Part shown: in pieces, positions 1-64,000 of the stretch
Layout: each line of letters opens with the position of its first letter
Numbering within the stretch: the stretch's first letter is position 1
Origin: Mesorhizobium sp. B2-3-12
GTDB taxonomy: Bacteria; Pseudomonadota; Alphaproteobacteria; Rhizobiales; Rhizobiaceae
DNA: 64,000 bases
NCBI RefSeq assembly: GCF_006442205.1
Contig: NZ_VFVR01000002.1
Coordinates: 310,001 to 374,000 of the forward strand
Direction: 5' to 3'
Made by a program: the position numbers and the translations under genes
The notes under the pieces: generated by a model
Database searches by the model: none
What the model was told of the DNA's origin: nothing
What the model saw: only the letters and a program-made list of their open reading frames with translations

Positions 1-1848
1 AAGGAGCAATTGCCGGAGCGCGAAAGGCTGCTGCTGGCCATGGCCGACGTGACGCCGGACATGCGCGTCGAGGTCGAGCGGATCGCCAGCGATGCCGACA
101 TGCCGCTGGCGCCGCTCTATGGCGCGCTGATCAGCACCGATACCAGCCATCTGTCGGCGGAAAGCCTCGATGCCAGGCTGCGCGAGGCGGCGGACGCCTT
201 CGTCAAGGTGCGCGGCGAGATGAAGACGCTCGGCTCCGACGATCCGCAAGTGACGGAACTGCGCCGGCAGGCCGAGGAACAGCTGTCGCTCGGTGCGTTC
301 GACGGTGCGCGCGCCATCCTTGCCAAGGCTGCCGGTATCGACAACGACTCGCGTCAGGCGCTGAAGGCCAATTTCGTCAGCCGCACCATGTCGGAGGCCG
401 CGACGCTCTATTTGTCGGGCGGCGCGGCGCGGGCCGATCTCGACTACGCCGGGGCCATCAAGGACTATGAAACGGCGCTGTCGCTCTATGGCGAGACCGG
501 GCAGTCCTCGCTCACGCTCGAGGACGCCGACCGGCAGATCCGCACGCTGGACGAACTCGGCAAGCTCTACGTCACCACGGGTGCCATCACCGCCGCCGGA
601 CGCGCCTACGAGGCGCTGCAAGCCAATCTGGAGCTGCGCGTCAGGCGGGAGAGCGACCCCAGCGTGCAGCGCGACCTCGCGGTCAGCCACACCAAGCTCG
701 GCAACATCAAGGTGGCGCTGGGCGACCTGCCGGCGGCGCTGCGGAACTACGAGACGGCGCGCTCCATGCTGCGCGACCTTGCCGTGGCCGAGCCCCACCG
801 CCTGAACTGGTTCGGCGATCTTGCCAGCGTCGACGACAAGATCGGCAACGTGCTGATGACACAAGGCGACCTGGCCGGGGCCGCGCGCGCCTATCAGGAG
901 AGCCTCGACGTCAAGCAACAGCTGGCCGCCAACGAGCCGGAGCGCGTCGACCTGCAGCGCGACCTGACCATCGCCTATGACGAGGTCGCCAACCTTGCCC
1001 GTACCTCCGGCCGATTGGACGATGCGCAGACAGCCTATGACGAGAGCCTGCGGATCCGCCTTGCGCTGGCCGCCAAGGCGCCCGACGACGCGGAGCGGCA
1101 GCGCGACGTGTCGGTGAGCCACGACACGATCGGCGACCTCAAGCGCGAGCGCAACGATCCCGCCGGCGCGCTCGCCGCCTACCAGGAGGGGCTTGCGATC
1201 GTCGAGCGGCTGGCAGGCCGCGATCCCGACAATACGGAACTGAAACGCGATCTGTCGGTCGGCAACGCCAAGATCGGCAATGCCCTCAGCGATCAGGAGA
1301 ACTGGCCGGCGGCCCTTTCGGCCTACCGGAAGGCGCTGTTGCAGGCGCAGGCGCTGGCCGACAGCGATCCCGACAACAGCGACTGGCAGCGCGACCTGTC
1401 GGTCAGCCTGGAGAAGGTCGCGGGCGTGCTCGCCATCCAGGGCGACCGCAAGGGAGCGCTCAAGATCTATCTCGACAGCTTCGCCATCGCCGACAGGCTG
1501 GCCAAGCTCGATCCGGCCAATTCGGACTGGCAGCGCGACCTGTCGATCACGCTCTCGGAGATCGGCATGCTGCGGATCAAGGAACGCGACATCAAGGGCG
1601 CGCGTCAGGCGTTCGAAGATAGTCTCGGCATCCGGCAGCGGCTGGCCAGTTCCGATCCCGGGAACGCCACCTGGCAGCGCGATCTGGTGGTCGCCATGAT
1701 CGATTACGCACAGGTCGCCAAGAACCCCAAGGCGGTGCTTTCCCAGGCGCTCGACATGACGCTGGAACTCGACCGGAGCGGGCGGCTGGCACCGCGATAC
1801 AAGTTCATGATCAAGTTTCTCAGGGACCGCCTGGCGAAGGCCAAATAG
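1..1848 (+). CDS. TPR-repeat protein, 5'-truncated by the window edge
   Basis: The reading frame is open from the first base, so the TTG at 10 is probably internal and the N-terminus is missing. From about residue 200 of the visible part there are eight tandem units of about 48 residues. Each carries a core like QRDLSVS, then a K/IG segment, GD..GAL..Y and L..LA..DP, so they form helix pairs of tetratricopeptide type. Such repeats are protein-interaction scaffolds. Relatives often carry an N-terminal TIR, caspase-like or cyclase domain, but none is visible here and the actual function is unknown. Upstream of the repeats (residues 1-190) is a helical region with no motif I recognise. It is followed by gyrB on the same strand after about 160 bases. 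Confidence 0.75.
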   Translation, partial: KEQLPERERLLLAMADVTPDMRVEVERIASDADMPLAPLYGALISTDTSHLSAESLDARLREAADAFVKVRGEMKTLGSDDPQVTELRRQAEEQLSLGAFDGARAILAKAAGIDNDSRQALKANFVSRTMSEAATLYLSGGAARADLDYAGAIKDYETALSLYGETGQSSLTLEDADRQIRTLDELGKLYVTTGAITAAGRAYEALQANLELRVRRESDPSVQRDLAVSHTKLGNIKVALGDLPAALRNYETARSMLRDLAVAEPHRLNWFGDLASVDDKIGNVLMTQGDLAGAARAYQESLDVKQQLAANEPERVDLQRDLTIAYDEVANLARTSGRLDDAQTAYDESLRIRLALAAKAPDDAERQRDVSVSHDTIGDLKRERNDPAGALAAYQEGLAIVERLAGRDPDNTELKRDLSVGNAKIGNALSDQENWPAALSAYRKALLQAQALADSDPDNSDWQRDLSVSLEKVAGVLAIQGDRKGALKIYLDSFAIADRLAKLDPANSDWQRDLSITLSEIGMLRIKERDIKGARQAFEDSLGIRQRLASSDPGNATWQRDLVVAMIDYAQVAKNPKAVLSQALDMTLELDRSGRLAPRYKFMIKFLRDRLAKAK

Positions 1849-4482
<2,634 letters not shown>

Positions 4483-4500
4483 GACCTGTTCTTGTCTTTG

Positions 4501-4529
4501 AATATTGGCGCGCTACGAGCGTCAATATT
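4501..4529 (+). terminator. Hairpin after gyrB, possible transcript end
   Basis: AATATTGGCGC (4501-4511) pairs with GCGTCAATATT (4519-4529) around a 7-base loop, an 11-bp stem with one G-U pair, 18 bases after the gyrB stop. No U-run follows, so it may be a processing or 3'-stabilising hairpin instead of an intrinsic terminator. Confidence 0.4.
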
Positions 4530-4586
4530 CATTCCGGCGCCGAGAAACATTTCATAAGCCACTGGAACAGAAGGCCTTCCGGGACA

Positions 4587-4607
4587 TTGTGACAACATCG
4601 ATCACAA
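4587..4607. promoter_or_regulatory. Dyad TTGTGA-N9-TCACAA upstream of small membrane peptide gene
   Basis: Perfect 6-bp inverted arms TTGTGA (4587-4592) and TCACAA (4602-4607), placed 20 bases before the ATG at 4628. It resembles the arms of CRP/FNR-family sites, but the spacer is 9 instead of 6. This is a candidate operator only. Confidence 0.3.
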
Positions 4608-4627
4608 TTTTTCACAAGGAGGCTTTC

Positions 4628-4705
4628 ATGGGACGCGGCATATTGCTCTGGTTGCTCGGCATTCCGATTCCGATCATCATTCTCATCATGCTGTTCGTAC
4701 GGTAG
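4628..4705 (+). CDS. 25-residue single-pass membrane peptide
   Basis: A 25-codon gene with a near-perfect Shine-Dalgarno AAGGAGG at 4616-4622, five bases before the ATG. The peptide is one hydrophobic helix of the pattern GILLWLLGIPIPIIILI ending in an arginine. I recall similar tiny peptides from many proteobacteria, so it looks conserved and not fortuitous, but no function is known to me. The stop is 9 bases before the next ATG, so the two genes should be co-transcribed and their products may act together in the inner membrane. A longer upstream frame from 4505 lacks a ribosome site. Confidence 0.7.
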   Translation: MGRGILLWLLGIPIPIIILIMLFVR

Positions 4706-4714
4706 GGGGCTTCC

Positions 4715-5632
4715 ATGCAGTCCACCCTATCGGCTGTCGACGTCTCCGCTTCGACGGAATCGTCCTCCACGGCTGTCAGCTGGGGACCCATCATTGCCGG
4801 CGCCTTCGCGGCCTCGACATTGACGTTCATCCTCATGCTGCTCGGCTCGGGGCTTGGCTTGAGCATGGTGTCGCCATGGTCGGGCTCGGGCGCATCGGTA
4901 ACCACCTTCGCGGTTTCAACCGCGATCTGGCTGGTCATCGTACAATGGCTGTCCTCTGGCGTCGGCGGCTATCTCGCGGGACGCCTGCGCACCAAATGGG
5001 TCGGCATTCACACCGACGAGGTCTATTTCCGCGATACCGCCCACGGCTTTCTCGCCTGGGCATTGGCCACGCTTCTGGTGGCGGGAATACTTGGCTCGGC
5101 GCTTTCGGCGGCAATCGGTTCAGGCGTGCAGGCCGCGTCCACCGTCGCTTCGGGAGCCGCCATGGGCGCGTCGGCTGGCGCTTCCGCCAATGCCAGCGGC
5201 GCATCGGCCGACAATGCGACATCCTATCTGGTTGACTCGCTGTTCCGTCCGGCCGATCCGACCAAGCTCGCAGCAGCCAATCCAAACGACGAAGCCGCCG
5301 CGGCCGGGCAGGCCTCGCGCATCCTGATCGCCGGTGCCGTCGCGGGCGAGGTCTCCGCGGAAGACAAGACCTATCTCGCGCAGTTGGTCGCCGCGCGCAC
5401 CGGTCTTTCCGAGGCTGATGCCAAGGCGCGTGTCGACGCGGTGCTGGCGAAGGCGCAGGATGCGAAGGTCAAGGCCAAGCAGGCCGCCGACACCGCCCGC
5501 AAGGCAAGCGCCACCTTTGCCCTTCTCGGTGCCCTGTCGCTCGTCATCGGCGCCTTCATCGCCAGTGCGGCCGCGGCTCTCGGCGGCAGGCAGCGCGATG
5601 AAGAGGAAGCGGTCTTCCTGACCCACGGTTGA
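4715..5632 (+). CDS. Four-helix membrane protein of unknown function
   Basis: 305 residues with hydrophobic segments at about 22-50, 68-93, 112-140 and 275-298. Glycine-rich stretches (GSGLGLS, GVGGYLAGRL) sit in the first pair. A long Ala/Lys-rich, probably cytoplasmic, helical region of about 100 residues lies between helices three and four. I do not recognise a catalytic motif. Rhizobial homologues have been labelled PhnA-like, which the sequence does not support. It is the second gene of a unit with the 25-residue peptide at 4628 and is followed by a strong terminator. Confidence 0.75.
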   Translation: MQSTLSAVDVSASTESSSTAVSWGPIIAGAFAASTLTFILMLLGSGLGLSMVSPWSGSGASVTTFAVSTAIWLVIVQWLSSGVGGYLAGRLRTKWVGIHTDEVYFRDTAHGFLAWALATLLVAGILGSALSAAIGSGVQAASTVASGAAMGASAGASANASGASADNATSYLVDSLFRPADPTKLAAANPNDEAAAAGQASRILIAGAVAGEVSAEDKTYLAQLVAARTGLSEADAKARVDAVLAKAQDAKVKAKQAADTARKASATFALLGALSLVIGAFIASAAAALGGRQRDEEEAVFLTHG

Positions 5633-5650
5633 AGCAGCACACCCAAAGCC

Positions 5651-5679
5651 AAAGAGCCCGGCATCGACCGGGCTCTTTC
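5651..5679. terminator. Bidirectional intrinsic terminator
   Basis: AAAGAGCCCG (5651-5660) pairs with CGGGCTCTTT (5670-5679), a GC-rich stem flanked by A- and T-tracts. It sits between the convergent membrane-protein gene (ends 5632) and pntB (ends 5726) and can serve both. Confidence 0.85.
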
Positions 5680-5725
5680 TATTTGACGGTTTAGATCGGC
5701 TATTCGACGATTTAGATTGGCCGGG

Positions 5726-7123
5726 TCAGTGGTCCATCGCCTTGACGATTTCCTCGGTCATCTTCTTGGCGTCGCCGAGCAGCATCATGGTGCCGTCCTT
5801 GTAGAACAGCGTGTTGTCGATGCCGGCATAGCCGGAGCCAAGCGAGCGCTTGACGAACAGGCAGGTGCGCGCCTTGTCGACGTCGAGGATCGGCATGCCG
5901 TAGATCGGCGAGGATTTGTCGTCGCGCGCGGACGGGTTGGTGACGTCGTTGGCGCCGATGACATAGGCGACATCGGCCTGCGCGAACTCCGAGTTGATGT
6001 CCTCCAGTTCGAAGACCTCGTCGTAAGGCACGTTGGCTTCCGCGAGCAGCACGTTCATGTGGCCAGGCATGCGGCCGGCGACGGGGTGGATGGCGTATTT
6101 GACGTCGACGCCATTGGCCTTGAGCTTGTCGGCCATTTCGCGCAGCGCGTGCTGCGCCTGGGCGACCGCCATGCCGTAGCCCGGCACGATGATGACCTTC
6201 TGCGCGTTCATCATCAGATAGGCGGCGTCGTCGGCCGAGCCCTGCTTGACCGTGCGCTCGATGCCGTCGTCAGCGGCAGCCGCGGTCTCGCCGCCGAAGC
6301 CGCCGAGGATGACCGAGATGAACGAGCGGTTCATGCCCTTGCACATGATGTAGGACAGGATGGCGCCCGACGAGCCGACCAGCGCGCCGGTGATGATCAG
6401 CGCCAGATTGCCGAGTGTGAAGCCAAGGGCCGCCGCCGCCCAGCCCGAGTAGGAATTCAGCATCGAGACGACGACCGGCATGTCGGCGCCGCCGATCGGG
6501 ATGATCAGGAGGATGCCGAGCACCAGCGAGGCGGCGACGATCAGCCAGAAGACCAGCTTCGATTCCGTGGTGACCAGGAGCACGATCAGCACGATCAGGG
6601 CGATGCCGAGGGCGGCGTTGATGAAGTGGCGGCCGCCGATCATGATCGGCTTGCCGGACATGCGGCCATCGAGCTTGAGGAAGGCGATGACCGAGCCGGT
6701 GAAGGTGATGGCGCCGATGGCGACGCCGAGGCTCATCTCGACCAGGGCTTGGGCGTGGATGTCGCCATCGGTGCCGATGCCGAAGCTTTCCGGCGCGTAT
6801 ATGGCCGCGGCAGCCACCATGACGGCGGCGAGGCCGACCAGCGAGTGGAAGGCTGCAACCAATTGCGGCATCGAGGTCATGGCGATGCGGCGCGCGGTGA
6901 CGGCGCCGACGCCGCCGCCAATGGCGAGGCCAAGCACGATCAGGCCGAAGCGGCCAGCGGACGGGGTTGCCAGCGCCAAGGTGGTGGCGATGGCGATGCC
7001 CATGCCGATCATGCCGTAGAGATTGCCCTGGCGGCTGGTCGTCGGATGCGACAGGCCGCGCAGCGCCATGATGAACAGGACGCCGGAAACCAGATAGAGG
7101 AAGGACGCGAAGTTGGCGTTCAT
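5726..7123 (-). CDS. pntB: NAD(P) transhydrogenase subunit beta
   Basis: The beta subunit of the proton-translocating transhydrogenase in the inner membrane, which reduces NADP+ with NADH driven by the proton gradient. 465 residues: eight or nine hydrophobic helices in residues 1-260 (start MNANFASFLYLVSGVLF), then a soluble NADP(H)-binding domain. That domain carries IIVPGYGMAVAQAQH, the family's nucleotide loop, and VIGANDVTNPSAR. Third gene of the pntAA-pntAB-pntB operon; its start is 6 bases after the pntAB stop. Supplies NADPH for biosynthesis. Confidence 0.95.
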   Translation of the reverse strand: MNANFASFLYLVSGVLFIMALRGLSHPTTSRQGNLYGMIGMGIAIATTLALATPSAGRFGLIVLGLAIGGGVGAVTARRIAMTSMPQLVAAFHSLVGLAAVMVAAAAIYAPESFGIGTDGDIHAQALVEMSLGVAIGAITFTGSVIAFLKLDGRMSGKPIMIGGRHFINAALGIALIVLIVLLVTTESKLVFWLIVAASLVLGILLIIPIGGADMPVVVSMLNSYSGWAAAALGFTLGNLALIITGALVGSSGAILSYIMCKGMNRSFISVILGGFGGETAAAADDGIERTVKQGSADDAAYLMMNAQKVIIVPGYGMAVAQAQHALREMADKLKANGVDVKYAIHPVAGRMPGHMNVLLAEANVPYDEVFELEDINSEFAQADVAYVIGANDVTNPSARDDKSSPIYGMPILDVDKARTCLFVKRSLGSGYAGIDNTLFYKDGTMMLLGDAKKMTEEIVKAMDH

Positions 7124-7129
7124 GGCGCT

Positions 7130-7558
7130 CTACTTGCCCTTCTTCTTGTACATGGCCAGCATGCGCTGGGTGACGAGGAAGCCGCCGAAGATGTTGACCG
7201 AAACCAGCATCAGCGCGACGAAGCCGAAACCTGCGGCAACGCCCGAGGCCGCGATGCCGACGGCCAGCAGCGCGCCAACGACGATGACGGACGAGATGGC
7301 GTTGGTGACGGCCATCAACGGCGTGTGCAGTGCGGGGGTCACCGACCAGACGACATAATAGCCGACGAAGATCGCCAGCACGAAAATGGCGAAGCGGAAG
7401 ACGAAGGGATCGATGGCGCCACCCGACAGCGCATGCGCGGCATCACCCGCCGCGTCGGCACCGCCCGGGGCATTGCCCAGGTTCTGCACCGCGAGCCGGA
7501 CGGCCGCGCTTGCCTGGTCGAGTTGGTCGAGGGCTTTCTGCAAGGTCTGATCCATCAC
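7130..7558 (-). CDS. pntAB: NAD(P) transhydrogenase subunit alpha, membrane part
   Basis: 142 residues corresponding to the membrane helices found at the C-terminus of E. coli PntA. Alphaproteobacteria usually split alpha into two polypeptides, as here. Hydrophobic segments are at about 53-75, 80-105 and 110-130, and the sequence ends with the lysine-rich YKKKGK. The ATG overlaps the pntAA stop by four bases (ATGA at 7555-7558), so translation is probably coupled. It forms the proton channel together with PntB. Confidence 0.93.
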
Positions 7559-8829
7559 GCGGTCCCTTTCGACTTAGGCGCGGGCGACTTGGATGCGGCG
7601 GTCTTCCTGGGCGCGGACTTCTTGGACGCTGCCGAAGCATCGGCGACCATGGTCGTCGCCGGGATCGCGGCCGGCTCGACATAGGGCTGCTGGTCGGGCT
7701 TGGCGAAGGCGGGGTGGACCACCTTGCCGCCGTCGGTCAGCATCGTCGCCTTGACCAGATCGTCATCGCGGTTGATGGCGAGCGTCTTGGTGGTCTTGTC
7801 GACCAGCGTCTCGAGGAACGCGAACAGGTTTTTGGCATAAAGCAGCGAGGCCGATGCCGCGACGCGGCCGGGCACGTTGAGGTGGCCGACGATCTTCACA
7901 TTGTTGGCGGTGGTGACGATCTTGCCGGGTTCGGCACCCTCGACATTGCCGCCGCGCTCGACGGCGAGATCGACGAGCACCGAGCCCGGCTTCATCGAGG
8001 CGACCATCGCCGCCGAGACCAGCTTCGGCGCCGGCCGGCCGGGGATCAACGCCGTGGTGATGACGATGTCCTGCTTGGCGATGTGCTCGGCGGTGAGCGC
8101 GGCCTGCTTGGCCTGGTATTCCTTGGACATTTCCTTGGCGTAGCCGCCAGCGGTCTCGGCCGCCTTGAACTCCTCATCCTCTACCGCCAGGAATTTCGCG
8201 CCAAGCGAGGCGACCTGTTCCTTGGCTGCGGGACGAACGTCGGTGGCCGTGACGACGGCACCGAGGCGGCGTGCGGTGGCGATGGCCTGCAGGCCGGCGA
8301 CGCCGACGCCCATGATGAAGACCTTCGCGGCGGGAACGGTGCCGGCGGCGGTCATCATCATCGGCAGAGCGCGGTCATATTCCGAGGCGCCGTCGATCAC
8401 CGCCTGGTAGCCGGCAAGATTGGCCTGGCTGGACAGGACGTCCATCGATTGCGCCCGGGTGATGCGCGGCATGAACTCCATCGAGAAGGCCGTGACGCCG
8501 GCTTTGGCAAGCGCCGCGACAGCGGCATCGTTGCCATAGGGGTCCATGATGGCGATCACCGCGGCGCCGGATTTATAGCTTTTCAGTTCAGCGTCCGTTG
8601 GCCGCCGAACCTTCAGCACGACGTCGGCCTTGGCGGCGTCAGAGGCCTTGCCGATGGCGGCACCCGCCTTGGCGAAGTCCTCGTCGGGGATACGCGAACG
8701 GGTGCCGGCGCCGGTTTCGACGATCGCGTCGAAACCCAGGCCCGCCAGCCGCTTCACCGTATCGGGCGAGGCCGCGACACGCGGCTCGTTCGCATCGAGC
8801 TCACGAGGGATGAAAACCGTCTGTCCCAC
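7555..8829 (-). CDS. pntAA: NAD(P) transhydrogenase subunit alpha, NAD-binding part
   Basis: 424-residue soluble NAD(H)-binding subunit related to alanine dehydrogenase. It opens [18 protein letters not shown], typical of the family. The Rossmann motif [18 protein letters not shown] lies in the middle, followed by the acidic TDVRP. The start codon is GTG at 8829 with AAGGAT upstream; an out-of-frame ATG lies 5 bases earlier. The last 30 residues are an unusual Ala/Lys/Ser/Pro-rich tail, absent from the short canonical form and probably a flexible linker. Head of the operon. Confidence 0.95.
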
Positions 8830-8915
8830 CGCATGATCCTTTCGGCTGGAACCTGTCTGCGCAAAGTGTCGACCGGTATATCCGGCTACGTCAACCGCAA
8901 GAGGGTTTGGAAGGT

Positions 8916-9140
8916 CTATCGCAGAATGAAGGCGCCGACGGCCAGAATGAGCACGAACAGGATCAGCGCCGAGAAGAAGCCGCCCGCGAAGAAGCCGAAA
9001 GCCATCGCCAGAAGAAGCGCGCCGCAGAAGAGCGAGCCATATTTGGCCAGCGCCAGGAAGCCCGCATAGGTGCGGTCATGCTCGGCATAGTCCATCTTCG
9101 CGCCCAGCTCTACAGGACCAGTCGGCGTGTGCTCAGCCAT
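8916..9140 (-). CDS. aa3-type cytochrome c oxidase subunit IV
   Basis: 74 residues beginning MAEHTPTGPVELGAKMDYAEH, a signature of the small bacterial aa3 oxidase subunit IV family (Cox_aa3), followed by two close hydrophobic segments near residues 30-72. An earlier in-frame codon at 9173 would add 11 non-conserved residues, so the ATG at 9140 is chosen. It lies 86 bases upstream of pntAA on the same strand, a neighbourhood I recall from other rhizobia. The catalytic oxidase subunits are not in the window. Confidence 0.88.
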   Translation of the reverse strand: MAEHTPTGPVELGAKMDYAEHDRTYAGFLALAKYGSLFCGALLLAMAFGFFAGGFFSALILFVLILAVGAFILR

Positions 9141-9250
9141 AGGAATACCCCTTCGAAGACATCTTTCAGGCACATACCGAAAAGCTGGGCGCAGAGCAAT
9201 GGCGCTATTGCCGCATCGCAGCCGACAACTGCCTCAAGGGAAAATTGAAA

Positions 9251-9279
9251 GCGGAGCGCCGGTTGCGGAGCCGCTCCGC
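9251..9279 (-). terminator. Intrinsic terminator after the DUF3096 gene
   Basis: On the minus strand, GCGGAGCG pairs with CGCTCCGC around a 13-base loop and is followed by the T-rich TTTCAATTTT, 23 bases past the stop at 9303. It separates this small gene from the subunit IV-pnt unit. Confidence 0.65.
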
Positions 9280-9302
9280 CAGGCCAGTCTTGTTCGCCTG
9301 CT

Positions 9303-9452
9303 TTAGCGGACAAGATGCGGGAAAAGCCCGATCAAACCGACGACGATCAGATAGAGCGCGACGATGTAGTTCAAGAGCCGTGGCATCACGAGGATCAGCA
9401 CGCCCGCGATCAGCGAAATGAGCGGGGTCAGTGCGAGGGTGGAAATGGTCAT
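9303..9452 (-). CDS. DUF3096 small membrane protein
   Basis: A 49-residue frame starting MTISTLALTPLISLIAG, with two hydrophobic helices separated by MPRLLNYIVA. This matches my recollection of the DUF3096 family, found as tiny inner-membrane proteins in proteobacteria. The function is unknown. It has its own terminator downstream, so it is probably monocistronic. Confidence 0.75.
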   Translation of the reverse strand: MTISTLALTPLISLIAGVLILVMPRLLNYIVALYLIVVGLIGLFPHLVR

Positions 9453-9566
9453 GCCTTAGTCTTCCTCTGGCTGTTGCGATGCAGACGGGGCTTGCCGCCC
9501 TTCACAACGCCGGCGCGCCAGGAAAGCTCCACCGCTGCCACCCAGCCGATTCAAAACCGCGTGATA

Positions 9567-10337
9567 TCAGGCCGCCTCGAAGTATTTGGCCGTGGGCAGA
9601 ATGGTCAGCGGCGCCAACTCGCCCCGCTTGGGGCGTTGGAAAAGCATACGCTGCTCGAACGCCGTGGAATTGAAGAACGGGAAACGGTCCAGCGTCGCCT
9701 GCATGTTCTCGGAGCATTTCGACTGGAACAGATGCACGGGAACGGTAAGGCCGGGATAGTTCCGCGGCGGCACCGCCTGCTCGGAGCGGAAGATGCGATG
9801 ATAAAACGCCGAATGCTCTTCCTTGATCGCCGTAAGGCAGTAGGTCGGCTTGAAATGGCTGCAGGCGACCACCGCCAGCCTCAGCGTGATATAAGGCAGC
9901 ACCCGCAGACTGCTCGACCATTCGAGGTCGGCGGCGAACCGGCTCGGGTCGACGAACGTCTCGCCGGAAGCCAGGCGCCGTGACAGCACGTCGCCGAAAA
10001 CATCGGTGCTGGGTGAAACAGGATACCGCGCGCTGGCGTAGTGGATTCTGATGGTGCTGACGAGCGTGCCGTCGAAGAAGACGCCAAAGCGGTAAGAATT
10101 GGGCAGATCGTCGAAGCTGTCCTTCACCATGTGGGAAGCATCTGATTTGACCATGCCGGCGTGAAGATAGGAATTGTAGCGAAGCCTGTAGATCGCTTCC
10201 AAATCCTCGGCGCCATCGCAAAGGCGATACTCGACGTGTTCCAGAACATCCATGATGTGATCTGAAAACACCGAGGGGCGATTCTTGTCCCTGCCCGTGG
10301 CCGCCGCCAGGGGTGTACCCAACAACTTGTTTTCCAT
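9567..10337 (-). CDS. N-acyl amino acid synthase (FeeM-like) GNAT-fold protein
   Basis: 256 residues. After a variable N-terminus, residues 35-75 read YRLCDGAEDLEAIYRLRYNS and onward, the entry fold shared by acyl-homoserine-lactone synthases and FeeM-type N-acyl amino acid synthases. The central strands with TIRIHYASARYP and FVDPSRFA, then a helix giving ITLRLAVVACSHF, fit the acyltransferase core that takes acyl from acyl-ACP. The family makes long-chain N-acyl amino acids or related lipids, but the substrate here is not predictable. No luxR-type gene is adjacent. A dyad CtrA-like element lies upstream at 10411, and a GGDEF-EAL gene precedes it on the same strand. Confidence 0.7.
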   Translation of the reverse strand: MENKLLGTPLAAATGRDKNRPSVFSDHIMDVLEHVEYRLCDGAEDLEAIYRLRYNSYLHAGMVKSDASHMVKDSFDDLPNSYRFGVFFDGTLVSTIRIHYASARYPVSPSTDVFGDVLSRRLASGETFVDPSRFAADLEWSSSLRVLPYITLRLAVVACSHFKPTYCLTAIKEEHSAFYHRIFRSEQAVPPRNYPGLTVPVHLFQSKCSENMQATLDRFPFFNSTAFEQRMLFQRPKRGELAPLTILPTAKYFEAA

Positions 10338-10410
10338 TTGGTCCTCGTACGCCGCAAAAGGACAATAGCGAAGCGCTCAGAGAACCAGAAGCGAAATTGC
10401 GAGCTTTCGT

Positions 10411-10444
10411 GTTTACCCTAAATTAACGTTAACAAATCGTAAAC
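10411..10444. promoter_or_regulatory. 34-bp dyad with two overlapping CtrA-like sites
   Basis: Outer arms GTTTAC/GTAAAC and a central perfect palindrome TTAACGTTAA (10423-10432) are symmetric about one centre. Each side reads as TTWA-N7-TWAAC: TTTACCCTAAATTAAC on the left and TTAACAAATCGTAAAC on the right, each one mismatch from the alphaproteobacterial CtrA box TTAA-N7-TTAAC. It is 74 bases before the FeeM-like start, in an AT-rich island. Confidence 0.5.
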
Positions 10445-10492
10445 CGTGCGAATGGGAGGAGCGATGACCTAGAGGATTGATTCAGAACGATG

Positions 10493-12808
10493 TCAGGGGG
10501 TGGCGCGCTTCGTGACCGGCCGCAATTCGGCGGCGAAGGGCCAGGTCACATTGGACATGGTTTCGATGCCCGAGGCGCTGAGCGCGGCACCGAAAAGGAA
10601 GCCCTGTACAAGATCCGGCTTCACCGAATGCATGAGGACCTTGAGCTGCTCGAACGTCTCCACGCCTTCGATGGTCACGGTGAGCCCCAGGATGCGGGTC
10701 AGGTCGACGACGCCCTTCAACAGCTCGAGCGAACGCGGGTTCTGGGTGACGTCCATCACGAAAGACCGATCGATCTTGATCTTGTCGAGAGGCAGCTTGT
10801 GCAGATAGCTCAGGCTTGAATAGCCGGTGCCGAAATCGTCGAGGGCGATGCGAACGCCAAGCTGCTTCAGTTCCTCGATATATTGGCGCGTCAGGGACTT
10901 GTCGTCGAGCAGCGCGGTTTCGGTGACTTCGATCTCGAGGCGGCCGGCAGCGAGGCCCGAGTTCGCCAGCGCGTCGCGGACCTTCTGGATGACGTCGCGG
11001 TTGCGGAAATCCCTGGCCGAGAGGTTGACCGAGACGCTGGTCTGGTCAGGCCATTTGGCGCATTCGGTGCAAGCCGCGTGCAGCACGAAGGTGCTGATCT
11101 CGGAAATGATGCCCATTTCCTCGGCCAGCGGAATGAAGATGCCGGGCGAGATCGGCCCGAGATCGGGATGGTCCCAGCGGCAAAGCGCCTCGCAGCTGGC
11201 GATGCGCATGGTGTTCATCGCCACGATCGGCTGGTAGACGACCCGCAGGTCCTTGCTTTCCACGGCGCTGCGCAGATCCGCCTTCATCAGCTGCCGGTTA
11301 CGGAACGCCGCATCCATCGCCGCCTCGAACAGCCGCCAACCGTTCTTGCCGAGTTCCTTGGCCTTGTAGAGCGCCAGATCGGCCTTGACGATCATGGCGT
11401 CGACATCGGTTCCGCCGACCTTGGACAGCACGGCACCCGCGCTGGCCTGAATTCGCAACCCATGGCCCGCGACGTCGACCTCTCCCTGCAGCTCGGAGAA
11501 AATCCGGTCGAGCAGGCTCGCCAAGTGGCTTTCGTCCTCGATGCGGTCGAAGAACAGCATGAATTCGTCGCCACCGAAGCGGCTGACGGTAAGGCCCTGG
11601 CCGGCTATCCCCGCCAGCCGCTCGGCGACGGCATAGATCAGCCCGTCGCCGACGGGATGGCCGAGCGTGTCGTTGACGCTCTTGAAATCGTCGAGGTCGA
11701 TCACGGCGAGGCCGCACAAGCGATCGCGGTCGCCGGAGGCCATCGCCTCGCCGACCAGTTCGTGGAAATAGGCGCGGTTCGGAAGGCCGGTGAGGTTGTC
11801 GTAGCGCGCCATGAAGCGGATCTTTTCCTCCGCTTCGACGCGCGCCGTGACATCCTCGAAGGTGATGACGCCCAATTCCTGGTTGCCCTCGCGCGCCGAG
11901 AATTCGAAGTGCTGGCCGTTGGAAAAGGAAACCAGCACCTTGCGGTCGCGTCCCTCGCGCAAGGCACGCGTCAGCTGCGCCTCGACATAGCGGCAGTCCT
12001 TCGGTGCCAGCATGCCGCCGGCAACGCCGCGCAGGAGCAGCGAATGGATCGAGCGCCCGAGCAACTGGTCGGGCGATTTGAGCGACATCAGGCGGGCGGC
12101 TTCGGCGTTGCCGACGACCACCTTGCCATCGGGGCCGAGCATGACCAGCCCATGCGACATGGTGTTCAAGGCGCGATTGAAGCGCTGCGCGATCTGCCTT
12201 GCCTGCTTGTGTCCGACGACGGCCGAAAACAGCACGTTGCGGACATGGTCTGCGCTGCCCTTGATGATGAACATGAAGGGGATGATCAGCAGGCCCAGCA
12301 CGACATAAGGAATGTCGAACCTGAGGATGAGGGCGGCGGCGATCGGCCCGACGAAGGTGACCGCGAAGATCATGACCATGCGCGGCGAGCCGTAGTTTCG
12401 GCCGACGACCGTCACCAGCGAGGACAGCGTTACCGACAGCGCGCCGATCTCGGCATAGGAATCCGAATAGACATAGATGGAAATGAAGCAGAAGAGGCCC
12501 AGCAACAAGCCTTGAAGGCTGCCCTTCAGGATGTATTCGCGCTCCCATCTGGTCGCATCGGCGGCGTCGCGCATCTCGGCGCCCGAGCGGTGGAAGCGCC
12601 GCAGGCTGAAGTAGCGCCAGACACCGATGCCCAGCAGAGCGCCGGCGAGAACCAGGAAGATGGGCTGGCCGTTGCGCCAGTAGACCATGAGGCTGATGAC
12701 GGCATGGCAGAGCGCGCCGATAACCAGCATATGCGCGTTGTCGAACAACGAGCGCACAAACTGGATATAAACATCCACAGGGATGTTATCGGTTTTTGTT
12801 CTGCCCAT
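10493..12808 (-). CDS. Membrane-anchored diguanylate cyclase/phosphodiesterase (GGDEF-EAL)
   Basis: 771 residues. The first ~190 hold six or so hydrophobic helices. A PAS-like region follows (about 210-330, with GLVMLGPDGKVVVGNAEAARL), then a GGDEF domain with intact GGDEF at 412-416. An EAL domain with intact EAL at 540-542 and the DDFGTGYSSLSYLHKLP loop completes it. Both catalytic signatures are preserved, so it may make or degrade cyclic-di-GMP, or one domain may regulate the other. The N-terminal sensor is not a MHYT or CHASE type I recognise. The upstream iorAB-type gene is separated by a hairpin at 12873. Confidence 0.92.
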   Translation of the reverse strand: MGRTKTDNIPVDVYIQFVRSLFDNAHMLVIGALCHAVISLMVYWRNGQPIFLVLAGALLGIGVWRYFSLRRFHRSGAEMRDAADATRWEREYILKGSLQGLLLGLFCFISIYVYSDSYAEIGALSVTLSSLVTVVGRNYGSPRMVMIFAVTFVGPIAAALILRFDIPYVVLGLLIIPFMFIIKGSADHVRNVLFSAVVGHKQARQIAQRFNRALNTMSHGLVMLGPDGKVVVGNAEAARLMSLKSPDQLLGRSIHSLLLRGVAGGMLAPKDCRYVEAQLTRALREGRDRKVLVSFSNGQHFEFSAREGNQELGVITFEDVTARVEAEEKIRFMARYDNLTGLPNRAYFHELVGEAMASGDRDRLCGLAVIDLDDFKSVNDTLGHPVGDGLIYAVAERLAGIAGQGLTVSRFGGDEFMLFFDRIEDESHLASLLDRIFSELQGEVDVAGHGLRIQASAGAVLSKVGGTDVDAMIVKADLALYKAKELGKNGWRLFEAAMDAAFRNRQLMKADLRSAVESKDLRVVYQPIVAMNTMRIASCEALCRWDHPDLGPISPGIFIPLAEEMGIISEISTFVLHAACTECAKWPDQTSVSVNLSARDFRNRDVIQKVRDALANSGLAAGRLEIEVTETALLDDKSLTRQYIEELKQLGVRIALDDFGTGYSSLSYLHKLPLDKIKIDRSFVMDVTQNPRSLELLKGVVDLTRILGLTVTIEGVETFEQLKVLMHSVKPDLVQGFLFGAALSASGIETMSNVTWPFAAELRPVTKRATP

Positions 12809-12872
12809 TACTGGCGCCCAATGAGCCCCAGCCTTGGCATAGTCGCATTAAAAAACCTTTAGCTTGGGCTGA

Positions 12873-12895
12873 AACGCCTGATTTTCGGGCGTTTT
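12873..12895. terminator. Hairpin between iorAB-type gene and GGDEF-EAL gene
   Basis: AAACGCC (12873-12879) pairs with GGCGTTT (12889-12895). Two further Ts follow on the plus strand and a short TTT on the minus strand. It lies directly after the minus-strand oxidoreductase stop, so it probably limits readthrough into 12808. Confidence 0.5.
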
Positions 12896-12900
12896 TCGGC

Positions 12901-15900
12901 TCACTCGGCGGCCTGGAGTCTGGGGCTTGCCGACGCCGTCGCAAAGCGGTCGAGCAACCTGCGGCGCTCGCCCGCCGCCTTTTCGGCGCTGGCCTGGCGG
13001 ACATGGCCATAGCCGCGGATCAGCGCCGGGACCGAGACCAGGGCTGTCGCGGCCTCGATCTTGCCCGGCGCGAGCGCGCTGGCGACAAGCTGCAGATCAG
13101 CCTCGTACTGCGCCAGCAATTGCCGCTCCATGCGCCGCTCGGCGGTGTGGCCGAACAGGTCGAAAGCGGTGCCGCGCAGGGCCTTCATCGCCGCCAGCAG
13201 GCGAAAACCCTTCATCATCCACGGACCGAAGCTCGACTTCCTCGGTTTGCCGTCATTGCCGCGGCGCCCCATGATCGGCGGTGCGAGATGGAATTCGAGT
13301 TTCTCGTAGCTCTGGAACTGCTTGCCGAGCTCGGCGGCAAAGGAGCCGTCGGTGTAGAGCCGCGCCACCTCGTATTCGTCCTTGATCGCCATCAGCTTGA
13401 ACAGGCTCCTGGCGGCGGCTTCGGTCACGGCGGTCGACCCCGGCATGGCCTTCGTTTCCGCCGCTCGCAGCGTCGCAATCCTGTCGGCGTAGCGCTTGCC
13501 GTAAGCAGCATTCTGATAGGCGGCGAGGAAGGCGACACGGCGGGCGATGATCTCGTCGAGCGTCTCGGCGACCGGCGGGGCCTGTCCAGCCTTGTCGGCG
13601 AAGCCCGGCTTGGCGACGAGGCCGCGCACGAAGTCCGGCTGGTGTGCCGCGCGGCGGCCCCAGCGAAAGGCGGCGATGTTCATCGCCACCGCTTCGCCGT
13701 TCAATTCGATAGCCTTTTCAACGGCTTCGGCCGAGAGCGGCAGGCCGCCGTGCTGGAAGGCAAAGCCGAGCATGAACATGTTGGCCCCGAGCGAATTGCC
13801 GAACAGGGCGGTGGCGGTGCTGGTGGCGTCGAAGAAATGCGCCTTGTCGTCGCCGGCGGCGGCACGGATCGCCTTCTTCAGGCGCTCTATCGGCAGCGAG
13901 AAATCGGCCGAGCGGGCAAATTCGCCCGGCATGATCTCGGCGGTGTTGGCGAGGAAGATCGTATGGCCCTCGCGGACAGCCGTCAGCACCTTCTTGGCGC
14001 CCGACACGACGAGATCGCAGCCGAGCACGAGGTCGGACTTGCCAGCCGAAACGCGGATGGCATTGATGTCTTCCGGTTTGCGCGCGATGCGGACATGGGT
14101 GAACACCGAGCCGCCCTTCTGGGCCAGGCCGGCCATGTCGATCATGCCGCAGCCCTTGTCCTCCAGATGCGCCGCCATGCCGAGCACGGCGCCGATAGTG
14201 ACGACGCCGGTGCCGCCGACGCCGTCGATGATCGCCGCCCAGCCCTCGACGCCCAGCGGGAATTGGGCTGGGGTCGGCACGCCTTCAAGCGGATCGGTCC
14301 TGCCGGCCAGGCCCTCGGCCTTGCGGATCTTGGCGCCATGCACGGTGACGAAGGACGGACAGAAGCCGTTGACGCAGGAGAAATCCTTGTTGCAGCTCGA
14401 CTGGTCGATCTTGCGCTTGCGGCCGAATTCGGTCTCGACCGGCTGGATCGAGACGCAGTTCGACTGCACGCCGCAATCGCCGCAGCCTTCGCAGACCAGC
14501 TCGTTGATGAAGACCCGCTTGTCGGGATCGGGAAAGGTGCCGCGCTTGCGGCGGCGGCGCTTTTCGGCGGCGCAGGTCTGGTCGTAGAGCAGGATCGACA
14601 CGCCCTTGACGTCGCGCAGCTCGCGCTGGACGAGGTCGAGGTCGTCGCGATGATGGATGGTGGCGCCGGTGGGGAATTCGGCCTTCCCGGTATATTTGCC
14701 GGGCTCGTCGGTGACGATGGCGATGCGGTCGACGCCTTCGGCGCGCACCTGTCTGGCGATCATGTCCACCGTCAGGCCACCCTCGTGCGGCTGGCCGCCG
14801 GTCATGGCGACGGCGTCGTTGTAGAGTATCTTGTAGGTGATGTTGGCTTCGCTCGACAGGGCGAAGCGGATGGCCAGCGTGCCGGAATGGTTGTAGGTGC
14901 CGTCGCCGAGATTCTGGAAGATATGGTCGCGCTTCGAGAACGGCGCCTGGCCCACCCATTGCGCGCCCTCGCCTCCCATGGCGGTGAAACCGAGCGTGTT
15001 GCGGTCCATCCAGAGTGCCATGAAATGGCAGCCTATGCCGGCGGCGGCGATCGAGCCGTCGGGCACCTTGGTCGAGGAATTGTGCGGACAGCCCGAACAG
15101 AAGAAGGGCGTGCGCGAGCCGATGTCGGTGGCATCGGCCAGCATTGCCTGGAACTGGCGTAGCTTCGCGACCCTTGCCGAAATCTCTTCGGACGGGCCGA
15201 TGGTCTTGACGATCCTCTCGCCAAGCGCAATGGCGATCTCGTTGGGGTCGAGCGCGCCCTTGGCCGGGAACAGCCAGTCGCCGCGCTCGTCCTTCTTGCC
15301 GACAATGACCGGCTGCGAGACGGTGCCATAAAGGCTCTCGCGCAGTTGCACCTCGATCAGCGAGCGTTTCTCCTCGACGACGACGATGGTGTCGAGCCCG
15401 CGCGCGAATTCGGCGATGTGCTGCAGATCGAGCGGCCAGGGGCAGCCGACCTTGAACAGCCTGACACCGATACGGTTGGCGGCCGCCTCGTCGATGCCGA
15501 TGTCCTCCAGCGCCTGGCGGACGTCGAGGTAGCTCTTGCCCAGCGTGATGATGCCGAGCTTGGGATTGCGGCCGCCCGGATAGACGATTTTGTTCAGCCC
15601 GTTGGCATGGATGAAGGCGGAGGCGGCCGCGCGCTTGTGCTCATGCAGCCGTTCTTCCTGGCCGAGCATATCGATCTCGTGGCGGATGTTGAGGCCGCCC
15701 GGCGGCATGTCGAACTCGGGGACGACAATGTTCAACCGCTCGAGCGAGGCATCGACCGAGGCTGTCGATTCGATGTTGTCCTTGACGCATTTGATCGCCG
15801 CCCAGGTGCCGGCGAAGCGCGACATGGCAAAGCCGTACAGGCCGTAGTCGATGATCTCCTGCACACCGGCCGGGTTGAGGATCGGCACCATTGTGTCGAC

Positions 15901-16389
15901 GAAGAGGAATTCGGTGGCGTGGGCATTGGTCGAGGATTCGGCCATATGGTCGTCGCCCATGAGCGCAAGCACGCCGCCATGCTTCGACGAACCGGCGAGA
16001 TTGGCGTGGCGGAACACGTCGCCGGAACGATCGACCCCCGGCCCCTTGCCGTACCAGACGGAAAAGACGCCGTCATGGGTGCCCTCGCCGAGCAGCTCCG
16101 TCTGCTGCGACCCCCAGCAGGCGGTGGCGGCAAGCTCCTCGTTGAGGCCGGGCTGGAAGACGATGTCGGCCCCCGCGAGCTGCTTCTTCGCCTTCCACAG
16201 CTGCATGTCGAGGCCGCCGAGCGGCGAGCCGCGATAGCCGGAGACGAAGCCTGCCGTGTTCAAGCCAGCGCGGCGGTCGCGCTCGCGCTGCATCAGCAGC
16301 ATGCGGATGACCGCCTGCGCGCCGGACAGGAAGATGCGCTCCTTTCCGAGATCGAACTTGTCGTCGAGCGCGACATCGTGCAGCGTCAT
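12901..16389 (-). CDS. Indolepyruvate ferredoxin oxidoreductase, fused alpha-beta
   Basis: Single 1162-residue chain typical of the bacterial fused IorA-IorB enzymes. These oxidatively decarboxylate arylpyruvates (indolepyruvate and relatives) to acyl-CoA with ferredoxin. Seen: an N-terminal pyrimidine-type TPP half (GYRGSPLGGLDMQLW), CSGCPHNSSTK near residue 430 and a TPP-binding NLGDGTYNHSG near 495. A cysteine cluster CEGCGDCGVQSNC lies near 633-647, and the gamma-type domain starts at DGVGGTGVVTIGAVLG near 720. The ATG at 16389 gives MTLHDVALDDKFDLG. The upstream extension to 16539 is unlike the family. It stands alone on the minus strand. Confidence 0.9.
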   Translation of the reverse strand: MTLHDVALDDKFDLGKERIFLSGAQAVIRMLLMQRERDRRAGLNTAGFVSGYRGSPLGGLDMQLWKAKKQLAGADIVFQPGLNEELAATACWGSQQTELLGEGTHDGVFSVWYGKGPGVDRSGDVFRHANLAGSSKHGGVLALMGDDHMAESSTNAHATEFLFVDTMVPILNPAGVQEIIDYGLYGFAMSRFAGTWAAIKCVKDNIESTASVDASLERLNIVVPEFDMPPGGLNIRHEIDMLGQEERLHEHKRAAASAFIHANGLNKIVYPGGRNPKLGIITLGKSYLDVRQALEDIGIDEAAANRIGVRLFKVGCPWPLDLQHIAEFARGLDTIVVVEEKRSLIEVQLRESLYGTVSQPVIVGKKDERGDWLFPAKGALDPNEIAIALGERIVKTIGPSEEISARVAKLRQFQAMLADATDIGSRTPFFCSGCPHNSSTKVPDGSIAAAGIGCHFMALWMDRNTLGFTAMGGEGAQWVGQAPFSKRDHIFQNLGDGTYNHSGTLAIRFALSSEANITYKILYNDAVAMTGGQPHEGGLTVDMIARQVRAEGVDRIAIVTDEPGKYTGKAEFPTGATIHHRDDLDLVQRELRDVKGVSILLYDQTCAAEKRRRRKRGTFPDPDKRVFINELVCEGCGDCGVQSNCVSIQPVETEFGRKRKIDQSSCNKDFSCVNGFCPSFVTVHGAKIRKAEGLAGRTDPLEGVPTPAQFPLGVEGWAAIIDGVGGTGVVTIGAVLGMAAHLEDKGCGMIDMAGLAQKGGSVFTHVRIARKPEDINAIRVSAGKSDLVLGCDLVVSGAKKVLTAVREGHTIFLANTAEIMPGEFARSADFSLPIERLKKAIRAAAGDDKAHFFDATSTATALFGNSLGANMFMLGFAFQHGGLPLSAEAVEKAIELNGEAVAMNIAAFRWGRRAAHQPDFVRGLVAKPGFADKAGQAPPVAETLDEIIARRVAFLAAYQNAAYGKRYADRIATLRAAETKAMPGSTAVTEAAARSLFKLMAIKDEYEVARLYTDGSFAAELGKQFQSYEKLEFHLAPPIMGRRGNDGKPRKSSFGPWMMKGFRLLAAMKALRGTAFDLFGHTAERRMERQLLAQYEADLQLVASALAPGKIEAATALVSVPALIRGYGHVRQASAEKAAGERRRLLDRFATASASPRLQAAE

Positions 16390-16606
16390 CAGGCATTTCC
16401 TCTGCGAAGGCCGCGCGGGGCAGCAGCCAACGTCGGGATCGGATGACGTATCCTTTCTCCCCTTGCAAGGCAGGTCAAACAAAATCGAAGGGACCAGGCG
16501 ACGCGCAACAAACGGTCCGTCGGGCCTTGGACCGCGCATGAAACAGCGCGCCGACAGGGCGACGGCGCACGAAAATTCCAGTCGAAATCGATTCTGTCTG
16601 AGAGCG

Positions 16607-17140
16607 TCAGCCGGCTTTCGAGCAATCCGGCTTCGGCTCGCCGGGCAGCTTGCCGTCGGGATGGCCGACGAGATCGGGATTGGCCGTATAGAGCTGGTCG
16701 ATGACCAGTGGCCGGTCGGGCAGGATCGACTGGTCTTCCGTCGACATCAGCGTGGTGTCGATGGTCTGCAGGACGGCACCGTCGGCGCCCTTGATGCTGA
16801 TGGCGATGGCATAGGGCTTGTTCTTGACGATGCAGGTCAGCGCCGGGCTCTCCAGGCTCACCTTGTCGAGCTTGGGCCAGACCTTCTGCTCGACCACGAT
16901 GGGATCACCACCGGCGGGGTTCTGGAAACTGGCGACCACGACCTGGCCCTCTCCCATCGGCCGCAAGGGTCGCAGCGTCACGACATAGGTCGCCCGGGCG
17001 AGACGGTAATTGAAGACGAATATCTTGCCGGAGACCTCGAACAGCTTGCCTTCGCCGCCGGTATCTCGGCAGGCGCCGAGCGCGATCGCCGCAACCAGCG
17101 CCACGCCAAGAATGATCGAGCGGGAAAGACGTCTAGGCAT
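16607..17140 (-). CDS. Putative lipoprotein of unknown function
   Basis: 177 residues with a lipoprotein-type signal: basic start MPRRLSRS, hydrophobic core, then lipobox LGAC at about residues 21-24. The mature part is beta-rich, with two further cysteines (LTCIVKN and the C-terminal PDCSKAG) that could pair. It has no recognised domain. The ATG at 17140 overlaps the end of the CGNR gene (stop at 17133) and has GAGG at a proper distance. An alternative ATG at 17152 lacks a ribosome site. Probably co-transcribed with the regulator. Confidence 0.65.
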   Translation of the reverse strand: MPRRLSRSIILGVALVAAIALGACRDTGGEGKLFEVSGKIFVFNYRLARATYVVTLRPLRPMGEGQVVVASFQNPAGGDPIVVEQKVWPKLDKVSLESPALTCIVKNKPYAIAISIKGADGAVLQTIDTTLMSTEDQSILPDRPLVIDQLYTANPDLVGHPDGKLPGEPKPDCSKAG

Positions 17141-17741
17141 CCTTGACCTCATGGGCCGCCATGCGGCGGCGATAGTGACGGCTCGCCTTCTGCCTGTTGC
17201 CGCACACCGCCATGTCGCACCAAAGGCGGCTGGAATTGCGGCTTCTGTCGACGAACAGCCAGGTGCAGTTGGGACAAATCCGGAGCCTCGCGACCGTGTC
17301 GTCGCGCAGCAGTGAAAGGGCTGAAACCGCCAGCGCCGCCTCGAAGGCGATCGGCGTCGCCGGATCCCCGAACGGCGGTCCCGTCACGCCGATCTCGGTC
17401 GCGCTGTCGGCCAGGCCGTCGGCGCAGGCTCTCAGGAATTCAGGCAAATCCGCCGTGGCAATCGCGCCCTTCGACACCGTGCCGCGAAACAGCCGGTCGG
17501 TCGCTTCGCGGATCGACAGCACGACGGGCGCGATTGCCGCCGGCGAGGACACCGCCAGCCGCCGATCGCCAAGCTCGGCGGCACGAAAGCCGCTGGCTGC
17601 GTCGGCGAAACGGGCGATTTCGGCCGGATCGGCGAAGCGGTCGAATGTGCGTTCGGGATCGCCGCGCAACACGACGGTGTTGGCGGTGTCGAGCGCGAGG
17701 AGGCCGCCGGTGAAGCGGTGAGGAGTCCAGGCAATCGTCAT
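17133..17741 (-). CDS. CGNR zinc-finger regulator (ABATE domain)
   Basis: 202 residues. The N-terminal part with FTGGLLALDTANTVV and a stress-type helical region matches the ABATE fold. The C-terminus carries a zinc finger CPNC...WC...CGNR, the defining motif, followed by basic KASRHYRRRM. Such proteins are presumed DNA-binding regulators with unknown ligand. The ATG at 17741 is preferred over the TTG at 17747. It is divergent from the LivH-type permease at 17891, with about 150 bases between, so it may control that gene. Confidence 0.85.
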   Translation of the reverse strand: MTIAWTPHRFTGGLLALDTANTVVLRGDPERTFDRFADPAEIARFADAASGFRAAELGDRRLAVSSPAAIAPVVLSIREATDRLFRGTVSKGAIATADLPEFLRACADGLADSATEIGVTGPPFGDPATPIAFEAALAVSALSLLRDDTVARLRICPNCTWLFVDRSRNSSRLWCDMAVCGNRQKASRHYRRRMAAHEVKDA

Positions 17742-17890
17742 TCCCAAAATCTAACCGATAAATCGCATTTGACAAGTTAGATTCGGCGATGCAAATCTCC
17801 GGTGCGTACGGTATGGTCCCCATTGTCTCGAGCATTCCGTCACCCCAAACCGCTTCGCGCTTGGGCGAGATGCGTCTGGTGTTGTTGAGC

Positions 17891-18796
17891 ATGCTCTATT
17901 TCTTCCAGCAGGTGCTGAACGGGCTGCATTCGGGCGCGCTCTATGCGCTGCTCGCCTTCGGCTATGTGCTGACCAACGGCATCCTGCACCGCACCAACCT
18001 TGCCTATGGCGCGCTGTTCGCCTTCTGCGGCCAGGCAATGATCCTGAGCGTCGCCTTTGCCTACCAGGTGCTGTGGCTGACGCTGTTGGCTTCGGTGCTG
18101 TTCGGCGTCGTCGCCGCGTTGCTCTATGCCGCGCTCATCAGCCATGTCCTGTCGCGCAGCGTCTTCGAGCCGTTGGCCGACCGCTCGCCCAATGCCATCG
18201 TGGTAACGACGCTCGGCATCCTGCTCGTCCTGTCGGAAGCGAGCCGCATCGCCGCCGACACACATGATCTGTGGCTGCCGCCAATGCTGGCTGAGCCGAT
18301 GGTTTTCGCCGAAAGCCCCGGCTTCAAGGCGACACTGACGCTGATCCAGGTGCTCGACTGCGCGGTGGTCCTGGCGGCGGTGGCGCTCGCCACAAGGGTG
18401 TTTGCCCGTTCAAATTTCGGCCGGTGCTGGCGCGCGGTCTGCGACGATCCAAGGGCCGCCGCCCTGTGCGGCGTCGACGTGCGCGCCGTGTTCCGGCGTG
18501 CCGTTCTGTTCGGTGGCTTCTGCGCAGCGCTGGCCGGCGTCATGGCCAGTCTCTACTACGGCAATGTTAGCTTCGGTTCCGGCCTCGTCTATGGGCTGAA
18601 GATCCTGTTCGTGACGGCGGTCGGCGGTTATCTCTCGCCGCCACGGGCCGCGCTGGGTGCCGCCGCGTTCGGCATGGCCGAATCACTGTGGGCCGGCTAT
18701 TTCCCGATCGAATGGCGCGATGCTTGGATGTATCTGTTCCTGGTGGCCATGCTGATCCTGATCGGCACCGGCCGCGACACCGGCAAGGCGGTCTGA
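17891..18796 (+). CDS. Branched-chain amino acid ABC permease, LivH type
   Basis: About 301 residues beginning MLYFFQQVLNGLHSGALYALLAFGY, the classical LivH N-terminus. Eight hydrophobic helices follow, and GRCWRAVCDDPRAAALCGV is the cytoplasmic coupling loop of this permease family. It would form half of the membrane channel of a high-affinity amino acid or urea/amide importer. No LivM, LivF/G or LivK gene is adjacent, so the partners are elsewhere or it is a remnant. An ATG at 17870 (MRLVLLS) is an alternative start; the frame itself extends to 17789. Confidence 0.82.
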   Translation: MLYFFQQVLNGLHSGALYALLAFGYVLTNGILHRTNLAYGALFAFCGQAMILSVAFAYQVLWLTLLASVLFGVVAALLYAALISHVLSRSVFEPLADRSPNAIVVTTLGILLVLSEASRIAADTHDLWLPPMLAEPMVFAESPGFKATLTLIQVLDCAVVLAAVALATRVFARSNFGRCWRAVCDDPRAAALCGVDVRAVFRRAVLFGGFCAALAGVMASLYYGNVSFGSGLVYGLKILFVTAVGGYLSPPRAALGAAAFGMAESLWAGYFPIEWRDAWMYLFLVAMLILIGTGRDTGKAV

Positions 18797-18978
18797 GCCC
18801 ATCCGACTTTGGTTGCATGACGTTCCGTCAGGCCGTGGTTTTCCACCGTGCCGCATGCGCCGCCGGCCTGCTTTCTGTCTACCCGTGTTGACCAACCGGA
18901 CCACGCACTGCATACGGTTGGGCCAGGCGGCGCGACGAGAAAAGGGGGATCGCGCGTCACCGCATCAGGGAGGAATGC

Positions 18979-19563
18979 ATGGCAGGGCTGCTCGCTCTAT
19001 CCAGGGCCATTGATCGCGCCAACGAATTCATCGGTAAATCGGTATCCTGGCTGATCCTGCTGGCGATCCTGGTGAGTGCGGCCAACGCCGTCATCCGCAA
19101 GGTGTTCGACACCTCGTCCAACGCCTGGCTGGAGCTGCAATGGTATCTGTTCGGCGCCGCCTTCATGCTGGCCGCCGCCTACACGCTGAAGCAGAACGAG
19201 CATATCCGCATCGACATCGTCTACGGCCTGTTCCCGCGCCGCGTGCAGCACTGGATCGACCTTTTCGGCCACCTCTTCTTCCTGATGCCGTTCGTGACGC
19301 TGATGGTCATCTATTTCGTGCCCTATGTGTCGCTGTCCTTCCACAGCGGCGAGATGTCGACCAATGCCGGCGGCCTGATCGTGTGGCCGGCCAAGGCGAT
19401 CCTGCTGGTCGGCTTTTTCCTGCTGGCGCTGCAGGGCGTTTCCGAGATCATCAAGAAGATCGCCATCATGCGCGGCGACATGGATGATCCCAACCCGTTC
19501 ATTTCCGTGCACGAACAGGCCGAACTCGAAGCCAAGGCGCTGGCCGAAGAGGTGCGCTCGTGA
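18979..19563 (+). CDS. TRAP transporter small permease, DctQ type
   Basis: 194 residues with four hydrophobic helices and the family's WLELQWYLFGAAFMLAAAYTL motif in helix two, followed by HIRIDI. Strong ribosome site GGGAGGA before the ATG. The stop overlaps the next gene's start (TGATG at 19561-19565). With the large permease and the periplasmic protein at 22585 it forms a sodium-coupled uptake system for an organic acid. Confidence 0.93.
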   Translation: MAGLLALSRAIDRANEFIGKSVSWLILLAILVSAANAVIRKVFDTSSNAWLELQWYLFGAAFMLAAAYTLKQNEHIRIDIVYGLFPRRVQHWIDLFGHLFFLMPFVTLMVIYFVPYVSLSFHSGEMSTNAGGLIVWPAKAILLVGFFLLALQGVSEIIKKIAIMRGDMDDPNPFISVHEQAELEAKALAEEVRS

Positions 19564-21350
19564 TGGAGTTCATCGCCCAGAACATGGCGCCGATCATGTT
19601 CGCCTCGCTGATCCTGTTCATGCTGATCGGCTATCCCGTCGCCTTTTCGCTTGCCGCCAACGGCCTGATGTTCTTCTTCATCGGCGTGCTTTTGACGCCC
19701 TATTCCGGCGGCGCGATCAATCTCGCCTGGCCGCTGCTCTATGCATTGCCGGACAATTTCTACGGCAGCCGGGTGATGTCGAACGACACGCTGCTGGCCA
19801 TTCCGTTCTTCACCTTCATGGGCATCGTGCTCGAGCGATCCGGCATGGCCGAGGACCTGCTCGACACGATCGGCCAGCTGTTCGGACCGATCCGCGGCGG
19901 CCTCGCCTACGCGGTGATCTTCGTCGGCGCACTGCTGGCCGCGACCACCGGCGTGGTGGCGGCGTCCGTCATCGCCATGGGACTGATTTCGCTGCCGATC
20001 ATGCTGCGCTATGGTTATGACCGCCGGGTGGCGTCCGGCGTCATCGCGGCATCGGGCACGCTTGCGCAGATCATTCCGCCGTCGCTGGTGCTGATCGTTC
20101 TCGCCGACCAGCTCGGCCGCTCGGTCGGCGACATGTATGCCGGCGCCCTGATCCCCGGCCTGGTGCTGACAGGCCTTTACACGCTCTACATCCTGATCAT
20201 GTCGATCGTCCGGCCAAAGTCGATGCCGGCGCTGCCGCTCGAGGCGCGCACGCTTGGCCATGGCGTGATGTCCTTGCTGATCGCCTTGATCGCGGCCGTG
20301 GCAATAGCCTATGCGGCCTACCGCTATCTGGTACCCGCCCATGGCGACAATGCCGACATTCTCGGCGCGACCATCGGCGTCGTCTTCATCTACATCGTCG
20401 CTATCCTCGACCGCAGCCTGAACCTCAACATGATGTCGCGGCTGGCGCAGCAGGTCGTCATCGTGCTGATCCCGCCGCTGGCGCTGATCTTCCTGGTGCT
20501 CGGCACCATCTTCCTAGGCATCGCCACCCCGACCGAGGGCGGCGCCATGGGCGCGGTCGGCGCGCTGGCGATGGCGGCGATGAAGGGCCGGCTGTCACTC
20601 GAGGTCATCAAGCAGGCGCTTGCCTCGACGACGCGGCTGTCGTCCTTCGTGCTGTTCATCCTGATCGGCGCGCGTGTCTTCTCGCTCACCTTCTACGGCG
20701 TCAACGGCCAGATCTGGGTCGAGCACCTGCTGACCTCGCTGCCGGGCGGCGAAGTCGGCTTCCTGATCGGCGTCAACATTCTCGTCTTCTTCCTCGCCTT
20801 CTTCCTCGATTTTTTCGAACTGGCCTTCATCATCGTGCCGCTGCTGGCGCCTGCCGCCGACAAGCTCGGTATCGACCTGATCTGGTTCGGCGTGCTGCTG
20901 GGCGTCAACATGCAGACCAGCTTCATGCATCCGCCCTTCGGCTTCGCGCTGTTCTACCTGCGCTCGGTCGCCGCCCGCGTGCCCTATCTCGACCGCCTGA
21001 CCGGCAAGCAGATCGCGCCGGTGACAACAGGCCAGATCTATTGGGGCGCGGTGCCGTTCGTCTGCATCCAGGTGATCATGATCGGGCTGACCATCGCCTT
21101 CCCGCAAATGGTGATGCGCTACAAGGGCACGGCGGTCGATTCCGGCACGATCGACTACACAGTGCCGGGTGTACCCGGCATGTCACCGCTCGGTGCACCG
21201 GAAGGTGGCAACGCGCCCGCCAATGGCGGTACTGCCCCGGCCTCGCCCGGCACGCCAGACCTGTCGCAGCCGCCGAGCTTCGGCGATGCGCCGCCTGCCA
21301 AGCCGGCTGCACCCGCGCCGGACCTGTCGCAACCGCCAAGCTTCAATTGA
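19563..21350 (+). CDS. TRAP transporter large permease, DctM type
   Basis: 595 residues, longer than the usual ~430. There are about 12 hydrophobic helices, with the signature LTPYSGGAINLAWPLLYALP region and GVVAASVIAMGLISLP. An extra pair of helices near residues 230-290, and a C-terminal tail of about 60 residues rich in Pro/Gly/Ala, account for the length. The tail repeats DLSQPPSF twice. The ATG at 19563 overlaps the dctQ-type stop; a GTG three bases earlier is possible. This subunit carries the substrate channel. Confidence 0.93.
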   Translation: MEFIAQNMAPIMFASLILFMLIGYPVAFSLAANGLMFFFIGVLLTPYSGGAINLAWPLLYALPDNFYGSRVMSNDTLLAIPFFTFMGIVLERSGMAEDLLDTIGQLFGPIRGGLAYAVIFVGALLAATTGVVAASVIAMGLISLPIMLRYGYDRRVASGVIAASGTLAQIIPPSLVLIVLADQLGRSVGDMYAGALIPGLVLTGLYTLYILIMSIVRPKSMPALPLEARTLGHGVMSLLIALIAAVAIAYAAYRYLVPAHGDNADILGATIGVVFIYIVAILDRSLNLNMMSRLAQQVVIVLIPPLALIFLVLGTIFLGIATPTEGGAMGAVGALAMAAMKGRLSLEVIKQALASTTRLSSFVLFILIGARVFSLTFYGVNGQIWVEHLLTSLPGGEVGFLIGVNILVFFLAFFLDFFELAFIIVPLLAPAADKLGIDLIWFGVLLGVNMQTSFMHPPFGFALFYLRSVAARVPYLDRLTGKQIAPVTTGQIYWGAVPFVCIQVIMIGLTIAFPQMVMRYKGTAVDSGTIDYTVPGVPGMSPLGAPEGGNAPANGGTAPASPGTPDLSQPPSFGDAPPAKPAAPAPDLSQPPSFN

Positions 21351-21363
21351 CGGGGACTACGCC

Positions 21364-22392
21364 ATGAGAGCGGTGCGGCTGGAAGCAGTGGGCAGCATCT
21401 CGTTGCGCGAGGTCGACAAACCTGTTCCCGGCAACGACGACCTCCTGGTGCGGATCGAGGCCTGCGGCGTCTGCGGCACCGACCGGCATCTTTTCCACGG
21501 CGAATTCCCAAGCAGGCCGCCAGTGACGCCCGGACACGAATTCTCCGGCATCGTCGAGGCGGTCGGCTCCGGTGTGTCCGGATTCTCGGTTGGCGACCGC
21601 GTCACCGGCGATCCCAACATTGCCTGCGGACGCTGCGGCCACTGCCATGCCGGTCGCGTCAATCTGTGCAGCAATCTCACCGCCATCGGCATCCACCGCG
21701 ACGGCGGCTTTGCCGACTATGTGGTGATGCCCCAGAAGCAGGCTTTTGTCCTTCCCGCGGATCTGAAGCCGATGCATGGCGCGTTCGGCGAGCCGCTCGC
21801 TTGCTGCCTGCACGGCGTCGATCTCGCAGCGATCAAACCCGGCGCTTCGGTGGCCGTGCTCGGCGGCGGCGTCATCGGCCTGCTCACCGTGCAACTGGCG
21901 CGGCTTGCCGGGGCCACCACCATCATCCTGTCGACAAGGCAAGCGTCGCGGCGCGCGCTTGCCCGGGAACTCGGTGCGACGGCGACGGTCGATCCGGGCG
22001 CCGGCGATGTGATCGATGCCGTGGCGGGGCCAGCGGGATTGGTTCCCGGCGGCGTCGACGTTGTGTTCGAATGCGCGGGCGTGCGCGACACCGTCGAGCA
22101 GTCGATGCGGATCGCGCGCGCCGGCGGTACGGTGGTCATCGTCGGCGTGGTGCCGCAAGGCATGAAGGTGACGTTCGAGCCCTTCGACCTGTTGTTCCGC
22201 GAATTGAAGGTTCTGGGCTCCTTCCTTAACCCCTACACCCATGGCCGGGCGGCCGAGCTCATCGCTTCGGGCGCGATCGAGATCGACCGTCTGATCTCCA
22301 GGCAGGTCACGCTCGAGGAGGCCCCGGCGGTGATCGCCAATCCGCCGGCGCCGGGCGAGGTCAAAGTGCTGGTGGTGCCGGGCCGGGGGTAG
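21364..22392 (+). CDS. Zinc-dependent alcohol dehydrogenase family protein
   Basis: 342-residue medium-chain dehydrogenase. Catalytic zinc ligands C37, H58 and E59 lie in CGVCGTDRH and GHEF, and structural zinc cysteines are at 88, 91, 94 and 102. A Rossmann GGGVIGLLTVQLARL follows. It looks most like the sorbitol/threonine/L-iditol dehydrogenase branch, so it probably oxidises a secondary alcohol or sugar alcohol with NAD+. It starts 13 bases after the TRAP permease stop and is probably in the same transcript, suggesting it acts on the imported compound or its product. Confidence 0.88.
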   Translation: MRAVRLEAVGSISLREVDKPVPGNDDLLVRIEACGVCGTDRHLFHGEFPSRPPVTPGHEFSGIVEAVGSGVSGFSVGDRVTGDPNIACGRCGHCHAGRVNLCSNLTAIGIHRDGGFADYVVMPQKQAFVLPADLKPMHGAFGEPLACCLHGVDLAAIKPGASVAVLGGGVIGLLTVQLARLAGATTIILSTRQASRRALARELGATATVDPGAGDVIDAVAGPAGLVPGGVDVVFECAGVRDTVEQSMRIARAGGTVVIVGVVPQGMKVTFEPFDLLFRELKVLGSFLNPYTHGRAAELIASGAIEIDRLISRQVTLEEAPAVIANPPAPGEVKVLVVPGRG

Positions 22393-22453
22393 CTTTCCTC
22401 TCCCCGTCACTACACGTGGAGAGGATGCCGGCAGGCAGGTGAGGGGCGGCGCC
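22393..22453 (+). repeat. Palindromic intergenic repeat, family 1, copy A1
   Basis: About 60 bases: CTCTCCCCGTCAC, a short spacer and the complementary GTGGAGAGG hairpin arm, then GCCGGCAGGCAGGTGAGGGG. It matches A2, C1 and C2 elsewhere in the window and resembles rhizobial intergenic mosaic elements (RIME). It sits between the convergent dehydrogenase and TRAP binding-protein genes. Confidence 0.75.
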
Positions 22454-22517
22454 AATGCTGGATTGATAAGATGCGGGGATGGGGCTTAAACCAGGAACGA
22501 TCCGTCGCCGAAGCCGG

Positions 22518-22576
22518 CGCTGCCCCTCATCCGCCCTTCGGGCACCTTCTCCCCGTATAGTGACGGGGAGAAGGGA
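22518..22576 (-). repeat. Palindromic intergenic repeat, family 1, copy A2 (inverted)
   Basis: Same element as A1 in the opposite orientation (CTGCCCCTCATCCGCCC ... CTTCTCCCCGTATAGTGACGGGGAGAAG). A1 and A2 together make a long inverted repeat that could fold as a terminator between converging transcripts. Confidence 0.75.
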
Positions 22577-22584
22577 AGACCGGC

Positions 22585-23910
<1,326 letters not shown>

Positions 23911-23939
23911 CTATTTTGGACGCAGGACATCACATCCAG

Positions 23940-24731
23940 ATGGAAACCAGACCCAAAATGCAGCAGCCGCTCGTCGCCATATCGACCGACGTCCGTCAAT
24001 TCGACAACTACACCTGGCATGCCGCTCCGCAGCAATATCTGGAGGCGGCGGTCACGGGTGCCGGCGTTTTCCCCCTGCTCGTGCCTTCGTTCGGCGGCCG
24101 GCTGGACTTCGACGAGCTCCTGTCGTCGGTCGACGGCGTCATGCTGACCGGCTCGAAATCCAACGTCGACCCTTCGCTCTACGGCGGCGATGCGAGCGAA
24201 GCGAATGGCCCTTACGACCCGGCACGCGACGCCACCACGCTGCCGCTGATCCGCAAGGCGATCGAGCGCGGCGTGCCGCTGCTTGCCATCTGCCGTGGCA
24301 TACAGGAGCTGAACGTAGCACTGGGCGGCACGCTGGGCACCGAGATCCAGGAGCGTGAAGGTTCGCTGGACCACCGCGCACCGGTGAGCGACATCCAGGA
24401 CGAGCGCTTCGCCATCCATCAGACCGTTGCGATCAAGCCGGGAAGCTGTCTTGCCGGCGTGTTCGGCGCGGGTGACATGAAGGTCAATTCCCTGCATCGC
24501 CAGGCCATCGACCGGCTCGGCCCGAAACTGCAGGTCGAGGCCGTCGCCACCGACGGCACGGTCGAGGCGGTGTCGGTGAAGGACGCCCGCGCCTTCGCCG
24601 TCGGCGTCCAGTGGCATCCCGAATATTGGGTCAAATCGGACAGCAACTCGGCCAAGATCTTTCGCGCCTTCGGCGACGCGGTGCGCCTGCACGCGGCGGC
24701 GAAGGCCGGCGCACGGGCGGCGGCGGAGTAG
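23940..24731 (+). CDS. Gamma-glutamyl-gamma-aminobutyrate hydrolase family protein
   Basis: 263 residues, class I glutamine amidotransferase fold (peptidase C26). The catalytic cysteine is C118 in LAICRGIQE; H226 and E228 in VQWHPEY complete the triad. Also seen are VMLTGSKSNVDPSLYGG and the family NSLHRQAID. Members such as PuuD of E. coli hydrolyse gamma-glutamyl-GABA in putrescine use; the substrate here is unproven. The ATG at 23940 is chosen because the family starts just before QPLVAIS; the frame opens at 23883. It is divergent from the TRAP receptor gene. Confidence 0.85.
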   Translation: METRPKMQQPLVAISTDVRQFDNYTWHAAPQQYLEAAVTGAGVFPLLVPSFGGRLDFDELLSSVDGVMLTGSKSNVDPSLYGGDASEANGPYDPARDATTLPLIRKAIERGVPLLAICRGIQELNVALGGTLGTEIQEREGSLDHRAPVSDIQDERFAIHQTVAIKPGSCLAGVFGAGDMKVNSLHRQAIDRLGPKLQVEAVATDGTVEAVSVKDARAFAVGVQWHPEYWVKSDSNSAKIFRAFGDAVRLHAAAKAGARAAAE

Positions 24732-25136
24732 TCAGTCTCCCGGCTTCAAGTCACTGTCTGCCGCCAGCGACAGCAGCGGATTGGCCGGCGCGTAGGATTC
24801 GTAGCCGTCGCCATCGGCAACGGCGAAGGTGACGATCGGATCGATGCCGTTGACGCTGAAGGCGACCGTTCCGTCCTGTCCTTCGCGCCAGAATTTCGCA
24901 TGTTCGATGCCCGGCAGGAGCCGGCGACAATTCGGCGCCACCGTCAGCAGCGACAGGCCATCCGAAATCGAGGCCCCGCGCTTGACCGCGCAGGCGCCCT
25001 CGTCGCCATTGGCGACCAGCCTGTAGGTGTTGGACGGCGTGGCCTCGTCGGCGGCGCTTTCAACACTGCCGCCGTGAAACAGCTGAACGCCGACAAACAA
25101 GGCGGCGGCCCCGATCAATGCGGAAAGCGTCTTCAT
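24732..25136 (-). CDS. AprI/Inh-like putative protease inhibitor
   Basis: 134 residues with an N-terminal signal or anchor helix (MKTLSALIGAAALFVGVQLF). A small beta domain follows, with TYRLVANGDEGACAV, an SDGLSLLTVAPNC motif and a WREG strand. The spacing of the two cysteines and the tryptophan strand resembles the AprI/Inh metalloprotease-inhibitor and Omp19 fold. This is fold-level resemblance only, and no metalloprotease gene is nearby. The ATG at 25136 is preferred over GTG at 25145. Its stop abuts the stop of the converging hydrolase gene. Confidence 0.6.
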   Translation of the reverse strand: MKTLSALIGAAALFVGVQLFHGGSVESAADEATPSNTYRLVANGDEGACAVKRGASISDGLSLLTVAPNCRRLLPGIEHAKFWREGQDGTVAFSVNGIDPIVTFAVADGDGYESYAPANPLLSLAADSDLKPGD

Positions 25137-25220
25137 CCTGCGCACCTACACGTATAGACAGGATGCAGAATGATTCCAAAGGGTTAAGCTGACGTTAATA
25201 AATGTGGCGGAGCCAGATGC

Positions 25221-26204
25221 TCAAGCGCGCGCCTTAACGCCGGCCGTCTCAGGCACCGGCGTCAGCGGCCGGCGCTCGCTGAACCAGGAGACCAGATTGT
25301 CGACGCATAGATCGGCCATGGCGCGGCGTGTGTGCTCCGAGGCCGAGCCGACATGCGGCAACAGAGAGGCGTTGGGTAAGTCGAGCAATGCCTGGGGGAC
25401 ATTCGGTTCTTCGGCAAAGACATCGAGGCCGGCGGCGGCAATGGTGCCGTCGGCAAGCGCTGTCGCAAGGGCTGCCTCGTCGACCGTGCTGCCCCGGCCC
25501 ACGTTGACGAAGACGCCGTTGGCGCCGAGTGCCGACAGGATTTCGGCGTTGACCGCCTTCTGCGTCGAAGCGGCGCCGGGCGCCACCGAGATCAGTGTAT
25601 CGACTGCTTCGGCCAGGCCCTTCAACGTGTCGTGGTATTGATAGGACAGGCCTTCGACCCGACGCCGATTGTGATAGGCGATCGGCAGGCCGAAAACCTC
25701 CAACCGGCGGGCAATGGTAAGACCGATGCGGCCCATGCCGAAAATGCCGACGCGGCGCGCCCGCAAGGTGAGCCGGCTTAGCGGGTAGTCGCCGCTGCGC
25801 GGCCAGTTGCCGTCGCGTAGCCAGGCTTCGGCCCGCGGCAGGCCGCGAATGGTGTTGATCAGCAGGCCAATCGCGGTATCGGCGACCTCTTCGCTCAACA
25901 CATCGGGCGTGTTGGTGACCATGATGCCATGCGCGGCGGCATGGCGGACGTCGACCGAATCATAGCCGACGCCAAAGCTGGCGATGATTTCGAGGTTCGG
26001 CAGCGCGTCCATGAAGGCGGCGTTGATGCCGGCATAGGAAGCGATGCCACGCACCGTGCGCCGCATCTCGTCCGTGACCAGCGATGGCTCGGCGCGATCG
26101 ATGCCCATAAGGCTGAACGTCCGCCCGATGCGGCCGACCGCGTGGGCGTTGAACTGGCTTGGCGTCAAAATGACGACAGGCGGTTTCTGCTCGGGCTCGA
26201 TCAT
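25221..26204 (-). CDS. D-2-hydroxyacid dehydrogenase
   Basis: 327 residues. NAD(P)-binding motif GIFGMGRIGLTIARRLE; catalytic Arg in NVGRGSTVDE, Glu in FAEEPNVP and His in LPHVGSASEHTR are all present. It belongs to the glyoxylate/hydroxypyruvate or 2-ketogluconate reductase branch, but the substrate cannot be fixed from sequence. Its ATG overlaps the stop of the LacI regulator by four bases (ATGA at 26201-26204), so regulator and enzyme are made from one message and the regulator probably senses a related sugar acid. Confidence 0.92.
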   Translation of the reverse strand: MIEPEQKPPVVILTPSQFNAHAVGRIGRTFSLMGIDRAEPSLVTDEMRRTVRGIASYAGINAAFMDALPNLEIIASFGVGYDSVDVRHAAAHGIMVTNTPDVLSEEVADTAIGLLINTIRGLPRAEAWLRDGNWPRSGDYPLSRLTLRARRVGIFGMGRIGLTIARRLEVFGLPIAYHNRRRVEGLSYQYHDTLKGLAEAVDTLISVAPGAASTQKAVNAEILSALGANGVFVNVGRGSTVDEAALATALADGTIAAAGLDVFAEEPNVPQALLDLPNASLLPHVGSASEHTRRAMADLCVDNLVSWFSERRPLTPVPETAGVKARA

Positions 26205-27223
26205 ACACGCTCCACCGGCTTGCCGGTCGACTGGCGCACATGCAGTTCCGGCTTGATCAATTCCTGCGAGGGCCGCACCGTCTGGCCGTTGAGCTTGTCG
26301 AGCAGCGCGCTGGCGGCGCGGCGGCCAACCTCGCGCTGGCCGTTCCAGACGGTGGTGAGCGCCGGCGTGGCGATCGCCGCCTCCTCGAGATCGTCATAAC
26401 CGGTGACGGAGATGTCGATGCCCGGCACCAGGCCGGCACGCGCAATGCCGTTCATCAGACCTATGGCGACGAGATCGTTCCAGCAGCAGGCGGCGGTCGG
26501 CCTGTCCTTCAGCGCCAGGAACTGCCCGGCGGCCTCGAAGCCCGCCTGCTTGGTGCGCGGGCCTGATATGCGCCAGGACGGCCTGACTTCGAGCCCCGCC
26601 GCCTCCATGGCATTGACATAGCCCTGATAGCGGTCACGGCCTGTCGAGGTCTGGTCGGTGCCGCCGATCATGGCGATGCGCTTGTGGCCGAGCGAGATCA
26701 GATGGTTGGTGGCGAGGCCTGTCCCATAAGAGTCGTCGCCGCGAAACACCGGCACGTCGGCGCCCTCGACGGTGCGCGCGATCAGCACCGCAGGCAGGCC
26801 GTTCTCCTCGGCCATCACGATGTCGGACGCGGGCGTGCCGATGGCCGGCGACATGATGACGCCGTCCGCGCCGAGCTGCAGCAGCGTGTCGATGAAGGTG
26901 CGCTGCTTTTCGAGCTGGTCGTAGTGATTGGAAAGGATGAAGGTTTGCCGGCTGCGGTCGAGCTCGCTCTCGATCGAACGCAGGATCTCGGCGAAGAACG
27001 GGTTCATGATGTCGTGCACGACGACACCGACAATGCCCGAGCGCGAGGTGCGCAGACTGGCGGCGCGACGGTTGTAGATGTAGCCGATGGCGCGCGCATG
27101 TTCCTTGATGCGGTCGCGCGTCGAGCCGGCAACCAGCGGGCTGTCGCGCAGTGCCAGTGACACGGTGGCCGTGGAGACGCCAAGCGCGTCCGCGATCGTC
27201 GACAGCTTGATCTTCTGTGCCAG
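26201..27223 (-). CDS. LacI-family transcriptional regulator, apparent CTG start
   Basis: 340 residues from a CTG at 27223. The helix-turn-helix KLSTIADALGVSTATVSLAL (residues 6-25) is complete only if translation starts there. It is followed by the hinge RRAASLRTSRSGIVG and a periplasmic-binding-protein-like effector domain with VFRGDDSYGTGLATNHLISLGHKRIAMIGG. An in-frame TAA lies upstream of the CTG, and no ATG, GTG or TTG occurs between it and a GTG at 27163 that falls inside the recognition helix. GGGGAG lies 7 bases before the CTG. It is in one unit with the D-2-hydroxyacid dehydrogenase. Confidence 0.85.
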   Translation of the reverse strand: MAQKIKLSTIADALGVSTATVSLALRDSPLVAGSTRDRIKEHARAIGYIYNRRAASLRTSRSGIVGVVVHDIMNPFFAEILRSIESELDRSRQTFILSNHYDQLEKQRTFIDTLLQLGADGVIMSPAIGTPASDIVMAEENGLPAVLIARTVEGADVPVFRGDDSYGTGLATNHLISLGHKRIAMIGGTDQTSTGRDRYQGYVNAMEAAGLEVRPSWRISGPRTKQAGFEAAGQFLALKDRPTAACCWNDLVAIGLMNGIARAGLVPGIDISVTGYDDLEEAAIATPALTTVWNGQREVGRRAASALLDKLNGQTVRPSQELIKPELHVRQSTGKPVERV

Positions 27224-27244
27224 CCTTTCGCTCCCCGTCGTTTT

Positions 27245-27257
27245 TTAAACTGTTTAA
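27245..27257. promoter_or_regulatory. Palindrome TTAAAC-T-GTTTAA before the LacI gene
   Basis: Perfect 6-bp arms around a single T, 21 bases upstream of the CTG start. A candidate autoregulatory operator. LacI-type operators usually have an even CG centre, so this is tentative. Confidence 0.45.
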
Positions 27258-27288
27258 GGGCGGCCTTATGCCATCGATCGGGGCCAAA

Positions 27289-28230
27289 TCAAAGTTTTTT
27301 TGCCAGCGCTTCCGCCTCGACGTCCGACGCCGCGCGGCTACGCAGCCTGAGCCGGTGTTCGCGATGGACGATGTAGAGGCCGCTGGCGACGATGATGGCG
27401 GCGCCGACCAGCGTCCAGCGGTCGGGGAACTGCTTGAAGACGAGCCAGCCGGAGAGAATCATCCACACCATCTGCGAATAGGGATAGGGGGCGAGCGCCG
27501 TGGTCGTCGCCAGCCGATAGGCCTGGACCAGCAGCCAGTGCCCGACGCCGCCGAACACGCCAAGCATGAGCAGCACGAACCAATGCCAGCCATCGTGCGG
27601 CAGCGAGAACGAAAACGGCAGCATGGGCAACAGCAGCACCGCTGGCGCCAGCGCCGAGAACAGGATCAGGCTTTCCGAGGTCTCGGTGGCCGACATGCGG
27701 CGCGTCATGATGACATAGAAGCAGTTCGACAGCATCGAGCCGAGCGCGAAGAGATGTCCGATGCCGAAAACACCGACACCCGGCCTCGTGATGATCAAAA
27801 CCCCGGCGAAAGCGGCCAGAATGGCCAGCCAGCGCCGCCAGCCGGCCCATTCGCCGAGCAGCGGGCCGGCAAGGGCGGTGATCACCATCGGCCCGAAGAA
27901 ATAGATGGATGTCGTCTCAGCCAGTTGCAGGGAGCGCAGCGCCAGGACGTTGAAGATGGTCGAGCCGAACAGGAAGGCGCCACGGATCACATGCGCCGGC
28001 AGGTTGACCGGGCGAAACCGCTCCGGCTCGCGCCAGCCACGCAGCAGCGCCCCGACCAGCACCACGTGCACGGCAAAGCGCACCCAGGCAACGATCAAGA
28101 CGGAGACGCCGGCCAGGACGAGGTATTTGCTTGAAGTGTCGAGGAAGGTGAAGAAGACGTAGGTGGCCAGCATGCAGACGATCGCCACCGGCGGCGTCGC
28201 GCTTTCTGACTGTCTTTGGGAAGGACTCAC
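27289..28230 (-). CDS. DMT-superfamily (EamA) transporter
   Basis: About 313 residues with ten hydrophobic helices in two EamA halves. Typical motifs are DTSSKYLVLAG, RPGVGVFGIGHLFALGSML and YRLATTTALAPYPYSQMVW. Such inner-membrane permeases export small metabolites, but the substrate is unknown. The start is uncertain: GTG at 28230 is used; ATG 28173 (MLATYVFF) or 28320 are alternatives and none has a clear ribosome site. It lies upstream of the LacI gene on the same strand, 65 bases away. Confidence 0.85.
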   Translation of the reverse strand: MSPSQRQSESATPPVAIVCMLATYVFFTFLDTSSKYLVLAGVSVLIVAWVRFAVHVVLVGALLRGWREPERFRPVNLPAHVIRGAFLFGSTIFNVLALRSLQLAETTSIYFFGPMVITALAGPLLGEWAGWRRWLAILAAFAGVLIITRPGVGVFGIGHLFALGSMLSNCFYVIMTRRMSATETSESLILFSALAPAVLLLPMLPFSFSLPHDGWHWFVLLMLGVFGGVGHWLLVQAYRLATTTALAPYPYSQMVWMILSGWLVFKQFPDRWTLVGAAIIVASGLYIVHREHRLRLRSRAASDVEAEALAKKL

Positions 28231-28367
28231 GTGCAGACCGGAGGAAAAGCTGGGCTGGAGCCCACCTTTGCGGGAATTGTCGCTTGCCGGCAAGCCAATT
28301 GTCGCCCGCTGCCATGCCATGGGTCCCTGGCACAACAACAGCCGCGGTCAGGCTTAGTCCGCAGGCG

Positions 28368-28775
28368 CTAGGTGTGCATGCGGGCGCCCTTAGTGATCTT
28401 GTCGACCACCTTCTTCTCGGCGCGCAGCGCGATGCCGACCACCTTGGCGTCTTCGGGCGCGAATTCGGCGAAGGCGGCGCGGTTGGCGGCGTCGAAGCCG
28501 GTGGAAAACATCTCCTCGACATAGAGCGAGGTGGTGACGCCGCGTTCCAGCGCACGCCGGTGGATCGCACCGAGCGTCGCCTGGTCGGCCGAGAGCACGA
28601 TGACCGGCTGGATCGAGAGCGGATTGTAGAGATTGCCTGATCGGTCTCGATAGGGCTCGCCGATGATGTCGGGAAACTGCGCGACGACGCCGCTGGTCAA
28701 AAAGGCGGTGACGTTGAGCTTCTGCCAGACCGGCAGATCTTCCCTGAGCACGATTGCAAATTTCGTATCGAACAT
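28368..28775 (-). CDS. DUF2000 family protein
   Basis: 135 residues starting MFDTKFAIVLREDLPVWQKLNVTAFLTSG, the recognisable opening of the DUF2000 family. It also contains the family's PLSIQPVIVLSAD and SLYVEEMFSTGFDAANR. The fold is related to peptidyl-tRNA hydrolase 2, but the activity is unknown. It is divergent from the AraC regulator whose start is 54 bases away, so it is probably that regulator's target. Confidence 0.8.
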   Translation of the reverse strand: MFDTKFAIVLREDLPVWQKLNVTAFLTSGVVAQFPDIIGEPYRDRSGNLYNPLSIQPVIVLSADQATLGAIHRRALERGVTTSLYVEEMFSTGFDAANRAAFAEFAPEDAKVVGIALRAEKKVVDKITKGARMHT

Positions 28776-28829
28776 GAGACAGTGACCAATTCCAGCTGGC
28801 GCCCCGATTTTTCGAGGCTGAAGGGGACG

Positions 28830-29699
28830 ATGTCGTTCGAACTAGACCGCCAGGCTTTCGAGGGTCTTGGACGTTTGTGCGCCGATGCTGCGGAAAACTG
28901 CATCATTTCCGCGCCCGACCCGGCCGGGATGGAGCGTATCGAGGCTCGGTTTCACGGCAGCGCCTTCGACCTGCACCGCCACGACACCTATGCGATCGGG
29001 GTGACATTGCGCGGCGTGCAGACCTTCCGCTATCGCGGCGCGGCGCGGCTGAGCCTGCCCGGCCAGATCATCGTGCTGCATCCCGACGAATTGCATGATG
29101 GCGGCGCGGGCACGGAGGAAGGCCTGCGTTACAGGATGCTCTATCTGGAGCCGTCACTTATGCTCGATTCTCTCGGTGGCGCGGCGCTGCCTTTCGTCAG
29201 GGACGGCGTAGTGACCGACGACGCCTTCTGCGCGACGCTGCTTTCGGCGCTCGGGCCGTTGGAGCAGGAACTCGACGAGCTGTTCGTCGACGACTTCCTG
29301 GCGCAGTTGACGCTCGCCCTGGCCCGGCACGCCGGCCAGCCGGCAAAGCCAATAGCCGGCACGGCGCGGCGAGCAGCGACGCTGGCGCGCGAGTATCTGA
29401 CGGAAAACCTCGACCGGCCCGTGCGTTCGGGTGAGTTGGAAGCCGTCACGGGTCTCGACCGCTATGCCCTGTCGAGACATTTCCGCGCGGCCTTCTCGAC
29501 CAGTCCGCATCGTTTCCTGGTGATGCGCCGGCTTCAGCGCGCGCGCAGGCTGATCGCCGCCGGCGAGCCGCTGGCGCAGATCGCGATCGAAGCCGGCTTC
29601 AGCGACCAGAGCCACTTCAACAGGCAGTTCAAGAAAGCGTTCGGCATGACGCCGGGCCGTTGGTCGTCCTTGATCAGCGGAGCTGCCGCGGCAGTCTGA
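28830..29699 (+). CDS. AraC-family transcriptional regulator
   Basis: 289 residues with an N-terminal cupin sensor (HRHDTYAIGVTLRGVQTFRY, HPDELHDGG). The C-terminal double helix-turn-helix includes HFRAAFSTSPHRFLVMRRL and IAIEAGFSDQSHFNRQFKKAFGMTPG. The ATG at 28830 has an AAGGGG ribosome site. A GTG at 28782 opens the frame but would overlap the divergent promoter. It likely regulates the DUF2000 gene. Confidence 0.9.
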   Translation: MSFELDRQAFEGLGRLCADAAENCIISAPDPAGMERIEARFHGSAFDLHRHDTYAIGVTLRGVQTFRYRGAARLSLPGQIIVLHPDELHDGGAGTEEGLRYRMLYLEPSLMLDSLGGAALPFVRDGVVTDDAFCATLLSALGPLEQELDELFVDDFLAQLTLALARHAGQPAKPIAGTARRAATLAREYLTENLDRPVRSGELEAVTGLDRYALSRHFRAAFSTSPHRFLVMRRLQRARRLIAAGEPLAQIAIEAGFSDQSHFNRQFKKAFGMTPGRWSSLISGAAAAV

Positions 29700-29711
29700 T
29701 TGCCGAAGAGA

Positions 29712-30182
29712 TCAGTCGTCGGTTTCGGCGTCGTCGTCGATCAGCACCAGTTCCTCGTTGGAGAGGTTGGCCTCGATGCGGGCGAGCAGCTTGAACAGCG
29801 CCTTCTGGTCTTTCTTGTCGAGGCCCTTCAGCGCCTGCTTTTCGGTCTTCTTCACCGACTTCTCGATGGCGCGGATGGTTTCGCGGCCGGTCTCGGTCAG
29901 GAAGATGTGCGCCTGGCGGGCGTCGGATTCCGACGCGCGTTTTTCCAGAAAACCCTGCGCCTGCAACCGGTTGATGGTCTTGGTGATGGTCGGCGGACGC
30001 ACGCCGAGCCGCCCGGCAAGATTGCCCGGTGTCTGGCCGTCCTCACGGTCGAGCGCCAGCATGATCTGGTCCTGGCCGGCATAGAAGCCATGCGCCAGAA
30101 GCCGTGCCGCCAGCGCGGTCCTTGCCAGCCTTGCCGCTGAATGCAGCCGGCTCATCGTTGCAGTCTTGTCCGCCTTGGCCAT
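29712..30182 (-). CDS. MarR-family transcriptional regulator
   Basis: 156 residues forming a winged helix: QDQIMLALDREDGQTPGNLAGRLGVRPPTITKTINRLQ is the recognition region, followed by the wing RASESDARQAHIFLT and dimerisation helices. The C-terminus is acidic. The ATG at 30182 has AGAGGG upstream; another ATG at 30188 is less well placed. The frame continues upstream to 30554 but is not MarR-like there. Convergent with the AraC gene; its ligand and targets are unknown. Confidence 0.87.
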   Translation of the reverse strand: MAKADKTATMSRLHSAARLARTALAARLLAHGFYAGQDQIMLALDREDGQTPGNLAGRLGVRPPTITKTINRLQAQGFLEKRASESDARQAHIFLTETGRETIRAIEKSVKKTEKQALKGLDKKDQKALFKLLARIEANLSNEELVLIDDDAETDD

Positions 30183-30602
30183 GGTCATCCCTCTTCGGCC
30201 GTACCGGTGCGCACAGCATAGACGCAGCCGGCCGGTTGGCAATCGACGATCGAAAAGATTCCGGCATTCGAAACAGCTTTGCCGGCAAGCATTGCGGTGT
30301 CCGCCGTGGTGATGCCAGATGTTTATTTCAGTTAGATGACAAACGAGTTTCGAGCGGAGCGGATTTGCTGCAACCTTGCGTGGATGCGATCCGACGCCCG
30401 ACAGCGCCCGACGAGACGTCTCTCTTGATCGTTCCAGCGCCGAGGCGGCGACCGGGTGCGTGGCCGTGATGCCAGGACAATCCCTTGCCGACAGCTTTGG
30501 CCCATGGTTTGCCCCGTGCAAAAGCCCGGCGCACATCCTATATGCAACCGACAATCCCCTTTCGCGGCCTGGATTTCAGGCCCAAGTCATTCGAGGCAAG
30601 CC
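30183..30602. other. 420-base intergenic region between marR-type and cobW-type genes
   Basis: No gene is supported here. It should contain the promoters of the two divergent genes. The only structure noted is an imperfect hairpin GGCCTG-GATTT-CAGGCC at 30566-30582, 20 bases before the CobW start. I looked for a Zur-type palindrome upstream of the CobW gene and did not see one. Confidence 0.4.
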
Positions 30603-31667
30603 ATGAGCGACGCACAGACGCAGATCCCCGTAACCGTTCTCACCGGCTATCTCGGCGCCGGCAAGACGACCTTGCTCAACCGCATCCTGTCGGAGAGCCA
30701 CGGCAAGCGCTACGCCGTCATCGTCAACGAATTCGGCGAGATCGGCATCGACAACGACCTGATCGTGGAATCGGACGAGGAAATCTACGAGATGAACAAT
30801 GGCTGCGTCTGCTGCACGGTGCGCGGCGACCTGATCCGGGTCGTGGAAGGCCTGATGCGCCGGCCCGGCCGTTTCGACGCCATCGTCGTCGAGACCACGG
30901 GGCTGGCCGATCCTGTGCCGGTGGCGCAGACCTTCTTCATGGACGACGACGTGCGCTCCAAGACCAAGCTCGATGCCGTGGTGGCGCTGGTCGACGCCAA
31001 GCACCTGCCGCTCAGGCTCAAGGATTCCAAGGAAGCCGAGGACCAGATCGCCTTCGCCGACGTCGTCGTTCTCAACAAGACCGACCTCGTCACCCCCGAA
31101 GAACTGGCCAAGGTCGAGGCGACGATCCGCGCCATCAATCCGGCGGCCAGGATCCATCGCACGACGCGCGCCGGCGTGGCGCTGTCGGAGGTGCTCGACC
31201 GTGGCGCCTTCGACCTGTCCAAGGCACTGGAGAACGATCCGCACTTCCTCGAGGCGCATGACGACCATGATCACCACGACCACGACCACGATCATGATCA
31301 CGACCATCATCACCACGATCACGATGGGCACGACCACCACCATCACGCGCATCCCTCCGACATCCATGACGTGACGGTGCAGTCGGTGTCGCTGCGCGGC
31401 GGCGAAATGGACCCGAAGAAATTCTTCCCGTGGATCGAGAAGATCACCCAGATGGAAGGCCCCAACATCCTGCGGCTGAAAGGCATCATCGCGCTCAAGG
31501 GCGATGACGAGCGCTATGTCCTGCAGGGCGTGCACATGATCATCGAGGGCGACCACCAGCGCGCCTGGAAAGATGGCGAAAAGCACGAGAGCCGGCTGGT
31601 CTTCATCGGCCGCGAACTCGACGCCGAGCGGCTGAAGAAGAGCTTTGACGCCTGCCAGGCGGCTTGA
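30603..31667 (+). CDS. CobW/COG0523 GTPase, His-rich putative zinc chaperone
   Basis: 354 residues. G1 motif GYLGAGKTT at 15-23, the metal-binding GCVCC with cysteines 68, 70 and 71, NKTD at 158-161, and a C-terminal CobW domain. Between the domains, residues 219-250 hold 19 histidines alternating with aspartate, a metal-binding or metal-storage linker. COG0523 proteins with CxCC and His tracts deliver or store zinc, and that is the likely role. The ATG at 30603 starts [18 protein letters not shown]. It is followed after 111 bases by a WD40 protein gene, a pairing I recall from other rhizobia. Confidence 0.9.
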
Positions 31668-31704
31668 TTTCCAAATCCCGTAGCGTTAGCGCTGCCCGGT
31701 CTGT

Positions 31705-31727
31705 CCTTCTCCCCTTGTGGGAGAAGG
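31705..31727. repeat. Hairpin related to the family 1 intergenic repeat
   Basis: CCTTCTCCC (31705-31713) and GGGAGAAGG (31719-31727) form a perfect 9-bp stem. It shares the CTTCTCCCC core of copies A1-C2 but lacks the rest. It lies between the CobW and WD40 genes and could attenuate transcription of the second. Confidence 0.6.
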
Positions 31728-31778
31728 AAGAGCCGCCCCTGGCCGCGCCGGCGGCTTCCTCGAATGGAATAGCCTGCC

Positions 31779-32753
31779 ATGCCAACCGTCGCTCCGCTCG
31801 ATCTCGAAGGCCATTGCCTCGCGGCCGTCTTCCTTGGCGACGTGCCGCATTTCGCGCTGGCCGATGGCGCTATCCACCGGCTCGACAATGGCCACAAGAC
31901 CGTGCAGGCCAATGATGGGCTGCTGGCGGCCTTCCATGACGCGGCGAACGACCGGCTGATCACCGGCGGCGAGGACGGCAAGGTGTTTGCCGTGAAGGCC
32001 GGCGGTGAGACCCAGGAGGTGGCGAGCGCCGGCAAGAAATGGATCACCAGCGTTGCCGCCGGGCCGCAAGGCGCCATCGCCTATGCCACGGGCAAGACCG
32101 CATTCGTGCGCTTCGCCGACGGCAAGACCAAGGAATTCTTACATCCGCGTTCGGTAGAGGGGCTCGCCTTCTCGCCCAAGGGCATGCGCTTCGGCGTCGC
32201 CCGCTACAATGGCGCGACGCTGCATTTCCCGGCCGCCGAAGGCAAGCCGGTGGAGCTCGAATGGGCCGGCGCCCACACCGGCATCACCTTCTCGCCGGAC
32301 GGCGCCTTCCTCGTCACCACCATGCAGGAAAACGCCCTGCATGGCTGGAAGCTGGCCGACGGCAAGCACATGCGCATGAGCGGCTATCCCGGCAAGGTCA
32401 AGAGCCTGTCGTGGAGCGTCAAAGGCAAATGGCTGGCAAGTTCCGGCGCGCCGGCGGCGATCGTCTGGCCGTTCTCGTCCAAGGACGGGCCGATGGGCAA
32501 GGCGCCGCTGGAACTCGGCACGCGCGGCAACGCCATGGTGACGGCGGTCGCCTGCCATCCAAGCCAGGATGTCGTGGCCGTCGGCTATGACGATGGCATG
32601 GTGATGGCTGTGCGCTTCGCCGATGCCAAGGAAGTGCTTTTGCGGCGCCCGGGCAAGGGCGCCATCACCGCGATGATGTGGGACAAGGAAGAACGCCGCG
32701 TCGCCTTCGGCAGTGCCGCCGGCGACTGCGGGGTCATCGACATCACGGCCTAG
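31779..32753 (+). CDS. WD40-repeat protein
   Basis: 324 residues that read as a beta-propeller. Repeating strands such as HDAANDRLITGGEDGKVFAV, HTGITFSPDGAFLVTTMQ and ACHPSQDVVAVGYDDGMVMAVRF are about 40 residues apart, roughly seven blades. It has no signal peptide, so it is cytoplasmic. Its probable co-transcription with the CobW GTPase suggests a partner in metal handling, but that is inference from position. It converges on the gene at 32769. Confidence 0.82.
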   Translation: MPTVAPLDLEGHCLAAVFLGDVPHFALADGAIHRLDNGHKTVQANDGLLAAFHDAANDRLITGGEDGKVFAVKAGGETQEVASAGKKWITSVAAGPQGAIAYATGKTAFVRFADGKTKEFLHPRSVEGLAFSPKGMRFGVARYNGATLHFPAAEGKPVELEWAGAHTGITFSPDGAFLVTTMQENALHGWKLADGKHMRMSGYPGKVKSLSWSVKGKWLASSGAPAAIVWPFSSKDGPMGKAPLELGTRGNAMVTAVACHPSQDVVAVGYDDGMVMAVRFADAKEVLLRRPGKGAITAMMWDKEERRVAFGSAAGDCGVIDITA

Positions 32754-32768
32754 TCTCGAAACAGCTGA

Positions 32769-33221
32769 TTACTCGGCGCCGCAGGAAACCTTGCCGGTCA
32801 GATCGACCGGCTTGCCATCGCTGTCCTTGTCGGCCATGCTGTCATAGATGGCGAGCTTGTAGTCTCCATCATAGACGCCCTCGTCGCTGGCCTTGGTCAG
32901 GATCGTCAGTTCGACCGAACTGTAGTTCTGGGCCACTTCCTGCTCGTGGTAGATGTTCAGCCGCAGTTCCTTGTTGTCCAGCCAGTACTGGGTGAGGTTG
33001 GCGTTCTCAAAAATGGTCTTTCGCAACTGATCGCCGGCGGGCCTTGCCTTGATTTCGAGGTCGCCGCGGAAGTTGAAAGTCGGGCCACCCATCCCGGTGG
33101 TCACGCCGGCATCGACCTTGAATTTGACCTGTGGATCATCGACTGAGCACCAGATGCCGCCGGTGGCGAACGCCGTACCGGCCGAGAGGAACAGTATCGT
33201 CAGGCAGATGATCGTCCGCAT
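32769..33221 (-). CDS. Periplasmic protein of unknown function
   Basis: 150 residues with a cleavable signal peptide (MRTIICLTILFLSAGTAFA, then TGG). The mature protein is small and acidic, has two cysteines (IWCSVDD and the C-terminal VSCGAE) that could form a disulphide, and no domain I recognise. The ATG at 33221 has AAGGAAA upstream; the frame opening at 33299 would hide the signal sequence. Confidence 0.65.
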   Translation of the reverse strand: MRTIICLTILFLSAGTAFATGGIWCSVDDPQVKFKVDAGVTTGMGGPTFNFRGDLEIKARPAGDQLRKTIFENANLTQYWLDNKELRLNIYHEQEVAQNYSSVELTILTKASDEGVYDGDYKLAIYDSMADKDSDGKPVDLTGKVSCGAE

Positions 33222-33372
33222 TTTCCTTGCCCAATTGCCGTCCATATTGGCGCCGACTTCGCACGGAGCGTCAAGCGCCGCTGGCAAGGGCTGAGCCAAT
33301 GCAGGACAGCCGCACGGCCAATTGCCGTCGCGGAGGTGGATTGGCTAAGAGGAATGAGACAGAGGGGTTTTC

Positions 33373-34752
33373 ATGCACAGCAGCGACAGTTCAAGCACCA
33401 TCGGCGGCATCGGCCGCGACCGCATCGCGCAATTGCGCGAGACGGAAGGGGCTGCCTTCCGCGAGGCGCGGCCGAAATCGCAGGCCAAGGTCGGCAACGG
33501 CCTGCCCGGCTTCTTCGGCGGCGTGCCGATGCACTGGATGAACGACTGGCCGACGCCGTTTCCGATCCTGGTGGACAGCGCCAGGGGCGCCACGATCACC
33601 GATATCGACGGCAACAAGCTCGACGATTTCTGCCTCGGCGACACCGGCTCGATGTTCGGCCATTCGCCGCCGCCGATGGCGCGCGCCATTCGCCGCCAGG
33701 CCGGGCGCGGCCTGACCTATATGCTGCCATCCGAAGATGCGCTGGCCATCGGGCCGCTGCTGCAACAGCGCTTCGGCCTGCCGTTCTGGCAGATCGCGAC
33801 GACGGCGACCGACGCCAACCGCTTCGCGCTGCGGGTAGCCCGTGCGGTTACCTCCAGGGAAAAGATCCTCGTCTTCAACGGCTGCTATCACGGCTCGGTG
33901 GACGAGACGATGGTGCGGCTGATCGACGGCAAGGCCGTCAACAGGCCCGGGCTGGCGGGCGAATTCCGCGACCTGACCCGCACGGCCAAGGTCATCGAGT
34001 TCAACGATGTCGCCGCACTTGAAGCCGCGTTGGAGGACAGGGACGTGGCCTGCGTCATCGCCGAGCCGGTGCTGACCAATTCCTGCATGGTGCTTGCCGA
34101 TCCCGGCTATCACGGTGCGCTGCGCCGACTGACCCGCGCGGCCGGCACGCTGCTTCTGATCGACGAGACGCACACCATCTCGACCGGTCCCGGCGGCTAC
34201 ACGAGGAAATACGGCCTGGATCCCGACTTCTTCGTGCTGGGCAAGCCGATCGCCGGCGGCGTGCCGGCAAGCGTGTGGGGCATGAGCGAGGAGGTCGCCT
34301 CGCGCTACGCCGACTACAACAGGACGAAAGAGCCGGGCTATTCCGGCATGGGCACGACGCTCTCGGCCAACCCGCTGCAGTTCGCCGCGATGCGCGCCAC
34401 GCTCGAGGAGGTGATGACACAGGAGAATTACGAACGCATGGATCACCTGGCGCGGCGGCTCGACGCCGGGCTGACCGGGGTGATCGACCGTTATCGCCTG
34501 CCCTGGCATGTCGCCCGTGTCGGCGCCCGCGTCGAGTTCATCTGCGCGCCCGGCCCGCTGCGCAATGGCGCCGAGGCGGAGGGTGCGCATGCGCCGGAAC
34601 TGGAGGCAGCCATCCATGTCGCCCTGGTCAATCGCGGGGTGCTGATCGCACCCTTCCACAACATGATGCTGATCTCGCCGGCGACGTCAGGCACGCAGGT
34701 CAACCGGCTGATCAGCGCTTTTGGTGCGGTTGCGGCAAAGCTTGCGGCATGA
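33373..34752 (+). CDS. Class III PLP aminotransferase (GSA-aminotransferase-like)
   Basis: 459 residues. The fold is that of glutamate-1-semialdehyde aminomutase and acetylornithine-type aminotransferases. It contains ITDIDGNKLDDFCLGDTGSMFGH at the start, LLIDETHT with the PLP-ring aspartate, and VLGKPIAGGVPASVWG with the Schiff-base lysine. It is longer at the N-terminus than true HemL, and the cellular hemL role is unlikely given its context. Its stop overlaps the start of a glutamine synthetase-like gene (ATGA), implying one pathway, perhaps amine or amino acid conversion through a gamma-glutamyl intermediate. Confidence 0.85.
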   Translation: MHSSDSSSTIGGIGRDRIAQLRETEGAAFREARPKSQAKVGNGLPGFFGGVPMHWMNDWPTPFPILVDSARGATITDIDGNKLDDFCLGDTGSMFGHSPPPMARAIRRQAGRGLTYMLPSEDALAIGPLLQQRFGLPFWQIATTATDANRFALRVARAVTSREKILVFNGCYHGSVDETMVRLIDGKAVNRPGLAGEFRDLTRTAKVIEFNDVAALEAALEDRDVACVIAEPVLTNSCMVLADPGYHGALRRLTRAAGTLLLIDETHTISTGPGGYTRKYGLDPDFFVLGKPIAGGVPASVWGMSEEVASRYADYNRTKEPGYSGMGTTLSANPLQFAAMRATLEEVMTQENYERMDHLARRLDAGLTGVIDRYRLPWHVARVGARVEFICAPGPLRNGAEAEGAHAPELEAAIHVALVNRGVLIAPFHNMMLISPATSGTQVNRLISAFGAVAAKLAA

Positions 34753-36170
34753 GACAAGCGGCCATGGATCATCCTAACGCCCTCGTGACCTCACCTTCGG
34801 GCTCGACGCCCGCCGAGGCGCAAGCCTTTCTCGACGCCCATCCGGAGATCGAAGCCTTCGATATCGTACTGACCGACGCCAATGGCGTCGGCCGTGGCAA
34901 GATCGTGCGCCGGCATGAGCTGAAGAGCATTTTCGAGGGTGGCCGGCATATGCCGATCTCCATCCTCGGCCTCGACATCACCGGCGAGGATGTGCACGAA
35001 ACCGGGCTGATCTGGGACAGCGGCGACGGCGATCTCAGGGCTTGGCCGATTCCGGGCACGCTGGTGCCGCTTTACGGCACGAACCCGCCGCGCGGCCAGG
35101 TGCTGATGGCGATGTACCATCTCGACGGCCAGCCAATGTGGTCGGACCCGCGCCTGGCGCTTGCCCGGCAGGTCGACATACTGGCTGCCAAGGGCCTCCA
35201 TCCGGCCGGCGCCTTCGAGCTCGAGTTTTTCCTGCTGGCCAATGAGCGCGATGCCGACGGCAAGGTGCAGCCGGCGCGCGCGGTGCTCGATGGCCGCGTC
35301 TCTGGCAAGACCGAGGTTTATTCCGTCGACCATCTGCATGGCATGGAGCCGCTGTTTTCGGACATCTACGCCGCCGCCAAGGCGCAAGGCATCCCGGCCG
35401 AGACGGTGATTTCCGAATATGCGCCTGGCCAATACGAATTGACGCTGAACTACCGCAAGGACGTGATGCGGGCGGCCGACGACCTCGTCATGCTGAAGCG
35501 GCTGGTGCGGGCGCAGGCGCGCCGCCACGGCGTCACCGCCTGCTTCATGGCCAAGCCGATCGAGAAATATGCCGGCTCCGGCATGCATTTTCACGTCTCG
35601 CTGCAGGACAGAGCGGGCAAGAACGTCTTCTCGGAAGCCGCGGGGGAAAACTGGTCGCTACCGCTGCTGCGTGGCCTCGGCGGCCTGATCCAGACCATGG
35701 CGGAATCGATGCTGGTGTTTGCGCCGCACGCCAATTCCTGGCGGCGCTTCGTCTCGCAATCCTACGCGCCGGTGGCGCCGACCTGGGGCGTCAACAATCG
35801 CTCGGTGGCGCTGCGCGTGCCAGCGGGCGACGCGAAAAACCGGCGCATCGAGCATCGGCCCTCCGGCGTCGACGCCAATCCCTATCTGGTAGCCGCGACG
35901 GTGCTGGCCGGCATCATCAAAGGCCTCGACGAGGGGCTCGATCCAGGCCCCGAAACGACCGGCAATGGCTATGAGGCGGCCGTCACCCGTACGACGATGC
36001 CGGCCGACTGGCGCGCGGCAATCGAAGGGGCCCGAGCGTCCAGCTTCCTGAAGGGTGCGCTCGGCGAGGACCTGCACCGCACCTTCGTGGCGATCAAGCA
36101 GTCCGAATACCTGCGCGTGGCGCGCACGGTCAGCGAGTTGGACTATCATCTCTACCTGCACGAAGTCTGA
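34749..36170 (+). CDS. Glutamine synthetase family ligase (gamma-glutamylamide synthetase-like)
   Basis: 473 residues. It keeps GS catalytic motifs: FELEFFL, SEYAPGQYELTL, GSGMHFHVSLQD, NSWRRF and the C-terminal RIEHRPSGVDANPYLVAA. The N-terminal DIVLTDANGVGRGKIVRR is typical of the PuuA/GlnT-type branch and not of housekeeping GlnA. It therefore probably ligates glutamate to an amine other than ammonia. The ATG at 34749 overlaps the aminotransferase stop; ATG 34764 is a second possibility. Translationally coupled with the aminotransferase. Confidence 0.88.
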   Translation: MRQAAMDHPNALVTSPSGSTPAEAQAFLDAHPEIEAFDIVLTDANGVGRGKIVRRHELKSIFEGGRHMPISILGLDITGEDVHETGLIWDSGDGDLRAWPIPGTLVPLYGTNPPRGQVLMAMYHLDGQPMWSDPRLALARQVDILAAKGLHPAGAFELEFFLLANERDADGKVQPARAVLDGRVSGKTEVYSVDHLHGMEPLFSDIYAAAKAQGIPAETVISEYAPGQYELTLNYRKDVMRAADDLVMLKRLVRAQARRHGVTACFMAKPIEKYAGSGMHFHVSLQDRAGKNVFSEAAGENWSLPLLRGLGGLIQTMAESMLVFAPHANSWRRFVSQSYAPVAPTWGVNNRSVALRVPAGDAKNRRIEHRPSGVDANPYLVAATVLAGIIKGLDEGLDPGPETTGNGYEAAVTRTTMPADWRAAIEGARASSFLKGALGEDLHRTFVAIKQSEYLRVARTVSELDYHLYLHEV

Positions 36171-36240
36171 CGACCGAGCGCCCCGGCGACGATCACTTTT
36201 TCGCCGCCACCATCAAATGAGGTAGCGCTTGACGTCCTAG

Positions 36241-36255
36241 GAACATATCATGAAC
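36241..36255. promoter_or_regulatory. LexA (SOS) box, GAAC-N7-GAAC
   Basis: GAACATATCATGAAC exactly fits the alphaproteobacterial LexA consensus (GTTC-N7-GTTC read on the other strand), within an 8-base direct repeat GAACATAT at 36241 and 36252. It ends 3 bases before the ATG at 36258, and a TTGACG hexamer sits upstream at 36229, so LexA would cover the -10 region. Confidence 0.8.
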
Positions 36256-36257
36256 AT

Positions 36258-37493
36258 ATGAGCGTGCTTCCTGTTCGTGAAAAGCTGGCAATCCTCTCCG
36301 ACGCCGCCAAATACGACGCGTCCTGCGCCTCGTCGGGGGCGGCGAAAAAGGATTCGCTGAAATCCGGCGGCATCGGTTCCACCGGAGGCATGGGCATCTG
36401 CCATTCTTATGCGCCGGACGGCCGCTGCATTTCGCTGCTGAAAATCCTGCTGACCAATTTCTGCATCTACGACTGCAGCTATTGCATCAACCGTTCGTCC
36501 TCGAATGTCCGGCGCGCCCGCTTCGGCATCGACGAGGTGGTGAAGCTGACCATGGATTTCTACCGGCGCAATTATATCGAGGGGCTTTTCCTGTCCTCGG
36601 GCGTCATCCGCTCGCCAGACGAGACCATGGGCGAAATGGTCGAGGTGGCGCGGCGGCTGCGGCTGGAGGAAAAATTTTCCGGTTATATCCATCTCAAAAC
36701 CATCCCGGAAAGTTCGGCGGACCTGATCGAGAAGGCCGGGCTCTATGCCGACCGCCTGTCGATCAATGTCGAATTGCCCACCGACGAGGGCGTGAAGAAG
36801 CTGGCACCGGAAAAGAAGCCGGAGACAATCCGGCTTTCGATGGCCAATCTGCGCCGGAAGATGGAGGAGAAAGCCGAGCCGACGCTGCGGTCGAAGAAAC
36901 GCGAACGCTTCGCCCCGGGCGGACAGTCGACGCAGATGATCATCGGCGCGGACAAGACCTCCGACGACGGCATCCTGCACACCAGCGCCCGGCTCTATGG
37001 CAGTTACCATCTGCGCCGCGTCTATTATTCGGCGTTCAGCCCGATCCCCGATTCCTCGTCGTCGCTGCCGTTGCAAAAGCCGCCGCTGATGCGCGAACAC
37101 CGGCTCTACCAGGCCGACTGGCTGATGCGCTTCTACGGATTTTCCCAGCCGGAAATCCTGGCCGGCAGCAGCGACGGCATGCTCGATCTCGCCATCGACC
37201 CGAAGCTTGCCTGGGCGCTGCGCAACCGGGAACGCTTCCCCGTCGACGTCAACCGCGCCGACCGCGAGGCGCTGCTGCGCGTGCCTGGTCTGGGGACCAA
37301 GGTGGTGGCGAAAATCCTGGAAACCCGCCGCCACCGACGCCTGCGGCTCGAGGATGTCGGCCGGCTCTGCCATTCGATCGCCAAGCTCAGGCCGTTCATC
37401 GTCGCCGAAGGCTGGTCGCCAGGCGCGCTGACCGACAGAGCCGGCCTGCGCGACAAGATCGTGCAGTCCTGCGAACAACTGGCGCTGTTTTGA
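36258..37493 (+). CDS. Radical SAM protein linked to uracil-DNA glycosylase (DNA repair)
   Basis: 411 residues. Radical SAM [4Fe-4S] motif C69-x3-C73-x2-C76 (CIYDCSYC), preceded by SGGIGSTGGMGICHSYAPDG. A C-terminal helix-hairpin-helix RVPGLGTKVVAKILETRR should bind DNA. It matches the family described as the putative DNA modification/repair radical SAM protein that sits next to UDG genes. The ribosome site before ATG 36258 is weak, and the SOS box ends 3 bases upstream, so the message may be nearly leaderless; GTG 36264 is an alternative start. It is followed after 2 bases by the UdgX fusion gene. Confidence 0.9.
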   Translation: MSVLPVREKLAILSDAAKYDASCASSGAAKKDSLKSGGIGSTGGMGICHSYAPDGRCISLLKILLTNFCIYDCSYCINRSSSNVRRARFGIDEVVKLTMDFYRRNYIEGLFLSSGVIRSPDETMGEMVEVARRLRLEEKFSGYIHLKTIPESSADLIEKAGLYADRLSINVELPTDEGVKKLAPEKKPETIRLSMANLRRKMEEKAEPTLRSKKRERFAPGGQSTQMIIGADKTSDDGILHTSARLYGSYHLRRVYYSAFSPIPDSSSSLPLQKPPLMREHRLYQADWLMRFYGFSQPEILAGSSDGMLDLAIDPKLAWALRNRERFPVDVNRADREALLRVPGLGTKVVAKILETRRHRRLRLEDVGRLCHSIAKLRPFIVAEGWSPGALTDRAGLRDKIVQSCEQLALF

Positions 37494-37495
37494 CC

Positions 37496-38965
37496 ATGCG
37501 GCCCGCTGAGCTCAACCTCACCCGCTACACGGTCTGGCTTGAAAGCCAGACCGATTTCGCCGGCTGGCGCGACGCGGCTCGGCGGCTGGCGCTCAACGAG
37601 GTCAGGCCCGAGGACATCGGCTGGCATGTGGCGGCCGGTTCCGAGCGGCCGCAAAGCGATTTGCCTGACGTGCCCGAGGGCGCGCAGCTCGTTGTGCCGC
37701 GCGAGTTCATCGGTCATGCCGAAACCGCCTTCTGCCATCGTGACCCCGGCCGTTTCGCCTTTCTCTACCGGATGCTGTGGCGGTTGCGCACGGAGCCCAA
37801 GCTGCTGGCAATCGCATCGGATCCCGACACCAGGCGGCTGGAGACGATGGAAAAGGCGGTGCGGCGCGACAGCCACAAGATGCATGCCTTCGTCCGCTTC
37901 CGGAAGATCGGCGATGGCGAGGATGAACGCTATGTCGCGTGGTTCGAGCCCGACCATTTCATCGTCGAGCGCAACGCGGATTTCTTCGTCCGGCGGTTCA
38001 CCGGCATGCGCTGGACGATCCTGACGCCATACGCTTCGGCCGACTGGGATGGCAAAAGATTGGCGATCGGACCGGGCGCCGCCAAGGCCGACGCGCCCGA
38101 CCAGGACGACACCGAGGCGCTGTGGCGGACCTATTTTGAGAACATCTTCAATCCGGCGCGGCTGAAGGTGAAAGCCATGCAGAAGGAGATGCCGCAGAAA
38201 TATTGGCGGAACCTTCCCGAGGCTTCGCTCATTCCTGACCTGATCGCGGGAGCGGACAAGGCCGCCAAGGATATGATTGCCAGAATGCCGACAACGCCCG
38301 CGCCGCACCACGCCAAGGTGCAGGCAAAGCATTGGCCGAAGCGCCAGCCGGCAGAAGCCTCGGAAGACGATGAGGCCAGCACGATTTCCGAGTTGCGCGA
38401 AGCCGCAAAAGGCTGCCGCCGCTGTCCGCTTTGGCGCGATGCGACGCAGACCGTCTTCGGCGAAGGACCCGACAATGCCAAGGTGATCTTCGTTGGCGAA
38501 CAGCCTGGCGACCAGGAGGATATCGCCGGCAAACCTTTTGTCGGCCCCGCGGGCAAGGTGTTCGATGCGATCCTGGACGATGCCGGGGTCGACCGCCAGA
38601 AAGTCTATGTCACCAACGCGGTCAAGCACTTCAAATTCGAGCCGCGCGGAAAACGACGCATCCATTCCAAGCCGAATGCCGGCGAGGTCCAGGCCTGCCG
38701 CTGGTGGATCGACAGGGAGTTCGAATTGATCAGGCCGGAGCTTGCCGTGGCGCTCGGCGCAACGGCGGCGCTGTCGCTGCTTGGCAAGGCAATCCCCGTG
38801 ACCAAGATGCGCGGGCAAGTGGTGGAGCGCGAGGATGGCTTGCGTGTCTTCATCACCATCCACCCCTCCTTCATCCTGCGCATCCATGAGCCGGCGGACA
38901 AGGAAGCCGAGCGCGCACGGTTTTTGCAGGATATGAAGCAGGTGAAGCGGCTTATGGCGACGTGA
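37496..38965 (+). CDS. udgX: DUF4130-UdgX fusion, uracil-DNA binding/glycosylase protein
   Basis: 489 residues. The first ~250 match the DUF4130 domain paired with the radical SAM protein (FIGHAETAFCHRDPGRFAFLYRMLWR). A linker follows, then a family-4-like uracil-DNA glycosylase domain with the cluster-type CRRCPLW, GEQPGDQEDIAGKPFVGPAG, the R-loop KRRIH at 386-390 and IHPSFILR. KRRIH is diagnostic of UdgX, whose histidine (H390 here) forms a covalent bond with the abasic site after uracil excision. The ATG at 37496 is the first after the upstream stop. Under the same SOS control as its neighbour. Confidence 0.9.
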   Translation: MRPAELNLTRYTVWLESQTDFAGWRDAARRLALNEVRPEDIGWHVAAGSERPQSDLPDVPEGAQLVVPREFIGHAETAFCHRDPGRFAFLYRMLWRLRTEPKLLAIASDPDTRRLETMEKAVRRDSHKMHAFVRFRKIGDGEDERYVAWFEPDHFIVERNADFFVRRFTGMRWTILTPYASADWDGKRLAIGPGAAKADAPDQDDTEALWRTYFENIFNPARLKVKAMQKEMPQKYWRNLPEASLIPDLIAGADKAAKDMIARMPTTPAPHHAKVQAKHWPKRQPAEASEDDEASTISELREAAKGCRRCPLWRDATQTVFGEGPDNAKVIFVGEQPGDQEDIAGKPFVGPAGKVFDAILDDAGVDRQKVYVTNAVKHFKFEPRGKRRIHSKPNAGEVQACRWWIDREFELIRPELAVALGATAALSLLGKAIPVTKMRGQVVEREDGLRVFITIHPSFILRIHEPADKEAERARFLQDMKQVKRLMAT

Positions 38966-39003
38966 TCGATCAGGTCCGAGCGCTGGATAAGGATCGAACG
39001 GTT

Positions 39004-39061
39004 GGCGCCGCCCCTCATTGTCCTGCCGAACATTTCTCCCGTATAGCGACGGGGAGAAAGG
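39004..39061 (-). repeat. Palindromic intergenic repeat, family 1, copy C1
   Basis: CGCCGCCCCTCATTGTCCTGCCG...TCTCCCGTATAGCGACGGGGAGAAAG: the same element as A2 in the same orientation, with a few substitutions. It lies between the UdgX gene and the converging glycerate kinase gene. Confidence 0.7.
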
Positions 39062-39123
39062 CGCTGTGCCTGCGCTTTCGCCAATCACCAACGTTGCAAG
39101 AAAAAGCGCCAAGACGCGGTTAG

Positions 39124-39184
39124 CTTCCTTCTCCCCGTCACTCTACGGGGAGAAGGTGCCGGCGGGCGGATGAGGGGCAGCGCT
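39124..39184 (+). repeat. Palindromic intergenic repeat, family 1, copy C2
   Basis: CTTCTCCCCGTCACTCTACGGGGAGAAG stem, then GTGCCGGCGGGCGGATGAGGGGCAGCG: inverted with respect to C1, repeating the A1/A2 arrangement between convergent genes. The stem may terminate transcription from both sides. Confidence 0.75.
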
Positions 39185-39212
39185 TGCGTTTGGGAGGGGG
39201 GCGCACAGGCCT

Positions 39213-40478
39213 TTAACGAACGAAAATGGCCCTCAAATCGTTCACATTCGTGCCCGTAGGTCCCGGCACGAACAAATCCCCCACCGCATCGAAGGCCGTC
39301 CAGGCATTGTTGCCGGCGAGCATCGCCTTGGCGTCGACACCCGCCGCCCGCATGCGCGAAACTGTCGAGCCGTCGGCGAAGGCGCCGGCATTGTTTTCGG
39401 AGCCATCTATGCCGTCGGTATCGGCGGCAAGGGCGTGAGTACCCACTAAGCCGTTGATGCCGATGGCGAAGGCGAGCAGGAATTCCGAATTGCGACCGCC
39501 CTTGCCTTTCGCGCGCAGCGTCACGGTGGTCTCGCCGCCGGACAGAATGAGCACCGGCTTCGAGAACGGCCGATTACGCGTCGCCACTTCGCGGGCGATG
39601 GCCGCATGGACGCCGCCGACTTCGCGCGCTTCGCCTTCGATGGCATCGGACAGGATGACGGCTTCGACGCCTTGCCGCCTGGCTTCCGCAGCCGCTGCTT
39701 CCAGCGACACGCCGGCCGAGGCGATCAGATGCACCTCGTTGCGCGCAAAGCGCTGATCGTCGGGATCTGGTGCGTCGGCCGCCGGCGACTGGATATGCGC
39801 TATGACCGCGTCCGGCAGTTTCATGCCATAGGCCGATATCGATGCCAGCGCATCTTTCCGGCTGCCAGCGTCCGGAACGGTCGGGCCGGACGCCACCAGG
39901 GCTGGATTGTCGCCGGGGATGTCGGAGACCACCAGCGACACCACCTTGGCCGGCCATGCGGCAGCGGCCAGCCGGCCGCCCTTGATGGTGGAGAGGTGCT
40001 TGCGGATGGTGTTCATCGCCGCGATCGGCGCGCCGGAGGCGAGCAGCGCCTCGTTGACGGCGATCTCGTCGGCCAACGTCAGGCCGGCGGCGGGAGACGG
40101 CAGCAACGCCGAACCACCGCCGGAAATCAGCGCCACGACCAGGTCGTCCGCCGTCAGTCCTTGCACCTTCTCCAGCAGTCGTCGCGAGGCTTCGAGCCCG
40201 GCGGCGTCCGGCACCGGATGCGCCGCTTCGATGATCTCGATACGTTCGCATTTGGCGCCATAGCCATAGCGGGTGACGACCAGCCCTTCTATCGGACCAT
40301 CCCAGACCTTCTCGAACGCCGCCGCCATCTGCGCCGAGCCTTTGCCGGCGCCGATGACGATGGTGCGGCCCTTGGGCTTCGTCGGCAGATGGTCGCGGAT
40401 AGTGCGCTCCGGGTCGGCGGCAGCAACGGCGGCGTCAAAGATCGAGGTGAGAAAGGTCCTGGGCTCGAGCACGGTCAT
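39213..40478 (-). CDS. gckA: Type-2 glycerate kinase (GckA/TtuD, MOFRL family)
   Basis: 421 residues. DUF4147-type N-domain with VIGAGKGSAQMAAAFE, LISGGGSALLPSPAAGLTL and NTIRKHLSTIKGGRLA, and a C-terminal MOFRL domain with LILSGGETTVTLRAKGKGGRNSEFLLAFA. It phosphorylates D-glycerate to 2-phosphoglycerate; older annotation calls it hydroxypyruvate reductase. It would feed glyoxylate-derived glycerate from the neighbouring purine genes into central metabolism. The ATG at 40478 overlaps the preceding stop (ATGA). The glyoxylate-to-glycerate steps (Gcl, TSA reductase) are not in the window. Confidence 0.88.
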   Translation of the reverse strand: MTVLEPRTFLTSIFDAAVAAADPERTIRDHLPTKPKGRTIVIGAGKGSAQMAAAFEKVWDGPIEGLVVTRYGYGAKCERIEIIEAAHPVPDAAGLEASRRLLEKVQGLTADDLVVALISGGGSALLPSPAAGLTLADEIAVNEALLASGAPIAAMNTIRKHLSTIKGGRLAAAAWPAKVVSLVVSDIPGDNPALVASGPTVPDAGSRKDALASISAYGMKLPDAVIAHIQSPAADAPDPDDQRFARNEVHLIASAGVSLEAAAAEARRQGVEAVILSDAIEGEAREVGGVHAAIAREVATRNRPFSKPVLILSGGETTVTLRAKGKGGRNSEFLLAFAIGINGLVGTHALAADTDGIDGSENNAGAFADGSTVSRMRAAGVDAKAMLAGNNAWTAFDAVGDLFVPGPTGTNVNDLRAIFVR

Positions 40479-40978
40479 TTGGCTTCCGCAGCCAGCGCCA
40501 GCCCGCGCTTGTCGACACCAAGATGATCGCACAGTGCATCGACCACGACGCCGTGATCTTCTCGTTCCGGCAGCCCCGACACCGCAATCACGCCAATGAC
40601 GCCGGCGCCATTGACCGTCACCGGGAAACCACCGCCGGCGAGCACGTATTCCGATATGTCCAGGCCTTCGCCGATCTTGAAGGTCCGGTCGGGACGTTGC
40701 TGCTCCAGAACCAGACGGTAGGTGCTTCTGAGGTAGCGCTTCACGACATTGATCTTGCGTCGCGCCCAGTCGGGATTGGAAGCGTTGGAGCCCGGCATGG
40801 CGGCATAGAAGAGCGGCCGATCCCACAGCCTGATATCGACGATGACAGGCATGTTTTCAGCAAGTGCGCGATCGCGGATGGCGGAGCCGATCTTGAAGGC
40901 GACGGATTCGTCGAAGGCCGTGAAGACAAGGATTTCTTCCTGTCTCTTGATCAGAGCGATGTCGTCAGCAACGGCCAT
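40475..40978 (-). CDS. UPF0303/HbpS-like heme-binding domain protein
   Basis: 167 residues. The fold matches the GlcG/HbpS group (UPF0303, COG4702): LIKRQEEILVFTAFDE, RKINVVKRYLRSTYRLVLEQ, YVLAGGGFPVTV and IGVIAVSGLPEREDH are characteristic. Reported roles range from heme binding to small-molecule sensing; the function here is unknown. It starts 76 bases after guaD on the same strand and is translationally coupled to gckA. Confidence 0.8.
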   Translation of the reverse strand: MAVADDIALIKRQEEILVFTAFDESVAFKIGSAIRDRALAENMPVIVDIRLWDRPLFYAAMPGSNASNPDWARRKINVVKRYLRSTYRLVLEQQRPDRTFKIGEGLDISEYVLAGGGFPVTVNGAGVIGVIAVSGLPEREDHGVVVDALCDHLGVDKRGLALAAEAK

Positions 40979-41054
40979 GTCGTTCCCCTGTCAACTTCGC
41001 CGCACGCTTTGACCGATGGCTGCCGCTGGGTCAAGCAGACAACACACCGCAGTC

Positions 41055-42368
41055 CTAAATTGGGATGTCGCTCTTGGCCGCCCGCCCCGAGACGTAGACC
41101 TCTCGCACGGCGCGGTCGTCGCCCAGCGTCTGCAGCAGGAACAATTCCTGCGCCAGCGTCTCGACCGTTTCCATCCTGAGCCGCATCGCCGGTGTCGCCC
41201 TGGCATCCAGCACGACGATGTCGGCATCGGTGGCTGCGTCCAATGTGCCGACCTTGTCCGCGACCGACAGGGCCTCGGCATTGCCGCGCGTGATCTGCCA
41301 GAAGGACTGGAACGGGTTGAGCTTCTCGCCGTTCAGCGCGATCACCTTGTAGCCCTCGTCCATGGTGCGAAGCATGGAATAGTTGGTGCCGCCGCCGACA
41401 TCGGTGGCGGCAGCGATCCGCAGCGATTTGTCCCGACGCCGAAAGCGCTGATAGTCGAACAGGCCGGAGCCGAGAAACAGGTTCGAGGTCGGGCAGAACA
41501 CAGCCACCGAACCGCTGTCCGACAGCGCGTCCGCCTCGCGTTCGCTGAGATGGATGCAGTGACCGAACAGGCTCTTTTTGCCGAGCAGCCCGTAATGCTC
41601 GTAGACGTCGGTGTAGTCGCGCGACCAGGGATAGAGTTCCTGGGTAAAGGCGATCTCGGCGTGGTTTTCCGACAGATGCGTCTGCATGTGCAGGTCGGGA
41701 TGTTCACGGCACAGTGCGCCGGTCATCTCCATCTGCTCCGGCGAGGAGGTGATGGCGAAGCGCGGCGTGATGGCGTAGTGCTGGCGACCCTTGCCATGCC
41801 ACTCCTTGATCAGAGCCGTGGTGTCGTCATAGGCGGATTGCGGCGTGTCGAGCACGCCTTCGGGCGCATTGCGGTCCATCATCACCTTGCCGGCGATGTT
41901 GAGCATGTCGCGTGCATGCGACTCGGCGAAGAAGGCTTCCGCCGAGGCCTTGTGCACCGAACAATAGGCGGCGACCGTCGTCGTGCCATGGCGCACCATC
42001 TCGTCGAGGAACAGCCTTGCGATGCGGCGGCCATGCTGCGCGTTGGCGAATTTCGTCTCTTCGGGAAAAGTGTAGGTGTTCAGCCAGTCGAGCAGTTCGG
42101 CACCATAGGAAGCGATGACCTGCATCTGCGGGAAATGTACGTGGGCATCGATGAACCCAGGCAACAGCAGATGCGGCCTGTGGTCGATCCTTTTAGCCCC
42201 CTCGCCGGCCTGTTTCTCGACTTCGCTATAAGCGCCTGATGCAACGATCCTGCCGTCGGTCATCAGCAGGCCGCCGTCCTCCTCGTAGCGCCAGGCGGAA
42301 TGGTCGTCGATGGTTTGCGGCCAGCGCACGAAGGAAAGCGTGCGGCCGCGCAGAAGTGTCGAATTCAT
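41055..42368 (-). CDS. guaD: Guanine deaminase
   Basis: 437 residues, amidohydrolase superfamily. The metal site is H76 and H78 in PGFIDAHVHFPQ, later histidines lie in THLSENHAE and LFGHCIHLSE, and the catalytic aspartate is in ATDVGGGTNYSM. HVHFPQMQVIASYG is the guanine-deaminase version of the motif. It converts guanine to xanthine, the substrate of the xdh genes 8 kb downstream. It starts 2 bases after the puuD stop. The frame continues to 43169 only as an antisense-type overlap with puuD. Confidence 0.93.
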   Translation of the reverse strand: MNSTLLRGRTLSFVRWPQTIDDHSAWRYEEDGGLLMTDGRIVASGAYSEVEKQAGEGAKRIDHRPHLLLPGFIDAHVHFPQMQVIASYGAELLDWLNTYTFPEETKFANAQHGRRIARLFLDEMVRHGTTTVAAYCSVHKASAEAFFAESHARDMLNIAGKVMMDRNAPEGVLDTPQSAYDDTTALIKEWHGKGRQHYAITPRFAITSSPEQMEMTGALCREHPDLHMQTHLSENHAEIAFTQELYPWSRDYTDVYEHYGLLGKKSLFGHCIHLSEREADALSDSGSVAVFCPTSNLFLGSGLFDYQRFRRRDKSLRIAAATDVGGGTNYSMLRTMDEGYKVIALNGEKLNPFQSFWQITRGNAEALSVADKVGTLDAATDADIVVLDARATPAMRLRMETVETLAQELFLLQTLGDDRAVREVYVSGRAAKSDIPI

Positions 42369-42370
42369 GC

Positions 42371-43588
42371 TTATTTCCCCGCGCCTTCGAACCAGGCGAC
42401 CAGCAGCGCCCGTTCCTTGTCGGTGATCTGGCTGACATTGGCCGGCGGCATGGCGTGGCTGCGCCCGGCCTGCAGATAAATCTCGCGGGCATGGTCGGCA
42501 ATGTTGGCGTCGGTGTCGAGCAAGACGCCCTTGGGCGCGTGGTAGATGCCCTCGTAGACCGGCTCCGATGTGTGGCACATCGAGCAGCGGCCCATCACGG
42601 TGTCGCGCACGGCCGGGAAATGCGCCGAGGCGATATAGACTTCCGCCGAGGCGGACGCCTTGGGCTCGCCGGTCAGCACTTTCGGCACGGTCGACAGCCA
42701 GATGATGATGATGAACAGGACAAGGGCGCCGAGCCAAGTCCAGTGCGGGTTGCCGGCACGTTTGTGCACGGTGTTGAAATAGTGGCGGATGAGGACGCCG
42801 ATGATGAACACCAGCGAGGCGATGACCCAGTTGAATTGCGTGCCGAACGCCAGGGGATAGTGGTTCGACAGCATCAGGAACAGCACCGGCAGCGTCAAAT
42901 AGTTGTTGTGGAGCGAGCGCTGCTTGGCGATCTTGCCGTATTTCGGGTCGGGCTTGCGGCCGGCGATGAGGTCGGCGACGACGATCTTCTGGTTGGGAAT
43001 GATGACCATGAAGACATTGGCCGACATGATCGTGGCGGTGATGGCGCCCAGGTGCAGGAAGGCGGCGCGACCGGTGAACAGATGCGTCAGCCCCCAGGCG
43101 ATGAAGACGAGCACGCCGTAGAGCACCAGCATCAGGCCGGTGTCGCTTTTGCCCAGCGGCGAGCGGCACAAGAGATCATAGACCACCCAGCCGACGCCGA
43201 TCGTGGCCATCGACAACAGGATGCCGACCGGTACCGACATCGGCAGGACGTTGGGATCGATCAGGAACAGATCCGCGCCGGCATAATAGACAACGCACAG
43301 CATGGCGAAGCCGGACAGCCAGGTGGCGTAGGACTCCCATTTGAACCAGGTCAGATGCTCGGGCATCTCGGCCGGCGCCACCAGATATTTCTGGATGTGG
43401 TAGAAGCCGCCGCCATGCACCTGCCATTCCTCACCGAAGGCGCCGACCGGCATGCCAGGTCGTTGGCGCAGGCCAAGATCGAGCGCGACGAAATAGAAGG
43501 ACGAGCCTATCCAGGCGATGCCGGTGACGACGTGCAGCCAGCGCACGGCAAAGCTCAGCCAGTCCCAGAAAATCGCGAAATCCATCAT
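42371..43588 (-). CDS. puuD: Membrane urate hydroxylase with cytochrome c domain
   Basis: 405 residues. Seven to eight hydrophobic helices (start FAIFWDWLSFAVRWLHVVTGIAWIGSSF) form the PuuD membrane domain. The C-terminal ~110 residues are a monoheme cytochrome c domain with C335-x-x-C338-H339 and a later methionine ligand in AMPPANVSQIT. PuuD oxidises urate to 5-hydroxyisourate, passing electrons to the respiratory chain instead of making peroxide. The next step is UraH at 51799. First gene of the puuD-guaD-UPF0303-gckA unit, divergent from the LysR gene. Confidence 0.93.
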   Translation of the reverse strand: MMDFAIFWDWLSFAVRWLHVVTGIAWIGSSFYFVALDLGLRQRPGMPVGAFGEEWQVHGGGFYHIQKYLVAPAEMPEHLTWFKWESYATWLSGFAMLCVVYYAGADLFLIDPNVLPMSVPVGILLSMATIGVGWVVYDLLCRSPLGKSDTGLMLVLYGVLVFIAWGLTHLFTGRAAFLHLGAITATIMSANVFMVIIPNQKIVVADLIAGRKPDPKYGKIAKQRSLHNNYLTLPVLFLMLSNHYPLAFGTQFNWVIASLVFIIGVLIRHYFNTVHKRAGNPHWTWLGALVLFIIIIWLSTVPKVLTGEPKASASAEVYIASAHFPAVRDTVMGRCSMCHTSEPVYEGIYHAPKGVLLDTDANIADHAREIYLQAGRSHAMPPANVSQITDKERALLVAWFEGAGK

Positions 43589-43659
43589 TGAAGTCGTCCC
43601 TGCCGATGACGCGACTTTAAGGTGTGGCGCGTAAACGGAAAGAGGCGAGGTGTGCGATG

Positions 43660-43681
43660 ACTTTCAAAAAAAATTGGAAAA
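43660..43681. promoter_or_regulatory. A-tract motif shared by both purine-island divergent promoters
   Basis: ACTTTCAAAAA (43660-43670), followed by AAATTGGAAAA, lies in the puuD/LysR divergent region. The same 11-mer recurs at 52293 before puuE. The flanks TTTCAA...TTGGAAA have loose dyad symmetry, as in LysR T-N11-A sites. A candidate regulator site only. Confidence 0.35.
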
Positions 43682-43720
43682 TACTAGGCTGATCGCCGCA
43701 AACCGGCGAAGGTGCTCCGC

Positions 43721-44641
43721 ATGGCCTATCTCGACAACATCGCCGTCTTCGTCCGCGTCGTCGAGCTGGGCAATCTGTCGGCGGCCGGCCGCGACATGCG
43801 CATTTCGCCGGCGGTCGCCTCCAACCGCATCAAGGAACTGGAAAAGCATCTCGGCGTGCGGCTGTTCAACCGCACAACGCGACAATTGATGCCGACGGAG
43901 CACGGCACGGTGTTTTACGCCGGCGCCAAGCAGGTCCTGGAGGCGATCACCGAGGCGGAGGCGGCCGTCTCGGCGCTGTCCGGCCAGCCGCGCGGCACCA
44001 TCCGTGTCACCGCACCGCTCGGCCTCGGGCGCAGGCTGGTGGCCTCGGGCATTCCCGATTTTCACGACAAATACCCCGATATCGAGGTGCGGCTGAGGCT
44101 CTCGGACCACAATGTCGACATCATGAAGGAAGGCATCGACGTCGCCTTCCGGTTGGGGATCATCGAGGATTCCAGCCTGCGGATGCGCGGCATCATGGAA
44201 TGCGAGCGCGTGCTGGTGGCCGCGCCCAAATATCTGGAGGCGCGCGGTGAGCCGATGGAGCCGCAGGAGCTGATCGGCAGGAAGCATGACTGCCTGATGC
44301 TGCGCTATTCCGGCGCGCGCGAATATGTCTGGACCTTGCAGACACCTGCCGGCCCGCAAAAATTCGAGGTGCACGGTCCCTACGACACCGACGACGGCGA
44401 CGTGCTGACCGGCTGGGCGCTATCGGGGCGCGGCATCATCAACAAGCCGCGCTTCGAGGTCGAGCCGTTCATCCGCGACCAGCGGCTGAAGGTGATCCTG
44501 AGCAACACCCCGCCGACCCCGGTGCAGTTCGCCGCCGTCTACCCGCACAAGAAGCTGCAGGACCCCAAGGTGCGGCTATTGCTCGACTTCATGGCCGAGC
44601 GCTGCCAAAGGCTGATCAAGGATATTCTGGCGGGCAAATAG
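43721..44641 (+). CDS. LysR-family transcriptional regulator
   Basis: 306 residues. N-terminal winged helix FVRVVELGNLSAAGRDMRISPAVASNRIKELEKHLGVRLFNRTTR, then the LysR effector-binding domain. It is of the long-C-terminal type related to DsdC/CrgA groups, with LIGRKHDCLMLRYSG. The ATG at 43721 has GAAGG upstream and gives MAYLDNIAVFVRV; a GTG at 43712 is less likely. It is divergent from puuD and is the only regulator in the purine island, so it probably controls it. Confidence 0.9.
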   Translation: MAYLDNIAVFVRVVELGNLSAAGRDMRISPAVASNRIKELEKHLGVRLFNRTTRQLMPTEHGTVFYAGAKQVLEAITEAEAAVSALSGQPRGTIRVTAPLGLGRRLVASGIPDFHDKYPDIEVRLRLSDHNVDIMKEGIDVAFRLGIIEDSSLRMRGIMECERVLVAAPKYLEARGEPMEPQELIGRKHDCLMLRYSGAREYVWTLQTPAGPQKFEVHGPYDTDDGDVLTGWALSGRGIINKPRFEVEPFIRDQRLKVILSNTPPTPVQFAAVYPHKKLQDPKVRLLLDFMAERCQRLIKDILAGK

Positions 44642-44759
44642 GCGGAACAGCGAACTGGCCGGCAAGTGAAGGCGTCGTGGCCCATGTGATCCGGTTGCCT
44701 TGCGCGAAAGCCAGCATAGGTTGGAGGCGGAATGGCTGCGCGACGTCGCCGGCAGCCAA

Positions 44760-45752
44760 ATGGACCGCAAAATGCATCTCGCCGTTTCGCTCGATATTGC
44801 TTCTGCCCCAGGGCAGGCCGGCCTGACATTCGGTGAGATAGCCGCCTTCGTGCGGAAAACGGAGACGGCCAGGATCGACATGGTCGTCATCTCGGATTCC
44901 TCTCCGGATGGCGAGCGGTCGACCAGTCCGTTCGAGGCGACCACTCTCGTCGCCGCGCTGGCGACCGTGACCGAAAAGGTCGGCCTCGTCGCCAACGCCT
45001 CGACGATCGCCCACCAGCCCTACAATCTGGCGCGCCGTTTTGCTTCGCTCGATATCATCAGCCATGGCCGCGCCGGCTGGAGCGCGACGATGACACAGGC
45101 GCCACACGAGGCGGCGAATTTCAGCTGTCCCGACGGGTTTTCCGACGACGATTTTCGCCGCCGCGCGCAGGAATATATCGGCATCGTTCAAGGGCTCTGG
45201 CGAGGCTGGGACGCGGACGCGCTGCTCTTCGACAAAAGCGGCGGCCGCTTCCATGATCCGGAAAAGATGCACCTGCTCGACCACAAGGGCGAGTTCTTCT
45301 CGGTGCGCGGACCGCTGAACGTCGCGCGCTCGCCGCAGGACACGCCGGTGCTGGCGCTGTCGGGCCTGTCTGAGGCCGACTTCGACATCGCCGCCCGCAC
45401 CGCCGACGTCATCCTATTCGACGAACGACCGGCAGAAGAAAGCAGGGCGCGCCATGACGATTTCAAGCGCAGGGTTTCAGCCTGCGGACGCAAGCCGGAT
45501 GCCGTGAAGGTGCTGACCGACCTATCCCTCACCACCGACCGTATCAACGGGCTGGCTGACAGGCTGGAAGAGGCATTCCACTCGAAAAACTGCGACGGGT
45601 TCAACATCCTGATGCCCGCGCAGCCTTCGGTGTTCGACGATTTCGCCGATCGGGTTCTGCCCGACTTGCGGCGGCGTGGCCTGTTTCGAGAAGACTATCG
45701 CGGCACCACGTTGCGCTCGCACCTTGGGCTGACCGGCGGAGGTGACCGATGA
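44760..45752 (+). CDS. Flavin-dependent monooxygenase, short NtaA/DszA-type (LLM class)
   Basis: 330 residues of the bacterial luciferase-like fold. STIAHQPYNLARRFASLDIISHGRAGWSATMT is the family's FMN-site region, and RRRAQEYIGIVQGLWRGWD the following helix. It is shorter than the ~430 typical of nitrilotriacetate-type monooxygenases, mainly through a compact C-terminus. It needs FMNH2 from a separate reductase, and none is nearby. The ATG at 44760 is chosen; the TTG at 44700 opens the frame. It is translationally coupled to a second, longer monooxygenase. The substrate is unknown. Confidence 0.8.
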   Translation: MDRKMHLAVSLDIASAPGQAGLTFGEIAAFVRKTETARIDMVVISDSSPDGERSTSPFEATTLVAALATVTEKVGLVANASTIAHQPYNLARRFASLDIISHGRAGWSATMTQAPHEAANFSCPDGFSDDDFRRRAQEYIGIVQGLWRGWDADALLFDKSGGRFHDPEKMHLLDHKGEFFSVRGPLNVARSPQDTPVLALSGLSEADFDIAARTADVILFDERPAEESRARHDDFKRRVSACGRKPDAVKVLTDLSLTTDRINGLADRLEEAFHSKNCDGFNILMPAQPSVFDDFADRVLPDLRRRGLFREDYRGTTLRSHLGLTGGGDR

Positions 45753-46996
45753 GCGCGCAGATGAAGCTCGGCGCCTTCCTGTGGGCGACGGGCCATCACA
45801 TCGCCGCCTGGCGCCATCCCAAGGCGCATGCCAGGGCCGGCATCGACATCGACCATTACATTCAATTGGCGCGCACGGCTGAAGCGGCGAAGTTCGATAT
45901 GATCTTCTGCGAGGATGCCGCCGGCCTGCGCGAGGCCAATGTCGACATCGCCAGCCAGACGTCGCGCTCGATCGGCTTCGAGCCGATCAGCCTGCTTTCG
46001 GCGCTGGCTGTCCACACCAACCACATCGGTCTCGTGTCCACGGCATCGACCAGCTACAACGAGCCTTACGGACTGGCGCGGACCTTCCTGTCGCTCGATC
46101 ACCTGAGCGGCGGCCGCGCAGGCTGGAATCTTGTCACCTCGGCCAGCCAGATCGAAGCCGCCAATTTCGGCGCAACCGGCCTCAAGCCCCATGCCGACCG
46201 CTATGAGCGGGCGCGTGAATTCGCCGAGGTGGTCACAGGGCTGTGGCAGGGAAAGGCTTCCGGCCATGACGGCCAGAGTTTTTCGGTGCGCGATCCACTC
46301 GACTTGCCGCGCTCGCCGCAAGGCGCGCCTGTCATGGTCCAGGCCGGCGCGTCGGATGTCGGCCGCGACCTTGCCGCCCGCACCGCCGACGTGGTGTTCA
46401 CGGCGGCACAGACCTTCGAGGAAGCGACGGCCTTTTACGACGACCTCAAAGGGCGCATGGCGGCGTATGGGCGTGAACCCGATGAGATCAAGATCATGCC
46501 CGGTGTCTCGCCCGTGGTGGCGGAGACCGAGGCCGAGGCCCGCGAGAAATTCGAGGAATTGCAGGAGCTGATCCCCGATGAGGTCGGCGTGGCCCTGCTG
46601 TCCAGCTATCTCAGCATCTCGGATCTTTGGCGCCATCCGATCGACGGGCCGCTGCCCGAACTGCCCGAGAGCGAGGGAATGAAAAGCCGGCAGGCCCTGG
46701 TCGTCGAGCAATCGCGCCGCGACGGGCTTTCCATCCGCCAGATTGCGCGGCATTTCGCCGGCGCGCGCGGCCATTGGCGCATCGTGGGAACCGCGGCCCA
46801 GGTGGCGGACGAATTGCAGGCGCGGTTCGAAGGCGGTGCCGCCGATGGCTTCAACGTCATGCCGTCTTATTTTCCCGGCGAACTCGATGCCTTTGCCACG
46901 CTTGTGGTACCGGAGCTGCAGCGGCGCGGCCTGTTCCGCAAGGCGTATGAGGGGACGACGCTGCGCGACCATCTCGGCCTCAGGCGACCGAGCTAG
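45749..46996 (+). CDS. Flavin-dependent monooxygenase, NtaA/SnaA/DszA family
   Basis: 415 residues, full length for the family. It opens KLGAFLWATGHHIAAWRHP, contains HTNHIGLVSTASTSYNEPYGLARTFLSLDHLSGGRAGWNLVTS, the diagnostic FMN/substrate region, and ends RGTTLRDHLGLRRPS like its short neighbour. Family members use FMNH2 and oxygen to cleave N- or S-containing compounds. Its ATG overlaps the previous stop (ATGA at 45749). Its own stop shares two bases with the xdhC stop on the other strand. The location inside a purine cluster suggests a heterocyclic or N-alkyl substrate, as inference only. Confidence 0.87.
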   Translation: MSAQMKLGAFLWATGHHIAAWRHPKAHARAGIDIDHYIQLARTAEAAKFDMIFCEDAAGLREANVDIASQTSRSIGFEPISLLSALAVHTNHIGLVSTASTSYNEPYGLARTFLSLDHLSGGRAGWNLVTSASQIEAANFGATGLKPHADRYERAREFAEVVTGLWQGKASGHDGQSFSVRDPLDLPRSPQGAPVMVQAGASDVGRDLAARTADVVFTAAQTFEEATAFYDDLKGRMAAYGREPDEIKIMPGVSPVVAETEAEAREKFEELQELIPDEVGVALLSSYLSISDLWRHPIDGPLPELPESEGMKSRQALVVEQSRRDGLSIRQIARHFAGARGHWRIVGTAAQVADELQARFEGGAADGFNVMPSYFPGELDAFATLVVPELQRRGLFRKAYEGTTLRDHLGLRRPS

Positions 46997-47892
46997 CCGG
47001 CAGTCACCCTGTCCTGCGGAGCGTGACGCTCTGCATTCCAGGCCGCATTGTGGACGACCAGTGCCGTCATGATTTCGGCGGCGGCGAGCGCGGCAATAAC
47101 CGGCGGGCGCTTGTCCTTGACGGTGTCGCCGCCGATCGGCGAGACGAGGCGTGCGAATTCGGCCTCCGTGCCGTCGGCCGACTTCAGGAACCAGTTCCTG
47201 AAGGTCGCCTTCTTGGTCTTCGAGCCTATCATGCCGACATAGGCCGCGTCGTCGCGTTTCAGCGCTTCGGCGACGATCAGGAAATCGAGCGCGTGGTCAT
47301 GCGTGAGGATGGCGAAGGCGGTGCCGGCAGGAGCATTGCGCAGCTCGGCCTCCGGCATTGGCGTCAACCGGGTCTCGACCGTCTCCGGCATGCCCTCGAG
47401 TGCCTCGGCGCGGGTCTCGATGACGACGCCGTGGACGGGCAGAAGCGCGATCGCCGAAGCCAGCGCCTGACCGACATGGCCGCCGCCGAAAATATAGACA
47501 TGCGGCAGGTGCGTTTCCTCGGCTTCCGCCGCCGCGACCAGTTCGGCAGCCAGCGCGGCATCGACCAGGCGGATCAGCACCTCGACCCGCCCGCCGCAGC
47601 ACTGGCCGATTTCGGGACCGAGCGGCACGTCGAGCGTGGCGCAGACCTCTTCGACCTCGAAGCGGGCACCCCTTCCTTTCGAGGACGAGGGAAGCATCTG
47701 CCGGGCCTTGTCGATGGCCATGTATTCGAGCTGGCCGCCGCCGATCGTGCCATGGATCGCCGAAGCCGAGACGAGCATGAAGGCGCCCTTCTCGCGCGGC
47801 GTCGAGCCTTTTGTCCCGGCCACCTCGACCAAGGCAAGCCGGCCGGCGCTGCCGAGAAAGGCTTTCAGGCTTTGCACTTTCGAGTTCATCAT
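46993..47892 (-). CDS. xdhC: Xanthine dehydrogenase accessory protein XdhC
   Basis: 299 residues. N-terminal LVEVAGTKGSTPREKGAFMLV, a CCGGRVEVLIR segment, and a C-terminal Rossmann domain beginning IFGGGHVGQALASAI. XdhC binds molybdenum cofactor and inserts it, after sulfuration, into the xanthine dehydrogenase large subunit. Last gene of the uraH-xdhA-xdhB-xdhC unit, 58 bases after xdhB. Its stop codon overlaps that of the converging monooxygenase gene. Confidence 0.93.
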   Translation of the reverse strand: MMNSKVQSLKAFLGSAGRLALVEVAGTKGSTPREKGAFMLVSASAIHGTIGGGQLEYMAIDKARQMLPSSSKGRGARFEVEEVCATLDVPLGPEIGQCCGGRVEVLIRLVDAALAAELVAAAEAEETHLPHVYIFGGGHVGQALASAIALLPVHGVVIETRAEALEGMPETVETRLTPMPEAELRNAPAGTAFAILTHDHALDFLIVAEALKRDDAAYVGMIGSKTKKATFRNWFLKSADGTEAEFARLVSPIGGDTVKDKRPPVIAALAAAEIMTALVVHNAAWNAERHAPQDRVTAG

Positions 47893-47950
47893 TCGCGTTC
47901 CCGAACAGGGAATATAGGTTTTTTCGGCTCGAATTGCATCTTTGGCTGCT

Positions 47951-50317
47951 TCAGGCGCCGGCCTTGACCTCTTTCTTCAACCGCTCGATCGCCATCAGCA
48001 CGCGTTCGGGTGTCGCCGGCGCGTCGAGGCGCGGGCAGATCTTGTGGTCGGCGACGCTCGCCACCGCGTCCGACAGCGCGTGTAAAATCGACATGCCGTG
48101 CGGCAGCGGCGGCTCGCCAACCGCCTTGGAACGATGGATGGTCGGCTCATAGGCTTGCGACCAGTCGGTCAGCTTGACGTTGAATATTTTCGGGCGGTCC
48201 GACGCCAGCGGTATCTTGTAGGTCGACGGCGCATGGGTGCGTAGCCGGCCCTTGTCGTCCCACCACAGTTCCTCCGTCGTCAGCCAGCCCATGCCCTGGA
48301 TGAAACCGCCCTCGACCTGGCCGAGATCGATGGCCCGGTTCAGTGAACGGCCGCAATCGTGCAGGATATCGGCGCGCTCCACGACATATTCGCCGGTCAG
48401 CGTATCGACCGAAACTTCGGCGCAGGCCGCGCCATAGGCGTAGTAGTAAAAGGCGTGGCCCTGGCCCTTGCCGCGGTCCCAGTGGATCTTCGGCGTCTTG
48501 TAGAAGCCAGCGGCCGAGAGCTGCACGCGCGCGATATAGGCCTGCTTGACCAGATCGTTGAAGCTGACCTCCTGGTTGCCGACGCGCACCCGATTGGGCA
48601 GGAACACCACCTGGTCGACAGGCACCTGGTATTTCTCGGCGGCGAAATCGGTCAGCCGCTGGCGGATCTGGCGCGCCGCGTTCTGCGCCGCCATGCCATT
48701 GAGGTCGGCGCCGGAGGAAGCCGCCGTCGGCGCGGTGTTGGGCACCTTGGCGGTGGTGGTGGCGGTGATCTTCACGCGGTCGAGGTCGATCTGGAATTCC
48801 TCGGCCACCACCTGCGCCACCTTGAGATGCAGGCCCTGCCCCATTTCGGTGCCGCCATGGTTCATGTGCACCGAACCGTCGGCATAAACATGCACCAGCG
48901 CGCCGGCCTGGTTGGACTCGGTCTTGGTGAAGGAGATGCCGAACTTGACCGGCGTCAGTGCCAGGCCGCGCTTGACGAAACGGCTGTTGGCGTTGAAAGC
49001 CCTGATTTCGCGCCGGCGGCGCGCATAATCGGCACTCTCTTCCAGTTCCGCCACGATGCGCTGGATGATGTTGTCTTCGACCTTCTGGTGATAGGGCGTG
49101 ACGTTACGGCTGCCGATCACCTCCATCGGGTCGTAGAAATTCAGCTTGCGGATTTCGAGCGAATCCTTGCCGACGGCAAACGCGATCTCATCGATGACAC
49201 GTTCTGCACCGACCATGCCTTGCGGACCGCCGAAGCCACGGAAGGCGGTGTTGGACACGGTGTTGGTGTAGAGCGGCGCCGACTTGGCGTGCACGTTCGG
49301 GTAGAAATAGGCGTTGTCGCAGTGGAACAGCGCACGATCGCCGACCGGGCCGGACAGGTCGGCGGAAAAGCCGGCATTGAGGGCGAAAACATAGTCCACG
49401 CCGAGGATACGGCCCTCATCGTCGAAGCCGACCTCGTAGTCGATGGCGAAATCGTGCCGCTTGCCGGTGGCGGTCATGTCCTCGTCGCGGTCGAGCCGGA
49501 CCTTGACCGCGCGGTGGAGTTTCTTGGCCGCGATGGCGGCGATCGCCGCGCACTGGTTGGCCTGGGTTTCCTTGCCGCCAAAGCCGCCACCCATGCGGCG
49601 GACCTCCACCGTCACGGCATGGCTCGGCACGCCGAGCGCATGGGCGACCAGATGCTGCGTCTCACTCGGCCCCTGTGTCGAGCAATAAACGGTCACTTCG
49701 TCATCCTCGCCGGGGATGGCGAGCGACACCTGGCCTTCGAGATAGAAATGGTCCTGGCCGCCGAGCTTCATCCGCCCCTTCACCCGGCGCGGTGCCGCGG
49801 CTATCGCGGCGGCGGCATCGCCGCGCCGCAAGGTCAGCGGCGTGGTGACCTGCTTGTCTTTCGCCGGGTCGAGATTCCAGATGCCTATCAACGCCGGAAG
49901 CTCGTCATATTCGATCCTGGCCAGGCGCGCGGCGCGGCGGGCGGCCTCGCGCGTTTCGCCAATCACCGCGAAGATCGGCTGGCCGAAGAACTGCACCTTG
50001 CCTTCCGCCAGCACAGGATCGTCATGCATGTTGCTTGGCGAGACATCGTTCTCACCCGGCACGTCGGCGTAAGTCAGCACATCGACGACACCGGGGGCCG
50101 TGCGCACCGCCGAGAGATCGACGCTTTTCAGGATGCCATGCGCCACCTTGGACAGGCCAAGGCCGACATGCAGCGTGCCCGCCGGTTCCGGCATGTCGTC
50201 GATATAGACGGCGCTGCCGCTGACATGTTTGTGCGCGGAATCATGCCGCTGGTCGGTGGCGACACCGCCGACGATCTTCTCGGCCTTGAGGTTCGGCGTG
50301 GCGTGCTTGTTCATCAT
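47951..50317 (-). CDS. xdhB: Xanthine dehydrogenase molybdopterin-binding subunit
   Basis: 788 residues. It shows the typical large-subunit sequence: YIDDMPEPAGTLHVGLGLS at the start, QGPSETQHLVAHALGVP, RRMGGGFGGKETQ, RDEDMTATGKRH, AFRGFGGPQGMVGAE, GTEMGQGLHLKVAQVVAEEF, and the C-terminal GIGEPP-like AVGEPPLPHG with the catalytic glutamate. It binds the Mo-pterin and hydroxylates xanthine to urate. The ATG overlaps the xdhA stop (ATGATG at 50317). Confidence 0.95.
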   Translation of the reverse strand: MMNKHATPNLKAEKIVGGVATDQRHDSAHKHVSGSAVYIDDMPEPAGTLHVGLGLSKVAHGILKSVDLSAVRTAPGVVDVLTYADVPGENDVSPSNMHDDPVLAEGKVQFFGQPIFAVIGETREAARRAARLARIEYDELPALIGIWNLDPAKDKQVTTPLTLRRGDAAAAIAAAPRRVKGRMKLGGQDHFYLEGQVSLAIPGEDDEVTVYCSTQGPSETQHLVAHALGVPSHAVTVEVRRMGGGFGGKETQANQCAAIAAIAAKKLHRAVKVRLDRDEDMTATGKRHDFAIDYEVGFDDEGRILGVDYVFALNAGFSADLSGPVGDRALFHCDNAYFYPNVHAKSAPLYTNTVSNTAFRGFGGPQGMVGAERVIDEIAFAVGKDSLEIRKLNFYDPMEVIGSRNVTPYHQKVEDNIIQRIVAELEESADYARRRREIRAFNANSRFVKRGLALTPVKFGISFTKTESNQAGALVHVYADGSVHMNHGGTEMGQGLHLKVAQVVAEEFQIDLDRVKITATTTAKVPNTAPTAASSGADLNGMAAQNAARQIRQRLTDFAAEKYQVPVDQVVFLPNRVRVGNQEVSFNDLVKQAYIARVQLSAAGFYKTPKIHWDRGKGQGHAFYYYAYGAACAEVSVDTLTGEYVVERADILHDCGRSLNRAIDLGQVEGGFIQGMGWLTTEELWWDDKGRLRTHAPSTYKIPLASDRPKIFNVKLTDWSQAYEPTIHRSKAVGEPPLPHGMSILHALSDAVASVADHKICPRLDAPATPERVLMAIERLKKEVKAGA

Positions 50318-51795
50318 GCCGCCTCGTCGCGCGACACCTGGAACGGCGCTTTCGTTCCGGTGGTTTCGACATAGAAACGCAGCAACAGGTTCTTCGCCGC
50401 CAGGGCCCGGTATTCGGCGGTCGCGCGCATGTCGGTGAGCGGCGCGAAGTCCCTGGCGTATTCGGCCATCGCTGCCTCCACCGTCGCTTCACTCCAAATC
50501 TTGCCTATCAAAGCCTGTTCAACCGCCGACGCCCGCTTCGGCGTTGCCGCCATGCCGCCATAGGCGATGCGGATATCGGCGACCGTGCCGTCCTTGGCCA
50601 AGGTCAGATGGAAGGCGCCCAGGGTCGCGGTGATATCCTCGTCGCGGCGCTTGGTGACCTTGTAGACGGCGAATTTCACGTCCTTTGCCGGCACGGGCAC
50701 ATGCACGGCCTCGACGAACTCGCCCGGCTGGCGGTCCTGCTTGCCATAGGCGATGAAGAAATCCTGCAGCGGGATCGTGCGCCGCTTCTTGCCCTTGCGT
50801 AGCGTCAGCCGTGCGCCGAGCGCGATCAAGGGCGGCGGCGTGTCGCCGATCGGCGAGCCGTTGGCGACGTTGCCGCCGATCGTGCCCATGTTGCGCACCT
50901 GTTCGCCGCCGATGCGGTCGAACAACGGCCCCAGTGCCGGGATGCGTTTCGACAGTATCGAAAAGGCTGCGGTGTAGGTGACGCCGGCGCCGATCGATAT
51001 GACGCCATTTTCTTCCGTGATGGCGCAAAGCCCCGGCAGATTGCCGATGAAGATCGCCGGCGAGATATCGCGCATATGCTTGGTCACCCACAGGCCAACG
51101 TCTGTCGAACCAGCGACGACGGTGGCGGTGGGTTCATCCTCGAAGACAGAAGCGAAATCGTCGGCATCGGCCGGCACGACCAGCCGCGTCTTGCCGGCGC
51201 CGATCTCGACCCTGGCGCCGTCGCGCAGCGCCTGCAGCCGTGTCGTGATGTCCCGGCGCTCCACCGCCAGCGGGTCATTTGTCGCCTTCCCGTAGCTCGA
51301 TATGGCGTGCGCGGCGCGCATGATTGCCTCGTAGCCGGTGCAGCGGCAGAGATTGCCTTGCAGGGCTTTTTCGATGGCGGCGTTCGAGGGGTCTGGCGAC
51401 TTCATCCACAGGCCGTAGAGCGACATGACGAAGCCCGGCGTGCAGAAGCCGCATTGCGAGCCATGGAAATCGACCATGGCCTCTTGAACGGGATGCAGCT
51501 TGCCTGGCTCGCCGCGCAGATGCTCGACGGTGACGACATGGGTGCCGTCGAGCGAGCCGAGGAAGCGGATGCAGGCATTGACGCTTTCATAGACCAGCCC
51601 GTCAGCCGAAAGCTTGCCGATGAGCACCGTGCAGGCGCCGCAATCGCCTTCGGCGCAGCCTTCCTTGGTGCCACGCAGCGAACGGTCGAGCCGCAACCAG
51701 TCGAGCAAGGTCGCGTGGGGCGCCGCCGACGACAGCACGATGTCCCTGCCATTGAGGATGAAGCGGATTTCGTTGCGGATCTTGACCTTGGCCAT
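50314..51795 (-). CDS. xdhA: Xanthine dehydrogenase small subunit (2Fe-2S and FAD)
   Basis: 493 residues. [2Fe-2S] ligands C47, C52, C55 and C75 in the ferredoxin-like domain, and C115, C118, C150 and C152 in the helical domain (CGFC, LCRC). The FAD domain follows from about 200, with VVAGSTDVGLWV and GGNVANGSPIGDTPP. It moves electrons from the molybdenum site to NAD+. It starts 3 bases after the uraH stop. Confidence 0.95.
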   Translation of the reverse strand: MAKVKIRNEIRFILNGRDIVLSSAAPHATLLDWLRLDRSLRGTKEGCAEGDCGACTVLIGKLSADGLVYESVNACIRFLGSLDGTHVVTVEHLRGEPGKLHPVQEAMVDFHGSQCGFCTPGFVMSLYGLWMKSPDPSNAAIEKALQGNLCRCTGYEAIMRAAHAISSYGKATNDPLAVERRDITTRLQALRDGARVEIGAGKTRLVVPADADDFASVFEDEPTATVVAGSTDVGLWVTKHMRDISPAIFIGNLPGLCAITEENGVISIGAGVTYTAAFSILSKRIPALGPLFDRIGGEQVRNMGTIGGNVANGSPIGDTPPPLIALGARLTLRKGKKRRTIPLQDFFIAYGKQDRQPGEFVEAVHVPVPAKDVKFAVYKVTKRRDEDITATLGAFHLTLAKDGTVADIRIAYGGMAATPKRASAVEQALIGKIWSEATVEAAMAEYARDFAPLTDMRATAEYRALAAKNLLLRFYVETTGTKAPFQVSRDEAA

Positions 51796-51798
51796 GCT

Positions 51799-52173
51799 TC
51801 AGCTCCCCCTGTAGGTGGAATAGCCATAGGGCGAGATCAGCAATGGTACATGATAGTGCACCGCCTCCGCCATGCCGAAGCGGATCGGCACGCTGTCCAG
51901 GAAGGCAGGCTCCGGCAGCTTCGTTCCGTGGCCGCGCAGATAGTCGCCAGCCGCGAACACCAGTTCGTATTCGCCGGTGCGGAAGTCGGCGCCTGCCAGC
52001 AGCGGCGCGTCGCAGCGGCCGTCTGCATTGGTGACGACCGTCTTCAGAAGCGTCCGGGCGGAATCCTCCAGATGGTAGAGCGCGATCGACAATCCTGCCG
52101 CCGGCCTACCGGTCGCGGTGTCGAGGACATGGGTCGTCAGACGCCCGCCATCGGCTTTCGACGTTTCTGCCAT
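51799..52173 (-). CDS. uraH: 5-Hydroxyisourate hydrolase
   Basis: 124-residue transthyretin-like enzyme. [15 protein letters not shown] near the start carries the catalytic histidine, and the C-terminus [19 protein letters not shown] is the diagnostic motif separating it from transthyretin. It hydrolyses PuuD's product to OHCU. The ATG at 52173 has GGGAGG six bases upstream; the longer frame to 52203 is not used. First gene of the xdh operon and divergent from the PuuE-UraD gene, whose UraD half takes the next step. Confidence 0.95.
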
Positions 52174-52296
52174 TGGCCGCCTCCCATTTTCCAATACGAA
52201 CAAATTGGCCGGTACATTCGAGCACTGCTGATGAATTGTGCGCCAATTAAAGGCGATGCATAAGTCCTGGTCGAGCGGAGTGCGACAAAAACACTT

Positions 52297-52309
52297 TCAA
52301 AAATTTTGA
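52297..52309. promoter_or_regulatory. Palindrome TCAAAA-A-TTTTGA in the uraH/puuE divergent region
   Basis: A perfect 6-bp dyad around one A, overlapping the 11-mer ACTTTCAAAAA (52293-52303) that is also present at 43660. It is 69 bases before the puuE start. A candidate site for the island's LysR regulator. Confidence 0.35.
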
Positions 52310-52377
52310 GGGGAATGCGAGAAGCACCCTTTCGATATCCTGATCATACTTCCGGTGATGCCGGGCGCGGAGGGACG

Positions 52378-53796
52378 ATGCGTTACACCAGGGACTTGCG
52401 TGGCTACGGGGCCAATCCGCCGGATCCGAAATGGCCTGGCGGCGCGCATGTCGCCGTGCAGTTCGTCGTCAACTACGAAGAGGGCGGCGAGAACTGCGTG
52501 CTGCACGGCGACAAGGCTTCGGAAGCCTTCCTGTCGGAAATCGTCGGCGCGGCGCCCTGGGTCGGCCAGCGCCACTGGAACATGGAATCCATCTACGAAT
52601 ATGGCGCGCGGGCCGGCTTCTGGCGGCTGCTGCGCCTGTTCGGCGAGGCGCAAGTGCCTGTCACCTGCTACGGCGTCGCCACCGCGCTGGCGCGTTCGCC
52701 CGACCAGGTCGCGGCGATGCAGCAAGCCGGCTGGGAAATCGCCTCGCACGGGTTGAGATGGATCGACTACCGCGATCACGACGCCGAGGACGAGCGCCGC
52801 GACCTCGAAGCGGCGATCAAGCTGCATTACGAGGTGACGGGCGAGCGTCCGACCGGCTGGTATACGGGCCGCACCTCGGTCAATACGGTGCGGCTGGTCG
52901 CCGAGGAAGGCGGCTTCGACTACGTCTCGGACACCTATGACGACGAACTGCCCTACTGGTTCGAGCATGAGGCCGGCACGCAGCTCATCATCCCCTATAC
53001 GCTCGATGCCAACGACATGCGCTTCGCCACGCCGCAAGGCTTCAATTCGGGCGACCAGTTCTTCGCCTATCTCAAGGATAGTTTCGACACGCTCTATGCC
53101 GAGGGCAAGGCCGGTCGGCCGCGCATGATGAATATCGGCCTGCACTGCCGCCTGGTCGGGCGCCCGGGCCGGGTGGCGGCGCTGAAGCGCTTCGTCGATT
53201 ATGTCAAATCGCATGACAAGGTCTGGCTGGCGCGGCGCATCGACATCGCCAGGCACTGGCAAGAGAACCATCCCTACAAGCCGGCGGCCCTGCGCCCGTC
53301 GAAGATGGAATTCGAGACGTTCGTCCACACTTTCGGCGGCGTGTTCGAACATTCGCCCTGGATCGCCGAACGGGCCCACGAGCTGGAGCTCGGCCCGGCG
53401 CATGACAGCGCCGGCGGCCTACACAACGCGCTCTGCCGGATTTTTCGCTCGGCAAACGAGACCGAACGGCTCGGCGTGCTTAACGCCCATCCGGATCTTG
53501 CCGGAAAGCTTGCCAAGGCCAAGCGGCTGACGGCGGAATCGACCAGGGAACAGGCTTCCGCCGGCCTCGACGCGTTGACCGACAAGGAACGCGAACTGTT
53601 CTCCAAGCTCAACGCCGCCTACGTCACCACCTTCGGCTTCCCGTTCATCATCGCGGTGAAAGGCAAGACGAAAGAGGAAATCCTCGCCGAGTTCGAAGCC
53701 CGCATCGGCAACAGCCGCGGCGTCGAATTCGAAACCGCCTGCAAACAGGTCGAACGCATCGCGCTGCTTCGGCTGAAAGACATGCTCCCGCAATAG
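52378..53796 (+). CDS. puuE: PuuE allantoinase - UraD OHCU decarboxylase fusion
   Basis: 472 residues. Residues 1-300 are the PuuE polysaccharide-deacetylase-like allantoinase (NPPDPKWPGGAHVAVQFVVNYEEG, GWYTGRTSVNTVRLVAEEGGF), which opens allantoin to allantoate. Residues 310-472 are UraD, OHCU decarboxylase, with LNAHPDLAGKLA, EQASAGLD and FGFPFIIAVKG. One chain thus catalyses steps on both sides of allantoin. The ATG at 52378 has GGAGGG upstream. It heads a plus-strand unit with the allE-, allA- and deaminase-type genes. Confidence 0.93.
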   Translation: MRYTRDLRGYGANPPDPKWPGGAHVAVQFVVNYEEGGENCVLHGDKASEAFLSEIVGAAPWVGQRHWNMESIYEYGARAGFWRLLRLFGEAQVPVTCYGVATALARSPDQVAAMQQAGWEIASHGLRWIDYRDHDAEDERRDLEAAIKLHYEVTGERPTGWYTGRTSVNTVRLVAEEGGFDYVSDTYDDELPYWFEHEAGTQLIIPYTLDANDMRFATPQGFNSGDQFFAYLKDSFDTLYAEGKAGRPRMMNIGLHCRLVGRPGRVAALKRFVDYVKSHDKVWLARRIDIARHWQENHPYKPAALRPSKMEFETFVHTFGGVFEHSPWIAERAHELELGPAHDSAGGLHNALCRIFRSANETERLGVLNAHPDLAGKLAKAKRLTAESTREQASAGLDALTDKERELFSKLNAAYVTTFGFPFIIAVKGKTKEEILAEFEARIGNSRGVEFETACKQVERIALLRLKDMLPQ

Positions 53797-53808
53797 GTTC
53801 AGGGCCCC

Positions 53809-54669
53809 ATGGATATGATCAAGACGCCAGAGCGCACTTACTATGCACCGCATGGCGGCCATCCCGGCCAGAACGAGCTTTTGACCGGGCGCGCCGTCTT
53901 CACCGAGGCCTATGCGGTCATTCCGAAAGGGGTGATGCAGGACATCGTCACCAGCCCGCTGCCATTCTGGGACGAGACGAGGGCCTGGATCATCGCACGA
54001 CCGCTCTCGGGCTTTGCCGAGACGTTTTCTCAGTACATCGTCGAGGTTCTGCCGGGCGGCGGCAGCGAGCGGCCGGAACCTGACTCCGGCGCCGAAGGCG
54101 TGCTGTTCGTGGTCGAGGGGGAACTCACCGTATCGCTCGCCGGGAAGAAGCATGTGCTTGCCGCCGGTGGTTTTGCCTTCCTGCCGCCGGCAAGCGGCTG
54201 GACGGTGCGCAACGAGAGCAGCGCTGCCGTACGCTTCCACTGGATCCGCAAGGTTTATGAGGTAGTCGACGGCCTGGACGCGCCAGAAGCCTTCTTCTCA
54301 AGCGACCAGCAGGTGGCGCCGACGCCGATGGCCGGTACGGAGGGCCGTTGGGCGACGACCCGCTTCGTCGATCCGGCCGACATGCGCCACGACATGCATG
54401 TCACCATCGTCACGCTGGAGCCCGGCGCGGTCATTCCCTTCGCCGAGACGCATGTCATGGAACACGGGCTCTACGTTCTCGAAGGCAAGGCGGTCTATCG
54501 CCTCAACCAGGACTGGGTCGAGGTCGAGGCCGGCGACTTCATGTGGCTGCGCGCCTTCTGCCCGCAGGCCTGCTATGCCGGCGGCCCCGGCAAATTCCGC
54601 TATCTGCTCTACAAGGACGTCAACCGGCACGCCAAGCTCGGCGGTTATCTCGGAGGCCGCGCACGGTGA
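53809..54669 (+). CDS. allE: (S)-ureidoglycine aminohydrolase (AllE-type bicupin)
   Basis: 286 residues with two cupin domains: the first near 60-150 (EGVLFVVEGELTVSL), the second near 190-280 (PGAVIPFAETHVMEHGLYVLEGKAVYRL) containing manganese ligands. The opening YYAPHGGHPGQNELLTGRAVFTEAYAVIPKG is typical. It releases ammonia from ureidoglycine to give ureidoglycolate. Databases often call it bifunctional allantoicase, which I do not adopt. It starts 12 bases after puuE and overlaps allA by four bases. Confidence 0.9.
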   Translation: MDMIKTPERTYYAPHGGHPGQNELLTGRAVFTEAYAVIPKGVMQDIVTSPLPFWDETRAWIIARPLSGFAETFSQYIVEVLPGGGSERPEPDSGAEGVLFVVEGELTVSLAGKKHVLAAGGFAFLPPASGWTVRNESSAAVRFHWIRKVYEVVDGLDAPEAFFSSDQQVAPTPMAGTEGRWATTRFVDPADMRHDMHVTIVTLEPGAVIPFAETHVMEHGLYVLEGKAVYRLNQDWVEVEAGDFMWLRAFCPQACYAGGPGKFRYLLYKDVNRHAKLGGYLGGRAR

Positions 54670-55157
54670 ACCGCATCGTCGCACAGCCGCTGACCCGTGA
54701 GGCCTTCGCCGATTTCGGCGACGTCATCGACATGGGCGGCGACAATCACTACCCGATCAATGGCGGCAGGGCCGAGCGCTACCACGATCTGGCCTCGGCC
54801 GAGGCCGCCGGGCCCAGCGCCCGCGTGCTGATCTCGATGGTGCGCGGCACGCCCTATGAGATGCCGCTGAAGCTGACCATGGTCGAGCGCCATCCCCTCG
54901 GCAGCCAAGCCTTCATCCCGCTGTCGCCGCGTCCGTTTCTGGTCGTCGTCTGCCATGACGGCAAGGAGGGACCGGACGAGCCGCATGCCTTCATCACCGC
55001 GCCCGGGCAAGGCATCAATTACCGCCGCAATCTGTGGCACGGCGTGCTGACGCCGATCGGCGAGGAGCAGGACTTCGTGATCGTCGATCGCGGCGGCGAT
55101 GGCTCCAACCTCGAAGAGTTTCACTTCTCGCACCCTTACGAAATCCACCTTCCCTGA
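54666..55157 (+). CDS. allA: Ureidoglycolate lyase
   Basis: 163 residues. AllA family: PLTREAFADFGDVIDM, HPLGSQAFIPLS, PFLVVVCHDG, GQGINYRRNLWHGVLTP with the active-site region and FVIVDRGGDGSNLEEF. It splits ureidoglycolate to glyoxylate and urea. The start is GTG at 54666, overlapping the previous stop (GTGA), the only start in a sensible place. Together with gckA it links the pathway to glyoxylate use. Confidence 0.93.
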   Translation: MNRIVAQPLTREAFADFGDVIDMGGDNHYPINGGRAERYHDLASAEAAGPSARVLISMVRGTPYEMPLKLTMVERHPLGSQAFIPLSPRPFLVVVCHDGKEGPDEPHAFITAPGQGINYRRNLWHGVLTPIGEEQDFVIVDRGGDGSNLEEFHFSHPYEIHLP

Positions 55158-55174
55158 AAGCCTGTGATTTCATC

Positions 55175-55768
55175 ATGACCGACATTTCGTTGATCGACCG
55201 CCTGCTCGACGTCATCGAGCACGACATCGTGCCGAAGACGTCGGAGGGTGTCGCCCATGGCAATAAGCTGTTCGGTGCCGCGATCCTGCGCAAGGACGAC
55301 CGTTCGCTGGTGCTGGCCGAGACCAACAACGAGATCGAAAATCCGCTCTGGCATGGCGAGGTGCATTGCCTGAAGCGCTTTTACGAGATGCCCAGGGCCG
55401 AACGCGTCGACACGAAAGACGCCATCTTCATTGCCACGCACGAGCCTTGTTCGCTCTGCCTGTCGGCGATCACCTGGACGGGCTTCGACAATTTCTACTA
55501 TTTGTTCAGCCACGAGGACTCGCGCGACAGTTTTGCCATCCCGCATGATCTCAAAATTCTGAAAGAGGTCTTCACGCTCGACCCCGGCGGCTACAATGCC
55601 GAGAACGCCTATTGGAAGAGTTTTTCGATCCGCCGGCTGGTGCGAGGGCTGTCCGAGGCCGAGCGCGCGCGGCTGGAGGCGCGCATCGGCAGGATTTCAG
55701 CGCGCTATGACGAGTTGTCCCGTGTTTATCAGAGCAGCAAGGCCGACAACGACATTCCACTGAGCTGA
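55175..55768 (+). CDS. Zinc-dependent nucleoside/cytidine-type deaminase
   Basis: 197 residues with the deaminase zinc motifs HGEVHCLKRF (H, and catalytic E) and PCSLCLSAI (two cysteines). It is longer than tRNA deaminases and has a C-terminal helical region. The substrate is unclear: it could be a purine or pyrimidine base, or a pathway intermediate. It is the fourth gene of the puuE unit, 17 bases after allA; the ATG at 55175 is chosen. It stands where other bacteria may have other purine-related enzymes. Confidence 0.8.
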   Translation: MTDISLIDRLLDVIEHDIVPKTSEGVAHGNKLFGAAILRKDDRSLVLAETNNEIENPLWHGEVHCLKRFYEMPRAERVDTKDAIFIATHEPCSLCLSAITWTGFDNFYYLFSHEDSRDSFAIPHDLKILKEVFTLDPGGYNAENAYWKSFSIRRLVRGLSEAERARLEARIGRISARYDELSRVYQSSKADNDIPLS

Positions 55769-55782
55769 GGCGTAGGGCCAGT

Positions 55783-55912
55783 CTAGAGCGGTTCAGCGTT
55801 TGGTAGAACCGCTGACCCGCTCTAACTCTTTGTTTTTACGCAATTCCCAAGGGGAAGCGCTACGCGCTTCTCCCGGGAAAACCGCTACGCACTTTTCCTG
55901 GAATTGCTCTAG
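55783..55912. repeat. Intergenic repeat family 2 (rhizobial type), encoding brnA stop
   Basis: About 130 bases bounded by CTAGAGC (55783-55789) and GCTCTAG (55906-55912). Inside are AGCGGTTCAGCG / CGCTGACCCGCT, the AT-rich AACTCTTTGTTTTTACGC, and the complementary GCAATTCCC/GGGAAAACCGC arms. I recall this kind of element in Mesorhizobium intergenic DNA. Its right end carries the last bases and stop codon of the brnA gene (55909-55911). Confidence 0.7.
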
Positions 55913-56220
55913 CCCAGCTTCGCGTTTTTCAGCACCTCGTTTATCTTCGCTTGCCAGCCTTTGCCAGTTGCCTTGAACTTGTGGATGACATCCTGATCAA
56001 GACGGATGGAAACCACTTGCTTGGGCTTGTCCATGGCAGGTCGACCGCGTGCGCGCTTTATGCTCTCGAAGAGCTCTGGGAAGGCTTCGGAAAACGGCTT
56101 GGCTTGCGCCAACTCTTCGTCGGTCGCCTCGACGTCGTCAGGATCGGCGGCGATTTGCCTTTGAAGTTCCGCTTCCTCCGCGTCGGTAAGCGGTGGAATG
56201 TGCGGTTTAAGATTGCTCAT
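55909..56220 (-). CDS. brnA: BrnA-family antitoxin
   Basis: 103 residues. The N-terminus is acidic (LTDAEEAELQRQIAADPDD) and the C-terminus holds a ribbon-helix-helix with KQVVSIRLDQDVIHKFKATGKGWQAKINEVL, as in BrnA antitoxins that repress their own operon and neutralise the BrnT ribonuclease. The ATG at 56220 overlaps the 3' end of brnT by 14 bases. The stop codon lies within a repeat element. It is intact although its toxin gene is frameshifted. Confidence 0.88.
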   Translation of the reverse strand: MSNLKPHIPPLTDAEEAELQRQIAADPDDVEATDEELAQAKPFSEAFPELFESIKRARGRPAMDKPKQVVSIRLDQDVIHKFKATGKGWQAKINEVLKNAKLG

Positions 56221-56460
56221 ATACAGCTCTTTCCTTTCGGCTGGCACGACGCATCGAGATCACCGAAATTGCCTCGGACCAAGCGGCCTGAAAATGACGG
56301 CGAGAATAGTTCCCCTGAATTCGCCGATCGCCTTAAGTCTGCCGATCTTCGTCGGGAGAATCACGGAGGCCGCAAAGAACTCGATATCGAGTTCGGCAAA
56401 GTCGAGACCTCTGTTTTCGAGGTTCGTCGCACGCTTCGGCTCATCCCAGATGATTTTCAG
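56207..56460 (-). pseudogene. brnT: BrnT toxin gene with a one-base frameshift
   Basis: From a CTG at 56460 (GAGG 5 bases before it) the frame reads LKIIWDEPKRATNLENRG, FAELDIEFF, GRLKAIGEFRGTILAVIFRPL, clear BrnT sequence. At 56270-56280 the frame breaks, reaching TGA about 8 codons later. One base added in GGTCCGAGGCA would restore EAISVISMRRASRKERAVYEQS and a stop at 56207 (84 residues). The gene spans 254 bases, one short of a codon multiple. BrnT is a RelE-like mRNA endoribonuclease, so this copy should not be made unless the shift is bypassed or is a sequencing error. Confidence 0.82.
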
Positions 56461-56643
56461 GCGAGCCTCGATAATTTAGCCTTGGCAGAATAAACGTAAT
56501 ACACAAATTGACGATGGAACACAAGGCCCTGGCCGAATGAGCCACCCACCCACCGGCGCGTCGTCCCAGCGACATGAGCTGTCGTCCGTTTGGCTTGATG
56601 ATGTATGCACTTCATGCGTCATTGGCGCATCGGAGAATGCCAC

Positions 56644-58629
56644 ATGAAAACCATCACCGAATTTCCCCGCACGGTCGTCGAATTTCCCGACATGGGCATC
56701 GTCATGCCCGATGGCTGCCGGCTGTCGGCGCGGGTGTGGATGCCGGACGATGCCAATGATGATCCGGTGCCTGTCATCCTCGAGCACCTGCCCTACCGCA
56801 AGCGCGACGGCACCATCTTTCGCGATCAGCTTACCCATCCCTATTTCGCCGGCCACGGCTACGCCTCGGTCCGTGTCGACATGCGCGGCAATGGCGATTC
56901 CGAAGGGCTGATGGACGACGAATATTCCGAGCAGGAACTGCAGGACGCCTGCGATGTCATTGCCTGGGCGGCGGCGCAGCCCTGGTGCAGCGGCAATGTC
57001 GGCATGATGGGTATTTCCTGGGGCGGCTTCAACTGCCTGCAGGTGGCGGCCAAACAGCCGCCGGCGCTCAAGGCGGTGATCAGCCTGTGTTCGACCGTCG
57101 ACCGCTATGCCGACGACATCCACTACAAGGGCGGCTGCCTTTTGAACGAGAATTTCGGCTGGGCCTCGACCATGTTGTCCTATTCGTCGCGGCCGCCGGA
57201 TCCGGCGATTGCCGGCGACAACAGGTGGCGCGATCTGTGGATGAACCGGCTGGAGAACCAGCCTTTTCTCTTGCCGCTGTGGCTCAGCCACCCGCATCGC
57301 GACGCCTATTGGAAGCGCGGTTCGATCCGCGAGGATTTTTCGGCTGTCAAGGCGGCGGTGCTGTCCATCGGCGGCTGGCATGACGGCTACCGCAACACGA
57401 TCTCGCACCTCGTCACCAACATCGAGGCGCCGGTGAAGGGCATCGTCGGCCCGTGGATCCACAAATACCCGCATTATGCCGGCCCGCAGCCGGCCATCGG
57501 CTTCCTGCAGGAGGCGTTGCGCTGGTGGGACCACTGGCTGAAGGGCGCCGAGACCGGCGTCGAGGCCGATCCCGACTACCGCGCCTATGTGATGGACAGC
57601 GTGCGCCCCGCCCGTTGGCACCCGGAGCGGCCCGGCCGCTGGGTGGCCGAGCAGGAGTGGCCGTCGTCCAACATAGCGATTGAAGCGGTAGACCTCATTT
57701 CCGCCGATGCGGGACCTTTCACCGTCGCTTCGCCGCAGACCTGCGGGCTGGCGGGCGGCGAATATTTTCCCTTCACCTTCGGCCCGGAATTGCCTGGTGA
57801 CCAGCGCCTTGACGATGGACTGTCGGCGTGTTTCGACCAGCCTGAACTCACCAAGCCGATCGAGATCGTCGGCGCGCCGGAGCTGGAGGTCCAGCTTGCC
57901 TCCGATCGGCCCCAGGCCAACATCGCGGTCCGGCTTTGCGACGTGCATCCCGACGGCGCCTCGGAACTCATATCCTATGGCGTGCTCAATCTGACGCATC
58001 GCAACTCGCATGAATTTCCCGAGGCGCTGGTCCCCGGGGAGACAGTTTCGGCGCGTGTCGTGCTCGATCAATGCGCCTACCGCGTTCCGGCCGGACACCG
58101 TCTGCGCATCGCCGTTTCGACCGCCTACTGGCCCGCCATCTGGCCCTCGCCGGAGCCGGTAAGACTGGCCTTGTCGTCGGCCACGCTATCAGTGCCGTTG
58201 CGGCCGCTGGCAACGGGCGACGAAGCCGTTTTCGGCGAACCGGAAGGTGCCACGCCCTGGGCGACCGAGACCATTCGGCCCGCCAATTCCGAACGCCATG
58301 TCGACCGCGACGAAAAGACCGGGATTGTCACGCTGTCGATCACGGACGACTTCGGCGAGGTGCGCGATCTCGAGCACGGGCTTGTCAATGGCAGCATCGT
58401 GCGCGAGACGTGGACGATCCATCCCGATAATCCATTGTCGGCCTCCGGCAAGACGCACTGGACACAGACCCTGTCGCGAAATGAATGGTCGGTGCGTACC
58501 GAGACATGGGCGCAGATGCGATCGGATGCGCAAAACTTCATCGTCAGCGCCAGAATCGAGGCCTACGAAGGCGAAAGCCTCGTCTTCGAGCGCAATTTCG
58601 ACGAAAAGGTTCCGCGCGCGCTGGTTTGA
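56644..58629 (+). CDS. CocE/NonD family hydrolase (X-Pro dipeptidyl-peptidase-like)
   Basis: 661 residues. Alpha/beta-hydrolase of the S15 group: S125 in GISWGGFN, D247 in GGWHDGY and H273 in GPWIHKYPH form the triad, with a C-terminal jelly-roll domain (LEVQLASDRPQANIAVRL). Members cleave esters or N-terminal X-Pro dipeptides. There is no signal peptide, so the product is cytoplasmic. The ATG at 56644 with GGAG upstream is used; the frame opens at 56605. It lies just upstream of a peptide ABC transporter on the same strand, suggesting it processes an imported peptide or ester. Confidence 0.88.
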   Translation: MKTITEFPRTVVEFPDMGIVMPDGCRLSARVWMPDDANDDPVPVILEHLPYRKRDGTIFRDQLTHPYFAGHGYASVRVDMRGNGDSEGLMDDEYSEQELQDACDVIAWAAAQPWCSGNVGMMGISWGGFNCLQVAAKQPPALKAVISLCSTVDRYADDIHYKGGCLLNENFGWASTMLSYSSRPPDPAIAGDNRWRDLWMNRLENQPFLLPLWLSHPHRDAYWKRGSIREDFSAVKAAVLSIGGWHDGYRNTISHLVTNIEAPVKGIVGPWIHKYPHYAGPQPAIGFLQEALRWWDHWLKGAETGVEADPDYRAYVMDSVRPARWHPERPGRWVAEQEWPSSNIAIEAVDLISADAGPFTVASPQTCGLAGGEYFPFTFGPELPGDQRLDDGLSACFDQPELTKPIEIVGAPELEVQLASDRPQANIAVRLCDVHPDGASELISYGVLNLTHRNSHEFPEALVPGETVSARVVLDQCAYRVPAGHRLRIAVSTAYWPAIWPSPEPVRLALSSATLSVPLRPLATGDEAVFGEPEGATPWATETIRPANSERHVDRDEKTGIVTLSITDDFGEVRDLEHGLVNGSIVRETWTIHPDNPLSASGKTHWTQTLSRNEWSVRTETWAQMRSDAQNFIVSARIEAYEGESLVFERNFDEKVPRALV

Positions 58630-58783
58630 GCGCTGAAATCGTTGGTCCAAATGCGACGTGCGATTTACGCCACGGCATGTCGCATTCGGTCTTGCTTACC
58701 GGTTTCCCTTGCGGTCATTATTCCCTTCAACAACAAGCAAGAAAATCGACCGCAGAGTCGAACCAACAGAGTGAGGAACTCAA

Positions 58784-60370
58784 ATGTCAAACGAACTGGA
58801 ATTTCTTAGCCGGCGTGTTGCGTCCGGCAAACTGAGCCGTCGCGATTTCCTTGGCCGGGCGGCAGCGCTCGGCATCACCGCACCCTTCGCCAACGCGCTG
58901 CTTTCAAGCGCGGCGCGCGCGGCCGGTCCGGTCAAGGGCGGCACGCTGAAAGCCGGCCTCGTCGGCGGCGAATCCACCAACAGCCTCGATCCGGCGCTGA
59001 TGATGACGCAGGTGCCGTTCGCCTTCGGCAAGTGCTGGGGCGAAATGATCGTCGAGCTGTCTCCCGAGGGCAAGCTCGAGAACCGCATAGCGGAAGACAT
59101 CGGCTCGTCCAAGGACGCCAAGACCTGGACGCTGAAGATCCGCGACGGCGTCGAATTCCACAACGGCAAGACGGTGACCGCCGAGGACGTGGCCGCCACG
59201 CTGGAGCGCCATTCGGACGAGAAGTCGAAATCCGGCGCGCTCGGTTACATGAAGGGCATCGAGACCATCAAGGCCAGCGGCAAGGAAGTGGTGTTGACGC
59301 TGAAGGAGGCCAATGCCGACCTTCCCTACCTGCTCAGCGATTATCACCTGATCGTCCAGCCGAACGGCGGCAAGGACAAACCCGATGCGGGCATCTCGGC
59401 CGGCCCCTACGTCGTCAAGACCAACGAGCCCGGCGTGCGCCATGGCGCAGAACGCTTCGCCAATTACTGGCAGGGCGACAAGATGGGTCACGCCGACCAG
59501 ATCGAGGTCATCGTCATCAACGACGCGACGGCGCGCACGGCGGCCCTGCAGGGCGGCCAGGTCAACATGATCAACCGCGTCGAGCCGAAGATCGTCGACC
59601 TGATCAAACGCGTGCCGGGCGTCACCATCCGCAACCATGCCGGCCCGGGCCACTATGTGTTCATCATGCATTGCAACACGGCGCCGTTCGACAACAACGA
59701 CCTCAGGATGGCGCTGAAGCTCGCGATCGACCGTGAGGAGATGCTGAACAAGGTGCTGCGCGGCTATGGCTCGCTCGGCAACGACTTCCCGATCAATGCG
59801 TCCTATCCGCTGTTCTCCGAGATCGAGCAGCGCAAGTACGATCCCGACAAGGCCAAGTTCCACTACAAGAAATCAGGCCATGACGGCACCGTTCTGCTTC
59901 GCACCTCGGACGTCGCCTTCCCGGGCGCCGTCGATGCGTCCCAGCTCTTCCAGCAGAGCGCGGCCAAGGCCGGCATCAAGATCGAGCTCAAGCGCGAGCC
60001 CGGCGACGGCTACTGGAACGAGGTCTGGAACAAGCAGCCCTTCTGCGCCTCCTATTGGGGTGGCCGCTCGACGCAGGACCAGATGTATTCGACCGCCTAT
60101 CTGTCGACGGCCGACTGGAACGACACGCGTTTCAAGCGCCCGGACTTCGACAAGATGGTGCTGGCGGCGCGTGCCGAGTTGGACGAGGCCAAGCGCAAGC
60201 AGATGTACCACGACATGGCTGTCCTGGTGCGCGACGAAGGCGGCCTGATCCTGCCGATGTTCAACCAGTTCATCGACGCGACCGGCGCCAAGGTGGACGG
60301 CTGGGTGGACGATCCGCATCAGGAACTGATGAACGGCTACGCCCTCGCGAAGTGCTGGCTGCAGGCCTGA
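58784..60370 (+). CDS. Peptide ABC transporter substrate-binding protein (family 5)
   Basis: 528 residues. The Tat signal SRRDFLGRA at 18-26 is followed by a hydrophobic segment and ARAAGPVKGG. The mature protein has the SBP_bac_5 opening GGTLKAGLVGG and WTLKIRDGVEFHNGKTVTAEDV. It captures a peptide or similar cargo in the periplasm. Ribosome site GAGGAACTCAA before the ATG. First gene of the transporter unit. Confidence 0.93.
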   Translation: MSNELEFLSRRVASGKLSRRDFLGRAAALGITAPFANALLSSAARAAGPVKGGTLKAGLVGGESTNSLDPALMMTQVPFAFGKCWGEMIVELSPEGKLENRIAEDIGSSKDAKTWTLKIRDGVEFHNGKTVTAEDVAATLERHSDEKSKSGALGYMKGIETIKASGKEVVLTLKEANADLPYLLSDYHLIVQPNGGKDKPDAGISAGPYVVKTNEPGVRHGAERFANYWQGDKMGHADQIEVIVINDATARTAALQGGQVNMINRVEPKIVDLIKRVPGVTIRNHAGPGHYVFIMHCNTAPFDNNDLRMALKLAIDREEMLNKVLRGYGSLGNDFPINASYPLFSEIEQRKYDPDKAKFHYKKSGHDGTVLLRTSDVAFPGAVDASQLFQQSAAKAGIKIELKREPGDGYWNEVWNKQPFCASYWGGRSTQDQMYSTAYLSTADWNDTRFKRPDFDKMVLAARAELDEAKRKQMYHDMAVLVRDEGGLILPMFNQFIDATGAKVDGWVDDPHQELMNGYALAKCWLQA

Positions 60371-60386
60371 GTGCGGCTTTGCAGAG

Positions 60387-61346
60387 ATGTCGTCACCCAT
60401 TCTGAAACTAATCGCCCAGCGCATTGCGCTGGGCATCCTCCTTTTGTTGGCCATCTCGGTCCTGATCTTCGCCGGCACGCAGATTCTGCCCGGCGACGTC
60501 GCGCAAGCCATTCTGGGACAATCGGCGACACCGGAGTCGCTGGCCAATCTGCGCGAGCAGCTTGGGCTGAACGATCCGGCCTATGTCAGGTATTTCCACT
60601 GGCTCGGCGGCGTCTTGACCGGGGACCTCGGGACCGCGATGTCGAGCGGGCAGGATATCGCCACCTCGATCAAGGGCCGGCTGTGGAACACGCTGTTCCT
60701 CGCCTTCTGGGCGGCGATCGTGGCCGTGCCGCTGGCGATCATCCTCGGCCTGATCGCCGTGCGCTACCGCAATGGCTGGGTCGACAAGCTGATCTCCGGG
60801 CTGGCGCTCGCCTCGACCTCCTTCCCGGAATTCTTCATCGGCTATCTCCTGGTCTATTTTTTCGCGGTGAAATGGCAGATTTTCCCCGCCATCTCGACCG
60901 TCTATGACGGCATGCCTTTCGGCGAGCGCATGCAGGCCATCGCGCTGCCGGCGACGGCGCTGACGCTGGTCGTGCTCGCCCACATGATGCGCATGACGCG
61001 CGCGGCGATCCTCAACGTCATGCAGTCGGCCTATGTCGAGACGGCGGAACTCAAGGGGCTTTCGGCCTTCTCGGTCATCCGCAAGCATGCTTTTCCGAAC
61101 GCGATCGCGCCGATCATAAACGTCGTCATGCTGAACCTTGCCTATCTCATCGTCGGCGTCGTCGTGGTCGAGGTCATCTTCGTCTATCCCGGCATGGGAC
61201 AATATCTGGTCGACCACGTCACCAAGCGCGACGTGCCGGTGGTGCAGGCGGTCGGCCTGATCTTCGCCGCCGTCTACATCAGCCTCAACATCATCGCGGA
61301 CATAGCGGCGATCGTCGCCAATCCGCGTCTCAGACACCCAAAGTGA
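60387..61346 (+). CDS. Peptide ABC transporter permease, DppB type
   Basis: 319 residues, six hydrophobic helices. The DppB/OppB opening LIAQRIALGILLLLAISVLIFAGTQILPGD and the coupling loop with TAELKGLSAFSVIRKHAFPNAIAPI are present. Starts 16 bases after the binding-protein gene and ends 10 bases before the next permease. Confidence 0.94.
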   Translation: MSSPILKLIAQRIALGILLLLAISVLIFAGTQILPGDVAQAILGQSATPESLANLREQLGLNDPAYVRYFHWLGGVLTGDLGTAMSSGQDIATSIKGRLWNTLFLAFWAAIVAVPLAIILGLIAVRYRNGWVDKLISGLALASTSFPEFFIGYLLVYFFAVKWQIFPAISTVYDGMPFGERMQAIALPATALTLVVLAHMMRMTRAAILNVMQSAYVETAELKGLSAFSVIRKHAFPNAIAPIINVVMLNLAYLIVGVVVVEVIFVYPGMGQYLVDHVTKRDVPVVQAVGLIFAAVYISLNIIADIAAIVANPRLRHPK

Positions 61347-61356
61347 GGGGGCGGGT

Positions 61357-62181
61357 ATGCTCGATATTAAACGCATCCCCATCCCCGCCCTGATCGGCCT
61401 GGTGCTGACCGCCCTGTTCGTGCTGGCGGCGATCTTCGCGCCGTGGATTTCACCACATGACAATGCCGAGATCGTCGGCGACGTCTGGGAACCGATGTCG
61501 GCGGTTCATTGGCTGGGCACCGACAATCTCGGCCGGGATCTGTTGTCGCGCATGATCTACGGCGCCCGCATCACCCTGTTCATCGCCGTGCTGGCCACCG
61601 CGCTGTCGTTTTCGCTCGGCGCCATACTGGGCTTTTCGGCCGCCGTGTTCGGCGGCTGGTTCGACACCATCCTGTCGCGCCTCGTCGATCTCCTGATGTC
61701 GATCCCGACATTGATCATGGCCCTGGTCGTGCTCTCCGTGCTGCCGACGAACCTGGTGACGCTGATCCTGGTCATGGGCGTCCTCGATTCGACCCGCGTC
61801 TATCGCCTGTCGCGCGCGGTCGCCGTCGACATCAACGTCATGGACTATGTCGAGGCCGCCAAGCTGCGCGGCGAAGGCAGCGCCTGGATCATCTTCCGCG
61901 AGATCCTGCCCAATGCGCTGTCGCCGCTGGTCTCGGAACTCGGCCTGCGCTTCATCTACGCGGTGCTGTTCCTGTCGACGCTGTCCTTTCTCGGCCTTGG
62001 CGTACAACCGCCGGACGCCGACTGGGGCGGCATGGTCAAGGAGAACAAGGACGGCATCGTCTTCGGTATCGCCGCCGCGCTCATTCCGGCTGCCGCGATC
62101 GCGGCCCTTGCCATCTCGGTCAACCTTGTCGCCGATTGGATTCTCAACCGCACGACAAGCCTGAAGGGAGGACGCGGGTGA
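61357..62181 (+). CDS. Peptide ABC transporter permease, DppC type
   Basis: 274 residues. GTDNLGRDLLSRMIYGARITLFIA is the classic DppC motif, and the EAAKLRGEGSAWIIFREILPNALSPL loop contacts the ATPase. It pairs with the DppB-type subunit to form the channel. Its TGA overlaps the ATG of the ATPase gene (TGATG). Confidence 0.94.
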   Translation: MLDIKRIPIPALIGLVLTALFVLAAIFAPWISPHDNAEIVGDVWEPMSAVHWLGTDNLGRDLLSRMIYGARITLFIAVLATALSFSLGAILGFSAAVFGGWFDTILSRLVDLLMSIPTLIMALVVLSVLPTNLVTLILVMGVLDSTRVYRLSRAVAVDINVMDYVEAAKLRGEGSAWIIFREILPNALSPLVSELGLRFIYAVLFLSTLSFLGLGVQPPDADWGGMVKENKDGIVFGIAAALIPAAAIAALAISVNLVADWILNRTTSLKGGRG

Positions 62182-63836
62182 TGGCTGACGGCAAGGCAAA
62201 GTCCACCCCTCTGCTCGACATCCGCAATTTGCGCATCGAGGCCACTGTCTATCCCCCCGGCGAGGCGCCGAAGAACATTGTGTTGGTGCACGATGTCTCG
62301 CTGACGCTGGAGAAGGGTAAAGTACTGGGCCTGATCGGCGAATCCGGCGCCGGCAAATCAACCATCGGCCTGTCGTCCATGGGCTATGGCCGTGGTGGCG
62401 TGCGCATCACCGGCGGCGAGGTGATCCTCAACGGCCGCGACATCCTGAAGGGCGGCAAGGAAGGTTTTCGCAAGCTGCGCGGCCGCGAGGTCTGCTACGT
62501 CGCGCAGTCGGCGGCGGCCGCTTTCAATCCGGCGCACAGGCTGATGGACCAAGTGGTGGAAGCCACGCTGCTGCATGGTACGGCAACCCGCGCGGAGGCC
62601 GAGAAGCGGGCTGTCGCGCTGTTCAGGAAGCTCAGCCTGCCCAATCCGGAAACCATCGGCGAACGGTTTCCGCACCAGGTTTCGGGTGGCCAGCTGCAAC
62701 GCGTCATGACGGCGATGGCGCTGTGCTCCGAACCGGACCTGATCGTCTTCGACGAGCCGACCACGGCGCTCGACGTGACGACGCAGATCGACGTCTTGGC
62801 GGCGATCAAGGACGCCATCCGCGACACCCATGTGGCGGCGCTCTACATCACCCACGACCTTGCCGTCGTCGCCCAAGTGTCGGACGAGATCATGGTGCTG
62901 CGCCACGGCCGCCTGGTCGAATGGGGCGGCACCCGCCAGATCATCAAGGAACCGCGCCAGGAATACACCAATGCGCTGGTCTCGGTGCACGAGATCGAAC
63001 ACCAGGAGCAGAACCCGGGCGCCACGCCGTTCCTGTCGGTCAAGAACGTCACCGCCGCCTATGGCGGCGGCCAGGTCAAAGTGCTCAAGAACGTCTCGGT
63101 CGACATCTATCCGGGCCAGACGCTGGCCGTGGTTGGCGAGTCCGGTTCCGGCAAGTCGACGCTGGCGCGAGCCATCACCGGCCTGTTGCCGCCCGAACAG
63201 GGCACGGTAACCTTTGACGGGCGCCCGCTCGCCAACCGGCTTGCCGACCGGCCGAAGGAGGACCTGCGGCAGTTGCAAATGATCTACCAGATGGCCGACG
63301 TGGCGATGAACCCGCGCCAGACTGTCGGGACCATCATCGGCCGGCCGCTCGAATTCTATTTCGGCATGCGCGGCAGGGAACGCGACAAGCGCGTCGCCGA
63401 ACTGCTCGACGAGATCGAGATGGGCAAGGGCTTCGTCGACCGCTATCCGGCGGAGCTTTCGGGCGGCCAGAAACAGCGTGTCTGCATCGCCCGCTCGCTC
63501 GCGGCCAAGCCGAAGCTGATCATCTGCGACGAGGTGACATCGGCGCTCGACCCGTTGGTCGCCAACGGCATCCTCAAGCTGCTGCTCAACCTGCAGCAAC
63601 ACGAAAAGGTCGCCTACCTCTTCATCACCCACGACCTGGCGACGGTGAAGTCGATCGCCGATTCGATCGCGGTGATGTATCGCGGCGAGGTGGTCCGCTA
63701 CGGCTCCAAGAGCAAGGTGCTGACACCGCCCTTCGACGCCTATACCGACCTTCTCTTGTCGTCCGTTCCGGAAATGGAGATCGGCTGGCTGGAAAAGGCG
63801 ATCAAGGGGCGGCGCATGGCCAGCGCAGGGAATTAG
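62181..63836 (+). CDS. Fused two-domain peptide ABC transporter ATPase (DppD-DppF)
   Basis: 551 residues with two nucleotide-binding domains. The first has Walker A GESGAGKST (53-61), VSGGQLQRV and DEPTTALD. The second has GESGSGKST, LSGGQKQRV and CDEVTSALD. It energises import by the DppB/C-type permeases. In enteric bacteria these are separate DppD and DppF proteins; the fusion is common in rhizobia. A GTG at 62178 is possible, but the ATG is preferred. Confidence 0.94.
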   Translation: MADGKAKSTPLLDIRNLRIEATVYPPGEAPKNIVLVHDVSLTLEKGKVLGLIGESGAGKSTIGLSSMGYGRGGVRITGGEVILNGRDILKGGKEGFRKLRGREVCYVAQSAAAAFNPAHRLMDQVVEATLLHGTATRAEAEKRAVALFRKLSLPNPETIGERFPHQVSGGQLQRVMTAMALCSEPDLIVFDEPTTALDVTTQIDVLAAIKDAIRDTHVAALYITHDLAVVAQVSDEIMVLRHGRLVEWGGTRQIIKEPRQEYTNALVSVHEIEHQEQNPGATPFLSVKNVTAAYGGGQVKVLKNVSVDIYPGQTLAVVGESGSGKSTLARAITGLLPPEQGTVTFDGRPLANRLADRPKEDLRQLQMIYQMADVAMNPRQTVGTIIGRPLEFYFGMRGRERDKRVAELLDEIEMGKGFVDRYPAELSGGQKQRVCIARSLAAKPKLIICDEVTSALDPLVANGILKLLLNLQQHEKVAYLFITHDLATVKSIADSIAVMYRGEVVRYGSKSKVLTPPFDAYTDLLLSSVPEMEIGWLEKAIKGRRMASAGN

Positions 63837-63946
63837 TTAGCGGCTGGCCCTCAAGCGGCCATCGTCATCCGTGTGCAACACTAGGACGCCATGTCCTTCC
63901 GGACAGGCGTCGCTGGTGTGACGTTGTTTCAACAAAGGGGTAGGAC

Positions 63947-64000
63947 ATGAAGACTGAACTCGACCATCTCGCCGATCTCGCGGGCCAGGGCCGGATATCG
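63947..64000 (+). CDS. Start of an unidentified gene, cut by window edge
   Basis: ATG at 63947 with AAAGGGG seven to thirteen bases upstream; 18 codons are visible (MKTELDHLADLAGQGRIS) and remain open. It is too short to identify. It lies 110 bases after the ABC ATPase gene on the same strand, so it may belong to the same peptide-use unit. Confidence 0.5.
   Translation, partial: MKTELDHLADLAGQGRIS

Follow-up and report, generated by a model that had tools for sequence, protein, structure and literature searches.

A predicted LexA operator at the start codon of a radical SAM and DUF4130-UdgX operon in Mesorhizobium, and its counterparts across Pseudomonadota

Control of a uracil-DNA glycosylase-family gene and its neighbour by the SOS repressor is already in print: SOS control has been predicted for a two-gene COG1573-COG4277 operon in Bacteroidetes, in a study that describes new motifs and a non-canonical LexA in that group, and, with two citations of which the latter concerns Caulobacter, the same source notes an SOS-regulated system based on a uracil-DNA glycosylase in Alphaproteobacteria and Verrucomicrobia (excerpts of PMC8565304). 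SplB-like genes, of the spore photoproduct lyase type, are a further case of a radical SAM protein tied to the SOS response (excerpts of PMC8565304 and PMC3765255). UdgX captures abasic DNA covalently and protection of abasic sites has been put forward as its task, although in the excerpted text its physiological role is still worded by the UdgX authors as a proposal (PMC10359453). DUF4130, which is associated with genes for radical SAM proteins and uracil-DNA glycosylases, has been predicted to be an enzyme related to mutagenesis (excerpt of PMC3765255). A search of the open-licence literature returned no paper joining UdgX with a radical SAM protein.

The operon described here lies in a 64-kb stretch of the genome of Mesorhizobium sp. 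B2-3-12 (positions 310001-374000 of contig C12), hereafter the window. Like the COG1573-COG4277 operon, it pairs a uracil-DNA glycosylase-family gene with a partner, apparently under the SOS repressor (PMC8565304, as excerpted), and it differs in having an alphaproteobacterial box at the start codon and in being backed by counts across Pseudomonadota. Its UdgX domain resembles Mycobacterium smegmatis UdgX (6l6s, 6ail; excerpt of PMC10359453), with the GEQPG, KRRIH and HPS motifs, but has DUF4130 as its fusion partner, and its gene follows one for a radical SAM protein. As SOS control of such a gene pair has been published, at least in the excerpted text of PMC8565304, the novelty is modest: the finding is well supported as a new instance, with phylum-wide counts, of a control already in print. 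The features are as follows.

36222-36227, forward strand: probable -35-like element GTAGCG, from the position of the conserved aT.Gcg, 18 bp before TATCAT
36229-36234, forward strand: TTGACG, probably not a -35 element, 11 bp from TATCAT
36241-36255, forward strand: predicted LexA operator (SOS box) GAAC-N7-GAAC, from sequence and ortholog conservation
36246-36251, forward strand: -10-like hexamer TATCAT inside the operator, from position; ends 6 nt before the ATG
36258-37493, forward strand: radical SAM protein, TIGR03916 (rSAM_link_UDG), 411 aa, from a profile match; structural model ma1a6cd1e7759
37496-38965, forward strand: DUF4130 (TIGR03915) fused to UdgX (TIGR03914), 489 aa, from profile matches

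The operon and its products

The box, GAACATATCATGAAC, is an exact GAAC-N7-GAAC direct repeat on the forward strand, equivalent to GTTC-N7-GTTC on the opposite strand; 2 nt separate its end from the ATG of the radical SAM gene at 36258, and the second reading frame starts 2 nt past the radical SAM stop codon. An earlier note on this DNA had given the sequence and coordinates of the box and the layout of the genes, and a check of the sequence and its reading frames found them as described.

The first protein matches TIGR03916, which we take to be COG4277, with 561.4 bits against a curated cut-off of 343.5. The CX3CX2C motif at residues 69-76 is present in all 43 proteins of an alignment made from a subset of the named proteins plus that of the window, and Cys 23, 48 and 57, which precede it, are invariant in the same 43. 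SplB also carries CX3CX2C; the window protein differs from it in belonging to a separate curated family and in having the three additional cysteines before the SAM motif. The best structural matches of the predicted model were HydE (Z 16.8) and lipoyl synthase (Z 16.6), the latter aligning over 219 residues, from residue 4 onwards, with an rmsd of 3.1. In lipoyl synthase, N-terminal cysteines bind an auxiliary cluster, and by analogy one might guess at an auxiliary iron-sulphur cluster on Cys 23, 48 and 57; the model is poor at residues 26-47. When solved structures were searched by sequence, nothing related to the radical SAM protein turned up at E values up to 0.001; SplB was absent from the best 50 structural matches, an absence that excludes nothing. 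The earlier note had described a radical SAM protein with a helix-hairpin-helix: the first half is borne out by the 561-bit match, whilst the second comes down to a weak C-terminal HHH_3 match of 23.6 bits, below Pfam's threshold of 27.

The second protein was likewise said to be a UdgX fusion with KRRIH, and this was confirmed by the profiles and by the motif itself, the R-loop whose histidine is the nucleophile in UdgX, at residue 386, between GEQPG (motif A) at 334 and HPS (motif B) at 456. Among 45 aligned UdgX-domain proteins GEQPG occurs in 45 and HPS in 42; exact KRRIH occurs in 22, yet its histidine column is nearly invariant. The model of the UdgX domain superposes on M. smegmatis UdgX (6l6s_A) with Z 30.9 and an rmsd of 1.4 over 199 aligned residues at 45% identity. 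A fold search with the fused model gave matches only over residues 280-489, all of them glycosylase-type folds, and DUF4130 alone, searched by sequence against solved structures, gave a single match at E 1.1. A UdgX-type 4Fe-4S cluster is expected to have four ligands; the domain in the window has only three cysteines (307, 310 and 401), and the fourth ligand was not identified.

Of 80 named loci, 72 have a DUF4130-UdgX fusion within 1.3 kb downstream of the radical SAM gene. At two more (L146, L158) it is split over two frames, at four (L118, L161, L170, L171) DUF4130 adjoins the radical SAM gene and the locus showed no UdgX domain, and at L115 and L116 neither domain was detected within 4 kb. 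The loci with DUF4130 and no UdgX suggest that UdgX is a separable part, and the radical SAM protein and DUF4130 may be the core to which UdgX is an addition.

Operators upstream of the operon across Pseudomonadota

By sequence alone the bare motif occurs no more often than chance, with no genome-wide enrichment: the window holds three copies of GAAC-N7-GAAC against 1.89 expected, and the 6.2-Mb genome holds 141 against 153 for the reversed control. The motif count was therefore rejected as proof of LexA control, and the significance of the box rests instead on its position and on its conservation in orthologs. The family to which this genome belongs was represented by 151 genomes, of which 67 encode TIGR03916 above the curated cut-off (one of 68 candidates fell below it and was excluded), and every one of the 67 carries GAAC-N7-GAAC on the sense strand between -250 and +60 of the profile start. 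At the spacings N3-N6 and N8-N12 the repeat is found upstream of one or two of the 67, and the remainder of these loci contains nine copies of the motif in 257 kb of flanking DNA. When 398 genomes were drawn from the whole phylum, 84 exceeded the cut-off; less five already in the family set, these left 50 alphaproteobacterial and 29 other orthologs. All 50 of the former have the box between -130 and +30, 36 of them on the sense strand and 14 in inverted orientation only (about 100 nt upstream in seven of these 14), with other spacings in none or one of the 50 and four copies in 196 kb elsewhere. The 80 named loci were reduced to 71 by removing a Woeseia, six Xanthomonadaceae, a Luteibacter and one locus with too little upstream DNA; on both strands taken together, 67 of the 71 have the box (62 sense, five inverted). 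The exact box was not found at L120, L144, L161 and L177, and the upstream regions of L144 and L161 are one base away from it. As the named set overlaps in part with the other two, the counts are not additive. Comparison across related genomes had been suggested in the earlier note as a check on its proposal, and in each of the three sets (67/67, 50/50 and 67/71) the box was found upstream of the orthologous operons.

The arrangement of box and start codon is variable. The ATG lies 2 nt past the box in 29 of the 67 family loci, that of the window included, and 11-17 nt past it in 14. Around the box and start the 29 share the consensus GAACATAtcaTGAACg.ATG which, when taken from a conserved upstream element, lengthens to tcaaat...aT.Gcg...g........aGAACATAtcaTGAACg.ATG. 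The position of that element makes GTAGCG at 36222-36227 the probable -35-like element. TTGACG at 36229, formerly proposed as the -35, is doubtful in that role and was rejected: its 11-bp distance from TATCAT is unusual, given that, of the 24 times TTGAC occurs close to the box in the 67 loci (window included), 21 stand 14-17 bp from the -10-like element, and the orthologs keep a different -35-like element. Only seven of the 67 loci have a Shine-Dalgarno-like sequence. With 6 nt between the end of TATCAT and the ATG, a leaderless mRNA suggests itself, and a leaderless or near-leaderless transcript with the operator lying over the -10 is plausible.

Within the host genome, a scoring matrix built from the 66 other same-family orthologs was applied to 100 of the 141 copies, amongst which the box in the window ranks first. 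That of lexA itself ranks 26th of the 100; it lies at C1:181139, 72 bp before the lexA profile match at C1:181226. The flanks of lexA's box and of the 13 next-best boxes were inspected, and one frame per site was scanned at lexA's box and at nine of the 13 (all but L297, L298, L299 and L301). Six of the 13 lie near dinB, an ImuA-like gene, parE, a YifB-family gene, ssb and dnaB. At the dinB site the flanking frame matches DNA polymerase IV, and the dnaB box is 208 nt upstream of its gene; the ImuA-like match (49.6 bits) is below its cut-off of 150, ParE was recognised from a partial frame, and the RecD2-like helicase adjoining a further box (L021) is also below cut-off. Several of these neighbours have a known part in the SOS response or in replication, and this supports the view that the LexA box works in this genome. 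No family was found, in the one frame scanned, for the reading frames flanking the second- and fifth-best of the 100 scored boxes (L294 and L296, at 1501-1515 in each); these are possible SOS genes of unknown kind.

Outside the Alphaproteobacteria the operon is preceded by a different motif. CTG-N10-CAG stands upstream of 24 of the 29 orthologs, in 19 of them strictly as CTGT-N8-ACAG, the LexA box of the E. coli type, and CTG-CAG at other spacings is found in none to four of the 29. The longer TACTG-N10-CAG occurs in 21 of the 29 upstream regions and nowhere in 110 kb of flanks, and a named Woeseia metagenome-assembled genome (L155) has, as read by eye, two E. coli-type boxes in tandem. It is difficult to see what other than LexA control would account for this exchange of one LexA-type operator for another. 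Three of the five remaining orthologs carry the palindrome described below, and none of the motifs looked for was found upstream of the other two (L189, L217) or of the named Luteibacter locus (L175).

The palindrome of Xanthomonadaceae

Six named Xanthomonadaceae orthologs (L164, L168, L170, L174, L176, L178) have, in place of a LexA box, the palindrome (G)TCTCA-N5-TGAGA(C), the first G being absent in one of the six, so that LexA control of the operon is not universal. The three phylum-draw orthologs with GTCTCA-N5-TGAGAC come from a family, f46, that we infer from the shared sites to be Xanthomonadaceae. The exact palindrome is present in 26 of 40 f46 genomes at one to three copies each, and two to four times in each of four named-locus genomes, against none for the control in both cases. 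The genes that follow were examined at 56 palindrome loci (L179-L188, L268-L293 and L306-L325), made up of ten from the named-locus genomes, 26 from f46 and 20 more. The radical SAM operon follows at ten of the 56, a TIGR03817-like helicase at 17, recA at two, and uvrA, an RmuC-like gene (below cut-off and from a partial frame), cas3 and csy1 at one each; the other 23 stand before other genes, are unclear or look repeat-like by eye. These counts are not independent, as the genomes may include near-duplicates and the helicases of L325 and L186 are 99% identical.

In the stretch examined the palindrome was not seen at seven lexA loci of five such genomes. Just upstream of these lexA genes, three have TTAGTAGTA(A/T)TACTA and two TGTACAAATGTACA, known-looking boxes to which GTCTCA-N5-TGAGAC bears no likeness, whilst two match no pattern tried. 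Judged by titles and the beginnings of abstracts, a search of the open-licence literature gave no paper on a bacterial operator with the half-sites of the palindrome in Xanthomonas. A tentative extension, which we consider possible though somewhat short of an even chance, is that the radical SAM-DUF4130 and UdgX proteins form a core damage-induced module whose control has been kept across Pseudomonadota whatever the operator, and that the palindrome marks an undescribed, LexA-independent damage-and-defence regulon. If real, the Xanthomonadaceae operator would point to a second damage regulator and offer a route to finding it.

LexA control and its alternatives

The reading that we favour is that the operon is under LexA control, to which we give a probability of about 0.88, and that it is inducible by DNA damage. 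In the undamaged cell LexA bound to GAAC-N7-GAAC would cover the -10-like hexamer and block initiation by RNA polymerase; damage would lead to RecA filaments, self-cleavage of LexA and expression of the operon from a transcript that is probably leaderless or nearly so. By homology, the UdgX part would excise uracil and then hold the abasic site covalently, and the radical SAM-DUF4130 pair probably performs a radical reaction, with a damaged base or the trapped site as its substrate. Since most of the relatives examined keep such a box, it is very probable that DNA damage switches on the radical SAM and DUF4130-UdgX genes, and a role in repair is likely. LexA control, which the earlier note had proposed, is strongly supported by the ortholog counts; its TTGACG promoter is doubtful, and its argument that damage control would be direct evidence of repair does not hold, since SOS control would show when an operon acts and not what it does.

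The least improbable alternative is that the operon is SOS-regulated but serves phage defence or the targeting of foreign DNA, and not to mend the DNA of the cell itself. The palindrome before cas3 and csy1 lends it some colour, but both are single cases, and the same palindrome is commoner before the helicase and the operon itself and also precedes recA and uvrA; a defence role is on balance unlikely. A little less probable again is that LexA binds whilst expression stays low and steady with little real induction. In Caulobacter, features of LexA boxes fail to predict the order of induction, and nine genes listed earlier as SOS genes missed the criteria of that study (PMC12700426, as excerpted); against this, an operator placed across the -10-like element and right against the start codon would be expected to block initiation.

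Recognition of the conserved element, as operator or promoter element, by a regulator other than LexA is improbable. The Xanthomonadaceae operon does carry a different palindrome, but the alphaproteobacterial orthologs have the alphaproteobacterial LexA motif named in the excerpted PMC8565304, most others have the CTGT-N8-ACAG type, and the motif recurs in the host genome close to lexA and to several genes of repair and replication. That the box is a meaningless chance match, as its unremarkable frequency in window and genome would allow, was rejected as scarcely credible in view of spacing-specific conservation in 67/67 and 50/50 orthologs and the LexA-type replacement in 24 of 29 genomes outside the Alphaproteobacteria.

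Consistent LexA control, the favoured reading, would show at what time the module is used and guide the choice of mutants and stresses for experiments, and it suggests covalent trapping of abasic sites as part of the SOS programme. Four Mesorhizobium make up the named relatives whose radical SAM protein is 90-95% identical to that of the window. The module is patchily distributed even within the genus: by profile search, among the genomes listed, three match TIGR03916 and six (G073, G207, G223, G321, G347 and G423) do not.
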